Part shown: positions 1-64,000 of the stretch, one piece after another | How the letters are laid out: the number at the start of each line of letters is the position of its first letter | Position numbering within the stretch: the first letter of the stretch is position 1 | Assembly (NCBI GenBank): GCA_938010045.1 | Contig: CALLFZ010000001.1 | Coordinates: 1 to 64,000 of the forward strand | DNA: 64,000 nucleotides | Reading direction: 5' to 3' | DNA from: an uncultured bacterium | GTDB taxonomy: Bacteria; Verrucomicrobiota; Kiritimatiellia; PWTM01 | Translations under genes and position numbers: made by a program | Notes under the pieces: model-generated | Database searches by the model: none | What the model was told of the DNA's origin: nothing | What the model saw: only the letters and a program-made list of their open reading frames with translations

Positions 1-21
1 GTTGTCCTGAACTACAAGGAC

Positions 22-53
22 GTCTCTGCGTCCTCTGCGCCTCTGCGGTGAAA
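22..53. repeat. Right arm of a palindromic repeat abutting the next gene's RBS
   Basis: This stretch of CTCTGCG-type units ends in GCGGTGAAA. It closely matches the right arm of the element found inside the following gene at about 1730-1765. Its partner arm, if present, lies outside the window. The last bases run directly into the AAAGGAG ribosome binding site (51-57) of the DUF499 gene, so the repeat forms the immediate upstream boundary of that gene. Confidence 0.6.
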
Positions 54-62
54 GGAGTTGTC

Positions 63-2921
63 ATGGAACCTTGGTACAAAGTCGCCACCCCACGCAAGGA
101 AGTCCGGGAAGGACGGTCTTTCAACCCGGACGAGTTCGCGATCCACCTGGAGCAGGTCATCGCCAGGACCGCGCCGGAGGATTACCGCGACCCGAAACAG
201 TTCTTTGCACGAACCTGCTGGACTCGGGCACTCCGGGAGCACGCCGGAATGGTGCTCCGGCGGCTGTCCGGCGAGACGGCGAGCACGGCTCCGGTGATGA
301 CGCTCATCACCCAGTTCGGCGGCGGCAAGACCCACACGCTCACGGCGCTCTACCATCTCGTCACATACGGTGCGAAGGCGTCCGAATACTCCGGCGTCGG
401 CGACCTCCTCAAGGAAGCGGGCCTCAAGGCCGTGCCCGAGGCCCGCGTCGCCGCGTTCGTGGGCAACGCGTGGGACCCGCAGGAAGGCCGCGAGACGCCC
501 TGGATTGACATCGCCCGGCAACTGGCTGGCGACAAGGGCGTCAAGGAGCTCGGCCCGGCGGCCAGGACCACGCCGCCGGGGACGGAGTCGCTCGCCCGCG
601 TCTTCAAGGCGGCGGATGGCCCGGTGCTTATCCTCTTTGACGAGGTGCTGAACTTCCTCAACCGCCATCGTGGCATGGCCGACCAGTTTCACGCATTCAT
701 CCAGAACCTGACCGTGGCCACGACGGGCACGACGCACGGCGCGGCCATCATCAGCCTGCCCAGAAGCCAGGTCGAGATGACCGACTGGGATATGCAGTGG
801 CAGGACAAGATCACCAAGGTCGTCCGGCGCGTGGCCACGGACCTCATCGCCAACGACGAGACGGAGATCAGCGAGGTCGTCCGGCGTCGGCTCTTCGAGG
901 ACATCGGCAGCGACCGCGTCCGCAAGAACGTCGCCAAGGCCTATGCCGACTGGTGCTTCGAGCGGCGGGCGCAACTCCCGCCGGAATGGACGGCGGTGGA
1001 CACTGCGACGACCGAAGCCAAAGCGCGCGAATACCTCCGCAGCCGATTCGAGGCCTGCTATCCGTTCCACCCGGCCACGCTTTCGGTCTTTCAGCGCAAG
1101 TGGCAGGCGCTTCCCCAGTACCAGCAGACCCGCGGCACCTTGGCGATGCTCGCCCAGTGGATCGCCTGGGCCTATCGCGACGGATTCACCACGGCCAGGC
1201 GCGAACCGCTGATTACCCTGGGATCCGCCCCGCTTCATGACCTCGGCTTTCGTAGCACGATCCTCGGGCAACTCGGCGAATCCCGCCTCGTTGCGGCCAT
1301 CGAGGCAGACATCGCCGGCGAACATTCTCATGCCAAAGCGCTGGATGCCGACACGAAAGGGCCGCTGCGCGACATCCATCGCCGCGTGGGAACGACGATT
1401 CTGTTCGAGTCTTCCGGCGGGCAGGTGGACAAGGTGGCACACCTGCCGGAGCTGCGGTTTGCCCTGGGCGAGCCGGAAGCGGACACGACGTCGGTAGACA
1501 CCGCCGCGTTCACGCTGGAGGACAAGTCGTATTTCATCCGGCGGGTGGGCTCGGACGGGTTCAAGATCAGCCACCAGCCGACCATGAAGAAAGTCGTGAG
1601 CGACCGCCGGGCGTCCCTGGACGTGGAAACCGAGATCAAGCCCGCCATGCGGAAGGTCATCGAGGACGAGTTCCGGAAAGGATTTCACCACAGAGACGCA
1701 GAGACCACAGAGGTAAGGAGGAGGGACGAGTCTTCTCTGCGTTCTCCGCGCCTCGGCGGTGAGCCTGGTCTTGTTTTCTTCCCGGAAGACAGCTCGGCCG
1801 TGCAGGACACGCCGAGGCTCACGCTGGTGATCGTCGAGCCGGAGTCCGAATGGACGGGGACCGGCTCGCTACGCCAGCAGATAGCGGAATGGACCAAGCA
1901 GCGGGGCAAATCGCCCAGGCTGTACCCCGGCTCGCTTGTGTGGTGCGTGAAGAAGCCCGGCCGAGACTTGCGGGAGAAGGTGGAACTCTGGCTGGCGTGG
2001 AGGCGAGTGGCCAAGGAAGTGGCCGATGAAACCCTTGGAAAGGATTTCGACCGTGACGATCGGGCGGAGCTTCAATCGAAAGTGACAGAGGCGGAAAAGG
2101 CCGCCAAGGACGAGGTCTGGGGTGGTTACCGCTTCGTGGTCATCGCGGACAGCCAGGAACCGGATGGGCTGAAGACCATTGACCTTGGCGCGGGGCACTC
2201 GAGCAGCGGCGAGACACTCTGCGGGCGGGTGATAACCGCCCTGAAGTCGCAGGCCCTGCTGAGCGAGTCTGTGGGAGCAGGCTATATCGAGCGCAACTGG
2301 CCGCCTGCGCTCAAGGCATCCGGCGCGTGGCCGCTGGCCAGCCTCCGGCAGAGCTTCTTGAACGGATCTCTCACGCGTCTACTGGACCCCGACACGACCC
2401 TCCGCAACAAAATCGTCGAGTTCGTGGGCAGAGGCGATTTCGGGCTTGCCTACGGCCAGAAACCGGATGGCAGCTATGAGCGGGTTCTGTTTGAGGAGTT
2501 TGTCGACCCCGCGGATGTCACCTTTGAGTCGGGCGTGTTCCTGCTCTTGAAGAGCAAGGCGAAGACCTTGAAGGCCGCACCGGAGCCTGTCCCAGGTGGA
2601 GGTGCGGGTCCAGAACCCACACCGAAACCGGTCCCTGGTCGGGAGCCTGAACCGAAACCCGAGCCGGAGCCAGTGCCCGGCGCTGCTACGAGGACGTTCA
2701 GGATTTGCGGCGATATACCACCCGAAGTCTGGAACCGACTGGGAACGAAGATCCTGCCGAAATTGCGGAGCGGCTCGGAACTCAAGATCGGCATCGAGTT
2801 CTCGATCACCGTGGAAACCGGCGTTGCCCAGAGCTTTCAGACGGACATCAAGCAGATCCTGGATGACCTTGGGTTGGCCGACCGCGTGCGGATTGAACCG
2901 GCAGGAGGGATGAACGCGTGA
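63..2921 (+). CDS. DUF499-type AAA+ ATPase, defence-island associated
   Basis: This is a large cytoplasmic P-loop ATPase of about 952 residues. A Walker A motif (QFGGGKTHT) lies at residues 84-92, and a Walker B motif (VLILFDE) ends at Asp193-Glu194. This arrangement matches the DUF499 family, which is known from defence islands, often beside DUF1156 DNA methyltransferases; no such methyltransferase is visible because the window starts here. The ATG at 63 is preferred over the in-frame GTG at 48 because AAAGGAG sits 5 bases before it. A Pro/Glu-rich linker (about residues 840-875) precedes a C-terminal domain of about 75 residues. Oddly, residues of about 541-567 are encoded by a palindromic repeat inserted in frame. 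The family call is good; the role in phage defence is inference. Confidence 0.8.
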   Translation: MEPWYKVATPRKEVREGRSFNPDEFAIHLEQVIARTAPEDYRDPKQFFARTCWTRALREHAGMVLRRLSGETASTAPVMTLITQFGGGKTHTLTALYHLVTYGAKASEYSGVGDLLKEAGLKAVPEARVAAFVGNAWDPQEGRETPWIDIARQLAGDKGVKELGPAARTTPPGTESLARVFKAADGPVLILFDEVLNFLNRHRGMADQFHAFIQNLTVATTGTTHGAAIISLPRSQVEMTDWDMQWQDKITKVVRRVATDLIANDETEISEVVRRRLFEDIGSDRVRKNVAKAYADWCFERRAQLPPEWTAVDTATTEAKAREYLRSRFEACYPFHPATLSVFQRKWQALPQYQQTRGTLAMLAQWIAWAYRDGFTTARREPLITLGSAPLHDLGFRSTILGQLGESRLVAAIEADIAGEHSHAKALDADTKGPLRDIHRRVGTTILFESSGGQVDKVAHLPELRFALGEPEADTTSVDTAAFTLEDKSYFIRRVGSDGFKISHQPTMKKVVSDRRASLDVETEIKPAMRKVIEDEFRKGFHHRDAETTEVRRRDESSLRSPRLGGEPGLVFFPEDSSAVQDTPRLTLVIVEPESEWTGTGSLRQQIAEWTKQRGKSPRLYPGSLVWCVKKPGRDLREKVELWLAWRRVAKEVADETLGKDFDRDDRAELQSKVTEAEKAAKDEVWGGYRFVVIADSQEPDGLKTIDLGAGHSSSGETLCGRVITALKSQALLSESVGAGYIERNWPPALKASGAWPLASLRQSFLNGSLTRLLDPDTTLRNKIVEFVGRGDFGLAYGQKPDGSYERVLFEEFVDPADVTFESGVFLLLKSKAKTLKAAPEPVPGGGAGPEPTPKPVPGREPEPKPEPEPVPGAATRTFRICGDIPPEVWNRLGTKILPKLRSGSELKIGIEFSITVETGVAQSFQTDIKQILDDLGLADRVRIEPAGGMNA
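1683..1765. repeat. Imperfect palindromic repeat inserted in frame in the DUF499 gene
   Basis: The left arm (TTTCACCACAGAGACGCAGAG, about 1683-1712) and the right arm (CTCTGCGTTCTCCGCGCCTCGGCGGTGAGCC, about 1732-1765) are imperfect reverse complements around a purine-rich centre. The element keeps the reading frame open and contributes roughly 27 residues rich in Arg, Glu and His. The right arm resembles the sequence at 22-53, so at least two copies exist locally. It looks like a MITE- or REP-like mobile hairpin rather than native coding sequence. Confidence 0.7.
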
Positions 2922-3061
2922 TCCGATTTGACCATAGACCCGCGAAGTGCATAGCGTCGAGACCGTTGCACCTGCGAGGACTGCGCATGTCCCGCTTCTG
3001 CTGCTTGAGGGAGCGTGTTGGTATCAGCGGCGCTCGACCTTGGGGGAAGGATTTTGGATGA
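2918..3061 (+). CDS. Possible 47-codon ORF coupled to the DUF499 gene
   Basis: The GTG start at 2918 overlaps the stop of the preceding gene (GTGA) and follows a good ribosome binding site (GGAGGG, 2904-2909, 8-base spacing). The stop TGA (3059-3061) overlaps the ATG of the next small ORF. The product is a short Arg- and Cys-containing peptide that begins VIRFDHRPAKC; I do not recognise it. The overlap and RBS argue for translation, but the peptide could also be the stump of a longer gene once in this operon. Confidence 0.3.
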   Translation: MIRFDHRPAKCIASRPLHLRGLRMSRFCCLRERVGISGARPWGKDFG

Positions 3062-3237
3062 CGATAAACGAGCCCGTGCGCTTTGTGAGGAACGACTTTC
3101 AGAACGCATGGCTGACGGCTATGAGGCGATTGGTGGCTTCCCATTGGGAATTGCACAACCTTGCCGTCCATACCAGGAATCCCGCCGTGTTCGCTCACAC
3201 CTTTCCCGGTAGGACGGAGGCCCTCGCAAAGACCTAG
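3058..3237 (+). pseudogene. Short ORF, possible truncated gene (weak thymidylate-synthase-like look)
   Basis: The ATG at 3058 overlaps the previous stop (ATGA) and has a GGAAGG ribosome binding site about 7 bases upstream. The product is about 59 residues. Its pattern of an aromatic/Trp helix (DFQNAWLTAMRRL) followed by HNLAVHTRNP faintly recalls the N-terminal part of thymidylate-synthase-fold proteins, where a similar helix is followed by N-V-V-x-I-x-N-P. The reading frame stops soon after, so if the resemblance is real this is a truncated remnant. I cannot assign a function. Confidence 0.3.
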
Positions 3238-3290
3238 GGAATCCTTGGCCCAAAGCTCGTGGCATACACCGTATTCTCGCACCGGCTTGA

Positions 3291-4120
3291 TCAGGGTAGG
3301 GACGCTGGTGGTCTATTCACCAGGCCCGTATCTCCCATTCTGTGCCGCACCGTTACTGCCCGACCGGTAAGTCTGACCACGATGCCCCATGGGCCGATCA
3401 CGCGACCCAGTACCCACACGCAGTTGGGCAACGGTTCCTTTCCGCTAGCCACCTCGGTAACGATTTCGAGAAACCGCTCGTTCACCTCGTCAAGGCACCC
3501 CACACCCAGATACTCCCCTGACCACCGCAATACCACATCCTCAACTTCCTCTGCCCACGGGTGCTCGCCCTCCCGGACCCACCGTCCTAGCGTTCCGTCC
3601 CGATAACGTGCCACGCGCTCCACCAACCTTGCTCGTCTAGGGTTCGCTTCGACATATTTCCAGCACCTCCAGATCGCATCTGCATTTCCCAAGATCACCG
3701 ATTTGAACCGATCCGCCCAGAAAGAGCCGCGCCGGCGGTTGCGTCGGTTCAGCGCAAGCGTCAACCTTGCCTTCAGAATCCGCATCATCCAACTGATGTC
3801 GCCCAACCGTTGCTGCCACATTCGGCATTCTGGGGTTCCCGCCGTCAGTTTTTTCGCCCTCGGTACTACCGTGCATAGCGGTGGCAGACCTCCTCTTCGG
3901 CCGGCAAAGTCGCCGGCTGAACCACGATCATGTGAAAATGATTGCTCATCAACACCGCAGCGATCACACGCACACAAAAAAGATCGGCCACTTCCTCCAA
4001 AATTTCCCAACAGCGCCGCCGCTCGCTCGGACCCAAGGGCCGCTCGTGATCACAACCGGCCACGCGGTCGTAGAGGTGGTACCACGTCTCTCCGACGTCC
4101 CTGACTCGTGCCATTCTCAT
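3291..4120 (-). pseudogene. REP-associated (IS200-like, Y1/HUH) transposase, frameshifted
   Basis: The N-terminal frame starts at 4120 (RBS AAAGGA upstream) and contains ETWYHLYDRV and the HUH motif in MSNHFHMIVV. That frame ends at a TAG near 3866. The rest of the protein continues in a different frame with RLGDISWMMRILKARL, NRRNRRRGSFWADRFKSV and YVEANPRRARLV, the usual second half of RAYT/TnpA-REP proteins. I see no tyrosine in the helix before NRR, where the catalytic residue is expected. The frameshift and missing residue suggest a dead gene. Proteins of this family mobilise short palindromic REP sequences, and repeated motifs occur nearby (4603, 6021-6213). Confidence 0.8.
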
Positions 4121-4278
4121 GTTGCCGTCGTCCTTTACGGGGTGCGCCGTCCCGATGACGTGCTCCATACCCCGTCACCCCTATCTGAAGACGCGAGCCG
4201 GAAAAATTTCCGTCCGTCGGTTCACATTACGTGGGCGGTTTGACTGATCCGCCGGTAACTCGGTACAAATCCAGTGGC

Positions 4279-4355
4279 GCACCCGTAGCGCAACTGGACA
4301 GAGCATCAGACTTCGGATCTGAGGGTTGCAGGTTCGAATCCTGCCGGGTGCGCCA
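4279..4355 (+). tRNA. tRNA-Arg (anticodon TCG)
   Basis: A full cloverleaf is present: acceptor GCACCCG/CGGGTGC, anticodon stem TCAGA/TCTGA with loop CTTCGGA (anticodon TCG, reads CGA), T-arm GCAGG-TTCGAAT-CCTGC, discriminator G, and an encoded CCA. Confidence 0.95.
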
Positions 4356-4778
4356 GTCCTCCAACACAAACACCGGTGTGTCCCCGAACGAGCGCCAGAG
4401 GTCTTCAGATTCGTGTCCGTTCAGCGTGAGACGGGGCAGGTGGCACACTCAACTGCGCACACATCGGTACGGTCACCTCCAGGTTCGAAACGAACACAGC
4501 CTGGCAGTGTATCGTGACTTGTCTGGCGCCATATGGAGCAAGGTGACTGCCGAAGCGCATGGTGTGTACTGTGAGGCGGGCGTTGTAGGCTTGTAGACGA
4601 CAACCTCCGTCCCTGCATTCGTTATGGTGGTCGCCCTATGCGGTGAGCATCGCGTTGCCCTCTCGAGATACGAGCATGCGCCCCCATTTCCCTCACACTG
4701 GCGGCTCGCGTTTCATGTCGACCGAGTGGGAGAGGGCGCGTGATCGCTTTCCGCGGCACGTCCCAGTAAAAATGGCCC
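4356..4778. other. Gene-free stretch with one ACCTCCGTCCC motif
   Basis: I see no convincing gene between the tRNA and the DUF218 gene. One copy of the motif ACCTCCGTCCC lies at 4603-4613. The open frames here lack family features and ribosome binding sites. Confidence 0.5.
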
Positions 4779-5579
4779 ATGCACTTCGTTCGACGCCGCG
4801 TGCTGTGGTGGCCGACGTGGCCCACCTGGTTCCTGATGGCCGCCCTGCTTGTGGTGGTCACGCGGATCGCGGCACCCGGTCTGTATGATTTGATGTCTCC
4901 ATGCGACGAGGGGGAAGCGGATATTCTCGCGGTCGAAGGCTGGTTGCCGGATCATGCGGTTCCTGAGGTCATCAGATTGATCGAACGTCACGAGGGGCCC
5001 TGGGTGTTCACAACGGGCGGCCCCGTCGAACGGGGGGGATATCTGCAGGAATGGCGGACCTACGCTGAAGCAGCTCGCGCCACCCTCTTGGCCGCTGGTG
5101 CTCCAACCCAACGCATCATTGCGGTACCCGCCCCGGACGCGCGGACTGATCGCACCTTCGTCTCCGCGCTTACCCTGCGGCGATATCTGGACGAGCTCGG
5201 CGTCCCCAGCGGACGGGTGAGCGTCATCACCCTCTCGGCGCATGCCCTCCGTAGCCGGGCTCTGTTTCAGCGGGCGTTGGGGCCCAGGTTCGTGGTCCGC
5301 ACCCGCCCCTACCATAGCCCGTGGTTCGGACGGAACGACTGGTGGACCACCAGTGAGGGATTCCGATTCGTGACCGGCGAGGCGATCGCGGCGCTCCATA
5401 ATTGGCTTCGGCCACCTCGTCGGCCGGTTGAATTGGAAGATCTCGGGCCAGTTACCCAAAACCCAACCAATACACGTGCTCGTGAGTCTTTTTTGCGCCC
5501 ATCTCCAACGGCACCGGCCGCCGAATCGAGAACAGGCCGCCATCAGAATACGCCGGGGGAGAACAAGCCGTACCCATAG
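4779..5579 (+). CDS. YdcF/SanA-like (DUF218) membrane-anchored protein
   Basis: The protein of 266 residues has a short basic N-terminus and one membrane segment (about residues 12-32), followed by a DUF218-like alpha/beta domain. Supporting motifs are ILAVEGWLPD after the membrane segment, a TTGGPVERG loop, and a central RVSVITLSAHALRSR segment with the conserved His/Arg pattern of the ElyC/SanA/YdcF family. Family members are linked to envelope or peptidoglycan integrity, but the enzymatic reaction is not established. The ribosome binding site is weak. The C-terminal 40 residues are Pro/Arg-rich and probably unstructured. Confidence 0.7.
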   Translation: MHFVRRRVLWWPTWPTWFLMAALLVVVTRIAAPGLYDLMSPCDEGEADILAVEGWLPDHAVPEVIRLIERHEGPWVFTTGGPVERGGYLQEWRTYAEAARATLLAAGAPTQRIIAVPAPDARTDRTFVSALTLRRYLDELGVPSGRVSVITLSAHALRSRALFQRALGPRFVVRTRPYHSPWFGRNDWWTTSEGFRFVTGEAIAALHNWLRPPRRPVELEDLGPVTQNPTNTRARESFLRPSPTAPAAESRTGRHQNTPGENKPYP

Positions 5580-6307
5580 TAATTCGCCGCTTCGCGCAGA
5601 CTCACTATGTCAAGTGGGTTCGAGACTCTCGCGAAGATGCGACTTTGAAAGTTGGGAATGTTTCTTCAAAACACTTTTTTCGTCTGCTCGAACATCGTCG
5701 ATGGTGCAAGGAACACCCACGCGACGCGGTCCAACAGCCCCCACCTCCGTCCCCCTCCAGTCCCCCTCCAAGCCTGTCTCTACGGACGCCAAACGGCCAA
5801 AGGAGCAATTCCACGGAGTGCCGGGTCATCGGAGTAGTGGCTGTGGAGCCCGGCTGTCGTCTGCGTTCGATTCTCGCCGTGGACAGCTGGAGACGAGGTG
5901 GTTCAGCGCGCTTGTGGGCAGCCAGCGCGATCGCGACGTGAACACAATACATTTAAAGCCCAATATTTAAGTGGCACAGCTGGTGAGCCCATAGGTTGAG
6001 GACCATGGTTTGGCAGCCATACCTCCGTCCCTCAGGATGAAACCTCTGTCCCTCAGGATGCCCATGATGCCTCGCGATTTCGTTCCTTGCCATGTCGTGC
6101 CCAATCGCGGGGGTATGACCTCTGTCCCCTCGGAAAGGGTGCATGCTGCCCCTCGCTGTGTCGCGGAACATATGCGAGCCTGACCTCCGTCCCTTCCGGT
6201 GATCCTCTGTCCCTTCCGGAGTCCGAGAAGGCGGAGCCGGGCAGGCGTTTGACCTGGCATTCGGCGCGGATGTAGGCTGGCGAGCAGTGAGCCTTCAGCT
6301 CGATGGG
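5580..6307. repeat. Gene-poor stretch with an ACCTCYGTCCC motif cluster
   Basis: No supported gene is present. The motif ACCTC(C/T)GTCCC occurs at 5743-5753, 6021-6031, 6042-6052, 6118-6128 and 6183-6193, with a near copy at 6203-6213. Two adjacent pairs are followed by the same bases (CTCAGGATG after the 6021 and 6042 copies, CTTCCGG after the 6183 and 6203 copies), which indicates local duplication. The clustering resembles a degenerate REP island. Confidence 0.6.
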
Positions 6308-6345
6308 GTTTACCAAGGAGTACACTAGCGTTTACCAGGGAGTAC
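6308..6345 (+). repeat. 22-bp-spaced direct repeat containing the sulfatase RBS
   Basis: GTTTACCAAGGAGTAC (6308-6323) is followed by GTTTACCAGGGAGTAC (6330-6345). Each copy holds a Shine-Dalgarno-like core (AAGGAG or GGGAG). The second copy supplies the ribosome binding site of the sulfatase that starts at 6347. The duplication could be an operator or simply a tandem duplication of the leader. Confidence 0.55.
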
Positions 6346-6346
6346 G

Positions 6347-7852
6347 ATGATGGCGCGCACGAGTTGGGCGTGTTTGGCTCTGATGGCCTCGGCTGCTCTA
6401 TCCGAAGCGGAACGGCCGAATTTTCTCTTCATTTTGACCGACGACCAGTCGCCCTACGACTTCCGTTTCTACGATCCCTCCTCGCCGCTTCGCGCTCCGG
6501 CCGTCGAGCGACTCGCCCGTGAGGGAATCGTGCTGGACACCGTCGTGCACATGGGCTCCTTCAGCGGTGCGGTCTGCACGCCGTCGCGCCACATGATCAT
6601 GACCGGCCGCACCCTCTGGCATCTACCGATCGGCCCCACCGGAGGACGTGATTGCCCCTCCGGCATCGAGACGAACACCTTGCCGGCAGTCTTCCGAAGA
6701 GCCGGCTACGCGACGATGAGGACGTGCAAGGCCGGGAATAGCTATGAGGGCGCGAACCAGCAGTTCGAATTCCGACGCGATGCGACCAAACGAGGCGCGA
6801 GCGATGAAGATGGCAGCGCCTGGCATGCGGAACAAGTGCGATGGTTTCTCAATGAGCGGCAACGCACCGCCGACCGCCGCCCCTTCCTGATCTACCTTGG
6901 TTTCTCGCATCCGCACGACCCCCGCGAGGGCAAACCGGAGCTGCTGGCGCACTATGGTGCGGTCAATGCGAACGACCCGAACGAGGTGCCCGAATCAGGG
7001 CCCGCGACACCTCCGTTGCCGCCGAACTGGCTGCCTCGCCACCCGTTTCCCCACGGGCACGAAGACGTGCGCGATGAAATTGCGGTACCGGGCGTCCGTG
7101 GCAACCGGTCCCCCAGGGTGATTCGCAACGAAATCGGGCGCCAGTACGCTTGCGTCGAGAACATCGACCTTCAAATCGCCCGCGTCCGGGAGTGGCTCGA
7201 GGCCCTGGGAGAATGGCAGCGCACCTATGTGATCTTTACCGCGGACAACGGGATCTCGATCGGGCGGCACGGATTGATGGGCAAGCAAAACCTGTATGAG
7301 CACGCATGGCGGCTGCCCTTTGTTGCGTGCGGCCCTGGCATCCCGGCGGGGTCCCGTGCGCCCGGCAACATCTATCTCAGCGATGTGTTCCCGACCCTGT
7401 GTGATCTGGCCGGCATTCTGCCTCCGCCGACGGCAGAGGGACAGAGCTTTCGCGAGGTGCTGGAAGGGCGGCGGCCGGCACTTCGCAACGTGCTCTACGG
7501 CGTTTACTGTGGCGGCGCCAAACCGGGTATCCGATGTGTGCGAGATGGGGACTGGAAGCTGATTGCGTACGACAACGGCACGCCGGAGGGACATCGCTTC
7601 CAACTGTTCAATTTGCGCGAAAATCCATGGGAACTCCTGCCGGAGCACGCATCGCCGGACGTCGTTGCGGCAACCGGTCACCCGCCGTCTGCAAGGGAGA
7701 CCGATCTGGCCGGAGACCCCGAGTCCGCAGCCCAATTACGTCGTCTTCAAGCCTTGCTGCTGCATGAAATGCGGCGATATGGCGATCCTTGGCCGCTCTC
7801 GAATCAGCGCAGCAACGGTGTTGTACCGCCGTCCGGGACCACTGCAAACTAA
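6347..7852 (+). CDS. Secreted type I sulfatase (formylglycine-dependent)
   Basis: This enzyme probably hydrolyses sulfate esters of a glycan after export. Residues 1-21 form a signal peptide. The metal-binding LTDDQS motif follows near residue 29, and the maturation signature CTPSR places the Cys to be converted to formylglycine at residue 77. TADNG in the middle of the protein is the usual second metal-binding motif. The length of 501 residues is normal. A GGGAG ribosome binding site sits in the second copy of a short direct repeat just upstream; the ATG at 6350 is an equally good start. It heads a cluster with a secreted GH-like protein and a second, broken sulfatase. The substrate cannot be read from the sequence. 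Confidence 0.93.
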   Translation: MMARTSWACLALMASAALSEAERPNFLFILTDDQSPYDFRFYDPSSPLRAPAVERLAREGIVLDTVVHMGSFSGAVCTPSRHMIMTGRTLWHLPIGPTGGRDCPSGIETNTLPAVFRRAGYATMRTCKAGNSYEGANQQFEFRRDATKRGASDEDGSAWHAEQVRWFLNERQRTADRRPFLIYLGFSHPHDPREGKPELLAHYGAVNANDPNEVPESGPATPPLPPNWLPRHPFPHGHEDVRDEIAVPGVRGNRSPRVIRNEIGRQYACVENIDLQIARVREWLEALGEWQRTYVIFTADNGISIGRHGLMGKQNLYEHAWRLPFVACGPGIPAGSRAPGNIYLSDVFPTLCDLAGILPPPTAEGQSFREVLEGRRPALRNVLYGVYCGGAKPGIRCVRDGDWKLIAYDNGTPEGHRFQLFNLRENPWELLPEHASPDVVAATGHPPSARETDLAGDPESAAQLRRLQALLLHEMRRYGDPWPLSNQRSNGVVPPSGTTAN

Positions 7853-7881
7853 CGCCTGAACACCTTATGCCTCATGGATCC

Positions 7882-9309
7882 ATGGTGAAGTGCCCGCCGA
7901 TCCGCTCGGTTCTCGCCGTTCTGCTGGGCATGGCCGCCACTGCGCCGGCTGGGACGAACGGCGAGATCACGGCTGCCACCGAGCGCATTCGCCCCTGGCC
8001 CAAGAACCCACGGTTCTGGTGTTACCAGGGGCGGCCGGTTCTGCTGCTCGGCGGAAGCCGGGACGACAACCTCTTTCAGATTCCCGATCTCCGTGAGCAT
8101 CTCGAAGAGATGGCCGCCGCTGGGGCCAACTATATCCGCAACACGATGAGCGACCGTCGCGACGGCGGCTTTGAGGTCTACCCCTTCCTGCAGTTGCCCG
8201 ATGGCCGCTATGACCTTGAACGTTGGAATCCGGAATACTGGCAGCGATTCGACAACCTCCTCCGCTGGACCCACAAGCTCGGCATCATCGTGCAGATCGA
8301 GATTTGGGACAGGTTTGACTACTCCCGCACGAACTGGCGTTCGCATCCCTACAATCCGACGAACAACATCAACTATACGTACGAGGAATCAGGGTTCGCT
8401 CCGGAGTATCCGGAACACCCAGGTCAAAACCGCCAGCCGTTCTTCTTCACCACCCCCCGCCAGCGCAACAACACGGTCGTGCTGAAGTATCAGCAACGAT
8501 TCGTCCGCGAGCTGCTCCGGCACAGCCTGCCTTGGCCGCACGTGCTGTATTGTCTCGACAACGAAACCAGCGCCGAAGAGGAGTGGGCGATTTACTGGGC
8601 CGAATTCGTACAGGCCGAAGCCGCCGCAGCCGGCCGCCGCGTATGCATCACGGAAATGTGGGACGCCCACGATCTCCGATCGCCGCAGCATGCGCGGACC
8701 TATACGCACCCCGACCGATTCGATTTTTTTGAGGCCTCGCAGAACAACCATCAGGTCGGCGACGCGCACTGGGCGAACCTGCAGTGGCTCCGCCAACAGA
8801 TCGAGGCTCGGCCCCGACCGATCAATAGCGTCAAGGTGTACGGCGCCGACGCGGGCCGCTACGGCACCGATCGCGACGGGCTGGAGCGGTGGTGGCGGAT
8901 GCTGATCGGCGGAGCCGCGGCGGTTCGGTTCCACCGGCCGCCCGCCGGTCTCGGCTGGTCGCCCCAAAGCGCGGCCGCCATCCGCTCCGCCCGTATGATC
9001 GAGTCGCGCGTGAAATTCTGGCACCTGACCCCCGACAACCGCCGTCTGCGCGAGCGTGCACCGAACGAAGCATTCGCAACCGCCACGCCCGGCCGCGCCG
9101 TCGTGGTGTATTTCCCAGCGGGCGGGGAGGTCGAGGTGGATCTGCGCGACCTCGCGGGAACTTGCGCGGTGCAATGGCTCGACACCACCGCGGCTGCCTG
9201 GCGCGCACCGCAGCCGCTGGCCGGCGGCGGTTGGGCCCCTCTGCGAACGCCGGGAGAGGGCATGTGGGTGGCCCTAATTGAGCGCCCGACCCGTCCGGAG
9301 GCGCCATGA
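7882..9309 (+). CDS. Secreted glycoside-hydrolase-like protein (TIM barrel)
   Basis: The protein of about 475 residues starts with a signal peptide (MVKCPPIRSVLAVLLG); an upstream ATG at 7867 is also possible. The fold follows the apiosidase-like/GH5-type plan: an RPVLLLGGSRDDN segment near the N-terminus, an EMAAAGANYIRNTM helix, LGIIVQIEIWDRFDY, and an Asn-Glu pair in CLDNETS (Glu at about 228) at the position of the usual acid/base. The C-terminal 90 residues resemble the small beta domain of these families (AVVVYFPAGGEVEVDL). It lies 30 bases after the sulfatase, and its stop overlaps the ATG of the next sulfatase-type gene (ATGA), so the three were one operon. The exact family and substrate are not determined. 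Confidence 0.75.
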   Translation: MVKCPPIRSVLAVLLGMAATAPAGTNGEITAATERIRPWPKNPRFWCYQGRPVLLLGGSRDDNLFQIPDLREHLEEMAAAGANYIRNTMSDRRDGGFEVYPFLQLPDGRYDLERWNPEYWQRFDNLLRWTHKLGIIVQIEIWDRFDYSRTNWRSHPYNPTNNINYTYEESGFAPEYPEHPGQNRQPFFFTTPRQRNNTVVLKYQQRFVRELLRHSLPWPHVLYCLDNETSAEEEWAIYWAEFVQAEAAAAGRRVCITEMWDAHDLRSPQHARTYTHPDRFDFFEASQNNHQVGDAHWANLQWLRQQIEARPRPINSVKVYGADAGRYGTDRDGLERWWRMLIGGAAAVRFHRPPAGLGWSPQSAAAIRSARMIESRVKFWHLTPDNRRLRERAPNEAFATATPGRAVVVYFPAGGEVEVDLRDLAGTCAVQWLDTTAAAWRAPQPLAGGGWAPLRTPGEGMWVALIERPTRPEAP

Positions 9310-10635
9310 CGACCCTCCGAACTGCTCTGGGTTTGCGCGATGGCGGCGACGGTTTCCGGCGGAGCGCAGCGGCCGAACATCGTCCTGATCGTGGCCGATG
9401 ATCTGGGTGTTCGGTGCATCGGCGTCTGCGGTGGCGAGTCGCACCACACGCCCACACGCCCAACCTCGATGGCCGTGCCGCCGAGGGTGTGCGCTTCGAG
9501 AACTTCCACGTGGCGCCGCTGTGCACCCCCACTCGCGTCGAGCTGATGACCGGCGTGCACAACGGCCATAACTACGTCCAGTTCGGCCGGCTGCCCAAGG
9601 CGGCGCGGAATTTCGGGCACCTCGTCCGCGAGGCCGGCTTCGCGACCGCATTTTCGGAACATGGCAACTGGGTCGGGAATCCGACCTGCCCCGTCGTGCC
9701 GGCGTTCGATGAGGCCGTTCTCTGTCGGCCTACCCGCCGTCCCCCCCCGCTACACGAACCCCGGCTTTGAGAACAACTGGGTCGAAACCAACTTCATGTG
9801 TGGCGCCGAGGGACCGGCGGTGATCCGCGACCACGCGCTGGAGTTCATTCGCCGCTATTGGGGCCGACCGTTTTTCCTCTATTCCGCGATGATGTGAGTG
9901 CACTCGCGGTTTCAGCCCACAACCGACAGCGCCCACTGGAACCAGTTTCCTCATGGCGAGGGGACGAGCGACCCGCGATACTTTGCCGACATGGTCGCCG
10001 CCATGGATGGCCTCGTCGGCCGGTTCGACGCGGAATGGTCGTGCCTGCGACGGCGGGAACGGACCTCGCTGCGTTTCCTCGGGGACAATGGCACGCTCCG
10101 GCAGATGTGTTCCCGGTTTCGCGGCCTGGCGTATTGCGGCAGCAAAAGGCAGATGACCACGCGCGCCACGCACGTGTCGTTCATCGCGAGCTGGCCCGGC
10201 ACAGCCAAACCCGGCCACGTCGTACGGGATTTGGGCGGCGCAGTGGACATCCTGCCGACCATGGGCGAGGTGGCCGGCATCGAACCAGCCGCGGGGCTCG
10301 ACGGCGTAAGCCTTCGGCCTCAGATCCGCGGCCAGACTGGCCGCCTGCGGGAGTGGCTGTAGATTTGGTCGTCGCCTCGCCAGAACGACGGCGACGTCCG
10401 CGTGCGTGAGTTCGCGTTCGGTGCCCGCTGGACACTCTATCGGGATGGAACCCTGGACACGATCAAGCGCGATCCGGCCAAGACGGTTCCGCTGGATCCC
10501 GCAACCGCCGACGTCGAGGCGGTCGCGGCGCGGTAGCGTTGGAAGGCGGCCATCGACCGCTTTGCGAGAACGCGGCCGCCGCAGCCCGACACGATGGCAC
10601 CGGCGCCGACCCAATGTCTTCCTCCTCAGCGCTGA
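9306..10635 (+). pseudogene. Second sulfatase of the cluster, inactivated
   Basis: The ATG at 9306 (GGAGG just upstream) overlaps the preceding stop. The sulfatase sequence is spread over several frames: [13 protein letters not shown], then [14 protein letters not shown] and CTPTR (the sulfatase signature), then [11 protein letters not shown] and FLGDNGT. Frame changes occur near 9330, near 9430 and at a run of eight C near 9745. In-frame stops follow: TGA 9895-9897, TAG 10360-10362 and TAG 10534-10536. Homology-like sequence continues after each one (for example VREFAFGARWTLYRDG). The motif after DNGT is also degraded. Several independent lesions make this a real pseudogene rather than one sequencing error. 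Confidence 0.88.
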
Positions 10636-10737
10636 CATCCGCCATTCGCGGCTTCGACCGCTCGTGGGTCCGAAGCGGTGCACACGTTGGGGATCATCAC
10701 GTCACCCCGCCCCGCAAAGTCTGGTATCCTTCAACGT

Positions 10738-11943
10738 ATGCTCTCCTCCACGGTCACCGTGCGTTTGGCACCGGGGCGCGATCTCAGCATCCGCAACCGG
10801 CATCCTTGGGTGTTCAGCGGCGCGATCGCCGCGGTCGAGGGAGGCGATGGCTCGCGGATCGCCCGGGCCGAGGTCATCGATGCCGAGGGACGGTGGCTTG
10901 CGCGCGGCGTGTTTCACGCTGAGGCCGATCTCGCGGTGCGACTGTACACGTGGGACCCTTCCGAGGAGCCAGGGCCAGAGCTGGTCGCCCGCCGCATTCG
11001 CGACGCGATTGCGCGACGCGAGGCCATCTTGCGGATCTGCCCCGAGCCGGAGACCGATGCATTCCGCCTCGTCCACTCAGAGGCGGACGGCCTGTCGGGC
11101 CTGATCGTTGACCGGTACGGAGACGCGCTCTCGGTCCAAGTCGGCGCGGCCGCGATCGAGGCGTGGCTCGATACCGTTCTTGATGTCTTGCGCGAGACCA
11201 CGGGGCTCACCCGCGTGATCCTCCGGGCCGATGCCGAGGCGGCCGCGCGCGAGCGGTTGAACGAGAGTGCGATCGCGTCCCGAAGTTTCGGTGAACCGGA
11301 GGCTAGGTTCTGTGAGAGTGGGGCCCGGTTCACCGCCGATCTCGTGTCCGGCCAAAAAACCGGTTTTTTTCTTGACCAGAGAGACAACCGGCGGCGGGTG
11401 GCGCAATGGGCCGCCGGCCGCCGCATGCTGAGCGCCTACTGCTACACCGGCGCGTTTGAGGTGATCGCGGCCCGCGCGGGCGCCGCCGAAATCATCGGTC
11501 TCGACACATCCGATGCGGCACTCGCCGCGGCTCGACGGCATCACGAACTCAATCGCACGGCTGTACCTCTCCAATACGTGCGTGCCGATGTGCCCGTGGC
11601 TCTGCGCCGATTCCGGGACGAACGGCGGACCTTCGACCTGATCGTGCTCGATCCGCCGAAATTCGCCGTTCACCGCGGCCAGCTCGACCGCGCCCTTCGT
11701 GCCTACAAGGACATCAATCTGCTCGCGATCAAACTGCTTACCCCGGGGGGCGTGCTCGCGACGTTTTCCTGTTCCGGTCTCATCCGCGCGGACGTGTTTG
11801 CGGACATGCTGAGGTGGGCGGCGGCCGACTCGGGCCGTGACCTGCGCATCATCGAGCGGCTTCACCAACCGTTCGATCACCCCGTGCTCGCGACGTGCCC
11901 CGAGACCGGTTATCTGACGGGTGTACTCGGGGTGGTGGATTGA
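10738..11943 (+). CDS. rlmI: RlmI-like class I SAM-dependent rRNA methyltransferase
   Basis: The product of 401 residues has an N-terminal PUA domain (RNRHPWVFSGAI), a central domain, and a Rossmann methyltransferase domain. Key segments are SGQKTGFFLDQRDNR, the SAM loop region RMLSAYCYTGAFE, the acidic strand end IGLDTSD and the catalytic-type motif VLDPPKFA. This order is typical of RlmI/RlmK-family 23S rRNA cytosine-5 methyltransferases. The ATG at 10738 is chosen because it begins just before the PUA domain; the in-frame upstream codons fall in apparent leader sequence (TATCCT, 10724-10729, could be a -10 element). Three bases separate it from the downstream DciA-like gene. Confidence 0.85.
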   Translation: MLSSTVTVRLAPGRDLSIRNRHPWVFSGAIAAVEGGDGSRIARAEVIDAEGRWLARGVFHAEADLAVRLYTWDPSEEPGPELVARRIRDAIARREAILRICPEPETDAFRLVHSEADGLSGLIVDRYGDALSVQVGAAAIEAWLDTVLDVLRETTGLTRVILRADAEAAARERLNESAIASRSFGEPEARFCESGARFTADLVSGQKTGFFLDQRDNRRRVAQWAAGRRMLSAYCYTGAFEVIAARAGAAEIIGLDTSDAALAAARRHHELNRTAVPLQYVRADVPVALRRFRDERRTFDLIVLDPPKFAVHRGQLDRALRAYKDINLLAIKLLTPGGVLATFSCSGLIRADVFADMLRWAAADSGRDLRIIERLHQPFDHPVLATCPETGYLTGVLGVVD

Positions 11944-11946
11944 GCC

Positions 11947-12405
11947 GTGAATGAGGTGGAACAAGGTTTCTCGCGCCGACCCAGGAAGAACACGCTGGAC
12001 GATGTGCCGGTCCGGCCCAGCAGCGGCGCGCGCCGTTTGCCGCCACGCGACCCGGCCCAGCCCATGTCCGAAGTGATCGAAAAGGTGCTGGAGGATTTGG
12101 CGCAACGGATGCCACCGCCGGAGAGCCCCGAGGTGGCGATCGTTCGGGCGCATTTGGAGCGTGCGTGGGCGGAACTTGTCGGCCCGCGGTTCGCGGAGCG
12201 GCTGCGGCCAGGGCCGACGGCGGTCCACGCTCCGGCCACGCTGATCGTGTGGGCGAAGCATTCGATCGCGTTGTTCGAGGCCCAGCGGCAGCTTCGCGAT
12301 CTCGCGCGGCGCATCCGGCAGCGCTGGCCCGCTGCGCCGTGGGCCTCCGTGCAGTTTCGCTTGGAACCCACCGACCTGATTGAACCCGAGCCGCCGTCCG
12401 AGTGA
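11947..12405 (+). CDS. DUF721/DciA-like protein
   Basis: The protein of 152 residues carries a domain from about residue 40 with the DUF721 pattern: VIEKVLEDLAQRM, then WAELVGPRFAERLRP, then ATLIVWAKHSIALFE, and a final beta strand VQFRLEP. DciA proteins load or stimulate the replicative helicase DnaB in bacteria that lack DnaC, so this may be the helicase-loading factor. The start is GTG, three bases after the methyltransferase stop, consistent with one operon. The N-terminal 35 residues are basic and probably disordered. Family assignment is moderate because DUF721 sequences diverge strongly. Confidence 0.6.
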   Translation: MNEVEQGFSRRPRKNTLDDVPVRPSSGARRLPPRDPAQPMSEVIEKVLEDLAQRMPPPESPEVAIVRAHLERAWAELVGPRFAERLRPGPTAVHAPATLIVWAKHSIALFEAQRQLRDLARRIRQRWPAAPWASVQFRLEPTDLIEPEPPSE

Positions 12406-12429
12406 GATCCAATTCGGGGTCCGATTGGC

Positions 12430-15400
12430 TCAGGCGGAGGCCGAACTGCCGGCGGAGGGGGCGAGCATCTCCTGAACTGCTCGTGCGAGCTCTTCGTGGC
12501 TGAACGGCTTCGGAAGGATGCGGCATGTTGCCCCGTCCGTTGTTTGAGAGGGGAGATCGGCAACGCAACCAGACATGAACAAACACTGAATACGCGGGTG
12601 GATCGCGCGTACCCGGGCCGCGAGTTCACGACCGTCAAGGTGCGGCATCGACAGATCGGTGATCAAGAGATCGAGCGACTCGCCGCTACGCTCCGCGAGA
12701 CGAATCGCTTCCCGAGGATCGCTAACGGCGATCACGTCGTGACCGCTTCGCTGCAACATTCGTTGAATCAGTGACAGCAGAGACGGCTGGTCTTCGCACA
12801 GGAGAATGCGGGCGCGCATCGTTCCCGCACCGGCGGTCTCCGGGGCTGATGGAGGCGCGGAAACCACCGTCGGCGTCTCGCCGACGATTCGCGGTAGCCA
12901 GATGTCCACGCGGGTGCCCCTGCCGGGTTCGCTCGTTAGAGCGATGTGGCCGCCGCTCTGCCGAATGATGCCATGGACGGTGCTCAGCCCGAGGCCAGTG
13001 CCATGCCCGGGCTCCTTCGTCGTGAAAAACGGTTCGAACGCGTGCGCCAACACCTCCGGCGTCATGCCGCAACCGGTGTCCGCAAACGAGAGCCGCACAT
13101 AGTCGCCCGGCTGCAGGTCCCTCGGACGGTCCGCGCGCACACCGCCGACCGTGACATTGGCGGTTTCGATGGTGACCTGGCCATGATTCGAGATCGCATC
13201 ACGGGCGTTGGACATGAGATTCAGCAGGACTTCGTCAAGCTGATTCGGGTCGAATTGAACCGTCCAGAGATCCGGCGACGGATGCCATTCGATTCTGATG
13301 CGGTCGCCGACCAATCCGTGCAGCAGTGGTAGAGAGCGTTCGATGGCGGCATTCAGCGAGAGTGCAATCGGAGTCCTAGGTTGCTGGCGTGCGAAGCCCA
13401 AGAGTTGCCGCGTCAGCGAAGCTCCGTGTTCGGCGGCGGCGCGAATGGTCTTCAACGGCCGCACCAGCGGATGGTCCTCGCCGAACTGTTGGAGCGCCAG
13501 ATCGCTTTCACCGAGCACAACGCCCAGCACGTTGTTGAAGTCGTGCGCAATACCGCCGGCGATCTGGCCGACGAGTTCGAGGCGGCGTGCTTGTTCGAGT
13601 TGGGCTTCCATCTCCAGCTCGGCCGTGATGTCGCGTTGGACCGCCACGTAGTGCACGATCCGGCCTTCATCATCAATGACGGGGCTGATCGTCGCGTCCG
13701 ACGTGTAGAGGGTGCCGTCGCGGCGGCGGTTGACGAACCGGCCGCGCCAGACGTGGCCGGCCGAGATCGTGGACCACAGATCTCGGTAGAACTCCTCGCT
13801 GTGGCGGCCACTTTTCACAATACGTGGAGTCTGTCCACGCACTTCGTCGCGCGAATAGCCGGTGATTCGTTCGAACGCGGGATTGACGTAGAGAATGTGC
13901 GCGTTCGGGTCCGTGATCACGATCGCTTCGGCCGCCTGTTCGATCGCGGTCGCTAGCCGACGCCGCTCCCGCTCCAACGCGCGCGCCCCAGTCACATCCC
14001 GCAAAATGATGTGGACCGCCTGCGTGCGGCCCAGTTGGAACGGGGCCATGCGGGCGTCGACGATCAGGGAAACACGATCGGCCGTCTCCATGAGCAGTTC
14101 GACCGAGGGCACGACGATACCTTCACGCGCTTCACGCATAGCTTCCGCGAACGCGGCCTGGCTCTGCGGCGTGAGAAACGCGGTCAACGATTTTCCGATC
14201 ACGTCTTCGTGCTGATGGCAACCGAGCAATCGCAGCGCGGCCGTATTCGCGAGCGCGATCTCACCATTGACGTCCACAACAATCGGATCCGGTGAGAACA
14301 TGAACAGGTTTCGATAGCGCGTTTCACTGTCGCGCAGAGCCATTTCCGCTCGATGCTGCGGGGAAATGTCTACGTGGCTGATGAGGACGAACCCTTCACC
14401 CGCCTCCGGACATGGAGTGACCCGTGCCCACATCCATCTCTGCTCGCCGGCGGCCGTTGAGGGGTACTCCAGGCGGAACTCGGAGCGCACGCCCTGCGCA
14501 ACCTCGCGGATGCCGGCGGCCATCACCTCGAGCTGATCCGATTCAGGTCCGTCGGCATACCGGCAGACGTCGACATAGAAGTGCCCCGGGCCCACGGTCT
14601 CGGGGTTCAGGCCTCGCTGCGCGGCCAGAGAGCGCCAGGACCGATTGACGGCGACGATTCGGAGATTCGGGTCCACGACGCAGATACTGCTGGCCAGTGC
14701 GTCAAGGATGGCCAAGGCGAACTTCTGGACACGCCGGATCTCCGCTTCGCGCTCGACCCGGTCTGTGACGTCACGGATGACCCAGAGCGTGGCGTCGGTT
14801 CCGTACGGCACAATCGAAGCCTCGAACCAGATGGTTCTCTGCTGGATCTCGAGCGGATACTCTAATCGCATGGGGCTGCCGGTCTCTAACGTAGTCCGAA
14901 TCGCGGTGAGAAAGCGTTGGGCCTCGTCCGGCGGAAAAACGTCGTCGAGTCGCCGGCCAAGCAGCTCCGACGCAGGTCGGTACAAGAGGTCGGCCCGGGA
15001 TGGAAGGATATAGCGATAGGTGCCGTCACGGTCGAGCACCAGCACGAGATCTCGGAGGGCGCGGCAAACGGCCTCCACGGTGAGGCGAGCCTCGTGCGCA
15101 TGGGTGACATCGCGCGCGACCCCCTCGATGGCGACCAGGCACCCCTGTTCATCGCGAATCGGAACGTTGAATTGTTCGGTCCACAGCACACGGCCGTCCT
15201 TGCGGATCCACCGCAGAAGGACCGGCGTCTCGAAATCGGACTCGTCGCGGATCATGCGCTCGAGAGCCTCACGATCGTCGGGATGAACGATCCGGAGGCC
15301 GAGGTCGGGATCGGCGTAATGCTCAGCCGGCGTGTAGCCGGTCATGCGTTCCGCGGCGGCGCTGACGAAGGAGAACCGGCGGGTTGGACGAAGCTCATAG

Positions 15401-15498
15401 CGGTAGATGAGATCGGGCAGCCGGTCGGCAAGGCGCGCGAATGCTGCGACCGGCGCGACGCGCGGATCCCTCCCGGGACTGTTCGACTCCGACCCCAT
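12430..15498 (-). CDS. Multi-PAS hybrid sensor histidine kinase with C-terminal receiver
   Basis: This cytosolic sensor kinase of about 1022 residues has no membrane segment. About five PAS modules occupy residues 15-630 (for example YVNPAFERITGYSRDEVRGQ in the last). The HisKA phosphoacceptor lies in [12 protein letters not shown] (His at about 652). The HATPase domain shows NLMSNARDA (N box), DTGCGM (G1) and HGTGLGLSTVHG (G2). A receiver domain follows with the phosphoacceptor Asp in ITDLSMPHLDG (about 948) and a conserved Lys in LPKPF. The ATG at 15498 has GGAGG five bases upstream and is preferred over an extension of 21 codons. No separate output regulator is adjacent, so its target is unknown. 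Confidence 0.92.
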   Translation of the reverse strand: MGSESNSPGRDPRVAPVAAFARLADRLPDLIYRYELRPTRRFSFVSAAAERMTGYTPAEHYADPDLGLRIVHPDDREALERMIRDESDFETPVLLRWIRKDGRVLWTEQFNVPIRDEQGCLVAIEGVARDVTHAHEARLTVEAVCRALRDLVLVLDRDGTYRYILPSRADLLYRPASELLGRRLDDVFPPDEAQRFLTAIRTTLETGSPMRLEYPLEIQQRTIWFEASIVPYGTDATLWVIRDVTDRVEREAEIRRVQKFALAILDALASSICVVDPNLRIVAVNRSWRSLAAQRGLNPETVGPGHFYVDVCRYADGPESDQLEVMAAGIREVAQGVRSEFRLEYPSTAAGEQRWMWARVTPCPEAGEGFVLISHVDISPQHRAEMALRDSETRYRNLFMFSPDPIVVDVNGEIALANTAALRLLGCHQHEDVIGKSLTAFLTPQSQAAFAEAMREAREGIVVPSVELLMETADRVSLIVDARMAPFQLGRTQAVHIILRDVTGARALERERRRLATAIEQAAEAIVITDPNAHILYVNPAFERITGYSRDEVRGQTPRIVKSGRHSEEFYRDLWSTISAGHVWRGRFVNRRRDGTLYTSDATISPVIDDEGRIVHYVAVQRDITAELEMEAQLEQARRLELVGQIAGGIAHDFNNVLGVVLGESDLALQQFGEDHPLVRPLKTIRAAAEHGASLTRQLLGFARQQPRTPIALSLNAAIERSLPLLHGLVGDRIRIEWHPSPDLWTVQFDPNQLDEVLLNLMSNARDAISNHGQVTIETANVTVGGVRADRPRDLQPGDYVRLSFADTGCGMTPEVLAHAFEPFFTTKEPGHGTGLGLSTVHGIIRQSGGHIALTSEPGRGTRVDIWLPRIVGETPTVVSAPPSAPETAGAGTMRARILLCEDQPSLLSLIQRMLQRSGHDVIAVSDPREAIRLAERSGESLDLLITDLSMPHLDGRELAARVRAIHPRIQCLFMSGCVADLPSQTTDGATCRILPKPFSHEELARAVQEMLAPSAGSSASA

Positions 15499-16072
15499 GT
15501 GGACCTCCACACGAACGAAACACCACTGGAACGTCCCTCCTAGTCCAGCATACTCACCCACTCACGCCCGCCGCCGATTTGGCGGAACCGTGTCGACCAG
15601 CCCCCACCATTCTATATCCGGGAAACCTCGAAGCAAGTACCGCGGACCATTTTTCTTCGGTGTTCAGGGATCCCGCACTCGTCTGCGGCCGGTGCACAGG
15701 CATTCCGAGCGCCGTCCCGCGCGCTCCCGGCCGGGGGGACTCGATGCCGACGGGGATGGCGACCACCAACCCGACGACGTTCCGTCTGCCGGCAGGCCAG
15801 CTCGCGGTCTTCTTCGGCCGGTCTGACCCTCAGCAACGCATGTGGCGGCTGCGGCGTGGTCGTGCCGAAGGTGCGGCGGCGGTCGGATGCCCATACGCGC
15901 ATCTCGGGACACGCTTGGGCGCGAGGGACGGCAAAGACGGCAACGACGAGGGGTGGGCGATGGTCTTGCATTTTAGTCGGGTGAGCGCAATGCTGATTTG
16001 GTTTCGCCTTCACCCCGTCCGGCGGGTCCGGACGCCGTGCCGACGGTTTGTTGTAGGCGTTTGAGGTTGACC
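15499..16072. other. Intergenic stretch between divergent genes, no gene seen
   Basis: This 574-base region separates the divergently transcribed kinase and dapA, so it should hold both promoters, but I cannot pick a convincing -35/-10 pair. The open frames inside have no family features. A GAGG ribosome binding site for dapA lies at 16062-16065. Confidence 0.5.
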
Positions 16073-16969
16073 GTGAGTCCTCTTCTGAATCGTACACAGT
16101 TGCGCGGGACGTACACCGCGATCGTGACCCCGTTCACGCGAAACGGCGAGGTGGACTGGGTGCGGCTCCGCGACCTGATCGAGTGGCAGATCGCATCGGG
16201 TGTTGATGGCCTGGTGCCGGTCGGCACGACCGGCGAATCGCCGACACTTTCGATGGAGGAACATGCCCGAGTGATCGAGGAAACCATCGCGGCGGTGGCG
16301 GGGCGCTGCCGCGTGCTGGCGGGCACGGGGGCGAATGCCACGAACGAGGCGCTCGAGCTCACGCGGCTGGCTCGAGATGCGGGCGCGGATGCGACGCTCC
16401 AGGTGACGCCCTACTACAACCGTCCAACGTCGGCAGGTCTCATCGCGCATTTCTCGGCTGTCGCGGAGCTGGGTCTGCCGGTCGTCCTCTACAACGTGCC
16501 CGGCCGCACGGGCCGTGAAATCCCGATGGAGGTCGTACTGGAGCTCGCGAAGCATCCCGGCGTCATCGGAATCAAGGAGGCGGCGGGCAATGTAGACCGC
16601 GTTAGCCGGATCTCGCGTGAGTGCGATCTCGCGGTGCTCAGCGGCGACGACGCACTCGCGCTGCCGATGATCGCGGTGGGGGCGCGGGGGCTGATCAGCG
16701 TGGCCTCGAACGTCGCGCCCACGGAGGTGGTCGCGCTGGTGCGGGCGGCGTTGGACGGCCGTTTCCACGAAGCACGGCAGCGGCATCTGCGGCTGCATCC
16801 GTTGTTCGGTGCGCTGTTCATCGAGACCAATCCGATCCCCGTCAAGGCGGCGCTCGCGATGATGGGGCGGATTGAGGAGGCGTACCGGTTGCCGTTGTGC
16901 GCGATGGAACCCGCAAATCGGCGTATGCTGGAGTCGGTGTTGCGCTCACTCGAGCTGATCGGTTCATGA
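16073..16969 (+). CDS. dapA: 4-hydroxy-tetrahydrodipicolinate synthase
   Basis: DapA condenses pyruvate with aspartate semialdehyde, the first committed step to lysine and diaminopimelate for peptidoglycan. The protein of 298 residues is a normal-length TIM barrel. It shows the pyruvate-binding GTTGESPTLS motif, the active-site Tyr in TPYYNRP, and the Schiff-base Lys in GVIGIKEAAGN (about Lys168). The GTG at 16073 is chosen because GAGG lies 7 bases upstream and the family start fits; the longer in-frame extension has no similarity. No other lysine-pathway gene is adjacent. Confidence 0.95.
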   Translation: MSPLLNRTQLRGTYTAIVTPFTRNGEVDWVRLRDLIEWQIASGVDGLVPVGTTGESPTLSMEEHARVIEETIAAVAGRCRVLAGTGANATNEALELTRLARDAGADATLQVTPYYNRPTSAGLIAHFSAVAELGLPVVLYNVPGRTGREIPMEVVLELAKHPGVIGIKEAAGNVDRVSRISRECDLAVLSGDDALALPMIAVGARGLISVASNVAPTEVVALVRAALDGRFHEARQRHLRLHPLFGALFIETNPIPVKAALAMMGRIEEAYRLPLCAMEPANRRMLESVLRSLELIGS

Positions 16970-17084
16970 ACGTCAGTCGAGCTAGACATCCGGAGGTCGT
17001 CCATGTATCGTTTCCGCCCTTGTGGGCGTTTCCGCCGCATGGAGCAGGGTGATCCGCCCGGCGGCGCGCGAAAGGCAGGCGGCC

Positions 17085-17282
17085 ATGCCAAAGATGAAGA
17101 CACGCAAATCGGTGGTCAAACGATTCAAACGCACGGCCGGTGGCAAATTCCGGCGGACCGCGGCTGGGCGGCGACATTTGTTGTCCGGCAAGTCCCGCAA
17201 GCGCAAGCGGAAACTTCGCCGCGGCGGGCTCGTGTCGCCCGCGGATTATCGCCGCATCGCGCAGGCCCTCGCGATGCACTGA
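17085..17282 (+). CDS. rpmI: 50S ribosomal protein L35
   Basis: This small very basic protein of 65 residues begins MPKMKTRKSVVKRFK and carries the L35 hallmark HLLSGKSRKRKRKLR. It is preceded by an AGGCAGG ribosome binding site and followed 30 bases later by rplT, the normal order. infC, which usually comes first in this operon, is not present; dapA lies upstream instead. Confidence 0.96.
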   Translation: MPKMKTRKSVVKRFKRTAGGKFRRTAAGRRHLLSGKSRKRKRKLRRGGLVSPADYRRIAQALAMH

Positions 17283-17312
17283 ACATCGGCACGAACTTCG
17301 GAGAGCACGTCC

Positions 17313-17666
17313 ATGAGATCCACGAACTCCCCCGCGTCTCGTCGGCGACGCAAGCGGTTGTTGAAACAGGCCCGCGGTTACTATGGAGCGCGCTCGCGGT
17401 TGTATCGTACAGCCCGCGAAACGGTCGAACGCTCGATGAACATGGCAACCGCGCACCGCCGGGCGCGGAAACGTGATTTCCGGAGGCTGTGGATCGCACG
17501 GCTCTCGGCGGCCGCCCGCCAGCACGGGTTGACGTACAACCGGCTCATTCAGGGGCTCGCAAAAGCTGGTGTCGCATTGAACCGGAAGATGCTCTCCGAG
17601 ATTGCGATTCAGGACCCCGCCGGCTTCGGCGCGCTGGCCGCCATCGCGCGCGAGCAGCTCGCCTGA
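17313..17666 (+). CDS. rplT: 50S ribosomal protein L20
   Basis: L20 binds 23S rRNA early in large-subunit assembly. The 117-residue protein shows the family core RRRKRLLKQARGYYGARSR, the helix RRLWIARLSAAARQHGLTYN and the C-terminal LNRKMLSEIAI. It follows rpmI. pheS, commonly downstream, is absent. In many bacteria L20 represses its own operon through a leader RNA; a short inverted repeat CGCCC-TTGT-GGGCG (17027-17040) lies in the 115-base leader upstream of rpmI, but I cannot show it is the binding site. Confidence 0.96.
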   Translation: MRSTNSPASRRRRKRLLKQARGYYGARSRLYRTARETVERSMNMATAHRRARKRDFRRLWIARLSAAARQHGLTYNRLIQGLAKAGVALNRKMLSEIAIQDPAGFGALAAIAREQLA

Positions 17667-17702
17667 CCGCGGCGTTGCGGTGGCGATCGGGCGTCTCCGA
17701 CG

Positions 17703-17736
17703 CCGCCAAGTGCGGCCTTCCAGCGCGGTTTGGCGG
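17703..17736 (+). terminator. Inverted repeat 37 bases after rplT, possible terminator
   Basis: CCGCCAA (17703-17709) and TTGGCGG (17730-17736) form a perfect 7-bp stem around a 20-base loop soon after the rplT stop. There is no U-run after it, so intrinsic termination is uncertain. Confidence 0.3.
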
Positions 17737-18800
17737 AGCCGCGTGAGCGATCCGGCCAGCCGAACTGATTGTTTCCCCGCTGCGCGCGACGACCACCGCG
17801 CCGACGGCTCGGTCGACAGGGACCAATCTAGGGGCCCACGGCGGGCCCGCCACGTTTTATCGTCGTTGCCGGTGCGGCGCGTTTCTCTGCCGTCTTCATT
17901 GGTAATCCGGCTGGTGGCCCCAGCGAGGTGCCAGGCTTTGTGCCGGGCGTCGCGCCATCTCTGCATAGGGAGCTTCATTTGGTTTCTTGTTGGGTTCGGG
18001 CGCGGGAGTCTTGAACAGATGCCCTTCCCCTGTTTCGGGACGAACCGCGCCCCGCATGCCCCCGGGGCACTTATGCAACCTCCGTCCCTCTACGCACGCT
18101 CGTGTCCCTCTGGCGCTAACTCCATTCGCCTTTGCTCCTCAGGGACTGAGACCCGCCCGAGCAAGTCCGGCCTCCCACGCCACCCCGCCAACCTTTGTCC
18201 CCATCAACCTCCGTCCCCATGGACGGAACTCGTTCAACCGCGGCCCCAGCGACACCCCCCGGGCCCAGCCTCTGTCCCCGCCGCGTGGCAACGTCCGTCC
18301 CCGTTGGTCGCCCGTTGGTCGGTCCCCGTTGGTCGTACTCTTTGGTCGGCAGCAGTTGGCAGTTCCACCTCTCACCCTCCGGTGCGGCAGTCGGTGGGGG
18401 CAGCAAGTTTCACATGGCGGATGGGCATTCGGAAGGCCGGCAGAGCTGGATGATGTTGCGGGGCAACCTCTGTGTCCCTGCGGAATGACCACTGCGCATC
18501 TTGTAGCAGCCTCTGCATGCCGGGCAAACGACGGCCTTTCAACCTCTGTCCCTGTGGTCCCCTGTGGCCCTGTGGTGTGCAGTATTGCGGGGAGGGCGGA
18601 GACGAGTTTCCGCGATGGACAGCGGGGCCTGGCCCCCCGAGGCGAACGACTCACTCTTCGAACACGGAGTGCGTCCCGAAGAGGGGGGCAAGAGAACGCC
18701 CACGCAGGCATGGCAGTCTGCGCGGGCGCCCTGTGCACCGGTGTTGATACTCGGTTCTGTCGGCCGGCGCGCCGACACCCCGGAATTCGTCACGTTACAT
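17737..18800. repeat. Gene-free island with ACCTCYGTCCC motif copies
   Basis: No gene is supported across about 1 kb. The motif ACCTCCGTCCC occurs at 18078-18088 and 18207-18217, ACCTCTGTCCC at 18542-18552 and ACCTTTGTCCC at 18191-18201, with looser copies near 18268-18278 and 18466-18478. Short duplications such as CCCCGTTGGTCG (around 18300-18345) add to the repetitive character. Base composition is unlike coding sequence. Confidence 0.6.
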
Positions 18801-19898
18801 CTACGCCGCAACCATCGCCCGGCGGCGGATCACGGCAATCGCTCCTCCCGCCAACGCCAGCAGCCCGATCGTGCTCGGCTCCGGCACCACGAACGCGACT
18901 CCACGGAACGCGTTGTACGTGGCCGAACTCACTAAAAGTGTGAACGAGCCGGACATCGGCTGGTTATAGCCGGCGGTGTCGTACAGTAGATCAATATTCG
19001 AGTTGTTAATGATCGCGATGTACACGCCACCTGGGGTGACCAAGCCGTCGATGTGATAAACGTTACCCGGATCGATCGTGTCGTTCAGGGTCCACGTCCC
19101 ACCCACCAACGAATACTTCGAGACACCGGTTGCGTCACGAGCCATCCACAGCGTGTCGTAGCCAGGGACGGATGAGTCGAGATCGGCCATGAAAAAGCCA
19201 TACGTATCGAGTGCGGGGTTGCCGCTGAGGCCGGGCAGTCCGTTCAGTGTCTGCAGTCCACTGGTGGGAAGGCCACTGCCAACCGCGTACACGCCATAGT
19301 TGTTGGCCGCATCACCCCACTCATACAGCTGACCGCCGAAGATTCTGACTCCACGACTGTTCACGTTCGTAAGTTGCGTCCCCGAGCTGCCGCCCTTGGA
19401 GATGTAGTAGGGACCGTTCCCCGCGCCGGCCGTCGCGAACCACAAGTCACTCCCATTGTCGGCGACGGTCGCACTCCGCATGTTGTCGTTGCCGCCGAGA
19501 TTTCCCGTTGTTGTGAGGTCAACGGATCCGTCGGATCGCTTGATGACACCGATCGTTCGCGCGAGGACGCTTTTCACACTGAGCGTGTTCTCGGCCGCGT
19601 CATATCCCGCCAAGGCGATGTACTCGCCGTTGGGCGACACAGAGAGTTTCCCTTCCGAGGTGGCCGTGCCGCTGGCCGTCAGACGCGTGCCGCTGGCACC
19701 TGAGGGCATCGTGAAGGTCTGAATCAGATTGCCTGCAAGGTCATACTCGTCCACATGGACAATCGCCGCGTCCGAGCCGAGTGCGGACCCGTTTCCATCC
19801 ACTCGGAACGCCAGCAGATTGCCCGGTGTGATCGGAGCGCCGTGTGCCGCGACTACCGCCGCCAGACCGATCATCGCCCATCGCGTCGTTGCCTTCAT
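18801..19898 (-). CDS. Secreted PEP-CTERM sorting-domain protein
   Basis: The 365-residue protein has a signal peptide (MKATTRWAMIGLAAVVAAHG) and ends with a PEP-CTERM tripartite signal: VPEPSTIGLLALAGG, a short hydrophobic helix, then the basic tail VIRRRAMVAA. Such proteins are exported and then processed by an exosortase, often in polysaccharide-producing bacteria; no exosortase is in the window. The middle part is Gly/Ser/Asn-rich and beta-propeller-like (SVSPNGEYIALAGYD, LWFATAGAGN). A GGAGG ribosome binding site lies 9 bases before the ATG. The molecular function is unknown. Confidence 0.88.
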   Translation of the reverse strand: MKATTRWAMIGLAAVVAAHGAPITPGNLLAFRVDGNGSALGSDAAIVHVDEYDLAGNLIQTFTMPSGASGTRLTASGTATSEGKLSVSPNGEYIALAGYDAAENTLSVKSVLARTIGVIKRSDGSVDLTTTGNLGGNDNMRSATVADNGSDLWFATAGAGNGPYYISKGGSSGTQLTNVNSRGVRIFGGQLYEWGDAANNYGVYAVGSGLPTSGLQTLNGLPGLSGNPALDTYGFFMADLDSSVPGYDTLWMARDATGVSKYSLVGGTWTLNDTIDPGNVYHIDGLVTPGGVYIAIINNSNIDLLYDTAGYNQPMSGSFTLLVSSATYNAFRGVAFVVPEPSTIGLLALAGGAIAVIRRRAMVAA

Positions 19899-20185
19899 TC
19901 CGTTATTCCTCCAAACTAAGGCTATCCGTAGTACGCGAGAAATTCAATGATGATGCGTCGGAATACAAGACAGGAGATTGTTAGAAAATTGTTTTCGTCC
20001 GCCGGTGTGCGTTCGGGAGTTGAGAGCAACGACAACGCTTGTCAATGAACAGTGTCCATTTCGTCGGGACCCGAGGGCGGGCTTTATGGTTCTGTACGAC
20101 GCGAGGATCGTTCGTTCGCTTGAGATGACGAACGCGTTGGCGGTAGGTAGGACGGTGCGGGTTGCACAGAGGAGATCAACTCATC
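19899..20185. other. Divergent intergenic region, no gene seen
   Basis: This region separates the PEP-CTERM gene and the fucosidase and should carry both promoters. A weak candidate for the leftward gene is TTGAAT, 17 bases, TAGCCT (reverse strand, 19947 down to 19919). Nothing else stands out. Confidence 0.3.
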
Positions 20186-21592
20186 GTGAAAACGTGTTCA
20201 ATGATCCTGATGGCCGTGATGATTGGGGGCTCGTCGTGGCTCGGCTCGGCCCATGGTTCGGACGACGCGCGCGGGGCGCTGGACCCGGATCCCGCGGCGC
20301 TGGCGCGCTGGCGCGCCATGCGGTTCGGCATGTTCGTGCATTGGGGGCCGGTGAGCCTTACGGGCACCGAGATCGGCTGGTCGCGCGGCGCGCAGGTGCC
20401 GATCGAAGAGTACGACCGGCTGTACGAGCGGTTCAACCCGACGAACTTCAATGCCGATACGTGGGTGGACATCGCGAAGGCGGCGGGCATGAAGTACCTC
20501 GTCTTCACAACGAAGCACCACGACGGCTTTTGCATGTGGGCGACCCAGCAGACGGACTACAACATTCTGCGCAGCCCGTTCGGTCGCGACGTGGTACGGG
20601 AACTGGCCGACGCCTGCCGGCGGGGCGGGCTCGCGTTCGGCACCTATTATTCTGTTTGCGACTGGCATCACTCCGACTTTCCGCGCACCAGCCCAGGCGG
20701 CAAGGTGCGGCGGGACGTGTCGAACATTGCCCGCTACCGCGACTATTTGCGCGCGCAAGTGCGCGAACTGATCACGGGCTACGGACCACTGCTGACGATG
20801 TGGTTCGATGTGCCGCAGGAATTCGACCGCGCGGAGGGTGAGGCCAATGTGCGGCTGTGCCGCGCGTTGCAGCGCGATATTCTCGTGAACAATCGTGCAG
20901 GAGGTGGCGCCGGCGATTACGACACCCCGGAACAGAAGATCGGCGCTTTCCGAATGGACCGGCCGTGGGAAACCTGCATGACGCTCGGCCGGCAGTGGGC
21001 GTGGAAGCCAAACGATCAACTCAAAAGCGCCGCCGAATGTGTGGCGATCTTGCTGCGCACGATCGGCGGCGACGGTAATCTCCTGCTGAACGTCGGGCCG
21101 ATGCCCACCGGTGAGATCGAGGATCGGCAAGTCGAGCGCCTGCGGGAAATCGGCCGATGGATCGCACCGCGGGCCGAGTCGGTGTACGGCACGCGCGGGG
21201 GACCGTGGACACCGGCGCAGCATGTGGTCTCGACCCGGCGCGACCGCACGGTCTATGTCCACGTACTGGCTTGGCCCGCCGACACGGTCAGGTTGCCGCC
21301 GCTGCCGGCGAGCGTGATGGCCAGCCGCGTGGTGGGGCCTGGTCGCGTTCGTGTGGTGGCGAGCGAGGATGGTATCGAGCTGACGGCGGCCGTCGCGGAT
21401 CGCGATCCCATCGCGACGACCGTCGCACTCGAACTGGACCGGCCGGCCATGGAGATCGAGCCGATTCCCGTCGTCCACGCGGGCGGCTCGCTCGCGGACG
21501 GGTGGGCCGCGCGGGCATCGAATGTCGACGGAGGGAGCCCCACCGACTCGGCCGCGACGGCGGAGTCGGCGATCCACACACACGATGGGTGA
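20186..21592 (+). CDS. Secreted GH29 alpha-L-fucosidase
   Basis: The enzyme releases L-fucose from the non-reducing ends of glycans. The start is taken as GTG 20186, which gives a signal peptide (VKTCSMILMAVMIGGSSW) and has AGAGGAG upstream. GH29 hallmarks are RFGMFVHWGPVS, YLVFTTKHHDGFCMW, and the nucleophile Asp in TMWFDVP (about residue 208), followed by LLLNVGPMPTGEI. The catalytic domain is complete. The reading frame stops at 21592, but sequence typical of a C-terminal galactose-binding (F5/8 C-like) domain continues downstream in other frames, so the protein has lost that domain. It starts a gene run with a beta-propeller protein and a TIM-barrel epimerase. Confidence 0.92.
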   Translation: MKTCSMILMAVMIGGSSWLGSAHGSDDARGALDPDPAALARWRAMRFGMFVHWGPVSLTGTEIGWSRGAQVPIEEYDRLYERFNPTNFNADTWVDIAKAAGMKYLVFTTKHHDGFCMWATQQTDYNILRSPFGRDVVRELADACRRGGLAFGTYYSVCDWHHSDFPRTSPGGKVRRDVSNIARYRDYLRAQVRELITGYGPLLTMWFDVPQEFDRAEGEANVRLCRALQRDILVNNRAGGGAGDYDTPEQKIGAFRMDRPWETCMTLGRQWAWKPNDQLKSAAECVAILLRTIGGDGNLLLNVGPMPTGEIEDRQVERLREIGRWIAPRAESVYGTRGGPWTPAQHVVSTRRDRTVYVHVLAWPADTVRLPPLPASVMASRVVGPGRVRVVASEDGIELTAAVADRDPIATTVALELDRPAMEIEPIPVVHAGGSLADGWAARASNVDGGSPTDSAATAESAIHTHDG

Positions 21593-21840
21593 CCGATGCG
21601 GAGGCCGGCGAATGCTGGCGCGAAGTGGACCTCGACACGCCGTAGGTGATCGGCCGGGCTGTGATCCGCGAATGCGTGGGCTACGGCGTGCGCGTAGAGG
21701 CGTTCGAGCTGCAGGTGCAGGAGGATGGCCAGGGGTGCACGTCCCACCGAGAGGAGCGATCGGGCCCGAGTTGAGCGTCTCCTTTCCGGCGGTGACGGGG
21801 CGAGTGGTGCGCCTGCACGCGAGGAAGGGCCGGAATGGTC
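21593..21840 (+). pseudogene. Decayed C-terminal carbohydrate-binding domain of the fucosidase
   Basis: After the fucosidase stop, another frame reads WVTDAEAGECWREVDLDTP, then a TAG (21643-21645), then VIGRAVIRECVGYGVRVEAF; a third frame then reads GPELSVSFPAVTGRVVRL. In intact GH29 proteins these pieces form one discoidin-like domain after the catalytic barrel. Two frame changes and one nonsense codon are needed to join them, so the domain has been lost by mutation. Confidence 0.75.
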
Positions 21841-24138
21841 CGACGATCCGCGACTTCGAGCGGCATGCGCCCGCCACGCCCTGAGCGCGCCGTGTGCCGG
21901 AGCGGCCCCGCCGCGGCGCGGCGGACGCGGGGCGTCCTCCGGCGCACGCTCATGGCGCTGGCGGCCGCGACGTGCGGTACGAGGGCCGCCGGGCCGTCCG
22001 CGCCGATTCCACCCTTCCAGTCGCCCACGCTGCAGTTCACGACCACCTGGATCGGCAACACGTACCCCGGCCGTGAGCGGTGGGTGCCCCATGACATTGA
22101 TGATCTCACTCTGTCGCCGGACGGCCGACTGTTCTCCAACGTTCGCTGGGAAGAAGGCGGCGGCAACTGCACGGAGTTCCGCGACGGCGAAGTGATCGGC
22201 CACGCCGGGCACACGCACGGATGGGGGCACGAGGGTGGCCATGCGGTTGCCGCGAACTCGCGGTACCTGTTCATCGGGGGCCGCATGGGCAACGAGGGCG
22301 GAAAGCTGTGCGACCCCAACACGTGGCCGCCCAAGGGGTTCTCGTGGATCGGCGTGTCGCGTCGGCGTCTCTCGGACATTCGCGCGGCTGCGCCGTTCCC
22401 CGGCGCGAAGGGTGGCGCTGGCGGGACTCTGAGCTCGGCGTTCCTTGTCGTGGACGAGGTGCCGGCGGAACCGAGGGCCAACGGGGATCGCTCGAAGAAC
22501 ATCGCCGGACTGGCGGCGACCGACCGGCGGCTCTTCATCAGTTGTCCGTATGTCGGCAAGATCCGTGTGCACGATGCCGAGACCATGGCGCGGCTCGCCG
22601 AGTGGCCATTTGAGCGGCCCGGCCCGCTCGCGCTCTCGCCGGACGGCACGCTGTGGGTCTTGCGGGAACGGACGGCTGGCACGCCGCCGGCCGTGGTTCC
22701 TCTATCGCCCGAGGGACGTCTCCTCGACGCAATCGTAACGTTCGAGGCCGACGCCGAGCCGGCCGATATCGCGCTCTCGCCGAACGGACGACTGCTGGTG
22801 GCCGACGACGGTCCGCGCCAGCAGATTCTCGTGATGGATGTGACGGCGCGGCCGCCGCGCGAGATTGGAGCGATTGGCCGCCGGGGCGGACTCCACGCCG
22901 CGCCGGCCGGGCGGATTGAACCGCTCAAGTTCAACCGGCCCCGCGCGATCGCCTGCGATGCGCAGGGCCACCTATACATCGCCCACCACGGCAGCACCGG
23001 CGGCGGCAGCACAGTTCTCGAGGCCTACCAACCCGACGGGGAGCTTCGCTGGCGTCTGTTGGGCCTGTGCTTCGTGGACATGGCCGACGTGGATCCCGCC
23101 GACGACCGGCAGTTGTTTACGAAGGAGGAGCGGTTCGAGTTCGACTATGCGGGACCGCGCGGCGCGGAATGGTCGTACCGTGCGTATACCGTGGACCGCT
23201 TTCGGTTTCCGGAGGATCCGCGTCTGCACATCTGGTCGGCCGGTGCGTGGGTTCGGCGCATCGGCGGGCGCCGGGTACTGTTTGTGAACGATATGGGCGC
23301 CGCCCACTTGCAGGTCTACCGGTTCGACGATGGTGAAACGGCGGTGCCCTCCGGTCTATTCGTGAACGGGCCGATCCGATTCGGAGACGGATCGTGGCCG
23401 CCGCATGCGCCGCGAGAGGTCGAATGGATTTGGCGCGACGCGAACGGCAACGGTGGCTTTGATGCGGATGAGTACGACGCCGGCGCGCAACCCGCGCCGG
23501 CCTCGCAGGGCTGGTGGGTGGACGCGCGCGGCGATGTGTGGCTCGCGGCCGAACGCGGTGGACTCCGGCGCTTCCGCTGTGCAGGACTGGACGAGCACGG
23601 GAATCCGCGATGGAGCTATCGCGCCGTGGACCCCATGCCTCACCCGGCCGCGTTCCGTGAGGTCAAACGTTTACGCTACTTACCCGACGAGGATGTGATG
23701 TTTCTGGGAGGTACGAGCGACGAGCATCGGAATCAGCACTGGAAGGCGATGGGCCCGGTGCTCGCGCGCTTCGACCGGTGGACGGCGGGCGGGGCCACCT
23801 CCGCGCCCACCTGGATGGTCGTGCTGCCGTATTTGGCAGGCAGCCGAGGTCACGAGAGCTGCGAGCCGATGAGCTTCGATGTTGCCGGCGAGTACGTCGT
23901 CGTCGCCTACACGGCCGGCTCCCGCCCTCATCGGATCGCATGGGGCCGGGTCGAGGTGGTTCGTGCGGCGGACGGCGCCGCGGTCGGGCACTTCGAGCCG
24001 TCGCCCGACATCGGCATGATCGGTATCCAGGACATCCGGGAGTGCATCCGCGCGCACCGTCGGCCGGATGGCGAGTACCTCGTGATGATCGAGGACGACT
24101 ACAAAGCGAAGATCGTGATGTACCGATGGCGGCCCTGA
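21835..24138 (+). CDS. Secreted beta-propeller (NHL/SMP-30-like) protein
   Basis: This 767-residue protein is unusually long for the family. Repeated strand motifs such as DLTLSPDGRLFSNV, GPLALSPDGTLWVL, DIALSPNGRLLVADD and AIACDAQGHLYIAHH indicate a propeller of several blades. DANGNGGFDADEYD near residue 540 looks like a calcium-binding loop. The export signal is an Arg-rich n-region followed by TLMALAAATCGTRAAG. GAGGAAGG lies just before the ATG at 21835, which favours that start, though it overlaps the decayed fucosidase tail and a start at 21865 is possible. The function is unknown; the neighbours suggest glycan binding or catabolism. Confidence 0.75.
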   Translation: MVRRSATSSGMRPPRPERAVCRSGPAAARRTRGVLRRTLMALAAATCGTRAAGPSAPIPPFQSPTLQFTTTWIGNTYPGRERWVPHDIDDLTLSPDGRLFSNVRWEEGGGNCTEFRDGEVIGHAGHTHGWGHEGGHAVAANSRYLFIGGRMGNEGGKLCDPNTWPPKGFSWIGVSRRRLSDIRAAAPFPGAKGGAGGTLSSAFLVVDEVPAEPRANGDRSKNIAGLAATDRRLFISCPYVGKIRVHDAETMARLAEWPFERPGPLALSPDGTLWVLRERTAGTPPAVVPLSPEGRLLDAIVTFEADAEPADIALSPNGRLLVADDGPRQQILVMDVTARPPREIGAIGRRGGLHAAPAGRIEPLKFNRPRAIACDAQGHLYIAHHGSTGGGSTVLEAYQPDGELRWRLLGLCFVDMADVDPADDRQLFTKEERFEFDYAGPRGAEWSYRAYTVDRFRFPEDPRLHIWSAGAWVRRIGGRRVLFVNDMGAAHLQVYRFDDGETAVPSGLFVNGPIRFGDGSWPPHAPREVEWIWRDANGNGGFDADEYDAGAQPAPASQGWWVDARGDVWLAAERGGLRRFRCAGLDEHGNPRWSYRAVDPMPHPAAFREVKRLRYLPDEDVMFLGGTSDEHRNQHWKAMGPVLARFDRWTAGGATSAPTWMVVLPYLAGSRGHESCEPMSFDVAGEYVVVAYTAGSRPHRIAWGRVEVVRAADGAAVGHFEPSPDIGMIGIQDIRECIRAHRRPDGEYLVMIEDDYKAKIVMYRWRP

Positions 24139-24244
24139 GATTCGTCCCGCTGGTCGGCTCTCGCGGGTCGGCATCCTCGGAGATCGCGTCCGGCGCGGTC
24201 GCGGCGGCTTCCCTTTTCGTGCTCGGCGCGTCATGATGGACGGC

Positions 24245-25111
24245 ATGAAGACGCACATCACAGCGGGTCTGGCATGGTTGGCGGTCAGTCTCTTTGCGGC
24301 GGGCGCCGAGGAGCGCGCGGTTGGCACCGGCGCGAGCTTCAAGGGCCCCGTTGGGCTGCAGTTGTATAGTCTTCGGGACAGTTTCAAGCAGGACGTCGGC
24401 GCGACGCTCGATTTCGTGCGCCAGCTCGGCTTCCAGTACGTCGAGCTGGCCGGAACGTACGGTCGATCGGCCGAGGCGTTCCGCAAGATGCTCGACGAAC
24501 GTGGGCTGGTGGCGATCGCGGGACATTTCTCGATGGACCGTTTTCTCAACGATCCCGACGGGGTGGCGCGCGATGCGAAGGCGCTCGGGCTGACCTACGT
24601 CGGCGTGGCGTGGTACCCGCACAAGGCGCCGCTCGACGAGGCACAGGCGCGCAAGATGGCCGCCGATTTCAACGCCGCGGGCAAAGCGATGGCCGAGCGC
24701 GGCCTCAAGTTCTTCTACCACAACCACGGGTACGAGTTTCATCCATGGGGCGACCGCACGCTGATGGATCTTGTGATGCAGGAGACCGATCCGAAGCTGG
24801 TGACGTTCGAAATGGACGTGCTGTGGACGGTGTTTCCGGGGCAGGACCCGGCCGCGTGGTTGCGGCGATATCCCGGTCGGTGGGAGCTGATGCATCTGAA
24901 AGACCTCCGGAAGGGCGTGCAGGGGGATCTCTCCGGTAAGACCGATGTTCGCAACGATGTGGCGTTGGGTTCGGGACAGGTGGATTTCCCGAGCCTGCTG
25001 AAAACGGCGCAGGAAACGGGCGTGAAGTGGTATTTCATCGAAGACGAGTCGCCGACGGTCCGCGAGCAGCTGCCGCAGAGTCTGCGCTTTCTCGAAACCG
25101 TATCGTGGTAA
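24245..25111 (+). CDS. Exported sugar phosphate isomerase/epimerase-like TIM-barrel protein
   Basis: The 288-residue protein belongs to the AP-endonuclease-2/xylose-isomerase-like TIM-barrel family. Motifs include VGLQLYSLRD, GFQYVELAGTYG, the metal-site segment FFYHNHGYEFHP, and VTFEMDVLWTVFPGQDP followed by LMHLKD. A hydrophobic N-terminus (MKTHITAGLAWLAVSLFAAGA) suggests export, which is common for this subfamily in Planctomycetes and Verrucomicrobia. The start at 24245 gives the best signal peptide; 24233 is an alternative. Substrate unknown; it follows the fucosidase and propeller genes. Confidence 0.85.
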   Translation: MKTHITAGLAWLAVSLFAAGAEERAVGTGASFKGPVGLQLYSLRDSFKQDVGATLDFVRQLGFQYVELAGTYGRSAEAFRKMLDERGLVAIAGHFSMDRFLNDPDGVARDAKALGLTYVGVAWYPHKAPLDEAQARKMAADFNAAGKAMAERGLKFFYHNHGYEFHPWGDRTLMDLVMQETDPKLVTFEMDVLWTVFPGQDPAAWLRRYPGRWELMHLKDLRKGVQGDLSGKTDVRNDVALGSGQVDFPSLLKTAQETGVKWYFIEDESPTVREQLPQSLRFLETVSW

Positions 25112-25157
25112 GCGGCGCAGGGGCGGCGCGTTCCCATCGCCGCGGGGCGGGGGTGCC

Positions 25158-25234
25158 GGGCGGTTAGCTCAGTCGGCCAGAGCGTCTGGTTTACACCCAG
25201 AAGGCCGCAGGTTCGAGCCCTGCACCGCCCACCA
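25158..25234 (+). tRNA. tRNA-Val (anticodon TAC)
   Basis: Complete cloverleaf: acceptor GGGCGGT/ACCGCCC, anticodon stem TCTGG/CCAGA with loop TTTACAC (anticodon TAC), T-loop TTCGAGC, discriminator A and an encoded CCA. Confidence 0.95.
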
Positions 25235-25285
25235 TCCCGGCCGGCCCCACCACCAGAGGGCCGGCGAGTCCATCGGGCCCGTGAT

Positions 25286-27106
25286 TCAGCGGGTTCGCCG
25301 TACGCGGAAGAATCGATGGGTTTCGGGAGGCGTCCACCTCGCCGAGCCAGTGGTTCCGGTGGGGACGGACAGCCGGACAGTCTGAAACCCGCCGCTGCTT
25401 AACTCCGACGTGGCTTGCACTTCGTACATCAAGTCGGGCGTGGCGGACCACACGATGTGCCCGCCGTTGGCGGAGATGATCGTGAGCCGTGAAGCCGCAT
25501 TGGTGGGATCGGTGCCCGCGAGGAATTCTTCAAGGTTCGTGAAGCCGTCCCCGTCAGGGTCATCGCCGGCCCGTGACTTGTCTCCTGCGCGGGGATCCGA
25601 GTGCCCGAAGTAGGCGGTCATCCACGCGTTGGGCAATCCGTCCGATGTACCAATGCCGTCCTGAGCATACGAAAGGACGCGAACACTCACCGGCGGGGAG
25701 GCATTCGTCGCGTCGTGGAGCCGGAGCACCGCGCGGTCGTAGTAGGAGGCGCCGGCGGGATCCAGCCGGCTGGCGCTGTGCCAGCCCGATGGCGTGTAGC
25801 GCAGCAGCGCACCGTCGAGCGTGAACACACCATTGATCGAGGTGGCGGAGACGAGCTCGACACGAAGCGGAGAGCCTTCGCGGTCGAGTCCGGCGATCTC
25901 CACTTCGTTGACACCAGGAACCGCGGGAGGAGAGGGAAAACCCGTGACAACGTCGAGGATGCGATCGAGCGACCAGGGCGGGGTATCGTCGGGCGGATAG
26001 GCCTGCCGGATATTCGCCACGTCGGTCGTGTAGAGCGCGGCGCCGCGTCCGTCCGCATGGGCGCGGTAGTACATCAGCGCCTCGCGGAGGGCGGGGTCGG
26101 GCTCGGACGGGTTTTCGCTCGTGTGCCGCAGGCCGAGCGCGTGCCCGATTTCGTGTGCCACCACCTCCTCGAAGGTCGCCACGTTGCTCAGCGCGGAATT
26201 GGTATGCTGGAGCACCACATAGCCGCGCACCATGAGATCAAACTCGGTCGAGCGAACGCGACCGCCAAGACCACCGGTGGGGAACAAGGTCGCGTCGTAG
26301 CGGTACGCATGGCCGCCGATGCCGAGCGTCGACCCGCCCAAGATGCGGTGGTAGAGATCATGCACCTGGATCCGAAGGCGGCCGTCATCGGTGGTGATTT
26401 GGTCCGCGCCCATACCGAAGGACACGACCCCCTCGTTCGTAAACGTGAGGGAGGTAACAGCGGCCCATGCGTTGAGCGCCGTCTCGATCGCGGCGAGCAC
26501 CTGGTTGCTGGTGAGGCCAGCGGGCCACGCGTCCATGTCCACCAAAACGCGGATCGGCACCTCGCGGTCGCCGGCAATGAAACGACCGGGTGCGCCGGTG
26601 ATCGGGTTCGTCGTCATCCCGTTCAGCGCGGCGAGCGCCTCCGCCTCCCACGAGGTCCAGTCCGCCGGCGGCGCGAGCGGTCCGAGCGCGAGAGGGCCGC
26701 GGCGCGTGTGGCCGGCCGGGGCGCGGGAGCCTCCGGTGGTCTTCGAGATCGAGAGCACGCTCGCGCGCCGTCCCGTGCCGCGGCGCGCATGAAACACCAG
26801 TTCGGCACCGATGGCGGGAGAGGGCACGCAGCCGATCCATTCGCCTTCGCCATCGATTCGGCCACCCGGCACTTCGGCGAGGATCCAGCGGCCCATCCGG
26901 CCATGCAGCGCCTCGATCACGCGGACCGACATGACGGTGCGTATCCGGCCGTCGGACCCACGTTCGCAACGCCATCCCTCGACCCGGCCGACCCACACGG
27001 CTTCAGCGCCGCCGTCGGCGTCCGCCGTAGTCTGGGCGAACACCTCACCCGCGGCGAGGAGAAGCGCCGCCGCCCGCCAAGTACGCCCCATCCGCCGACC
27101 GATCAT
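25286..27106 (-). CDS. Secreted metzincin-type zinc metalloprotease
   Basis: The 606-residue protein starts with a signal peptide (AALLLAAGEVFA). Its catalytic signature HEIGHALGLRH (about residues 316-326) is the metzincin HExxHxxGxxH zinc site, and ALMYY a little later is a fitting Met-turn, so it is matrixin-like. The C-terminal part carries a thrombospondin-type-3-like calcium motif (DPDGDGFTNLEEFLAGTDP), a frequent feature of secreted PVC proteins. A possible alternative start is Met at 27091. It lies convergent to the tRNA and separate from the glycan genes. Confidence 0.88.
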   Translation of the reverse strand: MIGRRMGRTWRAAALLLAAGEVFAQTTADADGGAEAVWVGRVEGWRCERGSDGRIRTVMSVRVIEALHGRMGRWILAEVPGGRIDGEGEWIGCVPSPAIGAELVFHARRGTGRRASVLSISKTTGGSRAPAGHTRRGPLALGPLAPPADWTSWEAEALAALNGMTTNPITGAPGRFIAGDREVPIRVLVDMDAWPAGLTSNQVLAAIETALNAWAAVTSLTFTNEGVVSFGMGADQITTDDGRLRIQVHDLYHRILGGSTLGIGGHAYRYDATLFPTGGLGGRVRSTEFDLMVRGYVVLQHTNSALSNVATFEEVVAHEIGHALGLRHTSENPSEPDPALREALMYYRAHADGRGAALYTTDVANIRQAYPPDDTPPWSLDRILDVVTGFPSPPAVPGVNEVEIAGLDREGSPLRVELVSATSINGVFTLDGALLRYTPSGWHSASRLDPAGASYYDRAVLRLHDATNASPPVSVRVLSYAQDGIGTSDGLPNAWMTAYFGHSDPRAGDKSRAGDDPDGDGFTNLEEFLAGTDPTNAASRLTIISANGGHIVWSATPDLMYEVQATSELSSGGFQTVRLSVPTGTTGSARWTPPETHRFFRVRRTR

Positions 27107-27167
27107 GGCGGCTCAGCATCATTCACATTCCGAGAATGTCAAGTGGGCGGGCGTCCGCTCGTCCCGC

Positions 27168-28211
27168 TCAACGCGGCAGGGCGTCGCGGATGGCGCGCAG
27201 CCAGACGCCGTCGGGGTCGCCCTTGGTGGGCACGAGCCATCCACCTTCGCCCAATTCGTTCCATGCAAACACGACCGCATACCGTTCGGGGGTGCACTGT
27301 TCGGGGTGCGTATCCATCCACGAGACGAGTTCCCGCAGGTGGGCCGCAAATTTCTCCGGTGTCCGGCCGGTGTAATACCAGCTTCCGCGCTGGGCATTCT
27401 CCCACGGTCGCCGGTCCCAGCCGACGCTGACGCATGGAATGTGCGGGAGCTCCCGGCTGCCCGCCCACGATTCGCGATGAAGCTGGTACAGACGTTCGAT
27501 CGGGTACTCCTGCCAGCCTTTCATCCAGCCGCCGTTGACATTGTAGCGGGTACTCGCGGCGAATGGCGGCGGAAGTCGAGGTGCGCAGCCGACCCACGCG
27601 ACGCCCGGCAAGCCCGCCTCACGCGCCGCGGCCTCCACCGCTGCCATTCCCTCGGGCAGCGCGTCGGACGGGTTGAAGATGACGATCATCGGGCGGCCGC
27701 GCAACGTCAGGTGGCCAGGCTCGCGAAACAGCGGCACCCAATGGCGCGCGGCGATCGTCCAGTTCTCGAGAGTGCGAAGCTGGAACGAGTCGTGGTTCGC
27801 CACCAGCAGACAAAACCCGAGCCGGGACCGGTTGGGCGCCGAGAGGTACAGCTTCAAGCCCGTATGTTTGGAATCGGCCGCGACCACCTGCGGGTCAGGA
27901 TGAAAGTACCAGCAGAAGGCCCAGAAGCTGAGACCGTGATCCGCGGCCAGGTCAATCTGCCGCTGCATGATCTCCGGTGTGTCGCTGCGCCAGCCCCACA
28001 CCGGTTCGCGATCCGCAAACTCGGTCGCGAGCGGACGTGTCAGATGCGTCGGCGCGTTGGATGCCCACGGCTCCGACGGATGTCCGGAGAACCGGTTCGT
28101 ACCGGACCAGCCGTCAAAGTACCAGGCGCCGAGTCGAATTCGCGGTTCGCTGGCCTGCACACAGGCCACCGCCGCCCACGCGGCCATCACCAACGTTCCA
28201 CGCGCGCTCAT
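27168..28211 (-). CDS. Secreted WbsX-like (GH99-like) protein
   Basis: The 347-residue protein begins with a signal peptide (MSARGTLVMAAWAAVACVQA). It then follows the WbsX/GH99-like plan: RIRLGAWYFDGW, GWRSDTPEIMQRQIDLAADHG, FWAFCWYFHP and a late VFAWNELGEGGW. The late Asn-Glu in AWNELGEG is the conserved acidic element. The family contains endo-alpha-mannosidase-like enzymes and proteins annotated as glycosyltransferases, so the activity is uncertain. The ATG overlaps the stop of the upstream isomerase-like pseudogene (ATGA, 28208-28211), showing that the two were translated from one mRNA. Confidence 0.78.
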   Translation of the reverse strand: MSARGTLVMAAWAAVACVQASEPRIRLGAWYFDGWSGTNRFSGHPSEPWASNAPTHLTRPLATEFADREPVWGWRSDTPEIMQRQIDLAADHGLSFWAFCWYFHPDPQVVAADSKHTGLKLYLSAPNRSRLGFCLLVANHDSFQLRTLENWTIAARHWVPLFREPGHLTLRGRPMIVIFNPSDALPEGMAAVEAAAREAGLPGVAWVGCAPRLPPPFAASTRYNVNGGWMKGWQEYPIERLYQLHRESWAGSRELPHIPCVSVGWDRRPWENAQRGSWYYTGRTPEKFAAHLRELVSWMDTHPEQCTPERYAVVFAWNELGEGGWLVPTKGDPDGVWLRAIRDALPR

Positions 28212-29719
28212 GCCCCGTTGATCCGCTCGAACTTCCACCGCGCACACAACTCATCCACCAGCGGCGTTATATCGCCGTAGAATGTCACGCGGTGCCCACC
28301 ACCCCGCCACTCTTCCGTGAGGCGTTCCATGTCGCCCCGCACGCGCGCGACGAGCTTCGTGCGGCAGGCCATGTCGTTGTCGTCGCAGCCAAGGGTGACG
28401 GCCTGATGCACCGTAATCTGCCGCAGTTCGGGATGGATTTCAACGCGGGTCGTCAGGTAGCCCGCCGGCAGCAGCGATTCGACCGAGGCACCCTTGCGGT
28501 CCTCCGAGTGCGACCGGATCCGGTATGGATAGGCGGGTCCCTGCGGGCCGAACGGCTTCGTCATCGCGACGCAGTGCGCATAGATGATGGCGTGTTGTGA
28601 GGTGTCGATCACGGGATCCGAGATGTACCCCGGCCGCCCGGTCAGCGCGCCGAACACGAGCATGGTCACCGCGGAGCGTACATCGGCTTCTCAGCCACCG
28701 ACCTGACCGTCGTCGTTGAGCTGAGAGAATCCTAGACAGGGATACGCGGCCAGATGACCACCATAAACTCCGCCGAGGCAATTGATCGTGATTCCGCGCG
28801 CGCGGTGCTTTGGCATCAGCGGCGACATCGCGCCGTACATGCGCCCAGATTGGATGATCTCCTCCCGTGTGGGTTCGACCACCGCCTTCGCGGAGGCGAT
28901 CCACCGTTCTGCGAAGGCCTCGGCCGGGTGGGGTCCGCCGCCTCATACGCGGCGGCCAGTTCCTTGAATTCGATCGGAACCAGGGTGATGCCGGTGCTCT
29001 CGGCCACCGCACGCTGCATCGTCGGTGCGACGGCTCGGCCCACGACCAGCAGTTTCATCGCGCGCAGCTCGGCGAACGCTTCATCCATCGGTCGAACCAC
29101 CACGCGGTCTTCGACGACTGGATCGGCCGGTCCGCGCCATGTCCGTTGGCGGCGTTCGCGGCGGAACGCCGCGGCCACCTGCTCCGCGCTCCAGCCGTCG
29201 GCGAGCCGCGCGAAGTGGCGGGCGGAGGCGACAATATCCTCCTCGCGTGAAGAGCTCACCCATTCCACGGGCTTGTTCAGCGCTCGAATTGCTGGTTGCC
29301 GCGTGAGGAAGAGGCCGGAGCCGCCGAACAGGTTGTCCACCACCAGAGTCGGCTTGCCGGTGCCGCACAGCTGGACGACGTCGTTGCGCCATCCGAGGCC
29401 CTGCAGGCAGATGAGATACCCCTGGACCTCGGCGTCGTGAGCGAGTACCGCGACGGCGTCCTCAGGTTTGTCCATGAGCCGGCCACACAGAAATCGAGTG
29501 GGGGCATTCGTGTTCGAGGAGCGAGATGATCTGCTGCCGGCGCGCGTCAACGTCGTAGCCGATATTCGGCCAGATCGGCTTGTCGTTGGTGGTTTCCGCG
29601 AATACGAGCCGCACACGCGGGCGGGCCCGCGCGGCCGGCGGTGCGGCGGTTTGTGCCCACGTGAGCGCGGAGCAACCCGCACAGGCCGCGCAACCCCCGA
29701 GAAATGCGCGGCGGGACAC
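28208..29719 (-). pseudogene. Tat-exported fucose/arabinose isomerase-like protein, inactivated
   Basis: The N-terminal frame starts at a GTG at 29719 (GGAGG about 12 bases upstream) with a twin-arginine-type signal (RRAFLGGCAACAGCSALTWA). The frame then changes near 29500 to AEVQGYLICLQGLG and KPTLVVDNLFGGSG, and changes again near 28930 to MYGAMSPLMPKHRARGITINCLGG. A TGA at 28691-28693 interrupts GQVGG-stop-EADVRSAVTML, exactly where related isomerase-fold proteins usually have Cys. The rest is clear: TGRPGYISDPVIDT, then PYRIRSHSEDRKGASV. Two frameshifts and one nonsense codon make it non-functional. It lies between the IDS-type sulfatase and the WbsX-like gene on the same strand. Confidence 0.82.
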
Positions 29720-29831
29720 GCACCGGTTGGACCTCCACGCAGGGGAGTTTATGGTTCTTCTGTCTCCGTTATTTTCCGAAGGGTCGCGAATGCTGTGTGG
29801 ACCGTCCATCCTTGCGGCGATTGCTGTCGTC

Positions 29832-31310
29832 TCAATCCGCCAGGTTGTCGCGCCGTTGCCCTGTGCCCGGCCCCGCGCGCCGGCTGGCGCCGGTTTCAGG
29901 GTTGCGTCTGCTCGCGCGCCGTTGGTCGGCGGCGCCGTCCTCCACCGGGGCGGCGGGGGCCTCGGTCGCGGGCAGCAACGCTTTGAGCCGCGCGATGATC
30001 GGCGCCGAGTCCGCCCGCGAGACGAGGTTGGTCCATTCGTTCGGGTCGCAGTGGTGGTCGTAGAGCTCCTCCGATCCGTCTTCGTACCGGATGTAGCGCC
30101 ACTGGCGATCGCGCACGCTGTGATTGCCGCGTCCGTGGGTAGTGATGCCCACGCCGTCCCACGGCGCGGCCGGATTTCGTAGCAGCGGCAGTAGGGAGCG
30201 GCCCTGCACATGCGCCGGGATCGGCAGCCCCAACAGGTCGCACACAGTCGGATAGATCGACATGAAATCGACCGGCGCGGCGCATCGTCCGCCGGCGTTC
30301 GCGACGTTCGGAGCGACGACCAACAGCGGTGCGCGCGCGGACTCCTCCCACAGCGTGAACTTGCGCCAGTGCTGTTTTTCACCGAGGTGCCAACCGTGAT
30401 CCGACCATAGCACGATCACCAATCGGTTCGATCGCCAGCTGCGGTCGGCCGCCTCGATCAGCCGTCCGAGCTGTGTATCGACAAAGGCAATCGTGGCCAA
30501 ATAGGCCTGCACGCCCGCCTTCCAGAGGCCGGCTTGGGTCACTGCCGCGTGATCGCCCTGCGACGTGGCCATCCTCACGCCGGCGGGCGGGATGTCGTCG
30601 AGATCGTTCGGGATCGTCGGCGGCAGTTGGATCGTGTCGAGGGGGAACATGTCGAAGTATTTCCGTGGCACATACCAGGGCAGGTGCGGTTTGATGAAGC
30701 CAACGGCGAGAAAGAGCGGGCGGTCATGGCGTTTCTGTAGCTGCTCAGCGCCCCAGCTTGCGAGGCGGTAATCCTGCATGTCCTCATCGGCGGCATCGAG
30801 TGGTCCCCAATCGAAGTGTTCGCGGCCGAGCCCGGTCATGTCGGGCCGCGGAGGCGGCGGGCTGTTCGGAGCGGCATAGTAATCGTCCCAATCGTTGGCC
30901 TGCCCCGGCGGCAGGCGGTGAGTGTGGTAGATCTTGCCGGCGCCCAGCACGAGATACCCCTGTTGCTTCAGATGGCGATTCAATGTGAGCACGCCGTTGA
31001 GCGGGATCGAGAAGGAGTGATGATTATAATAGATGCCCGACGAATACGGCCGCAGGCCGCTCATCAGAGCCGCGCGGGAAGGGTTGCAGGCGGGCGCGGC
31101 GCATTGCGCGGTTTCAAAGAGCACGCCTCGGGCGGCCAGCGCGTCGAGGTGTGGGGTGCGAGCTTGCGGGTGCCCGCCGAGACAGCCGGTCCAATCGTTG
31201 AGATCGTCAATCGCGATGAAGAGCATATCCGGCTTGTCGGTGGCTCCCGAGGCGATGGCGATGATTCCCGTCACGCCTGCGAGGGCGAGCAATCTCTGAA
31301 TGCGGCTCAT
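29832..31310 (-). CDS. Secreted iduronate-2-sulfatase-type sulfatase
   Basis: The 492-residue enzyme is of the type I sulfatase family and closest in layout to iduronate-2-sulfatase-like proteins. A signal peptide is followed by metal-binding IAIDDLNDW and the modification signature ACNPSR with the formylglycine Cys at residue 75. Further motifs are the active-site GKIYHTH, VGFIKPHLPWYVP, and WSDHGWHLGEKQHW. AAGGAGG lies 5 bases before the ATG. The last 30 residues are Arg-rich and low in complexity, suggesting the original stop was lost and the frame extended. It heads the leftward operon with the broken isomerase and WbsX-like genes. Confidence 0.93.
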   Translation of the reverse strand: MSRIQRLLALAGVTGIIAIASGATDKPDMLFIAIDDLNDWTGCLGGHPQARTPHLDALAARGVLFETAQCAAPACNPSRAALMSGLRPYSSGIYYNHHSFSIPLNGVLTLNRHLKQQGYLVLGAGKIYHTHRLPPGQANDWDDYYAAPNSPPPPRPDMTGLGREHFDWGPLDAADEDMQDYRLASWGAEQLQKRHDRPLFLAVGFIKPHLPWYVPRKYFDMFPLDTIQLPPTIPNDLDDIPPAGVRMATSQGDHAAVTQAGLWKAGVQAYLATIAFVDTQLGRLIEAADRSWRSNRLVIVLWSDHGWHLGEKQHWRKFTLWEESARAPLLVVAPNVANAGGRCAAPVDFMSIYPTVCDLLGLPIPAHVQGRSLLPLLRNPAAPWDGVGITTHGRGNHSVRDRQWRYIRYEDGSEELYDHHCDPNEWTNLVSRADSAPIIARLKALLPATEAPAAPVEDGAADQRRASRRNPETGASRRAGPGTGQRRDNLAD

Positions 31311-31515
31311 TCGGGCCTCCTTGGTTACAGGTGTAGTCTATCACACCGGCATGAATTGCCCAGGCCGGATCGGAGCGGGCAGGAACTGGGGCGAGTCGGT
31401 CCCGGCTGCGTGGGTGTGCGGAGCCGGCGAAGGGCGCACCCCGGACGGGGCGGTTCAAGGGCCGCTGAACACGCGCTTGTCAGACGGGGCGGTCCGTTCG
31501 AGACTGGCGGCGGTT

Positions 31516-31596
31516 GCCCGGGTGGCGGAATGGCAGACGCAACGGACTTAAAATCCGTTTCCGAAAGGAGTGCGGGTTCGAGTCCCGCCCCGGGCA
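31516..31596 (+). tRNA. tRNA-Leu (anticodon TAA)
   Basis: Class II tRNA with acceptor GCCCGGG/CCCGGGC, anticodon stem ACGGA/TCCGT with loop CTTAAAA (anticodon TAA), a variable arm TTCCGAAAGGAGT, and T-arm GCGGG-TTCGAGT-CCCGC. After discriminator A the genome reads CAT, so the CCA end is not encoded, unlike the other three tRNAs of the window. Confidence 0.93.
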
Positions 31597-31616
31597 CATG
31601 TTGGGGGGGCGGCAGC

Positions 31617-33326
31617 TTAGGCGGCCGCGCGTGCGCGATGGCGGCCGAGGACGAGATCCGCGAGCACCCAGAGGGCGAGCACCAGCAGCACCAGTGAGAC
31701 GCCGCCGACAAACGCGCTGCCCTGCCGAGCGAGATTGTTCCAAGCGAGCTGCGCGAGGGCGGTGAGCGTCGTGGCCAGCATGAAGGCCGCCGGCAGCAGT
31801 ACGTAGAGGGCCGGTCGTCCTTCCGAGCGCAGCCAGCCGTACACCACCAGCAGCGCCAGGGCCGCGAGGAGCTGATTCGAGGCACCGAAGGCGGGCCAGA
31901 TCGCCTTCCAGACCGGCATCATCACACCGCCCGGTCCGGGCACTTCGCGGAACACCACCAATAGGGGGATAACCAGAACCAGGGTGGTGGCCAGCAACCG
32001 CGTCTTCAGTTCGCCTCCGCTCAGGCCCAGCAACTCCTGCAGCAAGAACCGGGCGAGGCGGGTGCAGGTGTCGAGCGTGGTCAGCAAAAATGTGCTCACC
32101 GCGAGCATGCCGAAGACCGTCGCGCTCGAGGGGGGGAGCGTAAACACCTGCAGAAATCGGCCGAGCCCGCCCGCGAAAATCTGCACCGGATTCGCGGTAC
32201 TGCGCTCGGGCAGAACCATCACAGTGAGCACCGCGACAATCGCGAGAATGCCCTCGACGAGCATCGCGCCGTAGCCGACCAGCCGGGCCGAGGACTCGCG
32301 ATCGAGTTGTTTGGCCGTGGTGCCCGACGCCACGATCGAGTGAAACCCAGAAACCGCTCCGCAAGCGATCGTGACGAACAACGCCGGGAAGATGGCTCCG
32401 AGGGTCGAATCGCGCCAGCCGACGAGGGCGGGATACGTGGCGCTCACGGTGCCGCTCAACGTCGAAGCGACGACGCCGATCACGCCGCCGAGCAGGCACG
32501 CGTAGAGCAGGAACGACGCGAGATAGTCGCGGGGCTGCAGCAGCAGCCAGACCGGCAGCACCGAGGCGGCCATGCAATACATCAGCAGGACCGCGCTCCA
32601 GAAATTCTTTGCCGAGCCGCCGATCGTCGGCACCATGTCCGCGGTCAGGGGCCAGCGATATCCAGCGTAGACGGCCAGGAACACGAGCGGCACGAAGACG
32701 GCCGTCGCGTGTCCAATCGGCACTTGAAGCCGGTAAATGGCCGTGCCAAGCAGCAACGCCAGCGCAATATAGATGAGGGAAGCCGCTGCCACGGCGCCAC
32801 CCTCGCGCATAGTGGTGCGCGCGCTTTCGGGCAGGTCGGCGGCGACCTGCGCGATCGGCGCGAAGCTCGATGCGGTCAGGTCCAAAAACACAATGATCAC
32901 ATAGATCATCGAAAGCAAAATGAAGAGGAGCAGCGCCCGATGCGTGGCGGGGTGGATCAGCTGCCGGCTGATATCGGCAATCGAACGTCCGCCGTTGCGT
33001 ATGCTGGCCATCAGTGCCGTGAAATCATGGACCCCACCCACGAAGACCGCGCCGACCAAAATCCAGGCCAACGCCGGCAGCCAGCCGAACGCCATCGCTG
33101 CGAACACCGGCCCGACAATCGGTCCGGCGCCGGCGATCGAGCTGAAGTGATGGCCGAACAACACCAGCGGTCGGGTCGGGACAAAGTCCACGCCGTCAGT
33201 CTGTGTGACCGCCGGCACGGGGCGCGCGTCGTCTACACCCAGCCACCTCGCGATACGGGCTCCGTACAACACATAGGCGACGCTGAACACGAGGATACCG
33301 GCCGCGAGTGGAGCGAGCATCAACAC
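31617..33326 (-). CDS. cstA: CstA-family carbon starvation / peptide or pyruvate permease
   Basis: This integral membrane protein of 569 residues has about 15 hydrophobic helices. It matches CstA through the N-terminal VPTRPLVLFGHHFSSIAGAGPIVGP stretch (key part HHFSSIAGAGP), then VFVGGVHDF, and ACGAVSGFHSIVASGTTAKQL. CstA proteins import peptides or pyruvate under carbon starvation. It is shorter than the roughly 700-residue enteric version. Its stop lies 20 bases from the tRNA-Leu gene, which is transcribed toward it. There is no linked LytS/BtsS-type regulator. Confidence 0.93.
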   Translation of the reverse strand: MLMLAPLAAGILVFSVAYVLYGARIARWLGVDDARPVPAVTQTDGVDFVPTRPLVLFGHHFSSIAGAGPIVGPVFAAMAFGWLPALAWILVGAVFVGGVHDFTALMASIRNGGRSIADISRQLIHPATHRALLLFILLSMIYVIIVFLDLTASSFAPIAQVAADLPESARTTMREGGAVAAASLIYIALALLLGTAIYRLQVPIGHATAVFVPLVFLAVYAGYRWPLTADMVPTIGGSAKNFWSAVLLMYCMAASVLPVWLLLQPRDYLASFLLYACLLGGVIGVVASTLSGTVSATYPALVGWRDSTLGAIFPALFVTIACGAVSGFHSIVASGTTAKQLDRESSARLVGYGAMLVEGILAIVAVLTVMVLPERSTANPVQIFAGGLGRFLQVFTLPPSSATVFGMLAVSTFLLTTLDTCTRLARFLLQELLGLSGGELKTRLLATTLVLVIPLLVVFREVPGPGGVMMPVWKAIWPAFGASNQLLAALALLVVYGWLRSEGRPALYVLLPAAFMLATTLTALAQLAWNNLARQGSAFVGGVSLVLLVLALWVLADLVLGRHRARAAA

Positions 33327-33627
33327 ATTGAAACTCTACTTCCTGTGCGGGCGCGAGTCCAGCGCGGGTCCCGAGCAAGTCGTGCCGGTGTGTGCGCCAT
33401 GGGGGAGAGTGGCCGTCCGTTCGGGGCAGAGCGGAGCGACAAGCCGGACGATTTGGGCATCTGTTTGTGCTGCGTGTGGCCTTCATTCAGTTGCTCGGCG
33501 TTCGGGAATCATCCGGGGTGAGCCCTCGGCGCGGTCCCGCCGGGGGCCAGCCCGGCGGGAGCCGATTGCGTTGCTGATTGTTGTGAGGGGGAAGACGAGG
33601 CGTCGGGATGCGGCTCGGAGTGCGCGT

Positions 33628-33744
33628 GTGCCTGTCCCCGATCGCGAACGGGGGCAGCGGACCGGGGACAGGCATGGTTACAGGGGGCCCAATGGTCGCA
33701 CTGGGGAACGGCATGGTCCCAGGTGACCCATGGGGACAGGCACC
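33628..33744. repeat. GTGCCTGTCCCC repeat island with a hairpin
   Basis: GTGCCTGTCCCC (33628-33639) is followed by its near-perfect inverse GGGGACAGGCAT (33664-33675), giving an 11-bp stem around a 24-base loop. A third copy, GGGGACAGGCACC, lies at 33732-33744. The same motif recurs at 39337-39348 and 39561-39572. The 300 bases before it (33327-33627) contain no gene that I can support. Confidence 0.65.
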
Positions 33745-33769
33745 TGGGCACCATATTGAAACTGTGATG

Positions 33770-34139
33770 GATTTCGCACGGCTTCTCAAGAGATTCTGCG
33801 CTCTCCCACCAGCCAGAATAATTTGCATAAAATTGCACTACAATATGATGCAATCTTATCTAAAGTTGGTTCGACAGGAGAAATCGACCGTATTTCGGAT
33901 CGGAGATGAGATCATAAACAATCGCGCCTCTCTTGGTTGTTTATGGAACAGCATTCAGGCTTGGTTGGTTGCTTCCGATGTTGGAGAATACACCCACAGT
34001 TTTCGTTTGGGCAGACCGATGGTGTTTTCACTCTCCAACGGATTGGGTCAAGTGGGATTGTTCTCGTCTTCGATCCAGCGCCGAGCGGTCGTTTCATGGT
34101 CTGCGCTCTCGTGCCATTCCGCATCGGCGCTCGCCCACG
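33770..34139. other. AT-rich patch with a hairpin, no gene seen
   Basis: This stretch is much lower in GC than its surroundings. It holds an 8-bp inverted repeat, ATAAACAA (33914-33921) and TTGTTTAT (33937-33944). It borders the decayed IS1380-type transposase and may be an end of that insertion or other foreign DNA. No open frame here has recognisable features. Confidence 0.4.
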
Positions 34140-34925
34140 GGGCAACCGCATTGCAGTTGAATTGCCGCAAGTCGAGGCGCTGAAGACACGCCAACGAGCA
34201 GCGGATGTTCGAGCGCAGGCTGCGAGCCGACACGCCCATGCGCAGCGTTTTGAGCCGGGCCACGCCTTCCTGGGCGCTCTTCAGCACGCGGCGGTTGAGA
34301 TGATGCACGAGGATGTAGCTCACCATCCCGATCGGCAGCATCGCCGCCTCGTGCCCTAGAAGCTGTGCAGGTTGAACTCGCGCCACCCGTATTCATCCTT
34401 CCGTTCCTTGAGGGCGTTCTCCTCCTTGGCCCGCAACCGGTAGATGCGCCAGATCTGTTCAGGGACCTCGACCGTGCAGTTGATCACCAGCACGCTGTAG
34501 CGATAGTCCTGGTGCTCCTCCAGGTCCCGGAATAACATCGGCGGCTTGCCGCCGGGCCGGCGGTCGGGTGTGCACATCCTAGCGGATGATAATCAGCCGC
34601 CGCGCTCTCTTCTAGGTGTTTAGCGCCTCCGCCACCTCCAAACCTCGGTCCACGTGGCGCCAGTTTTCGATGCCGCGAATCGCGTTCTGCACATACGCCC
34701 TCAGCCGCAATGCCACGATGTGGGGTTCGCCTCTCCCCTTTAGACTCTCGAGAGAACCCTCTTCGCCGAACCCGCTGTTGGCCAGCGTCCAGCAAAGGCG
34801 CAGCGTCCGCGGCAGTCCCCGGCAGCTTGGTCGTAGAACGCGACGCACGGACGGGCCGTGTGCGTTCGCCGCGCCGGTTCCAGAGGTTGACCACACACCT
34901 GCACTTCAAGCCAGCCTTGATCAGA
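34140..34925 (-). pseudogene. Decayed IS1380/IS4-type DDE transposase
   Basis: Fragments of one transposase lie in order along the reverse strand in shifting frames: CVVNLWNRRG near 34870, TLANSGFGEEGSLESL followed by IVALRLRAYVQNAIRG (34780-34650), then after a gap RYSVLVINCTVEVPEQIWRI and KEENALKERKDEYGWREFN (34500-34380), and finally GHEAAMLPIGMVSYILVHHL (34360-34300). The order and motifs (ADSGF-like, YR..R...E..IKE) are those of IS1380/IS4-group enzymes. Stops and frameshifts are frequent, so it is an old remnant. Terminal inverted repeats were not found. Confidence 0.72.
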
Positions 34926-35079
34926 TCGTTCTTTGCCTGTTTCCCGAAAAGTGCCGGTGCGGGACGGTCGCATGGCTACTGGCGCCGCACCGGCGCCGCG
35001 TAGTCGTTCCGCCACATCCGACGGAAGCCGTCAGCGCGGGTGGGCTTCCCACCGGGACATCGGGAATGTTCGTGAACCT

Positions 35080-35590
35080 CCCCGCTCCGCCCGACGGCCT
35101 CGCGGCCGCTCGAATCCCCCGTACGCAACGAAATTCAATGTTGTTGGTTTCGTTGTCCGGGCTGTTGCTGTTCCGGTTCGCGAGCCGCGCGTTGTTCGCG
35201 TTGTTGTTCCATGCCCTACCCCGCAGGACCCGATACGAGCCGCTGGCAGGTCCGCATGGATCGCTCGGCGGTGAACTGGCGTAGTATCCGCTTTCGTATC
35301 AGTCCCAGCGCCACTCCCACAGGTTGCCCGCCATGTCGCACAGCCCATACCCGTTCGGCGCCAAGGACCCCGCCGGACTGGTGTAGGGCATCCCGCCGGT
35401 GTCGTACGTGGGGTGGTATTCCGTCGTCGGGCTGGTGTCAAAGGTGCGAGACGCCATAAATGGCGTAGAAGTTCGCCCGCGCGTGCTGGATGCGGTTGGC
35501 GTCGTCCCACGGGAAGTGCCGATTCGCCACCCCGACGCGCTGCGGCCGCCCCGCACAAAGCCGGCCCGGCATGGGCGACTCGCGCTTGTG
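35080..35590 (-). pseudogene. Fragment of a formylglycine-generating-enzyme-fold (SUMF1) protein
   Basis: From about 35580 downward one frame reads NRHFPWDDANRIQHARANFY; a frameshift near 35445 leads to DTSPTTEYHPTYDTGG and APNGYGLCDMAGNLWEWRWD. A TGA at 35299-35301 replaces the Trp expected in WDWY. The frame continues as YESGYYASS, SGSYRVLRGRAWNNN and a strongly Asn-rich tail ending IEFRCVRG. This is the C-terminal half of an FGE/C-type-lectin-fold domain. The N-terminal half is missing; the fragment abuts the stop of the 1216-residue gene. Such domains are either sulfatase-activating enzymes or ligand-binding display proteins. Confidence 0.78.
35139..35210 (-). repeat. AAC-rich stretch resembling a DGR variable/template repeat
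   Basis: Within the FGE-fold fragment, almost every Asn codon in WNNNANNARLANRNSNSPDN and the following NN pair is AAC, giving about a dozen AAC codons in 72 bases. Diversity-generating retroelements use such AAC-rich template repeats because adenine-specific mutagenesis then varies those positions. No reverse transcriptase is visible nearby, so this could be an inactive target, a template-like copy, or simple inheritance of a diversified ancestor. Confidence 0.4.
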
Positions 35591-35596
35591 GCCGCG

Positions 35597-38500
35597 TCAC
35601 GGCTGTTCGATGCGCAACCGCAGGAATCGCGCCGGCGCCGCGCCGAACGGATTCGCCTCGCGGACCAGGACGACCCGGACAGCGTCGAGTTCCTCGAGGA
35701 CCTCCTCGAGCAGGGCGCCCCCGCTCCAGGGGCCGCCCAAACTCCCGGCTATCTCCGGATGGACGGCCACGTCGGACGCCCACCGGTTGACGGCAAACCG
35801 GGCCGCCAGGCGGTCGCCGCCGGCGACATGGAGGAACTCGCCCAACGTATCGGCGGTGCGCGGATCCCGGCCGAGAGCGTATTCGATCAAATTGATCAGG
35901 CCATCGCCATCGTCGTCGTCGGTTTTGCCACCAACGCCATGCCGACTCCGCCAGGCAGCGAAAGTGTCCCGCGCGACGACGTCCACCGTCGTGGTGGTCG
36001 CCCGCGTCCCGTCGCTGGCGATGAACCGCAGCGTGTACGCGCCCGGCGCGGCGAAGCGCGCGGTCGAAGTGCCGAAGATCACGGACGCGGGACCGGCGGC
36101 CACCTCCCACCACGACGTCACGGCGCCGCCCGGATACGGCTGGCCGTCATCTTCGACGGTCGCTTCCAGCCTCGCCTCATCCGGCAGCACGAATTGGCCG
36201 GACACGCCGGCGGACCGCACAAGGGGCGGCCGATTTTCCGATCGCCATGCCGCCGCCAGCCAGTGGAACAGATTCCGGGCGTAGAGGCGGTTGTCGTACC
36301 GCTCGAGGCTGGTACCGGCGCCGTTGAGGTTGAAGAAGGTGTTGCGGTCGAAGTGGACCGCGATCCGGCCGCCGCCGGCCATCCCGACGACGAGCGCGCC
36401 GTCGGAGGCCGTCACGGGGCGGGAGGTTCCGATGTAGTTCCGCGCGGGGTCCGTGCCGTCGTTGTTCCGCGTCTGATTCTTCGCCCTCGCCACGATGCAG
36501 TGACGGACGCTGGGCGGCGTGGACACGACGACCGCGGGCGACACGCCTTCGCCGTCGAACACGCCGACGCCCGCGAGAATAGGATGAGTGGGGACGCGAT
36601 AATCGCCGCCGCTTCGGCTTAGTGCGTACGTGCCCTGGTCCTGGTTCATCACGAGGCCAAAACGATCCAGAAACGTCTGGTCGGAATCGGGCGCGTCGCG
36701 CCAGGTGCGGCCCCAGTTTGCGTCGCTGATCACCAGCAGGCCGCCGCCGTCGCGGACGAATCGCTCGACGGCATCGGCCGCGTCCGGGCCGTACTCGGCG
36801 TTGTTGGAACCGAGCACAATAATGCGATAGCGGTTGAGGTCCATGCCGGCGAGATCTACCGGCGTGTTGTTCGTGGCCGGCCCTTCGACGACCTGTTCCA
36901 GATCGTAGCCCTCGCCGCGCAGCAGATTCGCCAGCGAGCCCCAACCATGGTTACCTCTCGCGGTGCTGTGGTTCGAGATGTCCGACAACTGCTCGTCCGC
37001 GCCGCCTTCCAAAAAGCCGCCGGTACCCGGCCCTCCGCGGATGAACAGGATCCGCGGCGGCCGGCGCACGAGCACAGCCCAGTCGTTCGTAGGCGAGTCG
37101 GGCGGTTGCCCCAGCGAAACGACGCCCGGGCCCACCACCCGTTCGACCGTGCCGGTCCGTAGCGGGCCGCCGCCGCGGGGGTTGTACCAGCGCACGACGT
37201 ACACGTTCGTGTCCGCGCCGAGGTCCAGCGTCGTCGTGCCGCCCGTACGGAGATACACCGCGTAGGTGTCGGCCGGCTTGGCGAGGCAGTAGCCGCTCGA
37301 GGCGCTGATCAATGAGTTGCTGGGCGTCATCTCCGGAAACGGCAGGTACGTCTGGAAAAACTCGAGCGCCCAGCGGGTCTGGTCCCACATCGCATCGCGG
37401 CTGCGCCAGTCTTCGCAGTTCAGGTCATTGTGCGCATAGGCGTAGCCGAAGTACCACTCGCAGCCCGCCCCGCCGGCCATCAGATTGCCCCACAGCTCGG
37501 TCGTTCGAATTTCGGTATGGTCGGGGTCGACGTCGTCTGGCTTCACGCCGACGTTTGCCGGCCCGTTCTCGTCCAGACAGACGAACCAGGGCCGGCCGGC
37601 CGCGGCCGACCGCAGCAGCCAGTTGGTGGTCGTCGAGTACGTCTGCCCCAGGCTGCCGTTCTGCAGCGATGGCCCCTCGAACGCCGGGTGGCCGAGCAGC
37701 GGCGCATACACGGCCTCCTTCTGCCCGGGAAACGTGTGCACCACAATCGGATGGTCGTAGGGATCGAGCGCGCGGATGTAGTCCGCAAACGCCTTGCGCT
37801 CCGCGTCCGTGTTCGTGTTCTCCTCGCCGAGGTTCCAGACCAGGGCGAGGTGGTGCGCGAACCGGGCGATCAGCTCGCGAAGGTAGAGTTTTCGCTGCGT
37901 CCCGAGGGCACCGCCGTCGAGAAGTTGATCGTTCTCGGTTTCCTGCAACACGACGTGGAGCTGAAGGCCGAGGCGGTCCATGTGGTCGAACACGATCTCC
38001 CACTGGTCGAGCTTGCTGCAGTCGAAGCGATACCGCTCGGATTTCGAGGTCCACGGCCACACGTCGTCGCCATCGCCGCCGACGTTCATCGTCAGAAAGT
38101 AGACGGAGTTCATTCCCTTGTCGGCCAGATAGTTCAACGCGCCGATGAGGTTGGTGCCTCGTCCGCCGGCCCACGTCGGATCGCCAGGCCGGAAGTCGCC
38201 GGCGTGGGGCGCGTACCGGTGTTTGCTCGTGACCGTCCCGTCGAAATCGGCATACGCGAGCAGGTTCTCGGGACTGTCGGCGCCGCCTTTCAGAAACCAT
38301 TCGCCGGTGCCGGCGAAGCGGAGGTACCGGCGCCCGACGTACTGCAGCCGCCCTTTGCCGCGGTGGTCGCGGCCGCATTTGTCGGTGGGTAGGACGACGA
38401 ACGAACCCGTCACCCCATCGGGCGGCATCGGAACGCCCGCCGCCGGATCCGTGCTGATCGCCACGTCAGCCCCGGATCGAAAGCTGGCGACGAAGGTCCA

Positions 38501-39247
38501 TTCGCCGGTCGCGTCGGGCGCGAAATACGCACGCCAGCAACGGCCGCTGACGGAGCCGGTGTCGGCGGCTCGCCCATCCGCCGCGAAAAACCCGGGCACG
38601 GTGAACTCGCGGCCGGAGGCGGTGTGCCGAACCGTGACGTTGAGCCGATAATCTCTGAACGGATTCGGCGTTGCGCCTTCGTGAGTCGCCGGCCCTTCGA
38701 ACGAGAGCGTGATGCGATGCCACTGCCGCAGCTCGCCCTCGACGGTCACGTTCGTGCCGCCGCTGGGCGATTCGTCGATCACGGTGAAATGGACGGTCAA
38801 CGGCGTGCCCGGCGTGCCGCCGGCATTGGCCTGCGGGTACGGCGTGGCCGTGAGCACGTGCGGCCCGACGGCGGGCGTCCAGCCGTAATAGTCGCCGTTC
38901 ACGTCCCCCGCCAGCGCATAGGGTGCGACGTTCTCGGTGCGAAAATTCGGGTTCCCGTCCAGCGCGAATCGCACGCTGCCCACCGTCGGCGGCGTCGTGG
39001 CGGCGCGGACGTTGAGCTGCCGGCCGACGACCGCAAGGTTGATCGTGCTGCCGTTGGTTAGCGCGCCGATGTCGGTGTCCGTGTCGGCGTTGACCAGCGT
39101 GAAACCGTCGACCGATTGCGCGGCGGCAACGCTCGCCGAGGCGAGAACGGCCACCGTCAGCCCGGCGCGCCATCGCCGTCCGTCCGCTCGCCCCATCGCC
39201 GGATTCGCTTCGTTGCTGTCGATCGGGGCCCCGCGCTGCCGATCCAT
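35597..39247 (-). CDS. Secreted multidomain DUF5060/GH-like hydrolase
   Basis: This 1216-residue exported protein has a signal sequence near residues 25-43 (AGLTVAVLASASVAAA). Residues of about 70-155 form an Ig-like sugar-hydrolase accessory region. A DUF5060 domain follows (EGELRQWHRITLSFEGPA, then VPGFFAADGRAA, about 165-285). Next comes an apiosidase-like TIM barrel (YLRFAGTGEWFLKGGADSPEN; putative catalytic Glu in WNLGEENTN, about 476), a small beta domain, a ThuA/DUF4350-like amidotransferase-fold domain (YRIIVLGSNNAEYGPD, GGGLLVISDANWG), an Ig/PKD-like domain, and a calcium-loop motif (DDDDGDGLINLIEYALG) near the C-terminus. No clear ribosome binding site marks the start; Met at 39196 is possible. 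The glycan target is unknown. Confidence 0.8.
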   Translation of the reverse strand: MDRQRGAPIDSNEANPAMGRADGRRWRAGLTVAVLASASVAAAQSVDGFTLVNADTDTDIGALTNGSTINLAVVGRQLNVRAATTPPTVGSVRFALDGNPNFRTENVAPYALAGDVNGDYYGWTPAVGPHVLTATPYPQANAGGTPGTPLTVHFTVIDESPSGGTNVTVEGELRQWHRITLSFEGPATHEGATPNPFRDYRLNVTVRHTASGREFTVPGFFAADGRAADTGSVSGRCWRAYFAPDATGEWTFVASFRSGADVAISTDPAAGVPMPPDGVTGSFVVLPTDKCGRDHRGKGRLQYVGRRYLRFAGTGEWFLKGGADSPENLLAYADFDGTVTSKHRYAPHAGDFRPGDPTWAGGRGTNLIGALNYLADKGMNSVYFLTMNVGGDGDDVWPWTSKSERYRFDCSKLDQWEIVFDHMDRLGLQLHVVLQETENDQLLDGGALGTQRKLYLRELIARFAHHLALVWNLGEENTNTDAERKAFADYIRALDPYDHPIVVHTFPGQKEAVYAPLLGHPAFEGPSLQNGSLGQTYSTTTNWLLRSAAAGRPWFVCLDENGPANVGVKPDDVDPDHTEIRTTELWGNLMAGGAGCEWYFGYAYAHNDLNCEDWRSRDAMWDQTRWALEFFQTYLPFPEMTPSNSLISASSGYCLAKPADTYAVYLRTGGTTTLDLGADTNVYVVRWYNPRGGGPLRTGTVERVVGPGVVSLGQPPDSPTNDWAVLVRRPPRILFIRGGPGTGGFLEGGADEQLSDISNHSTARGNHGWGSLANLLRGEGYDLEQVVEGPATNNTPVDLAGMDLNRYRIIVLGSNNAEYGPDAADAVERFVRDGGGLLVISDANWGRTWRDAPDSDQTFLDRFGLVMNQDQGTYALSRSGGDYRVPTHPILAGVGVFDGEGVSPAVVVSTPPSVRHCIVARAKNQTRNNDGTDPARNYIGTSRPVTASDGALVVGMAGGGRIAVHFDRNTFFNLNGAGTSLERYDNRLYARNLFHWLAAAWRSENRPPLVRSAGVSGQFVLPDEARLEATVEDDGQPYPGGAVTSWWEVAAGPASVIFGTSTARFAAPGAYTLRFIASDGTRATTTTVDVVARDTFAAWRSRHGVGGKTDDDDGDGLINLIEYALGRDPRTADTLGEFLHVAGGDRLAARFAVNRWASDVAVHPEIAGSLGGPWSGGALLEEVLEELDAVRVVLVREANPFGAAPARFLRLRIEQP

Positions 39248-40112
39248 TCGAGCAATATGTTGCGCCCCGGAAACCCGTTGTCAACCTTCCGGCCGCGCGC
39301 GGCGGTGGATGGATCCCCGCGATCGGCGTGAAAGAGGTGCCTGTCCCCATGACGACGGTCCCCAGGACGAATCCATGGCGGTTGACGCACGGCGACTATC
39401 GCCCGTGCCCGGCTGACAGAGTACGTGCCTGGACCCAGCGCTGATCCCCAGAGCTCGCAAGCTACCTGTCCCCCACGGCTCCCTCCAACGGCCCGTCCCC
39501 ACGGCCCAGTCCCTAACGGCCCACGAACGGCCCACCCCCCGGCCCCAACGGCCGTTCCTCGTGCCTGTCCCCAGAGCGGCACTGAACAACCCGGCCTACA
39601 CTGCGCGTGACCTGAGATCCTCGCGTCTGTCGCCGCCGTTTCTCGGACCTTTGCCCGCTCCGCTGCGCCAGTCACGTCACTGGTGGGATATGCACGAGCA
39701 TCACCCAGCCGCGCGCGCATGAAACGCCGCCCCGCCACCCACGGTCTCCTCCTCCCCCCCTCCCATCGCACGTTCACTCGAGACGCGACGCGCTCAGGCG
39801 CTGTTCTGCCGTTCGGGTCTGGAAGCAGAGTCGGGGGGGTGGGGGTTCGGGCGAGTGGTCGAGGCCGGTCAAGGCTCAGGCGGCCGAAGACACCGCGTCT
39901 CTGGCCGCGTTCAGCCGGGAGGGTCGAAGCATTCGTCTTTTTGGGCGCACCGGCGAGAACCACCGGCGAATGGCGCGGAGTCGTTGGGGTAAACGATGTC
40001 CGCCGTTCTTTGCCGGCACCTGTAGGGGCCGCTCATGTTCCACCCGCGCAATCAGCTCGGGCCGCAGGCGTGCGGGCGGCGGAGGCGTTCGTGTATAGTG
40101 GAGCGAGTCAAC
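39248..40112. repeat. Gene-free island with GTGCCTGTCCCC motif copies
   Basis: GTGCCTGTCCCC occurs at 39337-39348 and 39561-39572, with weaker forms at 39424-39435 (GTGCCTGGACCC) and 39463-39474 (TACCTGTCCCCC). CCCCAACGGCC-type short repeats fill 39480-39560. From 39600 to the bioB start I see no supported gene. Confidence 0.6.
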
Positions 40113-41099
40113 ATGATCACAGACTGGATAAAGTTGGCGGAACGTATCGCAGCGGGGGGCGCGGCGACGCGCGAGGAGGCGCTCGCGGTGGTGCGTGCGC
40201 CGGAGGATGAACTGCTCAGCGTGTTGCAGGGGGCCTTCCTGTTGCGGCGCCTGCGATTCGGTCGCCGGGTGGATCTGCACGTGATCGAGAACGTGCGCGG
40301 GGGGCTCTGCACGGAAGATTGCGCGTACTGCAGTCAGTCGGCGGTATCATCGGCGGAGGTGCCGGTGCATGAGACGCGCGATCCGGACACCGTGCTCGAG
40401 CACGCGCGGGCCGCGACGGCGTGCGGGGCTGTGCGGTTCTGCATCGTTGCCAGCGGTCGCGAGCCGGCCGCAGGCGAGCTCGATCGTGTCTGCGCAGCGG
40501 TTGAGCGGGTGAAGCGCGAGGTGCGCATCCAGGTGTGCACCTCGCTTGGGCGGCTCGACGAAGCCGCCGCGCGGCGGCTCAAGGCCGCGGGGGTGGACCG
40601 CTACAACCATAACCTGGAGACCTCCGAGCGGTTTTTCCCGCACATCTGCTCGACGCACACCTGGCGCGAGCGCTATGAGACGATCCAACGCGCCAAGGGG
40701 GCGGGCCTGGAGGTGTGCTGCGGTGGGCTGATCGGTATGGGCGAGACGGAGGAGGACCGCGTGGACCTCGCGTTCGCGATCCGCGAGCTGGGGGTGGACT
40801 CGATTCCGGTGAACTTCCTCGATCCGCGACCCGGCACGCCGCTCGAAGGCCGGCCGCGGCTTCGGCCAACGGAGTGCCTGACGACACTGGCGATGTTCCG
40901 GTATGTGTGCCCCGACCGTGAGATTCGGGCCGCGGGCGGCCGCGAGGCATGTCTGCGAAGCCTACAGCCGCTGGTGCTGTGGGCAGCGAACTCGATCTTC
41001 ACGCAGGGGTATCTCACCACCCCTGGGCAGGGGTGGGAGCGCGACCGCGCGATGATCGAGGAGGCGGGCTTCGAAATCGGCGATTGGGTGCGCGCATAG
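40113..41099 (+). CDS. bioB: Biotin synthase
   Basis: BioB is a radical-SAM enzyme that inserts sulfur into dethiobiotin. The 328-residue protein shows the radical-SAM cluster motif CTEDCAYC (Cys66, Cys70, Cys73), then the biotin-synthase-specific segments YNHNLETSERFFPHIC and CCGGLIGMGET, and the late ANSIFTQGYLTTPGQ. The ATG at 40113 follows GGAGCGAG and fits the family start. No other biotin gene is present, so the pathway is split across the genome. Confidence 0.95.
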   Translation: MITDWIKLAERIAAGGAATREEALAVVRAPEDELLSVLQGAFLLRRLRFGRRVDLHVIENVRGGLCTEDCAYCSQSAVSSAEVPVHETRDPDTVLEHARAATACGAVRFCIVASGREPAAGELDRVCAAVERVKREVRIQVCTSLGRLDEAAARRLKAAGVDRYNHNLETSERFFPHICSTHTWRERYETIQRAKGAGLEVCCGGLIGMGETEEDRVDLAFAIRELGVDSIPVNFLDPRPGTPLEGRPRLRPTECLTTLAMFRYVCPDREIRAAGGREACLRSLQPLVLWAANSIFTQGYLTTPGQGWERDRAMIEEAGFEIGDWVRA

Positions 41100-41130
41100 C
41101 ACGGTCCGCACCCACGTGGAGGACGATACC

Positions 41131-42261
41131 ATGGCCGGTGTGCATCCCATGGTCCTGGGGCTTTGTCTGGCGGCGGTCGGCGTTACGGGTGCAGAGCTCG
41201 GCGGGTGGCGCGTGCATCCGATCCGGCCGGACTTGCGCTTCGAAGCCGGCGCCATCGCCGACCTCAACGGCGACGGCCGCGCCGATGTCGTTTGCGGTTC
41301 GCACTGGTACGAGGCTCCAGCATGGACTCCCCACTTCGTTCGAGAGATCGAGGAGCGCGAGGGGTACCACCTCGATTTCAGCGCGGTGCCGTTCGATTTC
41401 GACGGTGACGGCTGGGTGGACGTCGCGAGCGGTTCGTGGCATGGGCGCGACGTGTTCTGGCTGCGGAATCCGGGCTCGGTGGGGGGGCCCTGGGCACGCT
41501 TTGAGATCGGCAGGCCGGGCACGATCGAAACGCTGCTGACCGCGGACCTCGACGGCGACGCGCAGCCGGATCTGATCCCGAATGTCGTCGGCCGGCCGGT
41601 GTGGTATTCGTTCCGTCGCGATCGAGACGCGCCGGGCGGAGTGCGATGGATCGAACATCCGCTGCCCGGTCAGGCTGGTGTGCACGGCCTCGGTGTCGGC
41701 GACGTGGATCGTGACGGCCGGCCGGACATCGTGACGCCGCGGGGTTGGCTTCAGAACGCACCGACGGGGTGGGTCTGGTTCGCCGAATACGACATGAAGG
41801 AGCGCGCGAGCGTTCCGATTCTCGTGGGCGACTGGGATGGCGACGGCGATGCCGATCTGGTCTGGGGTTCCGCGCACGGGTACGGCGTGCGGTGGCTGGA
41901 GCAGCGGCGCGGCGAAAGTGGCGGGCGCGTCTGGGTGCGGCATGACGTGGATACGAGCTGGTCGCAGGCACATACCATGGTGGCGGCGGATCTGGACGGG
42001 GACGGCCGCCCCGAGGTCATCACCGGCAAGCGGTACTGGGCGCACAACGGGCGGGATCCCGGCGAATTCGATCCGCGGATTGTCGTGGCCTATTCGTTGG
42101 AGCCCGCCTCAGGGCGCTGGCGGCGGCGGGTCCTGAGTTTCGGCGGCGGCGCAGGCTTCGGCATCTCCACGATGGTCGGCGACCTCGATGGCGACGGCGA
42201 TCCGGACGTGCTCTGTCCCGGCAAGAGCGGTCTGTATTGGATCGAGAACCCCGCGCGTTGA
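41131..42261 (+). CDS. Secreted FG-GAP/VCBS-repeat protein
   Basis: The 376-residue protein starts with a signal peptide (MAGVHPMVLGLCLAAVGVTGA), and GGAGG lies 8 bases before the ATG. It is built from about six repeats with the calcium-binding core D-x-D-G-D-G: IADLNGDGRADVV, FDFDGDGWVDVASG, ADLDGDAQPDLI, GDVDRDGRPDIV, GDWDGDGDADLV, ADLDGDGRPEVI and GDLDGDGDPDVL. This is the FG-GAP beta-propeller seen in secreted proteins of PVC bacteria. Function unknown. It runs convergent to the GH5-like pseudogene, whose open frame continues into it from the other side. Confidence 0.88.
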   Translation: MAGVHPMVLGLCLAAVGVTGAELGGWRVHPIRPDLRFEAGAIADLNGDGRADVVCGSHWYEAPAWTPHFVREIEEREGYHLDFSAVPFDFDGDGWVDVASGSWHGRDVFWLRNPGSVGGPWARFEIGRPGTIETLLTADLDGDAQPDLIPNVVGRPVWYSFRRDRDAPGGVRWIEHPLPGQAGVHGLGVGDVDRDGRPDIVTPRGWLQNAPTGWVWFAEYDMKERASVPILVGDWDGDGDADLVWGSAHGYGVRWLEQRRGESGGRVWVRHDVDTSWSQAHTMVAADLDGDGRPEVITGKRYWAHNGRDPGEFDPRIVVAYSLEPASGRWRRRVLSFGGGAGFGISTMVGDLDGDGDPDVLCPGKSGLYWIENPAR

Positions 42262-43435
42262 TCCTGGGGCGACGGCGAGCTCGCCGGCCCAGCGCCCGTG
42301 CGCGGATGCGGCGGCCAAGGCAGGGCGAACTCCGGGGCCGCGCGCCGGAAGAACTCGAGCCAGCCGAGCGTCCGCGCGTTCGAGATGGAGGCCGGCGCGG
42401 CGCGCAGATCCTCCCAGGTCGCGCCCCAATAGAAGCCGATCCAGACCTCCACCTCGTCGCGAACCGTCCGCATCCAGCGTTCCAGTTCCTCGATTCTGCA
42501 GCCCAGCGGGAAGATCTCCTCCACCACCACCGGCTTGCCGATCGCGCCGTGGACTCGCAGCGCAAATGTTGCGCGATCCAGTTCGCCGCTGCGCGGGTAA
42601 ATGTGGAGTGCAACAAAGTCGAGGAGGTTCGAGGTGGCCGGCACGTGGACGACGCTGCGCGCGTTCGTCCATACCATCGCCCACGGGATGTCTCCAACGG
42701 TCGTGAGCGTGTGGGGCTCCTCGCGGATCGCGCCGACCAGCGTGCGCACCCACGCCGCGGCGATCTCGTCGCGAGGACGACCCCACAGGTCGAGCGCGAT
42801 ACGCTGCACGAAGAACGATCCCGCCAACTCGCCCGCGAACCAGATCGGTACGGTTCGTGCCTCCACCGATGACGGGTTCGTTCATCAGGTCATAGCAGAA
42901 CACCGCGGGGCTCGTGCGGCCGACGCGGGCGACGGCACGCCAGAACGCCGCCTGCGCGCGCGTCCTCGTCGAGTTCGTCGTACCCGGTTGGCACTTCCTC
43001 TCGCCGGTAACTGCCGAGACCCGTGATGTCCACGTACAGCCCGGTGCGTTCCGCCAGCCGCAGACGGCGTGCCAGACGCTCGAGCGAGCGCGGGGTGGGC
43101 CAGTCGGAGGCGTCCATGAAGGTGCCAAACTGTAGGTGCACGCGCACAACATTCGCGCCGAGCGCGCGCATTTCGAGGAAGTCCTGCTCGACGGTCTCCC
43201 ATTCCCGTTCCCAATAGTGTTCGAGCAGCCGGCCATGGCGGTCGTGATCGGAGTTGACCCCCCATGGTCGAAGGCGCCGGCCCGAGGGACGCAGCACAAA
43301 GGTGCGGCCGTCGGCGCCGATCGCGACCCGTTCCGGGATGTCGGTTGGGGCGGCGGGCAACGGAGCCGCCGCGCCGGCCGCAAGCCCCATGGCGAGCAGG
43401 ACGCGACCGACCCGCACGCGGCGCGCCGTCTTCAC
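42245..43435 (-). pseudogene. GH5-like glycoside hydrolase with two frameshifts
   Basis: Translation starts at GTG 43435, overlapping the stop of the SMP-30-like gene by four bases. The first frame has a signal-like N-terminus, then LRPWGVNSDHD and GANVVRVHLQFGTFMD. The frame changes in a GCGCGCGC stretch near 42955 to AVFCYDLMNEPVIGGG (acid/base Glu in NEP), and changes again near 42850 to LLDFVALHIYPRSGEL and IGKPVVVEEIFPLGC (nucleophile Glu). Both catalytic residues survive in the DNA but in separate frames. The last frame has no stop before entering the antisense of the FG-GAP gene, so its end is approximate. Sequencing error at the GC repeat is an alternative. Confidence 0.78.
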
Positions 43436-44343
43436 GGCGGCGGCGCGAGCGGGCGCACGCCGCGCACCTTCATCGGGAGGCCAAGGAATTTGTCGCGCGA
43501 GGTGATCAGTAGCATTCGGAAATCCGGCCCTCCGAACACGACGTTTGAGGCGTAGGTGCCCGGCAGGAGGGTCCCGATCGCACGGCCCGACGGCGCCAGC
43601 ACGTGAATGCCCGCGCCGCCGCACGCGACGTAGAGGTTCCCGTGCTCGTCCAACGTCATGCCGTCCGGACCGCCGGGGAGCTCCGCCCAGCGGCACTCGT
43701 TGGTCAGGCGGCCGGGGCCCAGCACATCGTAGCGGTAAATGCACTTGTCCGCGTTGTCGGCGACATAGAGGACCTTGTTGTCGGGCGTCAGCAAAATGCC
43801 GTTTGGCTTTTTGCAGACGGTCGAGACGGTCGTCACGCGACCGTCGGGCGCAACGTAATACACGTCCTCCTTGCGGATCGCTTCCTGTTTACGATGGCGG
43901 TAGTTCGGATCGGTGAAGTAGAGACCGTCCTGCCGGTCGATCGTCAGATCGTTCGGCTCGTTGTACTCGCGCTGCGGCCCGCCGCCGACGAGCACGCGTC
44001 GCGTCTTCGTGTGCACGTCGATGGCAACGATGCGATAGGCGGCGCCCTCGCACACGACCAGCTCGCCGCGCGAATTGAACATCATCCCGTTCGCATCGAG
44101 GCTGTCGTCCACGAACACCTCGACGGGGCGGCCCGGCCGCCAGAGGTGGATGCGGTCATTGCGGCCGTCGGAAAAATAGACGTTCCCCGCGCCGTCGGCC
44201 GCGGGTCCCTCGCAGAAACCGTAGCCCTCGCCCAAGACGATGGGGGTGGCCGAGGGGTCCGCAAGGTCCGCGAGCGTCAGCGGGGTTTCCGCACCGGCGG
44301 ACGCTGCGAGCACGGCCAGCATGCACGCGATGGCAATCTTCAT
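43432..44343 (-). CDS. Secreted SMP-30/gluconolactonase-like protein
   Basis: The 303-residue protein has a signal peptide (MKIAIACMLAVLAASAGA) and the six-bladed SMP-30 propeller: EGYGFCEGPAADGAGNVYFSD, YNEPNDLTIDRQDGLYFTDP, KPNGILLTPDNKVLYVAD and GGPDGMTLDEHGNLYVAC. The metal-site residues are a Glu in the first blade, an Asn in YNEPND and the Asp/Asn of the later blades. Family members hydrolyse sugar lactones. The ATG at 44343 has GGGAG upstream. The stop overlaps the GTG of the GH5-like gene (GTGA), indicating coupled translation. Confidence 0.9.
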   Translation of the reverse strand: MKIAIACMLAVLAASAGAETPLTLADLADPSATPIVLGEGYGFCEGPAADGAGNVYFSDGRNDRIHLWRPGRPVEVFVDDSLDANGMMFNSRGELVVCEGAAYRIVAIDVHTKTRRVLVGGGPQREYNEPNDLTIDRQDGLYFTDPNYRHRKQEAIRKEDVYYVAPDGRVTTVSTVCKKPNGILLTPDNKVLYVADNADKCIYRYDVLGPGRLTNECRWAELPGGPDGMTLDEHGNLYVACGGAGIHVLAPSGRAIGTLLPGTYASNVVFGGPDFRMLLITSRDKFLGLPMKVRGVRPLAPPP

Positions 44344-44492
44344 GATCGGCTCTCCCGGATGCGGCGACGGTCGGGCGCCACAGCACGGCCAGTATGAGCT
44401 CGCACGGGCCAAGGTGCCAAGCCGCCGCGCTGTGCATGCCCACACCTTGAGCCATCGAGAGACGTGAACACAGAGGCGGCGCCACCGCCACA

Positions 44493-47096
44493 TCAGGGTG
44501 ACGCCGCTTCCGCTCGCAGCAAGGACTTCAAGGTCTTTCGAAGCAACCATATCGGATATGGCTTCAGAAGAACGGCATCCGCTTGGCCGGATCGCGTTCG
44601 GGCGTTCAGATCTTCGTACGAATGGCCGCTGCTCAGCACGATCTTCATGCCGGGATGGTGACGGCGCACCTCGTCGGCGAGGTCCAGCCCGCTGCCGTCG
44701 GGAAGAGCGAGATCGGAGAACACGATCGAGAACGGCGAGGGACGGACCGCGAGCCGCCGGCGGGCCTCGGCCACGCTGGCCACCGCGGTCACTTGGTAAT
44801 GTTCGGCCGCCAACACCCGCTCCACGAGCTGGCGGACGGCTTCCTCGTTCTCGACTAGCAGGATGTGGGCCGGTGCGTGGGCCGCATTCTGCACGGCGGC
44901 CGGGGCCTCCCGCGTTTCGGTTGTATCCACACGAGGCCTGGCTTCGATGGCTGGGAAGCGAATGTAGAAGCATGTGCCGTGGCCCACGCGGCTGTCCACG
45001 TGAATGAAGCCATCGTGCTGCTGCACCAAGCTGTAGACGATGGACAACCCGAGACCGGTGCCGGCCCCTTCCCCCTTTGTGGTGAAGAAAGGCTCGAACA
45101 TCCGAGACAACACCGAGGGGGGCATGCCGTGGCCCGTGTCTTCCACCGTGAATTCGACGTACCGCCCCGGACGCGCGCCCGCCACGGGGGGCAGGCGGTC
45201 GGCGTCGAGCGTCACAGGACTGGTGCCAATCCGCAGGTCGCCGCCCGTCGGCATGGCGTCGCGAGCGTTGACCACGAGATTGACGAGGATCTGCTCAATC
45301 TGAACCGCGTTTCCGCGGATGGGGGGTAAGCCCTCCTCAAGACGCAGTTCGAACCGGATGTTTTCCGGCAGCAGTCGGCGCAGCAGACGTTCGGCGTCGC
45401 GAATGACCGCATTGAGATCCAGCTCGGTCATCTCGCACTGTTGACGCCGGCTGAACGTGAGAAGCTGGCGCGTCAGCTCGGTGGCGCGGCGGGCGCTGGC
45501 CTCGATCTCGATCACGTCTCGACGGCGGGGGTCGGACTCGGCCAACTGTTCCCGGATCGCCGCGCTGTAGCTGAGGATCACCTGCAGCACATTGTTAAAG
45601 TCGTGCGCGATGCCGCCGGCGAGCCGTCCGATGCTCTCCATCTTTGCGGCTTGGAGGAGTTGTTCGCGGAGCTGGTGCCGTTCGGTCACGTCCTGTTGAA
45701 TGGCGATGAAGTGGGTGGGACGGCCTTGGGCGTCGGTGACAGGGGTGACGGTCAATTCATTGACGCAGATCGAGCCGTCGCGCCGCCGAATTCGGATTTC
45801 GCCCTGCCAAGCCCGGCCGGCGAGGATGTCGGCCAACACCCGTTCGTAGAAGGCATCGTCGTGTTCGTCGGATCGCAAGATCGCCGGCGTTTGCCCAATC
45901 AGTTCGTCGGCGGAATAGCCCGACGTTCGGCAGAGCGCATGGTTGACCCAGAGAATGCGACCGCCGGCGTCGGTGATCATCACGCCATTCGCGGCCGAGG
46001 TTAGGGCCGTAAGCTGGAGACGCGACTGCTGTTCGATGCGTTCCCGGTGGATGGCCTCAGCGAGCACGTCGGCGGCGAGCTGTAGCGCCATTCGTTCAAG
46101 CCGCGACCAGGCGCGTTCGGTCACGCAGTCATCAAAACCGATGAACCCCCACCACTCGCCGTCCACATGCACCGGCACAACGAGCAGCGATTTGATACCC
46201 TGGGCTTCGAGCAACGGCCGTTCGGTGTCGGGAAACAACCGTATGGCGCCCCCCGTGGGTTCGCCCTGGTGCAACTTGTCGATCCAGCGCTGATAGCCGG
46301 CCGCGGCGAGGTCGAGGTTTTGAAGCTCCGGATTGTCAATCTGTGGTTGAATGCCGGCCTCCGTCCATTCGTACAACTGAGAGGTGAGCAGCCGGCCGTC
46401 CGGGGCGGGATGGACATGGAACAGATAGGCACGGCTTGCGCGCGCGGCGCGCCCGAGCAGCTTTAGAAACGTTGGAATGCCTCCGGCCCAGGTGGCCTCG
46501 CGCAGGAACATCGCCGCGCCTTCGACCGCGGCGGTCAGAATTGCGTCGCGGCGTAGACGTTCCTCGTAGATGATGTGCGGCAGCAGCGCGGCGCCGATCG
46601 CGCTGGACAATGCCCGGAGCTGCTCGAGGGCCGGCGGCTGGGGCCGCGGTTCATCGTCGTAGGTTTGCACGGCGAAGACGCCGTAGCAATGGCCGCGCCA
46701 GACCACGGGAATGCCGCACCACCATTGCGGGAAAGTGCCCAGGACCGCGAAACGGCCGGCGGCAATGCCCTCGCGAAGCGTCTGCGCATCCGCCTCAAAC
46801 CATTGGCCCGTGTCCAAAACATACTCGGTCAGACCGCCGGAGGGCATGCGGATCACCTCGGGCGCATCGCGCGTGTCGCGCCAGTAAGGGAAGCGCACCA
46901 ACGCATCGTCCGGGTCGCGGATGGCGAGGTAAGCATTGGGCAGCGGTGCGAGGGTCAACAACGCCTCGTGGACGAGTCGGGTGGCCTCTTCGATCGATCG
47001 GGCCGCTTCGCCCGCCGCGAAAATGCGGTGGTGAAGTTCAACCGCGGAGTGGTGCGCCTCGTTGGGATTGAATTCGACTCGCACGACACTCAACAT
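44493..47096 (-). CDS. GAF/PAS hybrid sensor histidine kinase with receiver
   Basis: This cytosolic kinase of 867 residues has two GAF-type sensory domains (about residues 20-180 and 190-345; [10 protein letters not shown] and [23 protein letters not shown]) and one PAS domain ([20 protein letters not shown]). The HisKA phosphoacceptor is in [12 protein letters not shown] (His at about 498). HATPase boxes are [16 protein letters not shown] and [14 protein letters not shown]. The C-terminal receiver has Asp at about 795 (FSDLALPDG) and a conserved Lys (LLKPY). The ATG at 47096 is preferred over a TTG further upstream. It is an orphan by location, and similar in the kinase core to the kinase at 12430-15498. 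Confidence 0.92.
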
Positions 47097-47507
47097 CTCT
47101 CGGGCTAAACTAATGCGGCCGTCCGATCGGGTCAACGAACATCATCAGGATTCACACGTTGAGCACGGCATACGGTCGTGGAGGTGGGCGGCTGTGAGTC
47201 GCGGAAACGGAGGATCCTGGTGGACCCGGCCCCACAAGGTCGTCCTGAGCATCACCGCCTCACGCCATTCTCCGGCGCGGCTCGCCTGCCGAGCCCCCCG
47301 CAACAACGTTCGGCTCCCGTGGCCTCGCCACGGCGTGCGCGTAGACGGCCGGGTTGTGGCCGCACCACGTGGAGTGCGGCTCTATGCCCTGCTCGGCCCT
47401 GCCGGCGTTCCAACAGTAGAATCGCTGCGCACGACCCCGCAAAGAACCCTTGCGAACGAGGGCTCTTCCAATCTCAAAATTTCGAAGCGACCCCGGTCCG
47501 CGCCAGA
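47097..47507. other. Intergenic stretch, no gene seen
   Basis: Between the kinase promoter side and the end of the serine hydrolase I find no frame with family features or a good ribosome binding site. The kinase promoter should lie here. Confidence 0.4.
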
Positions 47508-48695
47508 TCAGGGTGCCGTTGCCACGTCGGGTAGGGAGGCGGCGGCGGCCTGAACGGCGGCGCGAATCTCGGAGCCGTCGGCGTTGCGCAGCTTCGCGCG
47601 CTGGATCATCAGAATGTAAATGCGGCCGCGGACGGGATCGGCCCACGCCTGCGTCCCGTAGGCGCCGCCGTGCCCGAAAGATCCGCGAGAGAGAGCGGCC
47701 GTGACGCCGGTCGGCTCGCGCACCACGCCCACGCCGAGTCCGAAGCTCATACCCTCCACGAAGCCGGTCTTGAGCTCACCGGTTTGCGCGCGGGTCATCT
47801 CGCGCACCGCGGCCTCGGAGAGAAGGCGGCGGCCGTCCGGCGCCGCACCCCCGTTCAACAGCATCTGCATGAAGCGCATGTAGTCGGCCGCGGTGGAAAA
47901 AAGGCCACCAGCGGGAAGTGGCGTCCGACGGCGGTCGGAGAGCGGACCTTGCAAGAAGTAGATGCCGGTGCGACGCAGACCACCGTCTTCTCCGGGCTCG
48001 TAGGCAGTCGCGAGGCGGTTCGTGAGCTCGCCATCGGGCCAGAACGTCGTGTCACACATGCCAAGCGGATCGAGCAGGCGACGCTGCAGCACATCGGCAA
48101 ACGGGCTGCCGTCAATGACCTCAACGACGCGGCCCAGCGCGTTGATACCGCCGTTTGAATACTCCCAGCGGGTGCCGGGTTGGAAGCGCAGCGGGCGCTC
48201 GGCACTCGCCGCGACAACTTCGGCGAGCGTCGCGTCCCAACGGACACCGGCGGGAGTGTCGAGACCCGAGGTGTGAGTGAGCAGATGCCGCAGCGTGGGC
48301 GGCGGGTCGGGCGGCGCGCCGTTGGACAGCACCAGGCCCCGGAACTCCGGCAGCCAGCGCGCGAGCGGGTCGTCGAGCGAGCACCGACCCTCGTCGCACA
48401 GCCGTAGCACGAGCGCCGCGGTCATTGGCTTGGTCATCGAGGCGATCCACATCAGCGAGTTGGTGGCCATCGGCACCTGTCGTTCCATGTCCGCCCAACC
48501 CACGGCGCCGTGCTGGAGGATTCGTGCGCGATCGGCGACCAGTGTGACGGCACCGGCCACTTCACGGCGTTCGACGAACGGACGCACGGCCTCGATCACC
48601 GGATCTGCGGCGCAAACGGCCTCGCCGGCGGCGAGAAGGACCACCATCGTTCCGTAGATCGGTCGGCTCGGCCACGTGATCGGACACAAGTTCAT
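47508..48695 (-). CDS. Secreted beta-lactamase-fold serine hydrolase
   Basis: The 395-residue protein belongs to the class C beta-lactamase/esterase-like family (Pfam Beta-lactamase). After a signal-type N-terminus (YGTMVVLLAAGEAVCA) it shows the S-x-x-K motif SMTK, the Y-x-N motif YSN in WEYSNGG and the third motif HGG in GHGGAYGTQ. Family members include esterases, D-aminopeptidases and transpeptidase-like enzymes, so the name beta-lactamase would overstate the evidence. The ATG at 48695 is chosen because it directly precedes the signal sequence. Confidence 0.88.
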   Translation of the reverse strand: MNLCPITWPSRPIYGTMVVLLAAGEAVCAADPVIEAVRPFVERREVAGAVTLVADRARILQHGAVGWADMERQVPMATNSLMWIASMTKPMTAALVLRLCDEGRCSLDDPLARWLPEFRGLVLSNGAPPDPPPTLRHLLTHTSGLDTPAGVRWDATLAEVVAASAERPLRFQPGTRWEYSNGGINALGRVVEVIDGSPFADVLQRRLLDPLGMCDTTFWPDGELTNRLATAYEPGEDGGLRRTGIYFLQGPLSDRRRTPLPAGGLFSTAADYMRFMQMLLNGGAAPDGRRLLSEAAVREMTRAQTGELKTGFVEGMSFGLGVGVVREPTGVTAALSRGSFGHGGAYGTQAWADPVRGRIYILMIQRAKLRNADGSEIRAAVQAAAASLPDVATAP

Positions 48696-48783
48696 GGCCC
48701 ACGACACGTTATCAGCAGAAGACCGTCGGGGCAACCGGCGGCTGGCTTGCCGTTCGGGGTGGCGGGTGTAGAATCGCGGATCG

Positions 48784-49002
48784 ATGTATCCGCGTCGTTA
48801 TCGAACACCCAGCATGCGCGGTTGGTTGTGGTTGTTGGCGCTGATGATCGTCGCGGGCGGCGCCTCGCTGGCGTGGATGATGTATCCGCACATCGGGCTC
48901 GAGTATTCGCGGGCATTATTCAATTTCACGATTGCGGCGACGGTGGTGTTGGCGGGGCTGTGCGTGATTGCGGCCACGGCGGACTGGTGGCTCCGGCGCT
49001 GA
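48784..49002 (+). CDS. Small membrane protein with two predicted helices
   Basis: The 72-residue product has two hydrophobic segments (GWLWLLALMIVAGGASLAWM and FNFTIAATVVLAGLCVIAA) separated by a short polar loop, with a basic N-terminus and C-terminal WWLRR. I do not recognise a family. It is divergent from the serine hydrolase, and its 3' end faces recD 22 bases away. TAGAAT at about 48768-48773 might be a -10 element, which would leave a very short leader. Coding is supported by amino-acid composition only. Confidence 0.6.
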   Translation: MYPRRYRTPSMRGWLWLLALMIVAGGASLAWMMYPHIGLEYSRALFNFTIAATVVLAGLCVIAATADWWLRR

Positions 49003-49024
49003 GGGGCTTCGCTGAACCGTTCGG

Positions 49025-50731
49025 TCAGCCGGAGGCGCGGAGACGACGGCGGAGCGCATCGGCTAGGCCGCTCGAACGCTGGGTGACGCGGCGGACGGCG
49101 CCCTCGATCAGCGCGGTGGGCGCCCAGATCTCGATGCGTCGGCGCGCGCGCGTGATCGCCGTGTAGAGCAGCTCGTGCGTGAGCAGCGGCGAGTCGCGGT
49201 CGGGCAGCACCAGCAGCACCTCGCCATACTCGGAGCCCTGGCTTCTGTGCACCGTGAGCGCCCACGCGGGCGCCCAGGGAGGCACACGGCCCTCGGGGAG
49301 CTCCACGAGGCCGGCCTCGGCCTCGATCACCGCGCGCCAGCCGTCCGGTCCGCGCCACCAGACGCCGCTGTCCCCATTGTACAGGCCGCGGGCGGGATCG
49401 TTCGCCGTGATGATCAGCGGCGCGCCGGCGGCCCCAGTGCGCGGCGCGGCGGCGGTGAGCTCGGCGCCGATCCGCTCCGCCCCCCACGGTCCCACCCGGT
49501 GCGCGCTTAGGACGCGAAAACCGCTCAGGGCGGCGAGCGCTTCGGCGGGAGACGCGGCCACCAGCAACGGCGCCCAGGCGGTGGCGACTCGCTCGCGCAG
49601 CCGTGCACCGAAGAGACGTTGCGGAGGTAAGTCGGTGACCACGGCCTCATCGGCGCCGTCGCGCAGCGCGGCGAGGGTGGCCTCCGCATCGCCCGCGCGC
49701 ACCGCGGCCGCCAGCCGGCCGATCGGACGGTCGGCCGCAAAGCGAAAGTTCTGGCGGAGCTCCACCAGCGGCCCCTCGGAATTCGGTGATCGGGCGCACA
49801 ATCCCTCGCAGAGATCGCGGAACACACTGCCGGGCTGAACCGAGGCAAGCTGATGGTGGTCGCCGATGAGGACGAGGCGGGTGTCGGGCGACAACGCGCG
49901 CACGAGGGCCGCCATCAGTTCGAGGTCCACCATGGACATCTCGTCCACGACGATCACGTCGAACGGAAGGGGACGATCGGGACCGTAGCGCGGCGTCACG
50001 CGATCGGGGCGGAGCCCGAGCAGGCGGTGGAGCGTCGCGGTTTCGACGACCGAACTGGCCTGGCGGGGGGCCGTGGCCATCCATACCTCGCGCAGACGCG
50101 CGACGGCTTTGCCGGTGGGTGCGGTCAACGCCATGCGGGGTGCGGGCACACCGTGTTCGTGCGCGACGAGGAACGCGCGGACGACACAACTGGTCTTGCC
50201 CGTACCGGGGCCGCCGGCGATGACGGCAAGGGGGCGCGAAATCGCCGCGCGCGCAGCGGCGAGCTGGCCGGCTTCGTCCGGGCGTGCCCAATGCGCGGCG
50301 AGCGCGCGCTCGAGCCCGGGGGGCAGCGTGGCGGCGGGGGCGGCCGCGCGTGCGACGATCGCATCGGCGACGTCCGACTCGTCTCGCCAGTGGCGCTGAA
50401 GATAAAGGCGGGGGCCGTCGCGGATGAGCGGCGAGCCATCGCCGGGCTGTCCAAGGATTGGAAGATCGCGCTCGGGAATCTTCCAAGGATTGGACAGCGC
50501 GCAGATCGGGGGCGGCGGCGTCCCGGCCTCGGCGATGAGTTCGGCGGGGGTGCGGCGAAGGTCGAGGGACGTGTGGCCGGCGCGCTGGAGTGCGGAGAGC
50601 AGCGCGGCGGCCAGGGCCAAGTCCTCGGGCAGGCGCCCCCCGGCCACACCTTCGAGGAGACGGACCCAACCGAGGTCAAGCTCGCTCAGGAGACCGGCGT
50701 CGCGCAGCCCGGCGAGGCGGGGATCGCTCAC
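49025..50731 (-). CDS. recD: RecBCD enzyme subunit RecD (5'-3' helicase)
   Basis: RecD is the fast 5'-to-3' motor of the RecBCD helicase-nuclease that processes double-strand breaks. The 568-residue protein has an N-terminal RecD domain, Walker A AGGPGTGKTSC at about residues 172-182, Walker B VIVVDEMSMVD, the GDHHQLASVQPG motif III, and the C-terminal UvrD-like TVHRSQGSEYGEV and LLYTAITRARRRIEIW. The ATG overlaps the recB stop (ATGA, 50728-50731). Length is normal. Confidence 0.95.
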   Translation of the reverse strand: MSDPRLAGLRDAGLLSELDLGWVRLLEGVAGGRLPEDLALAAALLSALQRAGHTSLDLRRTPAELIAEAGTPPPPICALSNPWKIPERDLPILGQPGDGSPLIRDGPRLYLQRHWRDESDVADAIVARAAAPAATLPPGLERALAAHWARPDEAGQLAAARAAISRPLAVIAGGPGTGKTSCVVRAFLVAHEHGVPAPRMALTAPTGKAVARLREVWMATAPRQASSVVETATLHRLLGLRPDRVTPRYGPDRPLPFDVIVVDEMSMVDLELMAALVRALSPDTRLVLIGDHHQLASVQPGSVFRDLCEGLCARSPNSEGPLVELRQNFRFAADRPIGRLAAAVRAGDAEATLAALRDGADEAVVTDLPPQRLFGARLRERVATAWAPLLVAASPAEALAALSGFRVLSAHRVGPWGAERIGAELTAAAPRTGAAGAPLIITANDPARGLYNGDSGVWWRGPDGWRAVIEAEAGLVELPEGRVPPWAPAWALTVHRSQGSEYGEVLLVLPDRDSPLLTHELLYTAITRARRRIEIWAPTALIEGAVRRVTQRSSGLADALRRRLRASG

Positions 50732-53700
50732 GGTACACCTCCCCGGTCGAGCAGATCGGAGAGCGCGGCGAGCTGCGCCGGATCGGGGCGCCAGTGCACG
50801 ACGCCGCGGGCGGGGCCGGTCTCGGGGGTGAGCCCGCGGAGGAAGAGGTAGAAGCAGCCCCCCCAGCGCGCGTCGAACTCGCTCGGCGAGATGCCGCGGG
50901 CGAGTGCAAGGCGACGGAGAGCGACGGCGTAGAGCAGCGCTTGCAGTTCGTAATCGGCGGCGGCCATCTCGGCGGCGAGACGGTGGGGAAGGTAGTCGTC
51001 GGGCGAGACGCCGAGCAGGTTGGATTTGTAGTCGAGCACGTACCAGCGGCCGTCGGCCTCGAACACGAGGTCAATGAATCCTTTCAAGAAGCCGTGCATG
51101 GGTTCGAAGACGAGCGGCGCGGGACGCTGGTGGGCGACGTCGGCACGTTCGGTGCGGCCGAGCCGTTCGTTGAGTTCGCGTGCCGTGACGGGTCCCAGGC
51201 GCATCAGGAACGGCAGTTCTCGCGCGCAGCGGGTGGGATCGAGGTGGCAGAGGCGCAGACCGCGATCGTCGAGCGGGGTGGTGAGCGCGGCGATCACGAG
51301 GTCGGCGGCGGTGGGGGCCCAGACGGGGTCGAGTCCGTGGAGCTGCAACGCTTCGGCCGCGTCGGCGGCGATTCGATCGCGCGAGGCGCTCGCGAAGTCC
51401 ACGCGCTCGAGCAGCTCGTGGAGGACGGTGCCGGCGGCCGGACCGGCGGGGAAGCGGACGCGCGGCTCGGCGGGTTCATCGGGCAGAGGCGGGCCGCCGG
51501 TGGGGTCGGGATCGGGACGTTCGACGAGATCCGCGGAGGCGGCCGCGCCGGCGCGCAGCGAGGAGAAGCTGGCGACGCGCCAGCCGTCGTCGAGCGGCCG
51601 GCGAATTTCGCGGGCGGGCCCCGGCTCGACAGCGAGCGGCACGCGGGGCACGGCGAGCGGTTCGAGCGGGGGCGGAGGACCGACGTCGATGGCGCCGGGC
51701 GCGGCCGCCGCCAGGCGCGCCAGATCGGCTTCGATGCGCGAAACATCCCATGCGCGCACGGACGCGACCTCGGCACCGGGCTCAGCGCCCGCCTCGGCGT
51801 GCCACAGCCACGCTAGCGGCGAAGCGCCCGCGTTCCGGAAGGGGCCCCAAACGACGGTGCACGCGGCCCGGGCACGGGTGACGGCGACGTAGGCGAGGCG
51901 GACGCTCTCGAGAAAACGTTCAAGATGTTCACGCGCAGCGTGGGCTTCGAATTCGGGGCCGCCGACGTCCAGCACGCGTTCGCCCGTGGCTTCGTCGTGG
52001 AAGGTGGCGGCGTCGGCAGCATCGCGACCGCCGTGGGGTAGGGCCCAGAGATAGGGACAGTATACGATCGGATACTGGAGCCCTTTGCTGTGGTGGATGG
52101 TCGCGATGCGCACACGACGTGCGTCGCTGTCGAGCTGCAGTTCGGTCTCCTCGGCGGAGGTGTCGGAGGCGGCAATTTGGGCGTCGAACCACGCCAGGAG
52201 TGCGGCGGGGCCCAAGCGCCGTTCCGATTCGGCGGTGCCGAGCAGGTCGGCGAGGTGGCGGAGATTCGTCGCGCGGCGTTCGCCGTCGGGTCGGGCCAGC
52301 AACCGCTCGAAGACCGATTCGGTGGCGAAGATGCGTTCGAGCGTTTCGCGGATACCGCGTCGAGGCCAGATCTCGGCGGCGGCGACCCAGCGGTTCATGA
52401 AGGCGGACCAGTCGGGCGAGGAGGGATCTGCGAGGCTGGCCGGTTCGAGGGCGAGGATGGGCGTGAGCGCGGCGCCACGCGCGAGGTCCTCGCGGCGGGG
52501 ACGGGCGAGCGCATCGAGCAAGATGCGCAGGTGAATGGCATCGTCGCTGGCGAACACGCTCGCCTGGCTCGAGGCGACTGCGGGTATGCCGGCGCGCGTG
52601 AGGGCGGCGAGGACCTCGGCCGCTTCGAGGTGGCGGGTGACGAGCACCGCGATGTCGGCCGGCTCGATGGGACGGGAACCGTCGGGACCGACGAGCTGGG
52701 CGCCGCGCTCGTGCGCAAGCAACGCGGCGATGTCGGCGGCGACGAGATCGGCGACCTGACGGCGCGCGCGGCCGGCGGGCAGGGGGCCGCGCGCTGGGTC
52801 TTGGGGCGGGACAAGCCACACGCGAAACGGCGCGGGCGCTTGGTCGCGAAGCTCGAACCGCAGCGTCGCGGCGCCTTCGGCGGGACGGACCTCGGGTAGC
52901 GTGATGAAGGACCAGCCGAAGGCGCGAGGGCGCGCAAACGCGGCTTGGACGGCGGCCACGAGCGGCGGCGCCGCGCGCCAATTGCAGTCGAGAGAATGCC
53001 GTTGGGCGCGGGCGGCGGCGCGAGCGTACGCGAAAATGTCGGCGCCGCGGAAGGCGTAGATGGACTGTTTGGGGTCGCCGATCAGGAACAACGCTGTGCC
53101 GTGGGTGTGGAGCGCGCCGAGAATCTGGTGCTGGGCAGGGTCGGTGTCCTGGGCCTCGTCCACGAGGGCGACGCGGTACTCTCGGGCGAGGCGCGCGGCG
53201 AGGCGGTCGCCGGCCGGACTGCGAAGGGCATCGAGAAGCCGCAAGGTCAGATCGTCGTAGTCGAGCGCGTCGAGGCGGTCCAGGCGACGTCGGCGGGCGG
53301 CGGGCGCGAGCCGCGCGGCGTGCACACGGATCGCGAGCGCGAGGGCGTGGGCGATCCGGTTGAGTTCGAGCGCGGCGGCGTGGAGTTCGTCCAGCGCATC
53401 GAGCAGCGGGTGCGACGGGAGTTGGTCGGCGGAGCCCTTCCGGACGGCCGCGCGAAGCGCGTCGGCACTCAGGGGCGATAGCGGAGACGTGCCCGTGCGA
53501 GCTTCGGGGGGTGCGGGCGAGGCCAACCACAGTTCGATGGCGTCGAAACGGGCACGGAGCTTGGCCGGACCATAGCGGCCCTGGTGAAGCGGGGCGGCGG
53601 CGAGACGGTCGAACAGTTCGTCGCGGTGGTTCGCCCACAGACGGCGCGCCTGTTCGAGGCCGGCGTCGAAGCGGCGTTCGAGCGCGGCGTCCTCGTGGGG

Positions 53701-54315
53701 GGTGGGCAGTGCGTCGGGTAGAATGCGAACAAGGCCGGCGCGGGCTTCGCGAACGATGCGCGTGAGGGAGCGCGCGGAGAGCCCGCGGCATGCCCACGTG
53801 AAGGCGAGCCCGCCGGCTCCGGGGCGAGCGGCTTCATCGAGCGCGGCCCGCGCGACATCGCGGACCAGTGCCGTTTCAAAGTCGGCCGAGGGCGGCACAA
53901 CGCGCAGAGCCAGCGGAACACCGGTCTCGACGGGATGCTCCTCTAACACGCGTAGGCAAAAGGAGTGAATGGTGCCGATGGGGGCGGCGTCGAACTCGGA
54001 CAGCGCGCGCGAGAGGCGACGGCGCAAACTCGCGGTGTCGGCTGCGGCGCGTGCGAGCACGGGGTCGAGCGAACGGCGACCCTCGCGCAAGCGCGAGTGC
54101 GCCGCCAGCAAGCGAGCTCGCAATCGTTCGCGCAGCTCACCGGCGGCCGCGTTGGTGAAGGTGAGGACCAAGATCCGGGTGACGTCGAGGTCGGGACGCT
54201 CGGCGAGCAGGCGTAGGTGAAGATCGGCGAGCGCATGCGTTTTGCCGGTGCCGGCGCTGGCCTCGATGAGCTGGCAACCGGAGAGGGGAATGGCCGAGGG
54301 ATCGAACGCGCTCAT
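50728..54315 (-). CDS. recB: RecBCD enzyme subunit RecB (3'-5' helicase-nuclease)
   Basis: RecB couples a UvrD-type helicase to the only nuclease domain of the complex. In this 1195-residue protein Walker A is ASAGTGKTHA (residues 19-28). Further helicase motifs are VALVDEAQDTDPAQHQIL (II), LIGDPKQSIYAFRGAD (III), and ATIHHSKGLQYPIVYCPYLW and VAVTRAR near the end of the motor. The C-terminal nuclease shows the active-site Asp and Lys in YVLDYKSNLLG (about residue 1095). The ATG overlaps the recC stop, and its stop overlaps recD, a tight recC-recB-recD order. Length agrees with RecB proteins. Confidence 0.96.
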   Translation of the reverse strand: MSAFDPSAIPLSGCQLIEASAGTGKTHALADLHLRLLAERPDLDVTRILVLTFTNAAAGELRERLRARLLAAHSRLREGRRSLDPVLARAAADTASLRRRLSRALSEFDAAPIGTIHSFCLRVLEEHPVETGVPLALRVVPPSADFETALVRDVARAALDEAARPGAGGLAFTWACRGLSARSLTRIVREARAGLVRILPDALPTPHEDAALERRFDAGLEQARRLWANHRDELFDRLAAAPLHQGRYGPAKLRARFDAIELWLASPAPPEARTGTSPLSPLSADALRAAVRKGSADQLPSHPLLDALDELHAAALELNRIAHALALAIRVHAARLAPAARRRRLDRLDALDYDDLTLRLLDALRSPAGDRLAARLAREYRVALVDEAQDTDPAQHQILGALHTHGTALFLIGDPKQSIYAFRGADIFAYARAAARAQRHSLDCNWRAAPPLVAAVQAAFARPRAFGWSFITLPEVRPAEGAATLRFELRDQAPAPFRVWLVPPQDPARGPLPAGRARRQVADLVAADIAALLAHERGAQLVGPDGSRPIEPADIAVLVTRHLEAAEVLAALTRAGIPAVASSQASVFASDDAIHLRILLDALARPRREDLARGAALTPILALEPASLADPSSPDWSAFMNRWVAAAEIWPRRGIRETLERIFATESVFERLLARPDGERRATNLRHLADLLGTAESERRLGPAALLAWFDAQIAASDTSAEETELQLDSDARRVRIATIHHSKGLQYPIVYCPYLWALPHGGRDAADAATFHDEATGERVLDVGGPEFEAHAAREHLERFLESVRLAYVAVTRARAACTVVWGPFRNAGASPLAWLWHAEAGAEPGAEVASVRAWDVSRIEADLARLAAAAPGAIDVGPPPPLEPLAVPRVPLAVEPGPAREIRRPLDDGWRVASFSSLRAGAAASADLVERPDPDPTGGPPLPDEPAEPRVRFPAGPAAGTVLHELLERVDFASASRDRIAADAAEALQLHGLDPVWAPTAADLVIAALTTPLDDRGLRLCHLDPTRCARELPFLMRLGPVTARELNERLGRTERADVAHQRPAPLVFEPMHGFLKGFIDLVFEADGRWYVLDYKSNLLGVSPDDYLPHRLAAEMAAADYELQALLYAVALRRLALARGISPSEFDARWGGCFYLFLRGLTPETGPARGVVHWRPDPAQLAALSDLLDRGGVP

Positions 54316-57300
54316 GCGTCGGGGTTCAACGGGCCGGCCGCGGCGGCGACCAGCGGTCGGTACAGCGCTTCGGTGAGACGGAGGAAGTCGGGCGTGACGA
54401 TGTCGTGGTCGGAGGGAAACAGAGCGCGGAGGAGGGGACGGCGATCGCGGAGGCCGGTGCCGCGGTCATTGGACCACGTCGCGCGGGCCATCTCCGCTGC
54501 TTTCTCGGGATCGGGGGCCCTGGCGTACGCCACGGCGCATTCGGGCCAGATCGGGAGAGGTCGGGTGATGCCCTCGGCGAGCGCCTCCATCCATCGGTCG
54601 AGGAGGGCGCGAGCGTCGTCGGTCGGCGGAAACTCGACGGTCTCGGAGGTGCCCACGAGACGTGTACGCGTATCGCATCCGGGGCACGCCGAGTGGAGCA
54701 CGAGGTGGGCGAGCCACGCCTCGAGAAGATCGCCGGCGCGGATCGGGCCGGGCGTCCAGCGAATCAGGCCGTTCGGTCGCCGATCCGCGATGGCAGCGTC
54801 GAGGACGATGGCGCGGCCGGCCGCTTCGCAACGCAGCGCGACGACCGGCAGCGGAGGCTGCCGCAGCGGCGCGAGGTGGCCAACCAGCGCGGACAACTCG
54901 CTTCGGGTTTGGGCCACGAGTGCCCTGCCGGGGGCGCCGGGCGGCCGATGGCCAGCCGCGGCGAGCACTCGATCCAACGGCACGGGGCGATCGCCGAGCG
55001 CTTCGTCCGAGGTTTCGATCCAGGTGCGCAGCAACGCGCGGGGCGGTTCATCGAAGCCCGGCAGCGGCTCGGCATCGCTCAGGTCCTCGCCTGGCCGGCC
55101 GACGGTGACGTCGAGGCGCCGGCGGAGCAGTTCGCTGACCGGGTCGCGGAAGAAACGGGCGAGATCCTCGAGTGAGACGTGAAGGGGCTCCGAAGGCGGT
55201 GGCAACCGGAGCGACAGGATGGCCGGCGGTGGGGCGGGTGCCCGGCGCCCGAGCGCGGCGGCGGCGCGGCGTGCCCGGGCGGAGTAGCTGAACAGAGGGC
55301 CGCCGTCGTCGCAAAAGTAACGCGGGCTGAACGGCTGTAGAGGATGCTCGATCGTGATCCGTTCGCGGGCGGCGCGACCGCCGGTGTCGAAGGTGCGGTC
55401 GAGCACATCGAGGAGCTCGCCGACGCAGATCGAGGGAGGGCGGGGTTCGTTGGTGCGTGCGTCGCGCCCGACGTAACTGATGTGAAGGTGGTCGCGGGCG
55501 GCCAACAGGGTTTCGAGAAACAACTGGCGGTCATCGAGCCGCCGCCAGCGGTCACCACGGCGGGGCGCGGCGCGGATCAGGTCGAAGGGCGGCGGCGTGT
55601 CGCGGCGCGGGAAAGCCGCGTCGTTCATGCCGAGCAGCGCGATGACGCGGAAGGGGACACTGCGCATCGGCCGCAGGTTGCAAAACGTGATGCCGCTGCG
55701 CAGGAAAGGGGCGGCCAGGACGGAGGGGTCGAGTCGCTCTTCAATCATATCGCGCGCGACAGGCAGGGGGAGTGGCCCGGCGAGGCCGGCGGCGGCGCAT
55801 TCGGCGTTCCAGACGGCGATGGCGCGACGCAGTTCGGCGTATTCGGCGGATTCCTCCGGCGCAGGGCACAGCAAACGGTCCATCGCGCGAACCATGCGCT
55901 CGGCCCATTCGCCGGATGGGTGAGGGCCGGCAAGCTCGCGGCGGATGTCGCGTACGACGGCCCAGAAGGCCCACAGCGCGTCCAGCGCGGCGAGGTCCGC
56001 AACCTCGACGGGCAGGCGATCGCCGACGAGTTCGAGGGGGGGCAGGCGGACCATCGCTCCGAGCGTGAGGCGTTCGAGACCGCTGCGCCAGGAATTCGGA
56101 CGGTCCGGCTCGTCACCGCCGCGGCGGATCGCGGCCCGGCCGATCCAGTCTCGGATGCGAGCGAGCTGATCCTCGCTGAGGTCAAAGCGCGCGCGTACGG
56201 GGGGCAAGGCCAGCAGGTCGAATAGATCCAGCGCGGTGGCCTCGCCATCCGGCAAGCGCAAAAGGCGGCGGACCGCTTCGGCAAGATGACCGATCAGCAG
56301 GGGACTGCGGTCGGCGATCGAGTACGGCAGCGGAGGATCGTCGGCCCCGAACACGGCGCTGATATGAGAGACATAGGGCTCGATGTCCGGCGCCATGACG
56401 AGCACGTCGCGCGGCGCGAGGTCCGGTTGGCGGTCGAACAGGTCGAGCAGCCGGTCACGCAGCACCTCCACCTCGCGGCGCGGGGAGTGGCAAATGTGGA
56501 GCGCGATCGTCGGAGCCGACGTGTCGTCCGGCCACAGTGGACGCGGTTCGTCAGATCGAGGTTCTCGGAGGCCGTCCACGATGCGGCGTCGCAGTGCGCC
56601 GAGCACGCCGGGTGGATCGCGAGAGAGCTCGGACCAGAGTTCGGTGACCTGCCAGTCGGCTGCCTCATAGAGCCGCGCCAGGAAATCTCGACCCAGGCGG
56701 CCGTTCAGAGCTAAGAGCGAGGGGAGCGCGTCCGATGCAGCGTCCTCCTTGTCCGGATCCTCATCGTCGCCAGTCGAAGTGCGCGGGCGAGCTTCGAACC
56801 ACATTTCGCGGCAAGGGTTGACGACCCAGACGGTCGCATCCGCGAGGCGGCCGAACGCGGCGATCACGTCTACATGAATGGGAGGGAGCGCGGTGACTCC
56901 AAACACATGGAGGGGCAGGGGGAGACCAGTGAGCGGTGCGCGGCGACGCGTGAGCTCCTCGCCAAGCCGTTGGAGGCGACGCGCGGGATGGTTCGGCCCA
57001 AGGCGGGCGACCAGGGTGCGCCAGAGCCGAGCCTGCCACGCGGCGCCATGCGTGATGAGGCGGGGATCGGAGGGCGCGCGGTGGTCGTCCCACATCAACA
57101 AGAGATCGGGCCGGTACACGGCGTACTGGTCGAAACACTCGGCAGCCTGCCGCGCGAACGAGAGGGTTCGCCGGCCATCCGGATCGTCGTCAATCCATGT
57201 CCGAATGTCGGGGTCGTCCAAGCTGCGGAGGGCATCGTAGAGCGCACACTCGACCGCGCCGCGCGACCAGGGGTCAGGGTTGGGCCGGGGGAGGCCGACG

Positions 57301-57524
57301 GCGGCGGCGAGCGAGTCCACCCAGGTCTCGGGAAACGGAAACGAGCCTCCGGCCCAGATGCCGAATCGCACGGCCAGGCGCATCGAGAGCCATCGTTCTA
57401 TTCCGTGGCTGGGCACCACGATCGTGGGGACGTCGAAAAGGCTGCCGCGCGCCGATTCGGCCAGCCGCACGGCGAGTGCGTCGGCGAGCGTTTCCAGTCG
57501 GTCGCTGACCACGACCTTCAACAT
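54312..57524 (-). CDS. recC: RecBCD enzyme subunit RecC
   Basis: RecC holds the complex together and, in studied bacteria, recognises Chi. The 1070-residue protein starts MLKVVVSDRLETLADALAVRL and contains the RecC-family segments VPSHGIERWLSMRLA, HVFGVTALPPIHVDVIAAFG, DVLVMAPDIEPYVSHI, PYSIADRS, VTFCNLRPMRSVPF-like (ITFCNLRPMRSVPFRVIALLGMND core) and QLFLETLLAARDHLHISYVG. As expected for RecC there is no Walker A motif. The ATG at 57524 is chosen at the family start; a TATAGT (57537 down to 57532) lies just upstream and may be part of the promoter, leaving a very short leader. It leads the recCBD operon. Confidence 0.95.
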   Translation of the reverse strand: MLKVVVSDRLETLADALAVRLAESARGSLFDVPTIVVPSHGIERWLSMRLAVRFGIWAGGSFPFPETWVDSLAAAVGLPRPNPDPWSRGAVECALYDALRSLDDPDIRTWIDDDPDGRRTLSFARQAAECFDQYAVYRPDLLLMWDDHRAPSDPRLITHGAAWQARLWRTLVARLGPNHPARRLQRLGEELTRRRAPLTGLPLPLHVFGVTALPPIHVDVIAAFGRLADATVWVVNPCREMWFEARPRTSTGDDEDPDKEDAASDALPSLLALNGRLGRDFLARLYEAADWQVTELWSELSRDPPGVLGALRRRIVDGLREPRSDEPRPLWPDDTSAPTIALHICHSPRREVEVLRDRLLDLFDRQPDLAPRDVLVMAPDIEPYVSHISAVFGADDPPLPYSIADRSPLLIGHLAEAVRRLLRLPDGEATALDLFDLLALPPVRARFDLSEDQLARIRDWIGRAAIRRGGDEPDRPNSWRSGLERLTLGAMVRLPPLELVGDRLPVEVADLAALDALWAFWAVVRDIRRELAGPHPSGEWAERMVRAMDRLLCPAPEESAEYAELRRAIAVWNAECAAAGLAGPLPLPVARDMIEERLDPSVLAAPFLRSGITFCNLRPMRSVPFRVIALLGMNDAAFPRRDTPPPFDLIRAAPRRGDRWRRLDDRQLFLETLLAARDHLHISYVGRDARTNEPRPPSICVGELLDVLDRTFDTGGRAARERITIEHPLQPFSPRYFCDDGGPLFSYSARARRAAAALGRRAPAPPPAILSLRLPPPSEPLHVSLEDLARFFRDPVSELLRRRLDVTVGRPGEDLSDAEPLPGFDEPPRALLRTWIETSDEALGDRPVPLDRVLAAAGHRPPGAPGRALVAQTRSELSALVGHLAPLRQPPLPVVALRCEAAGRAIVLDAAIADRRPNGLIRWTPGPIRAGDLLEAWLAHLVLHSACPGCDTRTRLVGTSETVEFPPTDDARALLDRWMEALAEGITRPLPIWPECAVAYARAPDPEKAAEMARATWSNDRGTGLRDRRPLLRALFPSDHDIVTPDFLRLTEALYRPLVAAAAGPLNPDA

Positions 57525-57618
57525 CGCGCCCACTATAGCGGAAAACGCCCAGCAGGGGGTACGGTAGACGAACGAACGAGGGACGGCGTCCGGCGGCGTA
57601 CCGCCTGTTTCAACGTCC

Positions 57619-58305
57619 TCACCGTGAATCGAACGGGGACCGAGGAACAAGACGGGGGGAAGCGGTTGCGAGGTGCGCTGGATGCAGCCAGCCATCCACC
57701 GGGCGGACGCCGCGCCGGTGGGCGGGGCACGGGCCGAGCCGGGCGAGCGCTTCGAGATGGGCTCGGGTGGCGTAGCCTTTGTGCTTTGCGAAGCCGTAGC
57801 CAGGATGCCGGCGGTCGAGCCCCAGCATGTAGCGGTCGCGGACGACCTTCGCGACGACGCTGGCCGCCGCAATGGAGAGGCAACACCGATCACCTCCCAC
57901 GATGGCCTGCGACGGTGCGGGTAGGCCGGGCACCGGACAACCATCCACGAGGAGAAAATCCGGCGCGGGGTAAACCCGAGAGACCGCCCGTCGCATGGCG
58001 AGGTATGTGGCTCGCAGAATGTTGAGCCGCGCAATCTCGGCCACGGTCGCCCAGCCGATGCCGATTGCGACGTCCGGCGCGGCGCGCAGGCAGGCGAGCC
58101 ACCGCTCGCGCGCCTTGGCGCTCAGAAGCTTCGAATCGGTCAAGCCGCGCCACCGGGGATCGCGTGTGGGCGGGGCCTCCGCGGAACCCGGCAGCACCAC
58201 ACAGGCCGCGACCACGGGGCCCGCCAGCGGACCACGTCCGGCCTCATCCACGCCGGCGGGGCGTCGGCGGCCGGCCACATAGGCGGCTGATTCTACGTCG
58301 AGCAA
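57619..58305 (-). CDS. rnhB: Ribonuclease HII
   Basis: RnhB removes ribonucleotides from DNA. The protein of about 228 residues has the catalytic motifs GVDEAGRGPLAGPVVAA (Asp, Glu), LTDSKLLS, FLLVDG (Asp) and CCLSIAAASVVAKVVRDR (the usual late acidic position). KHKGYAT follows. The start is uncertain: TTG 58305 and GTG 58278 are both in frame just before GVDEAG, and neither has a strong ribosome binding site. It lies directly after rplS on the same strand, the common arrangement. Confidence 0.93.
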   Translation of the reverse strand: MLDVESAAYVAGRRRPAGVDEAGRGPLAGPVVAACVVLPGSAEAPPTRDPRWRGLTDSKLLSAKARERWLACLRAAPDVAIGIGWATVAEIARLNILRATYLAMRRAVSRVYPAPDFLLVDGCPVPGLPAPSQAIVGGDRCCLSIAAASVVAKVVRDRYMLGLDRRHPGYGFAKHKGYATRAHLEALARLGPCPAHRRGVRPVDGWLHPAHLATASPRLVPRSPFDSR

Positions 58306-58312
58306 CCGGGGT

Positions 58313-58666
58313 CTACGCCTGACGCAGTTCGACGCTCGCGGCCTTGCCCTTGCGCCGCCGCAGGTAGTAGAGCTTCGCGCGGCGCACCCGGCCGTGGCCT
58401 TCGACCTCGAGTTTCGCAATGGAGGGCGAATGGAGCGGGAACACGCGCTCCACCCCGTAGCCGAACGAAATGCGACGGACGGTGAAGGTCTCGGTCGAAC
58501 CGCCGCCGTCCCGCGCGATTACCGTTCCCCGGAACACCTGGATGCGTTCCTTGTCGCCTTCCTTGATGCGCACGTGGACGGCGACCGTGTCGCCGATCCG
58601 GAAGTCTGGAAGGTCGTCCTTGCGGCGCTGTTCGACGTCAATTTTTTCGAGAAGCCGGTGTTTCAT
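58313..58666 (-). CDS. rplS: 50S ribosomal protein L19
   Basis: The 117-residue protein shows the L19 core [35 protein letters not shown] and [17 protein letters not shown], and the basic tail [13 protein letters not shown]. Its ATG overlaps the trmD stop (ATGA, 58663-58666), so translation is coupled. It sits in the usual rpsP-trmD-rplS operon order. Confidence 0.97.
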
Positions 58667-59385
58667 GATTCGGTCCTTTCAGGTTGGCCGGCGGCGGTGG
58701 GCGAGGCGCCGAGCAGGTCCGGTCGCCGCTCTGCGGTGCGGGCCAGCGCCTGCATTCGCCGCCATCGGCGGATGTCCTCGTGGTTACCGGACAGCAACAC
58801 CTCTGGCACCCGCAGGCCCCGGTACTCGGGGGGGCGGGTGTACTGGGGGTATTCGAGCAACGACTCGCTAAACGACTCTTCGGCGGTGCCCTCGGCGTTG
58901 CCGAGCACGCCGGGCCGCAACCGGACAACGGCGTCCGCGACCACCGCGGCCGCGAGCGCTCCGTTGGTGAGGACGTAGTCGCCAATCGAAATCTCGTCGT
59001 TGGCCAGTCCGATGCGCACCCGTTCGTCCACGCCCTCGTAGTGGCCGCAGAGCAGAATCAGGTGGCGTTCGGCGGCCAGCTCCCGTGCGATGGACTGGGT
59101 GAACCGGCGTCCCTGTGGGCTCATCAAGATCACCCGCGCGCCCGGCGTGCGCAGCGAGTCCACGGCCTCAAAGAACGGTTCGGGTTTCATGACCATGCCC
59201 GGCCCGCCGCCGTAGGGGCGGTCATCGGTGGTCCGGTGACGATCGTGGGTGAAGTCGCGAAGGTCCACGAGGCGAAACGCGACGCGGCCGGAGCGCGCGG
59301 CTCGCCGCAGCATGCTTTCCCCCAGGAAGCCTTCGAGCATGCGCGGAAAGATCGTCACGATATCCACCTGGAGGATGTCCTCCAT
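58663..59385 (-). CDS. trmD: tRNA (guanine-37-N1)-methyltransferase
   Basis: TrmD methylates G37 of tRNAs with G at position 36, preventing frameshifts. The 240-residue protein starts with the family motif [15 protein letters not shown]. It shows [21 protein letters not shown], then the SAM-binding trefoil-knot segments [13 protein letters not shown] and [14 protein letters not shown], and [13 protein letters not shown]. The gene follows khpA by 9 bases and overlaps rplS. rimM, which usually precedes trmD, is not between khpA and trmD here. Confidence 0.97.
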
Positions 59386-59394
59386 GACCGCACA

Positions 59395-59625
59395 TCATTC
59401 GATCACTTCGAGCACCGCGCGGCGCCCGTTGCGCGCGGCCGCGGTGGCGAGCAGCAGCCGAATGGCACCGATCGTCTTGCCGTTCTTGCCGATCACTTTG
59501 CCGATGTCGTCGGCGTGGCATCGGACTTCGTACATCGCTGTGCGCTCACCTTGGACCTCGGTGATCCGGACGTCATCGGGGTGGTCCACCAGATGGCGGA
59601 GAATATAGTCGAGCATTGCTTTCAT
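59395..59625 (-). CDS. khpA: KH-domain RNA-binding protein KhpA
   Basis: The 76-residue protein is a single KH domain with the GxxG loop in DIGKVIGKNGKTIGAIRLLL. KhpA pairs with KhpB/Jag in many bacteria and binds RNA. It lies between rpsP and trmD, its standard position. Confidence 0.93.
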   Translation of the reverse strand: MKAMLDYILRHLVDHPDDVRITEVQGERTAMYEVRCHADDIGKVIGKNGKTIGAIRLLLATAAARNGRRAVLEVIE

Positions 59626-59645
59626 GATGGGCGACCTGCGGACAG

Positions 59646-59906
59646 TCAGGCGTTCCCGGAGCTCCGGCGGCGGTGGGTGCGCACGAGCGCGCGGACGGTT
59701 TCGGACATCTGTCCGCCGACGCCAAGCCAGTACTCGAGCCGGTCGGTCTTGATCGAAAAGTTCTCCGGATAGGACTTTTTGGGATCGTACCAGCCGAGCA
59801 CTTCAAGGATCTTGCCCGATGTCGCACGCCGCGAGTCCGCCGCCACCAGGCGGAAGAACGGCTTCTTGTTGCTGCCGGCGCGATGCAGACGAATGGAGAC
59901 GGCCAT
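59646..59906 (-). CDS. rpsP: 30S ribosomal protein S16
   Basis: The 86-residue protein has the S16 signature MAVSIRLHRAGSNKKPFFRL and the core LEVLGWYDPKKSYPENFSI. The ATG at 59906 matches the family start. It heads the operon rpsP-khpA-trmD-rplS-rnhB. Confidence 0.97.
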   Translation of the reverse strand: MAVSIRLHRAGSNKKPFFRLVAADSRRATSGKILEVLGWYDPKKSYPENFSIKTDRLEYWLGVGGQMSETVRALVRTHRRRSSGNA

Positions 59907-60092
59907 GCAAGTACCCGTAATGTTCCGCCCCGGCCGTTCTCCAACCGCGGAACACCGCCGGGGCATCGGCGTCCGCGGACCGAAATCAAAACTATAACGG
60001 GTGGAGGGCATCGTTCGCAACCCTGCGACGAAGCAGAACGAACGCAGGGGCTCCCGACGATGGCTCGACGGGACTCGGGGCCGCCGGGCGAC

Positions 60093-60168
<76 letters not shown>

Positions 60169-60225
60169 ACGGTCGCTCACCGGCACCCACCGGCCAGTGC
60201 CATGATACCGGCGGCGCGCATCGAG

Positions 60226-60921
60226 TCAATGCGAGCCGCCGGATCGGGAGCGCGGAGTGGCCATGGAGGGCAGCAGTTGCGGCATGAGTTCGACGGAGAG
60301 CGCGTCGAGGCGGGGCACAATCAGGTCGGCATCCTTGAGCGTTTCGGCTGGATGCGTCGTCGTCACCGCCACGACTCGCATACCCGCTGCGCGCGCGGCC
60401 GCGAGGCCGGCGGGCGAATCTTCGAACACAACGCATTGCGTTGGCGCCAACCCGAGGCGAGCCGCGGCGAGCAGAAACACATCGGGTGCGGGTTTGCCCC
60501 GTTCAACGTCCTCCGCGGCGACAATTCCGCGGAAGCCGTCCATATCGGTGAGTCGCAGAATCGTCTCGATGTTTTCCCGATGGGTGGAGGAGGCGATGAT
60601 GCGGGGAATGCGGGCTCGGTCGAGGCGCTCGAGCCACTCGCGTACGCCGGGCAGCGGTGCGATGCCCGCCCTCCGGACGCTTTCGCGAAACAGCTCCTCC
60701 TTACGCAGCGACAGCCGCCGAATCTCGGCTGGATCGCGGGTCCAACGCAGCAGCTCGGGAATGATCTGCTCGTTTTTCATGCCGAAGCCGCGGTGAAAGT
60801 GATCCGGTGGCAGCCGGTAGCCGGTCTCGGCGGCAAGACGTTCCCAACTGCGCTCATGGTGCGCGGAGGAATCCACGAGCACGCCGTCCCAGTCGAAAAT
60901 GGCGCCCCAGGCCACGGTCAT
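60226..60921 (-). CDS. HAD-family phosphatase (beta-phosphoglucomutase-like)
   Basis: The 231-residue protein has the HAD nucleophile motif IFDWDGVLVDSS (first Asp nucleophile), the cap domain, motif II Ser/Thr in RIIASSTHREN, the Lys of motif III in RGKPAPDVFLLAA, and motif IV VFEDSPAGLAAARAAG. This is the beta-phosphoglucomutase/phosphoglycolate-phosphatase-like subfamily; the substrate is not evident. The ATG overlaps the stop of the dihydrolipoyl dehydrogenase gene (ATGA, 60918-60921). Confidence 0.88.
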   Translation of the reverse strand: MTVAWGAIFDWDGVLVDSSAHHERSWERLAAETGYRLPPDHFHRGFGMKNEQIIPELLRWTRDPAEIRRLSLRKEELFRESVRRAGIAPLPGVREWLERLDRARIPRIIASSTHRENIETILRLTDMDGFRGIVAAEDVERGKPAPDVFLLAAARLGLAPTQCVVFEDSPAGLAAARAAGMRVVAVTTTHPAETLKDADLIVPRLDALSVELMPQLLPSMATPRSRSGGSH

Positions 60922-62333
60922 GCGCGTGGCAGAACATGAATCGCGCGGCCGCTGGCCAGCTCGGCCGCTTCCATCACGGTCTCTGAGAGGGTCGGGTGAG
61001 GGTGGATCGTCAGCGCGAGATCCTCGGCGGTGGCGCCGATCTCGATCGCGAGTGCGCCCTCCGCGATCATGTCGCCCGCGCCGACGCCCACGATGCCGAC
61101 ACCGAGCACGCGGCCGCTGTCCGGATCGAGCACGAGCTTCGTCAGTCCCTCGGTTCGTTCCAGCGTGAGCGCGCGGCCGGAGGCGGTCCAGGGGAATCGG
61201 ACTACGCGCACCGGCTGGCCTTCGCGGGCCGCCGCGGTTTCCGTGAGGCCGGCCCACGCGATTTCCGGATCGGTGTATACGACCGCCGGAATCGCGCGCG
61301 CGTCCCAGACGGTCGTTCGCCCTGCCATGGCCTCGACCGCGACGCGGGCCTCGGCGGTGGCCTTGTGCGCGAGCATGGGCTCGCCGGCGATATCGCCCGC
61401 GGCCCAGACGCGGGGATGGCTCGTCCGGCGGCGTTCGTCGACGCGAATGCAGCCTCGAGCGTCCGTCTCGATGCCGGCCTCCGCGAGCCCGAGGTTTTCG
61501 CGGTTCGGGCGCCGGCCCACCGAAATGAGGACGCGGTCGAAGGTCTCGTCGCGGGTTTCGGCCGCATGTTGAAGCGTAACCCGGATGGCCTCGCCCTGCT
61601 CGCGGGCTTCCACCACGCGGGTGTCGAGCCAGATCGCCTCGAAGCGGGCGGCCAGCCGCTTCGCGAGCGGCGCGACGAGATCACGATCCGCGCCGGGCAG
61701 CAGGCCGGGAGTGGCCTCGACCACGCACACGCGGCTGCCGAGCGCCGCGTAGACGGTGCCGAGCTCCAAACCGATGTAGCCGCCGCCGACCACGAGCATC
61801 CGCCGAGGCACATCGGGCAGATCCAGCGCACCGGTCGAGTCCATGACGCGCGGGCTCTGCGGCCAGCCCGGCAACGTCGCGGGCCGCGAGCCGGTGGCGA
61901 CCAGCGCGGCGTCCCAATCGAGGGTGCGGCGGCCCTCCGCGGTTTCGATGATGATGGTGTCCGGCCCGGCGAACCGCGCGCGGCCGCGGATCGTCTCGAC
62001 GCCGCGGGCTCGGCGCAACTGGCCAAGGCCGCCGGTCAGCCGCCGCACGACGGACTCCTTCCACTCCCGCAGGCGGTTCAGGTCCAGCCGCGGCGGCGCG
62101 GTTTCGACGCCGCAATCGCGCAGCTCCTCGGCCTCCGCGAGCCAGCGCGCAACATGCAGGAGCGCCTTCGACGGAATGCATCCGCGGTGGAGGCAGACGC
62201 CGCCGGGGTGTTCTTCGAGGTCCACGAGCGTGACGCGCAAGCCGAGGTCGGCCGCGTGAAAGGCGGCCGGGTAGCCGGCTGGGCCGGCGCCGATGACCAC
62301 GAGCCGCGCGGGCGTGAAGGGTGGCGCATTCAT
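60918..62333 (-). CDS. lpdA: Dihydrolipoyl dehydrogenase (E3)
   Basis: LpdA reoxidises dihydrolipoamide for 2-oxoacid dehydrogenase complexes or the glycine cleavage system. The roughly 471-residue flavoprotein has FAD-binding LVVIGAGPAGYPAAFHAADLG, the redox disulfide GGVCLHRGCIPSK (the family usually has GGTCLNxGCIPSK), NAD-binding VVGGGYIGLELGTVYA, and the C-terminal active-site base HPHPTLSETV. The ATG at 62333 is preferred over a GTG at 62345; TATACT on the reverse strand (62354 to 62349) could be a -10 box. No E1 or E2 gene is adjacent. Confidence 0.94.
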   Translation of the reverse strand: MNAPPFTPARLVVIGAGPAGYPAAFHAADLGLRVTLVDLEEHPGGVCLHRGCIPSKALLHVARWLAEAEELRDCGVETAPPRLDLNRLREWKESVVRRLTGGLGQLRRARGVETIRGRARFAGPDTIIIETAEGRRTLDWDAALVATGSRPATLPGWPQSPRVMDSTGALDLPDVPRRMLVVGGGYIGLELGTVYAALGSRVCVVEATPGLLPGADRDLVAPLAKRLAARFEAIWLDTRVVEAREQGEAIRVTLQHAAETRDETFDRVLISVGRRPNRENLGLAEAGIETDARGCIRVDERRRTSHPRVWAAGDIAGEPMLAHKATAEARVAVEAMAGRTTVWDARAIPAVVYTDPEIAWAGLTETAAAREGQPVRVVRFPWTASGRALTLERTEGLTKLVLDPDSGRVLGVGIVGVGAGDMIAEGALAIEIGATAEDLALTIHPHPTLSETVMEAAELASGRAIHVLPRA

Positions 62334-62508
62334 GAGACAGATCACGTTAGTATACGTTGGAACCGCCCGTGTGCCAGAGGGGGCGCGGGGGGCGGTATCG
62401 GCCGGGCCGTGCCGCGCGGTCGGATTGTCCGCGGCGGCGGGGGTTTGTTATCGTGCCCGCGAACGCGGGCCCGCCAACGGCGGAGCCGCGCGCTCGGATC
62501 TGGCAGGT

Positions 62509-63543
62509 ATGGCAGCCAACACATCAGCGTACGCGGCGGCGGGAGTGGACATTGACCGGAAGATGGCGGCGCTCCGCCGCGCGAAGCGAGCGATCGAGGC
62601 GACGTTCACGCGGGGCGTGGTGGGCCGGCTCGGCTCGTTTGGCGGCATGTTCCGCTCGCCCGGGTGCGACACGTTGCTGGTGGCGAGCACCGACGGGGTC
62701 GGCACCAAGCTCAAGGTCGCCGTGATGACCGGCCGGCACGACACGGTTGGCGCGGACATCGTGAACCACTGCGTGAACGACATCCTCGTGCAAGGGGCCG
62801 AACCGCTGTTCTGTCTTGACTACATCGGCGCCTCGCGGTTGGACCCGGCGGTGCTCGCGCAGGTGATCGAGGGGTTGTGCGGGGCGTGCCGCGAGAACGG
62901 TTGCGCGCTGATCGGCGGCGAGACGGCGGAGATGCCGGGGCTCTATCCCGAGGGCGAATACGATTTGGTCGGCACGATCGTGGGGGCCGTTGCGCGCCGC
63001 GACGTGATCACGGGCCGCGAGATTCGCGCGGGCGATGTGCTGATCGGGCTGCCGTCGAGCGGCCTGCACACGAACGGCTACACGCTGGCGCGCCGAATCA
63101 TCTTCGAACAGGCAAGGCTCTCCCCGCAGGACGTGCTGCCGGGCGACGGGCGCACGGTCGCGGACGCGCTGCTGGCCGTGCACCGCAGCTACCTGGGGCC
63201 GATTCGAGCGCTGCGGCGTGCCGTGCGGGTGCGGGGCCTCGCGCACATCACGGGCGGCGGATTTCCCGACAACCTGCCGAGAATCTTGCCGGCCGGCCTC
63301 GCGGCGGTGCTGGATCGGGGCGCATGGAGGCCGCCGCCGCTCTTCGCGTTCCTGCAACAGGCGGGCGGTGTGGACCGGGACGAGATGTACCGCGTGTTCA
63401 ACATGGGCATCGGCATGGTGGCGGTGGTGCGCGCGGCCGAGGCCGACGACGCGTTGCGCGCGCTGCGACGGGCGGGCGAGCGCGCCGTGCCGATCGGCGA
63501 GGTGCGCGCGCGCCGCCGCCGCGCGGTTGAACTCGTGGGCTGA
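62509..63543 (+). CDS. purM: Phosphoribosylformylglycinamidine cyclo-ligase (AIR synthetase)
   Basis: PurM closes the imidazole ring in purine synthesis. The 344-residue protein shows STDGVGTKLKVAVMTG, NHCVNDILVQGAEPLFCLDY, ALIGGETAEMPGLYPEGEYDLVG (core GGETAEMPG), SSGLHTNGYTLAR and HITGGGFPDNLPR. The ATG at 62509 fits the family N-terminus. The C-terminus is Arg-rich. purH follows 24 bases later. Confidence 0.96.
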   Translation: MAANTSAYAAAGVDIDRKMAALRRAKRAIEATFTRGVVGRLGSFGGMFRSPGCDTLLVASTDGVGTKLKVAVMTGRHDTVGADIVNHCVNDILVQGAEPLFCLDYIGASRLDPAVLAQVIEGLCGACRENGCALIGGETAEMPGLYPEGEYDLVGTIVGAVARRDVITGREIRAGDVLIGLPSSGLHTNGYTLARRIIFEQARLSPQDVLPGDGRTVADALLAVHRSYLGPIRALRRAVRVRGLAHITGGGFPDNLPRILPAGLAAVLDRGAWRPPPLFAFLQQAGGVDRDEMYRVFNMGIGMVAVVRAAEADDALRALRRAGERAVPIGEVRARRRRAVELVG

Positions 63544-63567
63544 GGCGGCGGTGGACTGGGGGCGCAC

Positions 63568-64000
63568 ATGACGGCCATTCGACGGGCATTGATCAGCGTG
63601 TCGGACAAGACGGGCGTGGTGGAGTTCGCGCGCGCGCTGGCGGACTTCGGCGTCGAGATCCTCTCCACGGGCGGCACGGCGGCGGCTCTGCGCGCGGCGG
63701 GTGTGCCGGTGCGCGAGGTGTCCGACTTTACGGGATTTCCCGAGATGCTCGACGGGCGCGTGAAGACGCTGCATCCGCGCGTGCACGCGGGCATCCTGCA
63801 CCGGCGCGACGTCCCCGCGCACCTCGAGGCGATGCGCGAGCACGGTCTCGAACCCATCGACCTGGTCGCCGTGAATCTCTACCCTTTCGAACGGGTGACG
63901 GCCGGCGGTGCGGACTGGGAGACCGCGATCGAACATATTGACATCGGCGGACCGGCCATGGTGCGCTCGGCGGCGAAGAACATGGATGCGGTCACGGTGG
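63568..64000 (+). CDS. purH: Bifunctional AICAR transformylase/IMP cyclohydrolase (5' part)
   Basis: Only the first 144 codons lie in the window. They show the IMP cyclohydrolase domain of Pur[62 protein letters not shown] and [17 protein letters not shown]. The enzyme makes the last two steps to IMP. It is co-oriented with purM, as expected. Confidence 0.95.

Follow-up and report, generated by a model that had tools for sequence, protein, structure and literature searches.

The 64,000-nucleotide stretch of DNA analysed here (the window), from an uncultured bacterium of the Kiritimatiellia, carries an isomerase-like gene whose reading meets a TGA exactly where related proteins have a cysteine. 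Is this TGA the footprint of selenocysteine (Sec) in a living gene, or has the gene simply decayed, as the original prediction preferred? The features that bear on this question are as follows.

28208..29719, minus strand: isomerase-like gene with a Tat/lipobox leader, probably decayed (sequence compared with intact orthologs)
29500..29504, minus strand: first frame change, in a C run (compared with an intact ortholog)
29479..29483, minus strand: second frame change, GCC/GG, ~20 bases further along (compared with an intact ortholog)
28922..28928, minus strand: third frame change, CCCGGCC (compared with an intact ortholog)
28691..28693, minus strand: in-frame TGA at the Cys position of relatives (ortholog alignment)
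27168..28247, minus strand: downstream neighbour, intact, WbsX-like (PF14307)
29832..31310, minus strand: upstream neighbour, intact, sulfatase (PF00884)

Three frame changes and a TGA at an invariant cysteine

A single protein is spelled jointly by three frames of the minus strand between 29719 and 28208, opening with a GTG at 29719 and a twin-arginine/lipobox-like leader (SRRAFLGGCAACAGC) and closing at the natural stop at 28210-28208. Compared with its closest ortholog, locus L016 of the sister genome G001 (524 aa, 79% identity across the last 237 residues), the gene contains three frameshifts and one stop. The original prediction had counted two frameshifts, near 29500 and near 28930, and both changes are real in the sequence when set against the intact ortholog, but the total is three: because PLDFCVA, the short piece between the first two frame changes, sits in the third frame and matches the orthologs there, the change near 29500 consists of two adjacent one-base length changes. 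Together the three length changes span ~580 bases, each in a short G/C run, and all of them lie upstream of the TGA, so that the frame is not otherwise open. A Pfam search with the broken pieces themselves gave no match.

Six orthologs of 493-555 aa retain an open frame (those in G001, G006, G003, G002 and G013, and L044 from a Saccharicenans MAG). Where the window gene reads ...LNDDGQVGG*EADVRSAV..., these orthologs read VGGCE, VGACE or IGACE, with TGC as the Cys codon in five and TGT in one. The claim that the TGA at 28693..28691 occupies a conserved Cys position was upheld across a wider set of relatives, as Cys was present in 28 of the 28 with a tblastn alignment over the site, down to ~24% identity and always as TGC or TGT; this count comprises the 30 loci L015-L044 minus the window gene itself and minus L026, which has no covering alignment. 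The residue after this Cys is E or D in the relatives; a weak alignment pairs it with the Glu of the EGD motif in L-arabinose isomerase (AraA), a residue that we take to be a metal ligand.

Selenocysteine machinery is missing from the genome

The genome that contains the window is 98.17% complete, and the search for the Sec machinery was based on it. The SelA profile (PF03841) had 0 matches there, and the SelB profile had none above its cut-off of 242 bits, the best match (176 bits) presumably being EF-Tu, as named from its sequence. The SelD profile likewise stayed below its cut-off (48 versus 125 bits), and the sole match over the cut-off of the tRNA-Sec profile was a tRNA-Ser with anticodon TGA according to ARAGORN. 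Eight of the 14 tRNA-Sec-profile matches were read (L007-L014), and they were tRNA-Ser, Leu, Cys, Arg and Phe. A general tRNA profile gave 45 matches in the same genome, and none of the 44 tRNA genes with an ARAGORN-readable anticodon had UCA. The 45th match (L089, G000:C11:113599-113664, 42 bits) is short and tRNA-like, is not accepted by ARAGORN, has no TCA in its middle by eye and is perhaps a tRNA remnant.

These negatives are informative, because the same search recovered SelA in three of the nine genomes of the family (G004, G006 and G007), all three of which also have SelB over the cut-off and a tRNA-Sec with anticodon UCA, at the following places.

G004, contig C43: Sec machinery (SelA, SelB, tRNA-Sec)
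G006, contig C12: Sec machinery (SelA, SelB, tRNA-Sec)
G007, contigs C119 and C160: Sec machinery (SelA, SelB, tRNA-Sec)

Sec use is thus patchy within this one bacterial family; as positive controls, the three genomes cover three of the four components, SelA, SelB and tRNA-Sec. Closer to the window, SelA was absent from the three other genomes of its genus, among which G003 is only 68% complete, and no SelB above the cut-off was found in the near-complete congeners G001 and G002. The tRNA-Sec-profile matches in these two congeners reached at most 52 bits, compared with 79-83 for true tRNA-Sec, and the best one in G001, the only match of the two genomes whose anticodon was read, was a tRNA-Ser.

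The original prediction had also seen no SECIS, and folding agrees with it, as four stretches after the TGA folded no better than their shuffles (z of +0.84, +1.72, +1.63 and +0.07). A literature search on selenocysteine in Kiritimatiellae found nothing relevant. With the Sec machinery missing, no SECIS-like fold and three frameshifts relative to the ortholog, the preference of the original prediction for simple decay over recoding is supported.

Selection on the gene persisted until recently

In the pieces between the lesions, dN/dS to G001 was 0.09 to 0.11, and the lineage-specific changes at the three codon positions were nearly equal in the window gene (12/7/24) and in G001 (11/5/23). At conserved columns, defined as invariant in the five other sequences with L044 left out, the window gene departed at 8 of 150 (a count that includes the TGA), compared with 2 of 144 in G001, 6 of 148 in G006, 7 of 149 in G003, 9 of 151 in G002 and 59 of 201 in G013; its branch was also longer than that of G001 (0.179 versus 0.107). 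The excess of departures was not significant, either against G001 (Fisher p = 0.10) or against the four near orthologs pooled (p = 0.50). The window gene therefore shows a pattern of purifying selection until recently, which makes any decay young: the inactivation, if real, is recent.

In-frame stops in broken genes are all TGA

Sulfatases are very numerous in these two genomes, with 51 PF00884 matches in the window's own genome (3.2 Mb) and 42 in the sister genome G001. An in-frame stop occurs in 2 of the 51 and in 2 of the 42, respectively, and the low count in the own genome indicates that most of its genes read cleanly. The window itself contains a second decayed gene, a sulfatase at 9352-10540 on the plus strand with at least two frame changes and an in-frame TGA at ~9895, where the motif, judged by eye, does not suggest a Cys. 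Including the isomerase-like gene, five of five in-frame stops in broken genes of the own genome and G001 are TGA.

L109 (G000, contig C14): in-frame TGA
L110 (G001): in-frame TGA
L111 (G001): in-frame TGA
Window, 9.9 kb: in-frame TGA
Window, 28.7 kb: in-frame TGA

From single substitutions, the expected share of TGA would be 0.29-0.37. Two of the five seem, by eye and judged against sulfatase motifs, to stand on Trp positions. TGA is also the commonest terminator, closing 144 of 200 open frames of at least 350 aa in 264 kb, and it accounts for ~71% of the stop triplets in the sequence overall, which makes it the stop that a shifted frame most often runs into. Twelve same-frame junctions in the 264 kb look by eye like ordinary gene boundaries, and the TGA-bearing sulfatases show, again by eye, further signs of decay. 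Recoding as the source of the all-TGA stops in the broken sulfatases was rejected on these grounds, TGA being the usual terminator, a UCA tRNA being absent among the readable anticodons and the genes being decayed otherwise; mutation and frame bias probably account for the pattern.

Weighing decay against error and recoding

Taking these observations together, we consider it probable that a gene for an exported isomerase-like protein was inactivated here not long ago. Its reading frame would have been wrecked by the three short length changes, and mutation of the Cys codon into TGA would have cost the protein the Cys beside the Glu that is matched to the E of the AraA EGD motif; with no recoding, translation would stop early and yield fragments only. 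We infer that the lesions belong to the organism and not to the assembly, and the window gene would then make no functional product. What weighs against decay is the tight combination of four lesions that disable the gene and little decay besides, and this is where the strongest competing account begins, namely that local sequencing or assembly errors broke a gene that is intact in the organism, with Cys at the site. A selection signature that is intact up to now fits such errors, as do three length changes confined to so short a stretch and all in G/C runs, as local sequence error gives; the own genome, moreover, was found to hold no other intact copy of the broken gene, just an intact paralog elsewhere, of 30% identity and with the Cys kept. 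Set against this are the absence of internal stops from 49 of the 51 sulfatase matches of the genome, the intactness of both neighbours of the broken gene and the frame changes that the stop-bearing sulfatase at 9.4-10.5 kb also has. We give no weight as evidence to a frame-change scan of 264 kb, which detected 38 of the 60 deletions planted in it, missed the broken isomerase-like gene itself and made 14 frameshift calls that are unverified; its first run placed no in-frame stop inside coding segments, a weak result given the stop penalty. On balance, we regard error as an unlikely explanation, though one to be taken seriously.

Decoding of the UGA is far less credible in any form. The view that a living gene uses it for selenocysteine, or did so before the frameshifts arose, draws on the exact coincidence of the TGA with an invariant Cys and on SelA in related genomes of the family, but the own genome gave no true match to the machinery, its three congeners gave none to SelA and the two near-complete ones none above the cut-off to SelB, no SECIS-like fold follows the TGA and three frame changes precede it. 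In addition, every covering relative has Cys and never TGA, and this includes G006, a Sec user whose ortholog nevertheless has a plain Cys (TGC). As far as sequence can exclude it, selenocysteine recoding at this TGA appears to be excluded, now or ancestrally, and we attach almost no probability to it. Much the same negligible weight falls to the idea that a suppressor tRNA or an altered genetic code lets the UGA specify Cys or some different amino acid. This idea would account for TGA being the stop in all four broken sulfatases as well as in the isomerase-like gene, but it runs counter to the lack of UCA among 44 readable anticodons, the ordinary use of TGA as terminator, the other decay of the TGA-bearing sulfatases and the high share of TGA among stop triplets. 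It is just as improbable that assembly errors account for the frameshifts and that some mechanism other than SelA, SelB and tRNA-Sec decodes the UGA at the Cys site. Were the UGA decoded, insertion of Sec or Cys without known machinery would be a surprise.

Relation to known isomerases and pseudogenes

The lost protein appears, from profile and alignment comparisons, to be a distant relative of sulfoquinovose isomerase and L-arabinose isomerase. Its intact orthologs match about 180 to 290 positions of the profile of SftI, the sulfoquinovose isomerase (NF048012), with 55.6 and 57.8 bits (E ~1e-15), far below the curated cut-off of 700, and, unlike SftI, they carry an export leader. Their central domain aligns weakly with AraA, both by profile (PF24856, 12.6 bits versus 24, which alone is not significant) and against the AraA structures PDB 9vf5, 4f2d and 2ajt (E of 0.084 to 0.61), and 9vf5 has Ala before the E of EGD where the orthologs have Cys. 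A structure model built on a four-row alignment was poor (mean pLDDT 42.9), and a literature search found nothing joining sulfoquinovose isomerase with fucose isomerase. Because the gene stands between a sulfatase gene and a WbsX-like gene, in an order that both neighbours also keep in G001, its protein could plausibly have helped to degrade a sulfated sugar polymer.

For annotation, the locus cautions against calling a selenoprotein on the sole ground that a TGA coincides with an invariant Cys; outside annotation its importance is small. The locus is ordinary, probably one more gene that broke recently, with no selenoprotein hidden in it. Ordinary bacterial pseudogenes display the same pattern, in which a gene that sister species keep intact has suffered frameshifts and a nonsense mutation, and the sole departure from them here is that the stop of the window gene happens to fall on a Cys.
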